21,297 nt of DNA from Anaerolineae bacterium. GTDB taxonomy: Bacteria > Chloroflexota > Anaerolineae > B4-G1. A program made the translations under genes and the position numbers. Positions 1-21,297 of this stretch are shown here, piece after piece (within the stretch, counting starts at the first letter, position 1; each line of letters begins with the position of its first letter). Location of the stretch: the NCBI GenBank assembly GCA_030612185.1, contig JAUWOI010000012.1, positions 1 to 21,297 on the forward strand, given 5' to 3'. The notes under the pieces are model-generated. The model was not told the DNA's origin and did not search any database. It was given only the letters and a program-made list of their open reading frames with translations.

Positions 1-3000
1 AGCACTCACCGCTGCTGAGGTGGCTTGAATGGCCTTCAGTGCCTGTCCGTGTCGCTGCTCCGCTTGGTACAAACGCGCATTCTCGATGGCGATGGCGGCC
101 TGGGCGGCCAGGGACTGGAGAGCTCGCTGATCTTCCTCGTCGAAGGCGCTGCGGTCTGGGTGCTCAACGTTGACGACACCAACAACTTGCTCCCCGATCT
201 TGATAGGCACAGACAATTGCGAATGAACATTGCCGTCGAACTCGATGTAGTCGCGATTTTGAGTGGTGTCCCCAACCAATTCCGGTTTTCCACTCTTCGC
301 AACACGGCCAGTTATACCTATGCGTTCGTCATGCTCCAGGTCTATTTCGCCCACTTTTGCTCTTAGGCCGGGCAAGACATCCCGAGGATAGGACGCGATG
401 AATCTCACCTTGTTGCGATCCACCCATGCCACATGACTGAAATGGATCAATGTCCCGCGAGGTACGGCCAGTCGCCATGCCTGTTCAACAATACGCTCGA
501 GGATCTCATCCAGGGCCAAGGTGCTAGCTACTGCTCGGCCAGCTTCGTGCAGGGCTTGCAAGGCAGTGGCTCGCTTTTGCACTTGCTCGTATAGCTGGGC
601 ATTGCGGATAGCGACGGCTGCCTGGTTGGCGAATAACTCGATGTTCGTGAGTTCGTTGGATGTGAAGCGATGTCGTGACCGGTAGTTAATGAACATTACG
701 CCGACTTTGCGGTCCCCAACCCTGAGCGGAATCCCCATAGACGATCTGATCCCCTCCCGATTCACGAAAGGCCCTTTCATCAAGTTCTCAGGACTCTCAG
801 ACAATGCGTCTTCAGCCACGTGCGCCTTGTCAAGCGCCAAGATATTTCGGATTACAGATGCTTCAGTTACCCGCCCAAGCTTGAGCACTTCCTTGATATC
901 TTGTACACCCACCATCGTCGGGGGGAACCCCAACTTATCACTGTCCTGATCGTAGGTATACAGGGTGACAGCATCACACCTAAGAACGTCTTGTGTTCCC
1001 TTCACAATGGAATCCAAGGTGCTTTGCAAGTCCCCCAGAGTTGTAACCTCAGCAACCACCTTGGCCGCTTCCCTGGCTCTGATGAGTTGGTCCAAGAGGC
1101 GGGCCTTTTTCAGGGCCAAGGCTGCGTGGTTGGCGAAGCTTTCCAATGCCTCCCTGTCCTCACAGGTAAAGCTCCGAGGCTGGTTGTAGTTCACGTACAG
1201 AACGCCCAGCTTCTCGCCTCCGACCTCTAGCGCTATTCCCTGGAAGCTCTCCGCACCAATCTCTCGCAAAAGTTCCAAAGTAGACGGCCCCAGGAACTCA
1301 TATCTGGGATCGGCGATATCCGTGATGCCCACCCAGCCCCGCTTCATTACCGTGTAGGCAGTCCTGCCTGGCTTAGGTTCTTCTTCCCGGAACTTCTCCA
1401 GCAACGGACTTGGGATGCTGTCGGCCACCAATTCGTCCGGGAAAAACTGGCCTCGGATAACATCGTAGGACCAGATGGCCGAAGAATCGGCCCCCAATAC
1501 TTGCCGGGCGCTCCTCACAATCTGCTGCAGGGCTTCCCGTACACCCGCCACTCCAGCCATGGCGTCAGCTGCCCGGCGCATATGCTCCAACTCCTGCATC
1601 CGCCGGGCGTTGTCATAGGCTATGGCCGCCTGGTTGGCGTAAATCTGTAGGGCCTGCTTCTCGGTCTTGGAGAAAAGGCGGGGCTCTTGGAAATGGATCC
1701 ATAACACGCCGATAGCTTTGCCTTGCAGGAGCAGGGGTAGGCAAGCAGCCCCTTTGGCTCCCTGCTCAAGCATTTTGGGATGCAATTCACTCGCCGACTG
1801 CTCTGCGTTGGGGAAAAAGCGGGACTGTCCAGAGCATGCGACTTGCTGCGAGATGCCCCCCTTTCTAATGCTCGTGGTGGCATCCAGTTGTTGCTCGAAA
1901 CCGGCTTGGGTCAGCAGTCGAGGTCGCCCGCGTTCATCAATCAGCAAGACGACGGCTCGCCAGGCTCCGGTGGCCTGGCAGGCTGTGCCCACGATGACCT
2001 GTAGCACTTCCCTGGGGTCATGAGGCGAGATAATAGTATTGCTAGCTTCGTACAGGGACTGGATGTAAGCCTTCCCTTCCTGTGCTTCCCGGTAAAGCTG
2101 GGCGTTGACAATGGCGACCGCGGCGTGGGCGGCGAAGGCCTCCAGTCGCCGGGCGTCGGCGGGGCCGAACTGGCCCGGTTGGGTGCCGTTCACGTTCAGG
2201 AAACCCATTACCTGTTCACACACGTTGATAGGCGCGCCAACGTAGGAGCGTATCCATTCCCTGCCTTCCAACACCACCCAATCTGGGTCGACAGTCGTGT
2301 CCGGGATGACAAGCATCTCTCCCGTCCGTGCCATTTTCAGCAGACCGGGAACCTCGGCGATCGGATAGGTTCTCCCAGCATCCTGCCCTCCCCCGTGCAA
2401 TCCCTCATACCCCCGCCAGCGGACCACTCGGGCGCAGCCATCCTCCACCAACATAATGTTGAAGCCATCACCCACGACGACACGGTTCACTTGCTCCAAG
2501 ATGCGATTCAGCACCTCGTCGAGATCCAGTGTACTGCTGACGACGGCAGCCGCCTCTTCCAGCGCTTCAGCCATCTCCCGCTGCTCTCGCTCCGCCTGGA
2601 AGAGACGACCGTTCTCTATAGCAATGGCAGCCTGTGCCGCAAACGCCTCGGCCAGTCGGACATGTTCCTCGGTATAGAACCCCGGCTGGTGCTTGTCCAA
2701 GGCAATCATCCCGATGAGCTGATCCCCCACCAGCATCGGCACTCCTAGCCAGCCGCGGATATCGGCCTGAGTGTGAGGTTCTTCGGAGAATCCCCGATAT
2801 TCCGCTGGCGCGTCTAAAACGATGAACGACGCTCTCTGTTGCATTACCACCCGGTTAGGGTTGTCGTCATCTATGGAGAAAGAGATACCCAGGATGTCTG
2901 GCAGGTTGGGGAAACCGCGTCCACCGATGATCTCCAGGCAGTCGTCCTTCAGCAGTTGCACTGAAGCGCTGTCATAGGGCACTACTTTCTGAAGTTCGCT

Positions 3001-4506
3001 CAAGATACGCTCAAAAATCCCCTGCTGGTCGAGGGTGGTGGTAAGAGCCAGTGCCGTCTCCCGCAGGGTCTCGGCCTCCCGCCGTCGCCGGGATTCCGCC
3101 TCGAACAGCCGGGCGTTCTTGATGGCCAGGGCAGCCTGGTTGGCCAGGAAAGAAAGAAGATTCACTTCGTGTTCGCCAAAGTGGTGGGGCACGGTGCTAT
3201 GAACGAAAAGGACACCGATGGCCTTTCCCGAGAGCTGAATCGGGACACCGGCCATGGAGCGCACTCCCATCTCTAGCAGAAAAGCCTTGGCTTGCTTGTG
3301 TCGAGTCACATCGGGGATGATCACTGGTTTGTTCTCTGTCATGACAAGGGTGGTAAACCCATCTGGACGAGGTTCCTCGACAATGACAGGTCTCTCAGGA
3401 GTCAGCGCAACTCCTCTCTGAATGTAGCATCCTCTCCTCTCATCCCATATCAGAGCTGTGCTTGTTTCTGCCTGAATCAGAGAGGAGGCACTCTTGGCAA
3501 TGCGGTCGAGGACCTCCTCCAAGTCTAGAGAGGAATTAAGGACCACGCTTAGATCATAGAGAAGCCTCATCTCCTCAGCACGGCGTCCGGTCTTCTCATA
3601 AAGCTGAGCATTTTCCAGGGCAATGGCCGCCTGCCCGGCCAGCAACTGCAAAACCTGCCGTTCGTGCGCACCGAAGGTCTTCTGTCGGGTGCTGTAGGCA
3701 TACAATACACCCAGGTTTTGGGGCTCGCCTGGGATCGGCACGGCGATGAAGGATTTCACGCCAGCCCGACGCAAGTTCTCGTCCACCCTTTCAGCTTTAG
3801 CATCCACATCGGGCATGATGAAGAGTTCGCCAGTTTCTATAATCCTCCTGGTGAGTTCCACATCTCGCAGGTGCCGATGCCATTTCACGCTCACATCACC
3901 TAAAGGGACTACGGGTTCGTACCACACCTGGCCCGTTGCCGGGTTTACACGGGCTACAGCGCAGGCCTCGGCCCCTGCCAGTTTCGGCACGGCCTCAGCG
4001 ATCACTTCCAGCGTCTTTCTGACATCCAGCTCGCTGAGCATGGCTCTGCTAATCTTCAGCGTGGCCGAGAGCAGATCCCGCTCCCGCCGCAGTCGTGCCT
4101 GCTCTGCCGCCATGCGGATAGTCATTCCTAACTCGTCTAAGTTAAGAGGCTTGGCGAGATAGCGATACGCCCCAGCCTGCAGCGCCTCCAACGCCCGGTC
4201 CATCCCCCAGCCGGTGAAGATAATCACCGGGATTTCCGGCCAACGCTCTTTGATCTCTTGCAGAAGCGCAATACCCACGTACTCTGGCTCCTCCTTCGGC
4301 GCCGGAGCTAGAAGGTCATCAATGAGGACCACGTCATAGGGTCGCTCAACTTGTGCGAGCAGGCTTCGTGCCTCTTGGAGATCAGCGGCAGGATCCACCT
4401 CATACCCGTGTTCGTGCCGCAGATGCTTCGCCAGCGGGTCACGCAAACTGATCTCGTCCTCCACCAACAGTACTCGCAATGGATCGTCAGTTACTGGTTG
4501 CTCCAT
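1..4506 (-). CDS. Response-regulator receiver protein with at least eight tandem GAF domains (C-terminus beyond window)
   Basis: Signalling protein, cytoplasmic as far as visible, since no membrane segment is seen. I read all 1502 codons from the ATG at 4506 to the left edge and found no stop. An N-terminal receiver domain (residues about 10-130) has the acidic pair E16/D17, phospho-acceptor D63, the IIFTG strand and the K of YLAKPL. Eight GAF domains follow, each ending in a motif of the type ANQAAIAIENARLY, near residues 292, 462, 627, 798, 961, 1128, 1299 and 1471, a steady period of about 165-172 residues. The start has a GGAGG site 6 nt upstream inside the end of the preceding kinase gene, whose stop lies 2 bp away, so the two are co-transcribed and probably act together. 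The missing C-terminus is probably an output such as a HATPase, SpoIIE phosphatase or GGDEF domain; this cannot be decided here. GAF ligands cannot be read from sequence. Confidence 0.92.
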   Translation of the reverse strand, partial: MEQPVTDDPLRVLLVEDEISLRDPLAKHLRHEHGYEVDPAADLQEARSLLAQVERPYDVVLIDDLLAPAPKEEPEYVGIALLQEIKERWPEIPVIIFTGWGMDRALEALQAGAYRYLAKPLNLDELGMTIRMAAEQARLRRERDLLSATLKISRAMLSELDVRKTLEVIAEAVPKLAGAEACAVARVNPATGQVWYEPVVPLGDVSVKWHRHLRDVELTRRIIETGELFIMPDVDAKAERVDENLRRAGVKSFIAVPIPGEPQNLGVLYAYSTRQKTFGAHERQVLQLLAGQAAIALENAQLYEKTGRRAEEMRLLYDLSVVLNSSLDLEEVLDRIAKSASSLIQAETSTALIWDERRGCYIQRGVALTPERPVIVEEPRPDGFTTLVMTENKPVIIPDVTRHKQAKAFLLEMGVRSMAGVPIQLSGKAIGVLFVHSTVPHHFGEHEVNLLSFLANQAALAIKNARLFEAESRRRREAETLRETALALTTTLDQQGIFERILSELQKVVPYDSASVQLLKDDCLEIIGGRGFPNLPDILGISFSIDDDNPNRVVMQQRASFIVLDAPAEYRGFSEEPHTQADIRGWLGVPMLVGDQLIGMIALDKHQPGFYTEEHVRLAEAFAAQAAIAIENGRLFQAEREQREMAEALEEAAAVVSSTLDLDEVLNRILEQVNRVVVGDGFNIMLVEDGCARVVRWRGYEGLHGGGQDAGRTYPIAEVPGLLKMARTGEMLVIPDTTVDPDWVVLEGREWIRSYVGAPINVCEQVMGFLNVNGTQPGQFGPADARRLEAFAAHAAVAIVNAQLYREAQEGKAYIQSLYEASNTIISPHDPREVLQVIVGTACQATGAWRAVVLLIDERGRPRLLTQAGFEQQLDATTSIRKGGISQQVACSGQSRFFPNAEQSASELHPKMLEQGAKGAACLPLLLQGKAIGVLWIHFQEPRLFSKTEKQALQIYANQAAIAYDNARRMQELEHMRRAADAMAGVAGVREALQQIVRSARQVLGADSSAIWSYDVIRGQFFPDELVADSIPSPLLEKFREEEPKPGRTAYTVMKRGWVGITDIADPRYEFLGPSTLELLREIGAESFQGIALEVGGEKLGVLYVNYNQPRSFTCEDREALESFANHAALALKKARLLDQLIRAREAAKVVAEVTTLGDLQSTLDSIVKGTQDVLRCDAVTLYTYDQDSDKLGFPPTMVGVQDIKEVLKLGRVTEASVIRNILALDKAHVAEDALSESPENLMKGPFVNREGIRSSMGIPLRVGDRKVGVMFINYRSRHRFTSNELTNIELFANQAAVAIRNAQLYEQVQKRATALQALHEAGRAVASTLALDEILERIVEQAWRLAVPRGTLIHFSHVAWVDRNKVRFIASYPRDVLPGLRAKVGEIDLEHDERIGITGRVAKSGKPELVGDTTQNRDYIEFDGNVHSQLSVPIKIGEQVVGVVNVEHPDRSAFDEEDQRALQSLAAQAAIAIENARLYQAEQRHGQALKAIQATSAAVSA

Positions 4507-4508
4507 CT

Positions 4509-6854
4509 CTATCCTCCGCTAGCGCGGTGATCGTGCTCTGGCGTTCCAGAGCCCGGCAACTCGATTAAGAAGGTGGTCTCAAAGAGTATCACGCTCCGTT
4601 CCACTGCGATTTGCCCCCCCATAGACTCCGCGATGCTACGGGCGACGAACAGGCCCAGCCCGGTTCCTCTTGGCCGGGTGGAGAAACTCAGGGCGAAGAT
4701 GCTCTCCCATAGCCGCCGATGGATGCCAGGACCGGTGTCTGTGAAGCGTATCTTGATGGGAAGGACGTCGTCCTCCGGCTCCCGTGAACTGGTGACCTCA
4801 AGCGCCCCCCAGCCGTCGGAGAGCCGTTCCATCTTCGGCGACACTTGCTGAACAGCGTTGAGCATCACGTTGGAGAAGACTTGCTGCAACCGCGCAGAGC
4901 TGCCTAACGCTTTAGGCAGATCTGGAGCCAGTTTGGTGGTGATGTGCACCTTATGCTTCCGGGCGGTGGGACGCAGCAGCAGTTCGGCACGCCGGATTAC
5001 CTCGTTGACATCAATGTCTTCTTGCTCCTCAGAGCGGGTCAATTCTCGAAGGGAAACCGCGACGCGCTTCAAGTCCAAGGCGGTTGCCAATACTCCATCT
5101 ATCGCCCCACCTATCTTCGTGTGAGTCAGCGGATCGGCTGGGGTGATATCTTCTCTGGCGTCGGGCAACTGCCCATATTCGGCGCGGAGATTGCGGATCT
5201 GGATCTCGAGACCAGAGATCTTGTTGTAGACTTCGTGGCCAAAGCCTGCGGTCAGTTCCCCAGTCAGGAGAAAGCGGCTGATGTCCTGCGCCCGCCGCTC
5301 CAGCAGATCGCTTTCCAGAGCCACACCGAGTAGAGTAGCTATCGCCCAGGCGTCCCGCAGCCGGTAGCGGGAGAAAGCATCTGGCTCCCGGTGGAACAGG
5401 AAGAGCGCATAGTGAGCCTGCCCCTCAGCCTGGATTGGTACCCCGATGCACGACTCAAAAGGAAGCAGGGTCAGCAACTTGCCGAACCTGCGTTGGGCCT
5501 TATGGGACACATGGAGTTCGAAGATGTCCCCACCTTCGTGAATCAAGTCTTTGACTGGGCTCCCGTCTAGCGAGTAAACCGCATCATGGTTCAGGGGCAA
5601 CATGCCGACCTGAGCAGTGATGGAAACCTTACGGGAGATCGGATCCAAATAGAAGACAATCGCGGTCTCGGCGCGGGTAAGAGTGCTCAGTTCCCGAAGC
5701 CCTGCCTCGAGCCGGCTGCGCAGGGAAGCACTGCCACGCATCTCACGAGACAGAATACGGAAGGAATCAACTGCATCATTCTGGATCGGCCGGGAAGCCG
5801 TCAGAGGCCGGCCCACCAACGTCTCCCCTTGCGTGATCCTGGTCAGGCCCTCCTCGATTTCGCCCACATCCAACGGCTTCGCAAAAACCTCGGCGACTCC
5901 CAGTTCCTCCAGTTCCTGGCCTCGTTCGACAATCTGCTCTGGAACGCTGATCACAGCCACCGGGCACTCAGGGCTAGACTTCCTCACCCGGTGGATAAGG
6001 GCCACCCCATCCTCACCAGAGAGATCAATGTCTACCAACACCAGGTCGAACCTGGTTTCCTTTAGATGAGTCAGCGCCTGAATCGGTGACTCTACACCCT
6101 CCGCTTTGCATCCCTGGCGACGCAACCATTCCACCAGAGGATCGAGCACCGTTTTGTCATCATCCACCACCAAGACTCGCCCCAGGAAACTCAGACCGCC
6201 CACAGGCTCCTGGACTTCCTCCGAGTCTGGCCTATCTTCCTCCGGCTCTTCTTCGATTTGCCTAGGAGAAGTGAGATGCTGCGCGAATTCGATGGCCCGA
6301 ATCTGCTGTTCCATGCGCCGCCGGATACTCAGTCGCACTCTCTCGGTACGGCGGTTGATACTGGTGATGACTGCCTCAACCCGGTCGCCAACCCACAGCA
6401 ATTCCTCGGGCTCCTCCATCCCCCACAAGGCCATCTCGTGTAAGGAGACGAAGCCATCCACCCCAGGGATGATCTGAACGAATGCCCCATGGGGGCTCAA
6501 GGCTTTTACCGTGCCACTGACAACGTCGCGTTCCCGGTATTGGCGCTCGAACTGCTTCCATGGATCAGGCAGGAGTCTTCGCACGCTCAGTTCCATCGTG
6601 TAGCCCGGTGCGGGTAGAGCCACGACGACCGCCCGAATCGCTTCCCCCTGTGAGATAATCTGGCGGGGGTCTACGTCACCCTCGAGTGAGAGTTCCCGGC
6701 GGCGGATGTAGGTCCGGCTACCGTCGGTGAGGCGGACGAAGATACCATAGGGGAGCACACTCTCCACTTCCCCGGTGACTTGCTGTCCTGTAGTATACGC
6801 CTGTTTCACCTCAAGTGTGTCTCCATCAGATCGCGCGGTCTCAGAACAAGCCAA
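4509..6854 (-). CDS. Hybrid histidine kinase with two N-terminal S1 RNA-binding domains, receiver, GAF and HATPase
   Basis: Predicted soluble sensor kinase of 781 residues. Two S1-type OB-fold domains lie at about 22-92 and 108-180; the second has the classic pattern GTVKALSPHGAFVQ, GVDGFVSLHE, and VGDRVEAVITSI with RVRLSIRR. An acidic linker (about 200-218) follows. The receiver domain (225-340) has D231-D233, acceptor D275, S303 and K326. A GAF-like domain spans about 375-520. The kinase core has H540 in GFGHEVYNKISGLE, an N-box around N662-N666, DTGPGI at 706-711 and GTGLGL at 730-735, so all catalytic motifs look intact. The start is a TTG about 70 nt below an extended -10 promoter; the ribosome site there is weak, so an internal GTG near residue 16 is an alternative. 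S1 domains normally bind RNA in ribosomal protein S1, PNPase or IF1. Their fusion to a kinase suggests RNA or nucleic-acid sensing, but that is inference. Confidence 0.9.
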   Translation of the reverse strand: MACSETARSDGDTLEVKQAYTTGQQVTGEVESVLPYGIFVRLTDGSRTYIRRRELSLEGDVDPRQIISQGEAIRAVVVALPAPGYTMELSVRRLLPDPWKQFERQYRERDVVSGTVKALSPHGAFVQIIPGVDGFVSLHEMALWGMEEPEELLWVGDRVEAVITSINRRTERVRLSIRRRMEQQIRAIEFAQHLTSPRQIEEEPEEDRPDSEEVQEPVGGLSFLGRVLVVDDDKTVLDPLVEWLRRQGCKAEGVESPIQALTHLKETRFDLVLVDIDLSGEDGVALIHRVRKSSPECPVAVISVPEQIVERGQELEELGVAEVFAKPLDVGEIEEGLTRITQGETLVGRPLTASRPIQNDAVDSFRILSREMRGSASLRSRLEAGLRELSTLTRAETAIVFYLDPISRKVSITAQVGMLPLNHDAVYSLDGSPVKDLIHEGGDIFELHVSHKAQRRFGKLLTLLPFESCIGVPIQAEGQAHYALFLFHREPDAFSRYRLRDAWAIATLLGVALESDLLERRAQDISRFLLTGELTAGFGHEVYNKISGLEIQIRNLRAEYGQLPDAREDITPADPLTHTKIGGAIDGVLATALDLKRVAVSLRELTRSEEQEDIDVNEVIRRAELLLRPTARKHKVHITTKLAPDLPKALGSSARLQQVFSNVMLNAVQQVSPKMERLSDGWGALEVTSSREPEDDVLPIKIRFTDTGPGIHRRLWESIFALSFSTRPRGTGLGLFVARSIAESMGGQIAVERSVILFETTFLIELPGSGTPEHDHRASGG

Positions 6855-6931
6855 CGGAGCACTAACCCTTCGCGATAATCCCCGTCAAGCGCGACAAGCA
6901 GAATGTCGCCGCGGGCAAATGCTCCGCTGCA

Positions 6932-6940
6932 ATTATACCA
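6932..6940 (-). promoter_or_regulatory. Extended -10 promoter for the S1-kinase / multi-GAF operon
   Basis: On the minus strand this reads TGGTATAAT, a perfect TATAAT with the TGn extension. No good -35 box lies 16-18 nt upstream, which fits an extended -10 promoter. It would start transcription near 6925, about 70 nt before the TTG start at 6854. Assigned from consensus only. Confidence 0.55.
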
Positions 6941-7321
6941 ATTGTGTCCCTGTGTAGCGTATTGTCCTGAGGAACCATGACGTCCTCATTGAACATGCCA
7001 CGCGCACAGGCAAGTTGGTATTATATCTTACCACAAATTCACTTCATCGAATGTGGCAGTTTAATCACAGTTTGATGACATTTAAATGAGGCGGGTTCCC
7101 ATTTCAGGTCAACCAGCAACGCGCGCCATTCACGGCGGGTGATGTCCTCCCGGTACGTTCCTCTGTTGTAGTATACTCCCGTGTCCGTTGCTGAACAAGG
7201 GCGGGTGGCTGGCGAAGAAGCAGGAGGCAAGATGCAGGTACTAAGTAGGTCACAGAAAGTTCCTTACACTTTTTTGGCCGACAGGTGCCGTTTTTTGTGG
7301 AAGAAACTTTTTACTACCTGC
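6941..7321. other. Intergenic spacer with no convincing gene
   Basis: This lies between the end of the flippase gene and the promoter of the kinase operon. No open frame here has a ribosome site, and the 63-codon minus-strand frame at 7039-7230 resembles nothing I recognise. Visible structure is limited: an AT-rich patch GGTATTATATCTTACC at 7017-7032, two T6 runs around 7269-7298, and a 7-bp inverted pair GCAGGTA (7234-7240) / TACCTGC (7315-7321) enclosing 74 nt. No intrinsic terminator with a T-tract is obvious for the upstream operon. Confidence 0.6.
7170..7198 (-). promoter_or_regulatory. Possible sigma70-type promoter in the spacer
   Basis: The minus strand has TTGTTC (7193-7198), a 17-nt spacer and TATACT (7170-7175). 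The -10 is good (5 of 6) and the -35 weak (3 of 6). No gene starts just downstream, so it would drive a long leader of the kinase operon or a small RNA. It may be chance. Confidence 0.25.
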
Positions 7322-10300
7322 TTAGATAGGCACCATCTTACGCAGCGGCGCTGGCACTAGCGGCGCCAGCATCTCCCATTCCTCCGGCGTGAGGACGCGC
7401 AGGAGCACCAGCGCCACAGGGTAGACGACCAGACCGGCCAGAAGCGCCAGCGGGCGGCTGTAAGCCGCCACTGCCCAGGTCGCCGCTCCCATCGCCAGCC
7501 CGGCTAGCATAGGCCGGCCCAGCGTCCGCACCCAGCCCATTGGTCCCAGGTGGCGGCGCAGGTCGGCGTAGAACAGCAGCACCAACAGCAACTCCCCGCC
7601 AATGATGATCCACGCGGATGCGATGTAACTGAACGTCCGCACGAAAAGCAAATTCGCCACTATGGTGAAGACCACGCGCGCGCCGGAGGCCAGGAGCACG
7701 TACCGCTGGCGGTTGAGGGCAATGAGCACGTAGTTGGTCAGGCTGTTGATCCAGCCGAAGAGGATAGACCAAACCAACAATCGCAGAATGACCGCGCCGT
7801 AGGGCAGGAACGCTCCTCCGCCAAGCAAACCCACCAGCACCGTTGACAGCAGCGTGACGAGCACGGCCACCGGCAGCGCAACCAGTGTCAGTAACTTGAC
7901 CGACAACCGGTACGACCGCTGCAGCCCGGCCCGGTCTTGAGCAGCCTGGCGCGACATCACCGGGAAGACAGCGAAGGTGAAAACAGCAGGAATGATATTG
8001 AGCGCGTCCACCCACTTGCGCGCAGCGCCGTACCAGCCCACCACTTCGTCGCCCTGCAATTGCTGTAGGAGCACCCCGTTGACGCCAGTGAAGAGCGCCT
8101 GCAACAGCAGCGAGACCATCAGCGGCCAACTTTCGGCCAACATCGTGCGCTGCAAGCGCCACACAATGCGACCCTCCGCGCGCGGCAGATCGGCCCAAAT
8201 CAGCCGCCGCGCCAGCAGCGCCAGAATCGCCAGCGTCGCCACGTTGGTCAGAATGGAGGCCCCCGCCAGCCCGACGATCCCTATCCCGCCTACCAGCACC
8301 GGCACCCAGAGCATGACCTTGATGATGGTGGTCACGGTTTGGATGGCAGCGGGGTACTCGTGTTTCTCGCACGCACGGAAGAGCGCCGCCAGGCCGTTGG
8401 CTACACTGCCCGGCAGCAGCCCGACGTAGAGCAGCACAACCGCCCACACCGTCTCAGTCGCCAGCGGCTCGCCCAACGCCTGCCGCCCGGCCAGAAAACC
8501 CCCCAGTGCCGGTACCACCGCCACGACGAGCAACAGACGCAACACCATCGTATTGACAAACATCTGCCGGGCACGGGCACGGTCACGGGCCACCTCGCGC
8601 ATGAGGTACATATCCAGACCGAAGTTGGCGATGATGTCGAACCAGAGATATATATAGATCGCCGTGTCGAAGCGACCGGTGCCCGCCGGCCCCAGGATGC
8701 GGGCCGCCAGCGCGGCGAGGGCCAGGTCAATGGCCCGGTTGAAGAGGTTGATGATGATGGGAGCGATGGAGTTCTTCGCCACCCGCCGGACGGTGCTTGC
8801 GTCGTCCTCCTCACGGTAGAAGAAGCGCCACAGGTAGAGCCCTGTCAGGAAGAGCACCATCATCCCGGCGATGAAACTGATGAACGCGCCCACTTTCACG
8901 CTGTCGGGGCTGTACTTGAAGCGCACTGTCCATGCGCCTGGCTTTTCCAGCAGCACGCCGCGGAAAGTGCCGTTTACGCGGTAAATGAGGACTTGCTCCT
9001 CAGCGTTTTCACCGCTCCCTTGTGGCCGCACGAATGCCTTCCAGCCGGGGAAGTAGGAGTCGGTCAACACCAGCCATTCGGCTCCGTCAGTCTGCACATC
9101 AACTTCGACCTCGTTGATGGTATAGCGGGTCACATTTTGAGCCGTGGCGGTCCCTGGCTGCGGCGCATAGAAATCCAACGGGTACATGCCAGGATCGAGA
9201 ATGACATAGTTGCGAGGGTCGTGATCCTGTACCACGCTCGCTAGATCGTCCGGCTCCATCGCCGCCAGGAGCGGCAACGTGTAGGCTCGTGGCATCACAG
9301 CCAGGTTCTCGTAGACCCGCACCGTATCATCTTGATACACCAGTTGATACTTGGGGTTGGGAATCTCCACCTCGGTGATGACGTACTTGACGTTGAGCAG
9401 GTCGGTGAGCGGGCTGTCGAGGCTTGACCATTCGCTGAAGGATGCGATGCGGTTAACCAGGAGTTCGTCCTGCTCCTCGATGAGTGCCATGTAGTCGGCG
9501 TATTGGCGGGTGAAGAGCGAGTCGTAGCCCGCGATATACTGGAGGCCATAGAACATCCCCACGTTGGCGTTCATCGTCTTGGTGGTGCCCGGTGGGGTGA
9601 AGGTGGCGTAGCGCCAGAGGGAGGTATCCTGTTGCAGGAACTTGACCACCGGCGGTGTGTAGTCCAGCAGTGCCGGGTCCACAGCGGGGTTGAAACCCGC
9701 GCCAAAGGTGACAAAGTCCAGCACCAGCAACCCGACCACCAGGAACTCCCACACAGGTCTGCCCTGAGCGATGTCCTGAGCCTGTCGAAGGGCGCGGTCG
9801 AAGGGCTGGCGGCGGACGAAGATCGGGCAGCGGCTCACGCGCAGGACGATGCCGGTCCCGGTCAGTAACAGGCCAAAGATGGCGACCCACTTGAACTCGT
9901 AGGAGTAGAAAGCGCGATGGTCGGGGAAGGCAGTGGGGGCCAACGCCAGCGACTGGAACACTCGCTCTACCAGCGGCTCAATCCGGGTGAAGAAGACCCG
10001 GCTGAGAGCCAATCCCGCCATCGTGACCACTCCACCCCAGAAGGCTAGCGCGGCGAGAAGTGTCTCCAGGGAGAAGGGGGCGTTGAGCAGAAGAATATTA
10101 GAGATTAGAGATTGGAGATTGGAGGTTGGAGAGGAGATTGGAGATTGGAGATTACGCCCTTGCTCCCCTGCCCCTCTCTCCTTGTCTCCTTGTCTCCTTG
10201 TCTCCTTGTCTCCCCTGCTCCTCTGCAGCGCCTCAATTCCAAAACCGGCCAGGATGGCGACTGAGAGCGTGAGCGGGAAAACCCAGCGGAAGGGGGAATG

Positions 10301-11632
10301 GGACTGCTTGAGCAACGGCAGCGTGTACACGAGGGCATAGAGCGGCGTGCCGAAGATGCAACCGAGGGAGAAGAGAGACAGCAATGTGAAAAAGGGAATG
10401 TACGGATGGCGGAACCAACCAACCAACCAACTAACCACCTTGTTCGTTCGTTGGTTGGTTAGCACCGCGATGGCCGCCAGGAACAGCGGCAATAGCCCCA
10501 GATATGCTCCACCCTCGACGTAGTTCTTGACGCCCCAGTAAATGTACTGCCCGTCGGGGACCGTCCGCGCGGGAGTCCATTGCCAGGTAAAGAGGTCAAA
10601 GTAGCCGTGGTGGGCCGGGTTGCCGAAGAAGTTGGGGACGCCAAAGGCGATCAGCCGCCGCGGGGGGTAGGCCCAACCCAGTACTTGCTCGAGACTCGCT
10701 GCCGCTTCCCCGCCACGGAAACTCCCGGCGACCACCTCGTAGAGCGGCACAAACTGCACCGCCCCCAGCGCCAGGCTCAGGGCGAGCATCAGCGCCAGCC
10801 AGAGGGCCGGGCGACGACAGCCAACCAGCCAACCAACTAACCATCTTTTGTTGGTTGGTTTGTTAGTTGGTTGGTTTATGAGTCGCCACAGCGCATAGGC
10901 CCCGGTGATCAGCAAGACAAAATAGGTGTTCTCGGCATGACCGGCCAGCATCTGGCAGCCCAGTCCCAGCGCGCCCAGGAGTGCCCAGGGCAGCGTCGCT
11001 GGCTGCCGCCCTAGCGCCGGTCGTTGTTGTATGATCAGTTCGACCATCGCCAGGATGAACGGCAGCCACGACGCAGCGGCGATGATCATCGGGTGCGGGA
11101 CCGACGATACGACCATGAAGCCGCTGAGTTGGAAGGTGATCCCGGCGATCAATCCACCCAGCCTTCGGATACCCAACACGCGGGCGAACAGATACGCAAA
11201 GACCCCGGCCAGCCCCAGTTGCAGCCAGGCGAACACGCCGTAGGCTCGCCACAGCGGGAGGACATAGAAGACGATGCTAAGAGGATAAAGCGCTGAGTGC
11301 TGCCCATTGGCCAGGAAAGGGTGACCGGCGAAGATGTAAGGATCCCAGAGTGGCAACTCCCCGTTGTGGATCGCCTCGACCAGGAACTGCTTCCAGGCAT
11401 AGTTCTGCAGAATCAGATCGGAGACCAGGTGGTTTTGGGGAAAGGTTACTCCCAGGACTTCGGCGAGCTCAGTCGAGCCGTCAGCGGCTGCTGCCTGGTA
11501 TGGCTCGAACAGGAAGAGGTTGTCGGCTGGCAACAGCGTTTTGTGGCCCAGGGCGACGGGGGCGAACAGCAGCAGGGGCAACAAGAGCAGCAAGATGAGA
11601 ATGCCCAAATCGGGCAGTGCTTTGCGGATCAT
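7322..11632 (-). CDS. Giant membrane protein: YfhO-like domain fused to a polysaccharide flippase domain
   Basis: Predicted inner-membrane protein of 1436 residues. The first part (to about residue 940) resembles the YfhO family: an N-terminal membrane segment, then [29 protein letters not shown], many hydrophobic helices, and a soluble region ending in [15 protein letters not shown] and [16 protein letters not shown] with a final helix. YfhO proteins take part in lipid-linked sugar transfer onto cell-wall polymers. The second part (about 948-1436) resembles Wzx/MATE-type flippases ([26 protein letters not shown], about a dozen helices). The start chosen is the ATG at 11632, whose ATGA overlaps the glycosyltransferase stop, implying translational coupling; an in-frame upstream start at 11686 would lie inside that gene. 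Several low-complexity linkers (for example the QPTNKPTNK and [12 protein letters not shown] segments) are encoded by simple-sequence repeats inserted in frame. The fusion could be two genes joined; the frame itself is open throughout. Confidence 0.85.
9773..9792. repeat. Short GTCCTGAGCCTGTCGAAGGG-type repeat element inside the YfhO-like region
   Basis: The sequence CCTGAGCCTGTCGAAGG (9775-9791) matches, from memory, a short dispersed element found in many environmental genomes. A partial echo (GCCCTGAG) precedes it and GGTCGAAGGG follows at 9797-9806. It is read through in frame on the minus strand as a charged loop ([14 protein letters not shown]). Whether it is repeated in this genome cannot be tested from one window. 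Confidence 0.45.
10099..10215. repeat. Two adjoining simple-sequence repeat tracts within the coding sequence
   Basis: On the plus strand 10099-10154 repeats units of the type GAGATTGGAGATTG with small variations. About 10174-10215 repeats CTCCTTGT four to five times. On the minus strand the frame stays open and gives the hydrophilic insert with [12 protein letters not shown] and [19 protein letters not shown], between two hydrophobic segments of the YfhO-like domain. The tracts differ sharply in composition from the surrounding gene, which suggests insertion or slippage expansion. Confidence 0.8.
10412..10461. repeat. AACC/GGTT inverted simple-sequence element, copy 1
   Basis: The plus strand reads several AACC units (10413-10429), then ACTAACCACC, then GTTCGTTCGTTGGTTGGTT to 10460. 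The arms are complementary and could form a hairpin. It is translated in frame on the minus strand as [18 protein letters not shown] second copy of the same design lies about 400 bp away at 10821-10877. Confidence 0.75.
10821..10877. repeat. AACC/GGTT inverted simple-sequence element, copy 2
   Basis: The plus strand starts with CCAACCAGCCAACCAACTAACC and, after a short ATCTTTT centre, returns as GTTGGTTGG units with one TTAG interruption. The arms pair with each other. It is in frame within the YfhO-like domain and encodes [11 protein letters not shown] followed by WLVGWLVG. It has the same composition and symmetry as the copy at 10412-10461, so both probably come from one element type. Confidence 0.75.
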
Positions 11633-12372
11633 ACGGCCAACCGGTCGCCAGGTCGCAGGTGGCGATGGCGCCAGCGCACCTCCCATGCCCGTAGCGCCGC
11701 CTCAATCTTGACCAGCATCGTCATCTTGGACTGGCCAACACGCCGGTCCTCGAAGTAGATGGGAATCTCCAGCACACGGTAGCCCAGTCGCTCGGTCACG
11801 TAGGCAATCTCGACCTGGAAGATGTAGCCCTGCGAGCGGATACGGCTCAGGTCAATGCCGCGCAGCGTCTCTGCCCGCCAGCACTTGAAGCCGGCGGTAA
11901 CGTCCTGGACATCACATCCCAGGATCAGCCGGGTGTAGACACTGTTGGCCCACCAGGAGAGCAGCCAGCGGCCCCAGCTCCAGCGCTCATCCGTCTTGCC
12001 GCCCTGAACGTAGCGGGAACCGACGACTACGTCGTAGTTTTGGATGTGCTCCAGGAATTGTGGGACGTACCTGGGAGAATGAGAGAAGTCGCAGTCCATC
12101 TGGACGATGGCATCGGCACCGTGCTCCAGAGCCCAGCGGAATCCATCCACATAGGCCCTGCCCAGACCACGAGGGCCTGTGCGGTGTAACACGTGCAACC
12201 GACCTGGGTACTGAGTGGCTAGTTCGTCGGCGGTGTGACCGGTGCCATCGGGCGACTCATCATCCACGATCAGGATACTTAGGGCAGGAATGCCCAGGCC
12301 AAGTAGCGCCTCGGTCATAGGCCTGACGTTTTCGGCCTCATTGTAGGTGGGGATGACGATGATCGGTTTCAC
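11629..12372 (-). CDS. DPM1-type family 2 glycosyltransferase (polyprenyl-phosphate sugar synthase)
   Basis: Predicted to move a sugar from a nucleotide sugar to polyprenyl phosphate on the inner face of the membrane. It has 247 residues, the usual size for soluble dolichyl-phosphate mannose synthase-like enzymes. Visible GT-A motifs: [11 protein letters not shown] at the N-terminus, [10 protein letters not shown], the metal-binding DCD in [10 protein letters not shown] near residue 94, GSRYVQGG, and the late motif VTAGFKCWR. No C-terminal membrane helices are present. The start is a GTG at 12372 with AGGGA 7 nt upstream. It lies 65 bp after the response-regulator gene, and its stop overlaps the ATG of the YfhO/flippase gene (ATGA). 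The pair fits a route in which a lipid-linked sugar is made, then flipped and transferred. Sugar and acceptor are unknown. Confidence 0.9.
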
Positions 12373-12437
12373 GGATGTCCCTACCTGTAGAAAGAGGCCA
12401 TTTCAGACACAGAACCTGGGTGGGCTATACTGTACGC

Positions 12438-13328
12438 CTAATCTGCGCCTTGAGTCTTAATGATGGCTCGCCTCAAGTTTTCCAGGCTGGAAAAAGGGCG
12501 CGCCGATGGCCTGAGTACGCCTATTGTGACATCCAGGTGAGGCGATCTTGCGTCGGAGCCCGCATCTCCGGCCTCCCAATCCGCGTGAGGATAGAAAAAG
12601 GCCATCGCTTCGTCCAGCCGCACCGTGAGGGCCTGCTGCACCTGCCTCACCTTGGCTGGCGCGATCACGGCGAAGAAGTTGGCCTCGTCCAGGTGGCCCA
12701 CAAATGCATCGGGATCGTGACTCTCGTTCACAACGCGGCTCAGTATAAGCGCCACAGCACGTACCACATCGTCCCGTGCCACAAAGCCGTAGGTTTCGGC
12801 GAATTTTTTCAAGCCCCGCAATCCAACCGAGAGCACTGCCCAATCGGAGCAGGTTAGCAGTTCATGCAGATGCTCACTAGACAGTGACGCGGCCGACAGG
12901 CCGGTGATAGGATGAGAGAGTCGCCCCATGCTGGAACGGCGCAGCACGTTGCGCACCCTCAAGCGCAGTTCCTGGATATCAAATGGCTTGGTGATGTAGT
13001 CCACAGCACCTAGTTCCAATCCCATTAATCTATCCCCGCGCTCGTGCCTCTCAGTGAGGAAGATAATCGGGATGTGTTGGGTGCGCCGATGAGTACGTAG
13101 GCGGCGACATACTTCATAGCCATCAATGTCTGGCAGACGGATGTCCAATATGACGAGGTCAGGAATGGTCTTCTCTGCGAAGGCCAAAGCGTCTTTGCCC
13201 CAACCCACCGAAGTGGTCTCATAGCCCTGCGCCTTGAAGTACGAGGTCAGCATTTCAGCCGTGCTTGCCTGGTCGTCTACTACAAGGATATGAGGAACCT
13301 CTGCCACGCTTTCACCCCCCATCCTCAC
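12438..13328 (-). CDS. Response regulator: receiver plus degenerate GGDEF domain
   Basis: The receiver domain has D18/D19, acceptor D62 in LVILDIRLPDIDG, T92 and K113 in YITKPF (counted from the GTG at 13328). After the linker RRSSMGRLSHPITGL comes a GGDEF-like domain of normal length, but the signature is GHLDEANF in place of GGDEF, and the D of the usual DPLTGL is H. It should therefore not make cyclic di-GMP and may act by binding a nucleotide or a partner. The start is uncertain: the GTG at 13328 has no clear ribosome site, while the GTG at 13307 lies about 6 nt after GGGGGG and would still leave a whole receiver. It is the third gene of the roadblock/V4R operon, 30 bp after the V4R gene. 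Confidence 0.88.
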   Translation of the reverse strand: MRMGGESVAEVPHILVVDDQASTAEMLTSYFKAQGYETTSVGWGKDALAFAEKTIPDLVILDIRLPDIDGYEVCRRLRTHRRTQHIPIIFLTERHERGDRLMGLELGAVDYITKPFDIQELRLRVRNVLRRSSMGRLSHPITGLSAASLSSEHLHELLTCSDWAVLSVGLRGLKKFAETYGFVARDDVVRAVALILSRVVNESHDPDAFVGHLDEANFFAVIAPAKVRQVQQALTVRLDEAMAFFYPHADWEAGDAGSDARSPHLDVTIGVLRPSARPFSSLENLRRAIIKTQGAD

Positions 13329-13358
13329 ATGTGTGAGCGATGGCCCTGTTCAACAGGC

Positions 13359-13991
13359 CTAGCCGATCGGCTCCTTGTAGATAGCATACGTGCAGGTTGG
13401 CTGGCCCATGGCCACACATTCGATCTCCTCCACCCGGAACTTGTGCCCACTGCTGAGCCAGTGTAAACCTTCTTCTAGTAGCCCTTTTCCTGCGAAGCAG
13501 ATCGGCCGGTCAGCCTTACGGCCCCAGCAGACCGGGCATGGGTTCATAATGTAAGCATAGTAGTCACCACGGTCCTCGACAGTGCTCTTCTGGTCGCTGA
13601 ACTGGGTGAAGACCTTCGCCATGGCTGGGATCCCGGCCTTGAGTTTGGCTCTCAGTGGCAGCACTCTGAAAGCGAGGTCGCTGGCACCGGCAAGCGCACC
13701 AAAGCCCTGCAACCCACGGGCGAAGGAAGCCCGTCCGGCCCGCAGTTCCAACCCGCGCCCCCCACGCGGCCCATATATCTCCTCCAAAGCCCCATTCAGA
13801 GCCGAGTAATCCGCAAAGTCGAACCCTTTTTTCAGGTCAGCGGGCGGGTAGTTGTCAATCAGGTGCGCAAGGCCGGCCAGTCGCAGCACTGCGGTCAGCC
13901 CGTTCCTGCCCATGATTTCTTCCATCGCTTCGATGTAGATACGGGCAACACGATTCGGATAGTAATAGCCGCTAGACTCGATCCGGGGCAC
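13359..13991 (-). CDS. V4R (4-vinyl reductase-like) domain protein
   Basis: A 210-residue protein whose C-terminal half matches the V4R fold: C152-P-V-C155, C165 in DRPICFAG, a GLLEEGLHW helix, then E-x-x-C192 and G-Q-P-T-C200 followed by a short beta strand. V4R domains bind small hydrophobic ligands, and the cysteines may hold a metal. Family members act as ligand sensors or in photosynthetic pigment pathways. No DNA-binding or catalytic domain is seen. The GTG start at 13991 has AAGGAGGG about 9 nt upstream. It follows the roadblock gene by 29 bp and precedes the response regulator by 30 bp, so a sensory role with those partners is likely. The ligand cannot be read from the sequence. Confidence 0.82.
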   Translation of the reverse strand: MPRIESSGYYYPNRVARIYIEAMEEIMGRNGLTAVLRLAGLAHLIDNYPPADLKKGFDFADYSALNGALEEIYGPRGGRGLELRAGRASFARGLQGFGALAGASDLAFRVLPLRAKLKAGIPAMAKVFTQFSDQKSTVEDRGDYYAYIMNPCPVCWGRKADRPICFAGKGLLEEGLHWLSSGHKFRVEEIECVAMGQPTCTYAIYKEPIG

Positions 13992-14020
13992 TTTCTGCCC
14001 TCCTTCCGACGTTTCGTCTG

Positions 14021-14401
14021 CTAGGCTTCCAGGATGGCCGCCAGCGCTTCGGATGCGCGGCGCATATCCAGGAAGAGCAAGCCCAGTTTGGTCTGCTGGC
14101 GTGCCAGTACAGTCAGGACGGCCTCCTCGCCAACAGCGCGGAGAACGACGTAACCGTTCTTTCCCTTCACGTATACCTCATCCAACACGCCGCGCCCTAA
14201 TTCTCCAGCAATGCGTTCACCCAGGGAGAGCATCGCGGCGGACATCGCGGCGACGCGATCTTCCTCGACGGTTGCCGGGAGAGAGGAGGCTATCGTAAGC
14301 CCGTCTACACTCACGATGACTGCAGCCTCGACGTCCAGCGTGCTCATCTGCAACTCTTGCAATCGTCTCACCAGGCGGTCGGTGCGTGATCCCTCTGCCA
14401 T
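14021..14401 (-). CDS. Roadblock/LC7 domain protein
   Basis: A 126-residue single-domain protein of the roadblock/LC7 family, whose bacterial members form dimers and often regulate Ras-like GTPases of the MglA type. Visible core: LDVEAAVIVSVDGLTIASSLP, AAMSAAMLSLGERIAGELGRG, then VYVKGKNGYVVLRAVGEEAVLTVLARQQTKLGLLFLDMRRA (split by positions about 30-50, 58-78 and 82-122). The start is set by a perfect AAGGAGGTAACA ATG at 14401; the longer frame to 14479 overruns the promoter. It is the first gene of a five-gene run. No MglA-like GTPase is present in this window. Confidence 0.9.
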   Translation of the reverse strand: MAEGSRTDRLVRRLQELQMSTLDVEAAVIVSVDGLTIASSLPATVEEDRVAAMSAAMLSLGERIAGELGRGVLDEVYVKGKNGYVVLRAVGEEAVLTVLARQQTKLGLLFLDMRRASEALAAILEA

Positions 14402-14434
14402 TGTTACCTCCTTGACGTTTGCCTTTAACGCTGA

Positions 14435-14487
14435 GGTACTTCTACCTACACACACGTGAGAGTACCATATATAGTGCACATTGTCAA
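14435..14487 (-). promoter_or_regulatory. Promoter of the roadblock operon with a flanking inverted repeat
   Basis: The minus strand shows a perfect -35 TTGACA (14482-14487), a 17-nt spacer and a weak -10 TACTCT (14459-14464), giving a start near 14452 and a leader of about 50 nt. A perfect 6-bp inverted repeat, GGTACT (14435-14440) and AGTACC (14461-14466), overlaps the -10 and the early transcribed region, which suits an operator better than an RNA hairpin. Confidence 0.5.
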
Positions 14488-14553
14488 GCGCCTGTCATCT
14501 CCGAGTTCTTACAAGTCTCCTATCCAGGTTCACTCGAGTAACGCGGGGTGGGC

Positions 14554-15822
14554 CTATCGTTCCTCGATCAGAATTGTCTCGATTATATCGCCTGGTGGCA
14601 GACCAGCGTCCTGGCTGGGGTCACGAGGCGTGATGCTCTCGACTACGTCCATACCCTCAATGACCCGCCCGATGATGGTGTAACTACTGTCGAGTTGCGG
14701 GAGGGCATCGTAGGTGATGAAAAACTGGCTGCCGATGCTACTGGTGCCCGGTCCACCGCTAGCCATACCCACCACCCCCGCTTCATCGTAGGTGAGCGTG
14801 GGCACAATCTCGTCGTCACAGCGGTAACCGGGAGAACCCATACCGCTGCCGGTGGGATCACCAGCCTGGGCCACGAAATCGGGGATGACGCGGTGGAAAG
14901 TCACGCCGTCGTACCAGCCCTCCTGTGCCAGAAAGACAAAACTGTTGACGTTGACAGGAACCTGGTCGGCGTATAACTCAATGACGATGTCGCCGTGCTC
15001 AGTGCGGATGGTGGCTACATAATCCTTGTCCGGGTCTATGACCTGCGGCGGAGGTGCGGTATACATGCGGTCTTTCAGGGTGAGCAGGTTGATGAAGGAC
15101 TCGATCATGCCGAACCCTCCAAACGCCTGGGTTGGATAGAAGACGTTGTTGATTACGTAGGTCGGAGTGGCCATCTGGCCATACTGGCTGTAATCCTCGT
15201 AGTCGGCCATGATCTTCTCCCGATAGACGTGGTCAGCCAGTTCCTGGGCAAAGCGGTCGGCGTCGAGACTCAGTTCCTCGGCATACTCGACCAATAGCGT
15301 CTCTAATTCGTCTTCGGAGAGGCTGTGCCATTCCCCCTGACGTTCGTACAGCAGGTCGTGCATCTCCCAGAACTTGCCCTGGGCGCTGGCAGCCTCAACG
15401 GCCTCGGCGGTGATGACAGCCTTGTCATGTATGCTGATCAGCGGGAGGTGACGGTAGACGAAACGAATCTCATCGCCGTACCTCTCCGCTAGGAATTCGC
15501 GCATGATGGCCAGCCCGGAGCAAGCCGGGCATTGGAAGTCAGCGTATTCGATGAAGGTGATGGGGGCATCGGCGGGTCCGTGAATGTGATCCTCCTCCGT
15601 CACCGGCGGAATGCGAGACTCGACCGGAAAGTCGAACGGCTCCGCCACGCAAGAGGCTGGGCCGGAGGGGGTTGCGCTTGCAGGCGGCGCAGCAGCAGCC
15701 GTCTCTGGGGTAGACGTAGGTGACGGCAGCACCGTTGGCGTTGGGCTCGCTGATTCTCCGCTGCATCCGGCAACCAGCCCCAGTAACAGAACAGTCAATA
15801 GTAGCGCGGTTTTGCGCATCAT
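14554..15822 (-). CDS. Lipoprotein with DsbA-like thioredoxin domain fused to a cyclophilin-type peptidyl-prolyl isomerase
   Basis: A 422-residue predicted lipoprotein. Residues 1-20 form a signal with lipobox LVAGC (lipidated C20). A Ser/Thr/Pro/Ala-rich linker runs to about 60. Residues about 75-250 are a DsbA-type thioredoxin domain with CPAC at 98-101, an alpha-helical insert and cis-proline P220 in MATPTYV. Residues about 265-422 are a cyclophilin with FHRVIPDF (R311), Q319, GSQFFIT (365-370) and the usual end VIEGMDVVESI. It would act outside the membrane, joining disulfide chemistry to proline isomerisation in folding of exported proteins. ATG at 15822 or 15819; AAAGGAGACC lies just upstream. 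It is monocistronic or first in a unit, with an extended -10 promoter at 15851-15859. Confidence 0.9.
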   Translation of the reverse strand: MMRKTALLLTVLLLGLVAGCSGESASPTPTVLPSPTSTPETAAAAPPASATPSGPASCVAEPFDFPVESRIPPVTEEDHIHGPADAPITFIEYADFQCPACSGLAIMREFLAERYGDEIRFVYRHLPLISIHDKAVITAEAVEAASAQGKFWEMHDLLYERQGEWHSLSEDELETLLVEYAEELSLDADRFAQELADHVYREKIMADYEDYSQYGQMATPTYVINNVFYPTQAFGGFGMIESFINLLTLKDRMYTAPPPQVIDPDKDYVATIRTEHGDIVIELYADQVPVNVNSFVFLAQEGWYDGVTFHRVIPDFVAQAGDPTGSGMGSPGYRCDDEIVPTLTYDEAGVVGMASGGPGTSSIGSQFFITYDALPQLDSSYTIIGRVIEGMDVVESITPRDPSQDAGLPPGDIIETILIEER

Positions 15823-15850
15823 GGTCTCCTTTGTCCGAAAGATGGGCGGT

Positions 15851-15859
15851 ATTGTACCA
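15851..15859 (-). promoter_or_regulatory. Extended -10 promoter of the DsbA-cyclophilin lipoprotein gene
   Basis: The minus strand reads TGGTACAAT, a TACAAT -10 with TGn extension, and no clear -35. The start would be near 15844, leaving a leader of about 22 nt with the AAAGGAG ribosome site. Confidence 0.5.
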
Positions 15860-15957
15860 CAAAGAGGCGAACTCGGCTACTGGGCCGGCAGTTGTTCACC
15901 TACAGGGGTTTAGAAACGATGAATTCCTGATTGGATGCTGTTTGTTGGAGATGGGGG

Positions 15958-17154
15958 TTACAATCGGGCAAGCGTCTCTGCCATCCTGTCCAACGCTCGT
16001 TGAATCTGCTCCGTAGAATTTGAGTAGCAGAGCCGCAAATAGCCTTCGCCGTACTCACCAAAGGCGGTACCAGGCAGGACGGCGACCCCAGCCTGGTCGA
16101 GCAGAATGTCGGCTATCTCGTCCGAAGAGAGGCCAAAGCTCTTGATGTTGGGAAAGACGTAAAAGGCCCCTTGCGGTGTCTGGCAAGTGACGCCAGGGAT
16201 GGCGTTGAGCCCAGCGACGATGAGGTCCCGCCGCCGCCGGTATTCGGCCCGAACTGCTTCTACCTGCCCCTGAGGACCGGTCAGTGCCTCTATTCCGGCA
16301 ATCTGCGTAAAGGTTGCGGTGCACCCTGCCGAGTGCGTCAGGAGCAGCCCAACTTTTTCCGCCAGCGGTTCTGGCATAATGCCAAATCCCAGCCTCCAAC
16401 CGGTCATAGCGTAGGTCTTGGAGAAGCCATCCACGATAATGGTTCGCTGGCGTGCTCCTGGCAGCGCGGCGATACTGACGGCCGGCTCATCTCCGTATAC
16501 CAGCCGCATGTAGATTTCATCCGAGAGCACCCAGCAGTTGTAGTGTTCGGCCGCCTGGAGGATGTGGGCTAGATCACCAGATGGGATAATGCCGCCGGTG
16601 GGGTTAGAAGGAGAGTTGAGAATAATCAGGCGGGTCTTGGGGCCAACTTTGGCGTCAAAGGCGGCCAGGTCGAAGGAAAAACCGTTCTCCTCCAGCAATG
16701 GAACCGGCACGGGCACCCCGCCGACCAACTGGATAATGGCGCTATAACTGGGGAAACCGGGGTTGGGATAGATCACTTCATCACCGGGTTCCACCAGTGC
16801 CATGATCGGGAAGTAGAGGAGCGGCTTGGCGCCTGGGCCGATGACGACTTGCTCCTGTTTGACAGCGATGCCGCGCCGCCCCCCGGCATCCTTGGCAATG
16901 GCGGCGCGGAGCGCAGGCACGCCGGCGGGTGGGTTGTAGCGGGTCTGCCCGTTGGCAATGGCGCGTATGCCCGCCATGCTGACGTTGGGAAAGGTCTGGA
17001 AGTCTGGCTGGCCGATTTCCAGATGAATGATATCGCGCCCCTGCGCTTCCAACGCCTGCGCCTGGGCCAGAACCGCATAGGCCCCTTCTTCCATCAAGTG
17101 GCCAACCCGGCCCGCAAACTGATTCAGATATCTATCCAAGGGGAATCTCCACAA
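15958..17154 (-). CDS. Class I/II pyridoxal-phosphate aminotransferase (aspartate aminotransferase family)
   Basis: Cytoplasmic PLP enzyme of about 398 residues, normal for fold-type I aminotransferases. Motifs: LEIGQPDFQTFP, TRYNPPAGVPALRAAIA, GAKPLLYF, YPNPGFPSY, NSPSNPTGG (N184), SDEIY (D212, Y215), the Schiff-base lysine K246 in DGFSKTYAMTGWRLG, and the late arginine in GYLRLCYS that binds the substrate carboxylate. The likely donor is aspartate or another amino acid; the exact substrate is not readable. No ATG lies near the N-terminus: a TTG at 17154 opens the frame, but the TTG at 17139 has GGAG 7 nt upstream and is as likely. It follows the PLP-enzyme remnant and GntR gene on the same strand. 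Confidence 0.92.
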   Translation of the reverse strand: MWRFPLDRYLNQFAGRVGHLMEEGAYAVLAQAQALEAQGRDIIHLEIGQPDFQTFPNVSMAGIRAIANGQTRYNPPAGVPALRAAIAKDAGGRRGIAVKQEQVVIGPGAKPLLYFPIMALVEPGDEVIYPNPGFPSYSAIIQLVGGVPVPVPLLEENGFSFDLAAFDAKVGPKTRLIILNSPSNPTGGIIPSGDLAHILQAAEHYNCWVLSDEIYMRLVYGDEPAVSIAALPGARQRTIIVDGFSKTYAMTGWRLGFGIMPEPLAEKVGLLLTHSAGCTATFTQIAGIEALTGPQGQVEAVRAEYRRRRDLIVAGLNAIPGVTCQTPQGAFYVFPNIKSFGLSSDEIADILLDQAGVAVLPGTAFGEYGEGYLRLCYSNSTEQIQRALDRMAETLARL

Positions 17155-17163
17155 TGGTTTGGG

Positions 17164-17197
17164 AACCAGGTTTTTGGCTCAACTGAAAAACCTGGTT
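17164..17197. repeat. Perfect 12-bp inverted repeat with 10-nt loop
   Basis: AACCAGGTTTTT (17164-17175) pairs with AAAAACCTGGTT (17186-17197). It sits between the stop of the PLP-enzyme remnant (17204) and the aminotransferase start. It lacks a T-tract after the stem on either strand, so it is not a standard terminator. It could be a small dispersed palindromic element, or a leader hairpin close to the aminotransferase ribosome site. Confidence 0.7.
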
Positions 17198-17203
17198 TCT
17201 CTG

Positions 17204-17377
17204 TTAGAGAACCGCCAGCGCTTGCTCTAGGTCAGCCTTGAGATCATCCAAATCCTCGATGCCGACGGCATAGCGCACCAACCCTTCTGGAATGCCCGCC
17301 GCAACACGTTCTTCCTCAGTACACTCAACGTGGCTAGTTACTGCCGGAGGACCGACGAGGTGGGAGTCATTACATGT
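17204..17377 (-). pseudogene. 3' remnant of a Cys/Met-metabolism PLP enzyme (cystathionine gamma-synthase/lyase family)
   Basis: A minus-strand frame, one base off from the GntR gene, reads HLVGPPAVTSHVE, then TEEERVAAGIPEGLVRYAVG, then IEDLDDLKADLEQALAVL and TAA at 17204. The GLxRxxVGIEDxxDLxxDLxQAL ending is diagnostic for the C-terminus of this PLP family, whose members have about 380-400 residues. Only about 50 codons survive and there is no start or lysine region. The reading frame meets TGA at 17378-17380, and its 5' part lies within the 3' end of the GntR gene. This points to a deletion or recombination that joined the GntR gene to the tail of a lost enzyme gene. Confidence 0.75.
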
Positions 17378-18009
17378 TCAATGGCAGTCCGCTGCGCCCG
17401 TTCAGGATCATGGGAACAGACAGCTTCCAGTAGAGCCTGGTGCTGTCCGGGGTAGGCGACCACATCGCTAGGTCGGGTGACAATCATGAATAACCTGATC
17501 TGTAACTTCAGGTCCTCTAAGGTGCGCTGCAATTGTTTGTGCCTGGCACATTCCCAAATGCGGCTGTGGAACGTGATGTCAAGGTCAATCAGTTGCCGGA
17601 CGTCACCTTCCTGGTCGGCGGTGTCCATGCGCTTGATGACATCTTCTAGAAAACGAACATCCGTGGGCTCAATGTTGGAGGAGGCCAGCCTGGCTGCCAG
17701 TCCTTCCAGTACACTGCGAAGAGTTGCTACTTCCCAGAGGTCTTTCTTATTCCATTTTTCCACGAACGTGCCCTTGCGCGGCACCTGGACAGCGAGCCCG
17801 TGTTTCGCCAGTTTGGCCAACGCCTCACGCACCGGAGCCCGGCTGACGCCCATTTTCTGGGCCAGTTCCGTTTCGTTCAGTCGCTCGCCCTCTTTTATGG
17901 CACCGGTCAGGATGGCATCGCTCAAGACCTGAAAGACTTCTTCGGTCAAGGTTTTGTGTCGAATTTCCATCGGCAGCGCGTTTGCTAAACTGGTTTCTCC
18001 CTCATACAT
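17338..18009 (-). CDS. GntR-family transcriptional regulator, FadR subfamily (FCD ligand domain)
   Basis: A 223-residue DNA-binding regulator. The winged helix-turn-helix (about 17-80) shows the typical GERLNETELAQKMGVSRAPVREALAKLAKHGL and the wing RKGTFV. The FCD domain (about 90-215) keeps the metal-type residues: D-x-x-x-H in DLDITFHSRIWE, H in the GQHQALLEAV helix, and H of AIEHV. Such regulators respond to organic acids and usually repress their own and neighbouring genes. The ATG at 18009 has CAGGAG about 11 nt upstream; M14 is an alternative. The last ten residues overlap the PLP-enzyme remnant and may be foreign to the original protein. It is preceded by a near-consensus promoter and palindrome (18105-18150). 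Confidence 0.9.
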   Translation of the reverse strand: MYEGETSLANALPMEIRHKTLTEEVFQVLSDAILTGAIKEGERLNETELAQKMGVSRAPVREALAKLAKHGLAVQVPRKGTFVEKWNKKDLWEVATLRSVLEGLAARLASSNIEPTDVRFLEDVIKRMDTADQEGDVRQLIDLDITFHSRIWECARHKQLQRTLEDLKLQIRLFMIVTRPSDVVAYPGQHQALLEAVCSHDPERAQRTAIEHVMTPTSSVLRQ

Positions 18010-18072
18010 CGAGTCACCATCTCCTGCCCGTTGCTAGGCTTCCTTGGCTGCTCGTTTAACAAGATGCCTGAT

Positions 18073-18091
18073 CCCCAGACACCCTCTGGGG
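18073..18091 (-). promoter_or_regulatory. Leader hairpin of the GntR gene
   Basis: CCCCAGA (18073-18079) and TCTGGGG (18085-18091) pair across a 5-nt loop, within the predicted 5' untranslated region of the GntR transcript. There is no T-tract, so its role is unclear. Confidence 0.4.
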
Positions 18092-18104
18092 TCATCGCGG
18101 CGAC

Positions 18105-18119
18105 AGTCGACCGTCGACT
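18105..18119. promoter_or_regulatory. Perfect 7-1-7 palindrome, likely GntR-family operator
   Basis: AGTCGAC-C-GTCGACT lies directly after the -10 of the GntR promoter, over the expected start of transcription. A bound dimer would block the promoter, so autorepression by the adjacent GntR protein is the simplest reading. FadR-type operators are often short palindromes of this size. Confidence 0.6.
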
Positions 18120-18121
18120 TC

Positions 18122-18150
18122 ATTATACCCCACTTTGCGGCAAATGTCAA
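18122..18150 (-). promoter_or_regulatory. Consensus sigma70-type promoter for the GntR gene
   Basis: The minus strand has TTGACA (18145-18150), exactly 17 nt of spacer and TATAAT (18122-18127): both hexamers perfect. Transcription would begin near 18115, inside the palindrome, about 105 nt before the ATG at 18009. Confidence 0.85.
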
Positions 18151-18287
18151 GATAAGTCTGATCGAGCCATGTGAGGCAGAGGCTGCGGGTGGAGGCTGTG
18201 ACAGATGCCCCCCTTTGTATAGGTAGGCCAGCACTACGTCAGATTACATAAGAACCTTATTGATGCATAATGCCTACCAAAAACCTA

Positions 18288-18316
18288 TTGACTTCACACG
18301 GAAAATGTGGTATATT
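18288..18316 (+). promoter_or_regulatory. Near-consensus promoter for the structured RNA
   Basis: TTGACT (18288-18293), 17-nt spacer and TATATT (18311-18316): five of six in each hexamer at ideal spacing. Transcription should start at about 18323, three nt before the 5' strand of the 12-bp helix. No protein-coding frame follows. Confidence 0.8.
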
Positions 18317-18322
18317 GATTAC

Positions 18323-18494
18323 AGTTTAAGCCCCAAGAGATCGAAAAGCAGAAACGGAAAAGGAACTAGTCTTTAAAAATCTGATAGCCGGTGAAAATCT
18401 GGAAGATAGAAAATTCAACCAGATGGGAGGCTAACAGAAAAACAAAGAATAGGAACTAATCTGAAGAAGCCGAGTAAGTCACTTGGGGCTTAAC
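18323..18494 (+). ncRNA. Candidate structured noncoding RNA, 6S-like rod architecture, family not recognised
   Basis: About 172 nt, purine-rich, without a plausible open frame. By hand, the ends pair perfectly: TTAAGCCCCAAG (18326-18337) with CTTGGGGCTTAA (18482-18493), then an A-A mismatch and three more pairs. A bubble of about 24 and 25 nt follows. The arm above has CTA/TAG, a G-A mismatch, TCTTT/AAAGA (18370-18374, 18444-18448), a 6x6 A-rich loop, CTG/CAG, an A-A mismatch, TAGCC/GGCTA (18385-18389, 18429-18433), an internal loop, ATCTGG/CCAGAT (18397-18402, 18419-18424) and a 16-nt apical loop. A closing stem, central bubble and long arm are the hallmarks of 6S RNA, which traps RNA polymerase, but I see no diagnostic primary sequence. 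It is not RNase P, tmRNA or SRP RNA by motif. It could also be a new class. Confidence 0.7.
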
Positions 18495-18499
18495 AGTGT

Positions 18500-18544
18500 A
18501 GATAAGAAAAAGGCCTTGATCAACTCCAATTGATCAGGGCCTTT
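18500..18544 (-). terminator. Intrinsic terminator of hpt, shared with the convergent RNA gene
   Basis: AAAGGCCTTGATCAA (18509-18523) and TTGATCAGGGCCTTT (18530-18544) form a 15-bp stem with one G-T wobble and a 6-nt loop. On the minus strand it begins 14 nt after the hpt stop and ends in a T-rich run (18500-18511), a classic terminator. On the plus strand only TTT follows, so it may also stop the RNA gene, less efficiently. Confidence 0.85.
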
Positions 18545-18557
18545 GGCTGCTTCTGAC

Positions 18558-19154
18558 TCAGGTCTGCGCACCCAGGGGAAGTCGCCGCCGGGTGATGGTT
18601 TCTTCTTTCAGCGCGCCCACGAATGGCAGGTTCCGATACCGCTCGTCGTAGTCCAGGCCATAGCCGACGACGAACTTGTCGGGCAACACAAAGCCGGTGT
18701 AGGCAACGTCCAGGTCAAATAGGCGTGTCCGAGGTTTGTCGAACAGCACGCAGACTCGCAGGCTGGCCGGATCACGGGTTTCGAGGCTGCGCAGGATGTA
18801 GCGCAACGAAAGGCCGGTGTCAATCACGTCCTCTACAAAGAGCACGTGCCGTCCCTCAATGGAGGTCTCCAGATCTTTGGTAAAACGCACCGCGCCTTGT
18901 ATCTGTGTAGGGGAACCGTAACTGGTAATACCGATAAAATCCACGCCGATGGGAATAGTGATGGCGCGCACCAGATCGGCCATAAAGACAAAGACCCCGC
19001 GCAGCACGCCCACCAGGAGCGGTTCCTTGCCGGTGTAATCGGTTGAAATCTGCGCCCCCAACTCAGTAACGCGAGTCTGGAGTTCCTCTGCTGTGATCAA
19101 CACCTTGGCGATGTCGTCCATCAAGCCATTGTTGACCAGGTTTTTATTCCTCAT
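18558..19154 (-). CDS. hpt: Hypoxanthine phosphoribosyltransferase
   Basis: Purine salvage enzyme that joins hypoxanthine or guanine to PRPP, giving IMP or GMP, in the cytoplasm. It has 198 residues, a little over the usual 175-185. Motifs: KVLITAEELQTRVTELG at the start, LLVGVLRGVFVFMADLVRAI, DFIGITSYG, the PRPP loop VEDVIDTGLSL, and FVVGYGLDYDERYRNLPFVGAL with the usual purine-binding region. The ATG at 19154 is chosen because GGAGGAACCGG precedes it and it overlaps the upstream gene by 11 bp; an internal ATG at 19121 lacks a ribosome site. It is followed by a strong terminator. Confidence 0.95.
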   Translation of the reverse strand: MRNKNLVNNGLMDDIAKVLITAEELQTRVTELGAQISTDYTGKEPLLVGVLRGVFVFMADLVRAITIPIGVDFIGITSYGSPTQIQGAVRFTKDLETSIEGRHVLFVEDVIDTGLSLRYILRSLETRDPASLRVCVLFDKPRTRLFDLDVAYTGFVLPDKFVVGYGLDYDERYRNLPFVGALKEETITRRRLPLGAQT

Positions 19155-19611
19155 CCGGTTCCTCCGTCTCGTCAATATCCTCGGATTCGAATTCAGGACC
19201 GATCTTGGGCAGGGGGCCATCCTCAAACAGCCGGTACTTGACGCCCAAGTTCTCTATGTCTTTCCGATACATCAGTTTGCACTTCACGTTGGGGTAATAC
19301 TCGCGCAGCAGCCGCAACTTGCGGTTCTTTTTCGTGACGTGGCGCTGTTGCATCGTCGTCAGTTCGATGTACAGGTCATCCTCCACAAGGTAGAAATCAG
19401 GCGCAAAGGCCGTGACGACATGCCCCTCATCATCCCACTCTAAGGGGAAAGTCGTCGGTTCGTACTCCCATTCGATCATATAGAAGTCAAGCACTTTGGC
19501 AAACGCTTCTTCGGCCGGGTGGGGAAAACGGATCGGCCCGTCGCGCCGGTTAGGTGTTGGCTTGGGGTGCGGTTGGATTGGCCTCAATGACGAATTCGAC
19601 GCAGCACTCAT
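19144..19611 (-). CDS. Small protein with a PD-(D/E)XK-like pattern, coupled to hpt
   Basis: A 155-residue protein with no firm family match by eye. The middle part has an arrangement seen in PD-(D/E)XK nuclease-fold proteins: an EWEYEPTTF strand, the P-D pair in FAPDFYL (about residue 71), then an acidic strand YIELTTM (about 80-86) and a basic helix TKKNRKLRLLREYYPN. The usual E-x-K is E-L-T here, so activity is doubtful. The C-terminus is very acidic. Its coding end overlaps the hpt start by 11 bp, so the two are translated together, and a regulatory or accessory role for purine salvage is possible. ATG at 19611 with GAGGAGG about 11 nt upstream. Confidence 0.75.
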   Translation of the reverse strand: MSAASNSSLRPIQPHPKPTPNRRDGPIRFPHPAEEAFAKVLDFYMIEWEYEPTTFPLEWDDEGHVVTAFAPDFYLVEDDLYIELTTMQQRHVTKKNRKLRLLREYYPNVKCKLMYRKDIENLGVKYRLFEDGPLPKIGPEFESEDIDETEEPDEE

Positions 19612-19635
19612 TCCCGGTAATGCCTCCTCACCTGT

Positions 19636-19663
19636 ATTCTATCACTTTGTGGGGAAAAACCAA
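19636..19663 (-). promoter_or_regulatory. Possible promoter of the hpt operon
   Basis: TTGGTT (19658-19663), 16-nt spacer and TAGAAT (19636-19641) on the minus strand, about 25 nt above the start of the small protein gene. Moderate matches only. Confidence 0.4.
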
Positions 19664-19742
19664 AAACGCCAGCGTCGGGTAAGGGGCCTGCCTCCCTATC
19701 CAAGATGCCGATCTAGAGAGCCTCGTGGTAGGCTTGGGCCAT

Positions 19743-19771
19743 TTGGCAAGCAGCGATATTTGGAGTACAAT
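19743..19771 (+). promoter_or_regulatory. Promoter of the SRPBCC / pcm unit
   Basis: TTGGCA (19743-19748), 17-nt spacer and TACAAT (19766-19771), each five of six. Start near 19778, about 26 nt before the ATG at 19804. Confidence 0.6.
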
Positions 19772-19803
19772 GCCGTAGTTGGGGTATGCAAGGGGAGCAT
19801 TCG

Positions 19804-20274
19804 ATGACCAAAAAACGTAAGCCACGGGCCGTGGTGGAAGAGCGCATTGAGGTGGCCGCGTCGCCTGAGGTGCTGTGGACCTGTTTCGCCGACTTCAGCA
19901 AGTGGCCCCATTGGTTTCCGGCATTGGTTGAGGCAGAATGGATCGCTGGTACCCCCTGGACTGTGGGAGCGCAGTCCCGCCAGACCGTGACGTTTGGCTT
20001 TCCTCTCAGCAAGGTGACGGCGGTCGCCACCATCGTCGAGGTCAGCGCTGCGCCCTACGTGGCCTGGGAGGGGAAGGTGGCAGGGGTGGAAGTGATCCAC
20101 GGGTTCCGTTTCGATGCCACCGCTGGTGGTACTGAGGTGCTCAGTCGCCACGAGTTCTATGGCTCGCTGGCGCTGCTGGCCCGTCTCCTATTCCTCACCC
20201 GTCGCGTACACAAGATCTACCGGACGGCGCTGGAGGGGCTCAAGGCTTACGTCGAGACGGGGACTGTGCAATGA
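19804..20274 (+). CDS. SRPBCC-fold (polyketide cyclase/dehydrase-like) protein
   Basis: A 156-residue START/Bet v1-like protein. It opens with a basic stretch, then VEERIEVAASPEVLWTCFADFSKWPHWFPALVEAEW, the standard first strand, helix and WPxWxP turn of the SRPBCC family, and strands through VTAVATIVEVSAAPYVAWEG. It ends in the long C-terminal helix (ALLARLLFLTRRVHKIYRTALEGLKAYVE, about 120-150). Such domains hold hydrophobic ligands in a deep cavity; a catalytic role is not evident. The ATG at 19804 is preferred over 19786 because GGGGAG lies 7 nt upstream. It is 80 bp before the methyltransferase gene on the same strand, so probably co-transcribed. Confidence 0.85.
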   Translation: MTKKRKPRAVVEERIEVAASPEVLWTCFADFSKWPHWFPALVEAEWIAGTPWTVGAQSRQTVTFGFPLSKVTAVATIVEVSAAPYVAWEGKVAGVEVIHGFRFDATAGGTEVLSRHEFYGSLALLARLLFLTRRVHKIYRTALEGLKAYVETGTVQ

Positions 20275-20354
20275 AGATGCCGATGTAGGCTCATTGCGAT
20301 TGCGCCCAGGATCAGAAGATGCTGAAATGAGAGAGCAACAGAAAGGAGTGAGCA

Positions 20355-21164
20355 ATGCGCGGAACCAGAATGGTTCTGAGCCTCGCACTCGTACTGCTCA
20401 CCGCGTGCACGACGGTCACGACCACCACGCTGCCCACGAAACCATCGCTCGCCCCCGTCCCTGCCTCCACCCCCTTGGCGCTGGGCGACGAAGCAGTCTT
20501 CGTACAACAAAGGGAGCGAATGGTGATCGAGACGATTGAGAGACGTGGCGTCACGGATGAGGATGTGCTGCGCGCCATGCGCGCCGTCCCCCGCCACCTC
20601 TTCGTGCCCGAGGAGGAGCAAGGCTATGCCTACGGCGACTTCCCGCTACCCATCGGCTACGGCCAGACCATCTCCCAGCCCTACATCGTCGCTCTGATGA
20701 CCGAGTTGCTGGAGTTGAAGGAGGGGGACAAGGTGTTGGAGATCGGCACAGGGTCCGGCTATCAGGCCGCCATCCTTGCCGAGATCCCCGGCGTCGAGGT
20801 CTACACCATTGAGATCATCCCCGCACTGGCCGAGGTCTCCCGCCAGCGGCTGGAGAGCCTGGGTACCGGCATTCACTGCAGGCAGGAAGATGGCTACTAT
20901 GGCTGGCCCGAAAACGGTCCGTTCGACGCCATCATCGTCACCGCCGCACCCGATCACGTGCCGCAGCCGCTGGTGGACCAACTGGCCGAGGGAGGACGAA
21001 TGGTTATTCCCATTGGGCCGCCGGGCAGTTACCAGACGCTGTGGAAGTTTGTGAAGCAGCCAGATGGAGAACTGCAGGCCTTCAATATGGGAGGCGTCGC
21101 CTTCGTCCCGTTCACCGGCGAGGGGACGAAAGCAAGCGAGGAACACGGATGGCCACCGCCATGA
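20355..21164 (+). CDS. pcm: Protein-L-isoaspartate O-methyltransferase with lipoprotein signal
   Basis: Methylates isoaspartyl residues of aged proteins using S-adenosylmethionine. It has 269 residues; the family is usually 205-230, the difference being an N-terminal extension. Residues 1-18 look like a lipoprotein signal: basic start, hydrophobic LSLALVLL and lipobox LTAC (C18), then a Thr/Pro-rich linker. The enzyme part has VPRHLFVPE, the family mark PIGYGQTISQPYIVALM, SAM motif VLEIGTGSGYQAAIL and FDAIIVTAAPDHVP. The ATG at 20355 has AAAGGAG 7 nt upstream. An exported SAM enzyme is odd because the cofactor is cytoplasmic. An internal start such as M56 would give a standard cytoplasmic protein, but no clear ribosome site was seen for it. 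Its 3' end overlaps a convergent gene by 53 bp. Confidence 0.9.
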   Translation: MRGTRMVLSLALVLLTACTTVTTTTLPTKPSLAPVPASTPLALGDEAVFVQQRERMVIETIERRGVTDEDVLRAMRAVPRHLFVPEEEQGYAYGDFPLPIGYGQTISQPYIVALMTELLELKEGDKVLEIGTGSGYQAAILAEIPGVEVYTIEIIPALAEVSRQRLESLGTGIHCRQEDGYYGWPENGPFDAIIVTAAPDHVPQPLVDQLAEGGRMVIPIGPPGSYQTLWKFVKQPDGELQAFNMGGVAFVPFTGEGTKASEEHGWPPP

Positions 21165-21297
21165 TCCATGCCCCTGTGTAGCAAGCCGCCCCTACCGCCA
21201 GAACTGCGGAGAAGCCGAAGGAGAGTGCCAGCAACGCAGCCAGAATCGAGGCCACGACCGAGGCCGCCCCGTTGACTCCCCAGGCCCAGGTGACGAG
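21112..21297 (-). CDS. C-terminal end of an integral membrane protein (start beyond window)
   Basis: Sixty-one codons in frame from the right edge to TGA at 21112. The product has two hydrophobic segments with WAWGVNGAASVVASILAALL and a second around FGFSAVLAVGAACYTGAW, ending in PRLLSSPRR. The W-x-W-x-x-N-G-x-x-S-V-x-x-S-x-L-A pattern is one I associate with the last helices of membrane-bound spermidine synthase-like and MFS-like proteins; this is a memory match. It is convergent with pcm and overlaps it by 53 bp. Confidence 0.65.
   Translation of the reverse strand, partial: LVTWAWGVNGAASVVASILAALLALSFGFSAVLAVGAACYTGAWIMAVAIRVPRLLSSPRR

What the first reader, a model, noticed from the sequence alone, without database searches (positions are those of the whole stretch)
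18288..18544. Unrecognised structured RNA gene with its own strong promoter
The sequence shows a near-consensus plus-strand promoter at ideal spacing, then 172 nt with no reading frame, whose two ends form a perfect 12-bp helix. Inside is a long arm with symmetrical mismatches and A-rich internal loops, and a central bubble of about 24/25 nt. 6S RNA is known to have a closing stem, a central bubble and a long arm. I recognise no family sequence signature, so this is either a divergent 6S RNA or a new class. It is the strongest candidate for something undescribed in this window.
Basis: partly seen in the sequence, partly recalled or inferred. Interest (0 to 1): 0.82.

Follow-up and report, generated by a model that had tools for sequence, protein, structure and literature searches.

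The report
Rod-shaped RNA gene, possibly 6S-like
A stretch beside a purine-salvage gene in a Chloroflexota contig looks like a real stand-alone RNA gene that folds into one long rod, possibly a distant version of a known RNA that shuts down RNA polymerase, but no relatives could be found to prove it.

Summary
A near-consensus plus-strand promoter (18288-18316) ends 7 nt before the predicted start of a roughly 172-nt stretch without a long reading frame. It folds into one unbranched rod: MFE -52.8 kcal/mol, z about -7; 0 of 200 and 0 of 500 shuffles fold as well. Eight of 10 internal loops are symmetric (0 of 500 shuffles) and 19 of 20 mismatches in them are purine-purine. This is good single-sequence evidence for a structured, trans-acting RNA gene. 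No Rfam family matches. The first large bubble is 13/14 nt, not 24/25. My best mechanism is a 6S-type promoter mimic that holds RNA polymerase. General shape and length fit. There is no 6S sequence match, the layout differs from the Rfam 6S model, a structure distance to E. coli 6S does not single the locus out, and the simulated release hairpin is no better than chance. Covariation, the decisive test, could not be done: no genome is held for the window and the scans I could make gave no homologue. 6S membership is unproven; an unnamed lineage-specific class is nearly as likely. A MITE-like insertion (CAGT flanks) is a weaker rival.

The parts
18288..18316 (+). sigma-70-type promoter, TTGACT-17 bp-TATATT, extended -10 TG
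   Evidence: 10 of 12; one of 4 sites >=10/12 in the window, the only one with TG
18323..18496 (+). structured RNA, predicted start about 18323 (7 nt after the -10 hexamer); 3' end uncertain
   Evidence: fold -52.8 kcal/mol, z -7.04; mean pair probability 0.92-0.99 in the 11 helices; transcription itself is inferred
18326..18337 (+). 5' strand of the 12-bp closing helix
18482..18493 (+). 3' strand of the 12-bp closing helix; 18339-18341/18478-18480 add 3 bp beyond an A.A mismatch
18342..18354 (+). 5' side of the bubble next to the closing stem (13 nt: 6-nt loop, 2-bp helix, 5-nt loop)
18464..18477 (+). 3' side of that bubble (14 nt); has AGUA opposite GAA and G.A next to A.G in the 5x5 part
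   Evidence: motif reading is inference
18355..18463 (+). long apical arm: helices of 2-6 bp separated mostly by symmetric purine loops, capped by an 8-nt loop
   Evidence: arm z -6.1, 0 of 500 shuffles (stretch folded was 18355-18466); loops listed
18509..18544 (.). 15-bp hairpin between the RNA and hpt; T-run on the minus strand (hpt terminator), weak on the plus strand
   Evidence: fold; sequence; one search's terminator scan did not list it
18558..19154 (-). hpt, hypoxanthine phosphoribosyltransferase, convergent to the RNA
   Evidence: PF00156; relatives named Chloroflexota at 86% and 81% identity
17338..18009 (-). GntR/FCD regulator, divergent from the RNA
   Evidence: PF00392 and PF07729

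Best explanation
The locus is an independent RNA gene. Its promoter makes a transcript of about 170-220 nt that folds into a single unbranched rod: a 12+3-bp closing stem, a 13/14-nt bubble, and an apical arm whose short helices are separated mostly by symmetric purine loops. The most likely mechanism is promoter mimicry, as in 6S RNA. RNA polymerase holoenzyme would take the bubble for an open promoter and be held there; short transcripts started on the 5' side of the bubble would unwind the closing stem and release it. Shown: sequence, promoter match, fold and its significance. Inferred: transcription, polymerase binding, start of a product RNA near 18341-18342, and release. My probabilities: real structured RNA gene about 0.85; 6S-type mechanism 0.38 (lowered from 0.4 after one search showed that the structure distance does not single out the locus).
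For: Rod with z about -7, 11 helices at 0.92-0.99. Promoter placed so that the predicted start falls 3 nt before the closing stem. Length within the 153-237 bp that PMC7726162 gives for 6S genes, and that paper states, citing Wehner 2014, that 6S genes occur in Chloroflexi (one passage seen). 6S is described as a rod with a central bubble between a closing and an apical arm with short internal loops, and with limited sequence identity (PMC8876501, passages). The named hpt relatives seen are Chloroflexota. Simulating a 14-nt product RNA at 14 start positions (nt 19-32), the freed 3' strand forms a new 6-bp hairpin for 6 of 14 (nt 19-24).
Against: No Rfam 6S match at E<=10, although E. coli 6S is found at 139.8 bits. 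Closing part has 15 pairs and then the bubble; the Rfam consensus has 17 pairs, a 12/13-nt loop and 10 more pairs before its central bubble. Tree-edit distance to the E. coli 6S fold is 81 against a mean of 148 for 486 window segments, but an unrelated segment at 1741 (+) also has 81 and others 85-87, so it is not discriminating. The release hairpin is not significant: z -1.0, 32 of 200 shuffles as good. Unpaired bases are 51 of 74 A here against 22 of 61 in E. coli 6S. I saw no convincing -10-like element in the bubble's 3' side (own reading). No homologue, no transcript data.
Confidence: 0.38

Rival explanations
1. A lineage-specific, so far unnamed structured RNA with another job, for example a rigid rod that scaffolds or sequesters a protein, the symmetric loops with likely sheared G.A pairs being binding sites.
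For: No Rfam family. Regular loop make-up: 8 of 10 internal loops symmetric, 19 of 20 mismatches purine-purine, G.A next to A.G in the 5x5 loop and flanking A.A in the 3x3 loop; AGUA opposite GAA in the 6x7 loop recalls the bulged-G (sarcin-ricin) motif (recalled, not tested).
Against: Its distribution is unknown because no relative was reached; a 6S RNA is to be expected in most such genomes (inference) and would explain the general shape without a new class.
Confidence: 0.36
2. A miniature inverted-repeat element (MITE): 12-bp terminal inverted repeats flanked by a target duplication, by chance next to a promoter.
For: The 12-bp ends are flanked by CAGT on both sides, 18322-18325 and 18494-18497 (sequence printed).
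Against: The end sequence occurs in the window only at these two ends, with up to 2 mismatches allowed. The promoter sits at the right distance to start at the element's edge; with 4 such sites in 42.6 kb of strand this is about 5 in 10,000 by chance (own estimate, five positions allowed). Decay of a palindrome would give mixed mismatches; 19 of 20 are purine-purine: P 3e-7 if all mismatches are equally likely, 0.002 given this base composition. A 4-bp match has a chance of 1 in 256.
Confidence: 0.1
3. Not a functional RNA: an A-rich intergenic stretch that happens to fold well.
For: No homologue or transcript seen. Four of 3522 window segments fold as well or better once corrected for GC. Much of the A-richness of the loops follows from composition: A share of unpaired bases 0.69 against a shuffle mean of 0.61 (4 of 500 reach it).
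Against: 0 of 500 shuffles fold as well or have as many symmetric loops, 6 of 500 give a single rod, 0 of 500 reach the purine share of unpaired bases (0.89, mean 0.81); the promoter is in register.
Confidence: 0.07
4. A retron msr-msd RNA: the end repeats would be the a1/a2 arms.
For: End repeats of about 12 bp and a length of about 170 nt (features of retrons recalled).
Against: A single rod without side hairpins. Adjacent genes are GntR/FCD and hpt, and none of the 13 window proteins scanned with Pfam shows a reverse transcriptase (the long protein at 1-4506 was not scanned).
Confidence: 0.01

Closest known systems
6S RNA (ssrS, Rfam RF00013)
   Same: Stand-alone gene of similar length, single rod, closing stem, bubble, long apical arm with short internal loops; low sequence conservation is expected.
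   Different: No match to the Rfam model; 15 closing pairs before the first bubble where the model has 17 + 10 pairs around a 12/13-nt loop; loops mostly A and symmetric; no significant release hairpin.
Ms1 RNA of Actinobacteria
   Same: Structured RNA without 6S sequence likeness, first proposed as 6S from its predicted structure (PMC9130861, passages).
   Different: About 300 nt, with extra hairpins at both ends, binds core polymerase; the present RNA is about 172 nt with no extra 5' hairpin.
Aquifex aeolicus 6S RNA
   Same: About 160 nt, showing that short 6S RNAs exist (PMC9130861, passage); a bubble-collapse helix is proposed for its release in place of the E. coli-type 3' hairpin (PMC4227106 and PMC8876501, passages).
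   Different: Its sequence was not compared here.

Membership tests
6S RNA | Match to the Rfam 6S covariance model | tested here: not met
   No hit at E<=10 in 651 bases; positive control E. coli 6S 139.8 bits. In the control set the model rings in 5 of 14 genomes, over cut-off in 4; the other 9 are not named there and may lack 6S, so this says little on sensitivity.
6S RNA | Length about 150-240 nt, rod-shaped, single hairpin | tested here: met
6S RNA | Central bubble between closing stem and apical arm | tested here: inconclusive
   13/14-nt bubble, split by a 2-bp helix; by position it could equally correspond to the outer 12/13-nt loop of the Rfam consensus
6S RNA | Rearrangement on product-RNA synthesis | tested here: inconclusive
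   New 6-bp hairpin for 6 of 14 simulated starts, but no better than chance (32 of 200 shuffles)
6S RNA | Binding to the primary sigma holoenzyme and templating of product RNAs | not testable with these tools
   needs biochemistry
6S RNA | Conserved structure across relatives (covariation) | not tested
   No homologous DNA reached: the genome-collection scan gave one unrelated locus; 8 viral scans and blastn of plasmids and phages gave none
MITE | Terminal inverted repeats with target-site duplication | tested here: met
   12-bp ends, CAGT on both sides; weak, 1 in 256
MITE | Multiple copies in the genome | not tested
   No genome held; one copy of the ends in the window

The most novel reading that the evidence does not exclude
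A new class of rod-shaped RNA in Chloroflexota, not homologous to 6S. It would be built from symmetric purine loops at short intervals, and either mimics a promoter independently of 6S or serves as a rigid protein scaffold.
Probability: 0.3. Interest if true: 0.75.

Novelty: new variant of a known kind. Interest (0 to 1): 0.5.

Why it matters
If it is 6S, it shows how far the promoter-mimic rod can drift from the Rfam model in this phylum and would give a seed for finding 6S there. If it is not, it is a candidate for a further class of structured RNA. [quoted passage not shown]

Tried and rejected
Homologues. A pattern of the closing stem in the genome collection gave one locus, a Bacteroidota MAG (L001). 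There the stem lies in a longer inverted repeat with other hairpins, and I take it as a chance match. In hindsight that single scan would have been better spent on the neighbouring proteins. Four patterns from the RNA in viral contigs gave 0 matches. GntR alone gave no relative; hpt alone 2 loci; 20 aligned hpt proteins 2 loci; 19 aligned GntR proteins 6 loci; best identity 49%. I did not look for the RNA in those 10 loci. Distant blastn against plasmids (6 records) and phages (13 records) gave only matches of 21-40 nt at E >= 0.08. The kinase protein against plasmids gave nothing above 25% identity among the 10 of 921 records listed and no route to a related genome.

Rfam weak hits: SpF66 (E 0.012, 20.5 bits, cut-off 42) covers only the terminator hairpin; Clostridium-PBP and three snoRNA families are far below cut-off. 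Rejected.

CsrA-sequestering RNA: 5 GGA against 4.3 expected from composition. Rejected. Retron RNA: see rivals. Leader of hpt or GntR: excluded by orientation; antisense action on hpt was not tested.

Structure distance to 6S: first looked favourable, then shown not to discriminate.

Full report
Setting. No whole genome is held for the window. The two relatives of hpt that carry an organism name in the 120 listed of 8000 are Chloroflexota, at 86% and 81% identity (P0143, P0185). The RNA lies between a GntR/FCD regulator (17338-18009, minus) and hpt (18558-19154, minus). It is read on the plus strand, away from GntR and towards hpt, so it is the leader of neither.

The observation. The promoter TTGACT-17-TATATT with extended TG (18288-18316) is 10 of 12, one of 4 sites at >=10/12 in the window on both strands and the only one with TG. 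Its predicted start, about 18323, is 3 nt before a perfect 12-bp helix formed by the two ends (18326-18337 / 18482-18493). The fold has -52.8 kcal/mol, z -7.04, 0 of 200 shuffles; z -7.07, 0 of 500 in my own shuffles. Without the 12-bp helix it is z -4.1, and the arm alone z -6.1, each 0 of 500. The 11 helices have mean pair probability 0.92-0.99, and the fold changes little between 25 and 60 C.

The anatomy. One rod without branches, as in 6 of 500 shuffles. Eight of 10 internal loops are symmetric (shuffle mean 2.0; 0 of 500 reach 8). Of 20 opposed mismatches in the symmetric loops 19 are purine-purine (14 A.A, 5 G.A or A.G) and 1 is A.C; 65% would be expected from composition, P 0.002. Unpaired bases are 51 A, 15 G, 5 U, 3 C of 74; the purine share of 0.89 is reached by 0 of 500 shuffles (mean 0.81) and the A share of 0.69 by 4 of 500 (mean 0.61), so part of this is plain composition. 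Purine loops suggest that the plus strand is the RNA, but the energy does not tell: the reverse complement folds at -52.9.

A control against me. Corrected for GC alone, the locus is not the most stable in the window: it lies at -2.96 SD and 4 of 3522 segments (168 nt, 12-nt steps, both strands) are as low or lower; the four most stable listed lie within the coding ORF at 7322-11686. A coarser scan likewise put a coding segment first and the minus-strand segment at 18323 second.

The bubble next to the closing stem is 13/14 nt, made of a 6x7 loop, a 2-bp helix and a 5x5 loop; 24/25 nt would dissolve 8 predicted pairs. The hairpin 18509-18544 is followed by a T-run on the minus strand only; it probably ends hpt transcription and only weakly that of the RNA, so the RNA's 3' end is uncertain.

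6S or not. For: length, rod, a bubble, and a statement, citing Wehner 2014, that 6S genes occur in Chloroflexi (PMC7726162, one passage; Wehner 2014 itself is not held). Against: no Rfam match at E<=10 with a working positive control. The layout also differs: the Rfam consensus has 17 pairs, a 12/13-nt loop, 10 pairs and then its 16/13-nt central bubble, while here 15 pairs are followed by a 13/14-nt bubble, which could correspond to either loop. Tree distance to the E. coli 6S fold is 81 (mean of 486 window segments 148), but an unrelated segment at 1741 (+) also has 81 and others 85-87, so this is no support. Blocking a 14-nt product RNA that starts at nt 19-24 lets the 3' strand form a new 6-bp hairpin (6 of 14 starts tested), as the same simulation gives the 9-bp hairpin of E. 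coli 6S (the rearrangement is described in PMC8876501, passage); but the hairpin is no better than in shuffles (z -1.0, 32 of 200). The Rfam model may be limited: authors list 6S among RNAs expected to escape detection (PMC4227106, passage). So: it may work like 6S; that it is a 6S is not shown.

MITE. The 12-bp ends are flanked by CAGT on both sides. The in-register promoter, the purine mismatches and the single copy of the ends in the window speak against it; genome copy number is untested.

Limits. None gave a homologue, and that says nothing about conservation in Chloroflexota genomes, which I could not reach. Relatives of both neighbours at 95% identity or more are in the protein collection, so material for the test should exist. 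Papers were seen as search listings or passages only; none was read whole. My literature searches were not aimed at this exact RNA, and I make no claim that it is absent from print.

Noticed in passing
window 18122-18150 (-): A perfect 12-of-12 consensus promoter TTGACA-17-TATAAT upstream of the GntR/FCD gene.
   Followed up: no
window 1-4506 (-): A very long protein (1502 aa to the contig end, cut there) with a receiver-like start and repeats about 495-520 nt apart, probably GAF domains by reading (not scanned with Pfam); DNA repeat family D1 has 7 copies here.
   Followed up: partly
window 4509-6854 (-): A fusion of S1 RNA-binding domain(s), a receiver, GAF and histidine-kinase ATPase in one protein, to my knowledge an odd combination.
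   Followed up: no
window 7322-11686 (-), repeats at 10097-10213, 10413-10437, 10847-10876: A 1454-aa ORF with a weak YfhO match (no stretch significant alone) and a polysaccharide-flippase part, holding short tandem repeats of 7, 8 and 4 bp that leave the frame open.
   Followed up: no
window 14554-15822 (-): A thioredoxin/DsbA-like domain fused to a cyclophilin-type prolyl isomerase.
   Followed up: no
L001 2858-3014: A Bacteroidota MAG holds a seemingly unrelated 157-bp inverted-repeat element with the same 11-bp ends and internal hairpins, fold z -8.7.
   Followed up: partly
window 18342-18347 / 18471-18477: CGAAAA opposite CGAGUAA could form a bulged-G (sarcin-ricin type) motif, AGUA/GAA; motif recalled, not modelled.
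   Followed up: no
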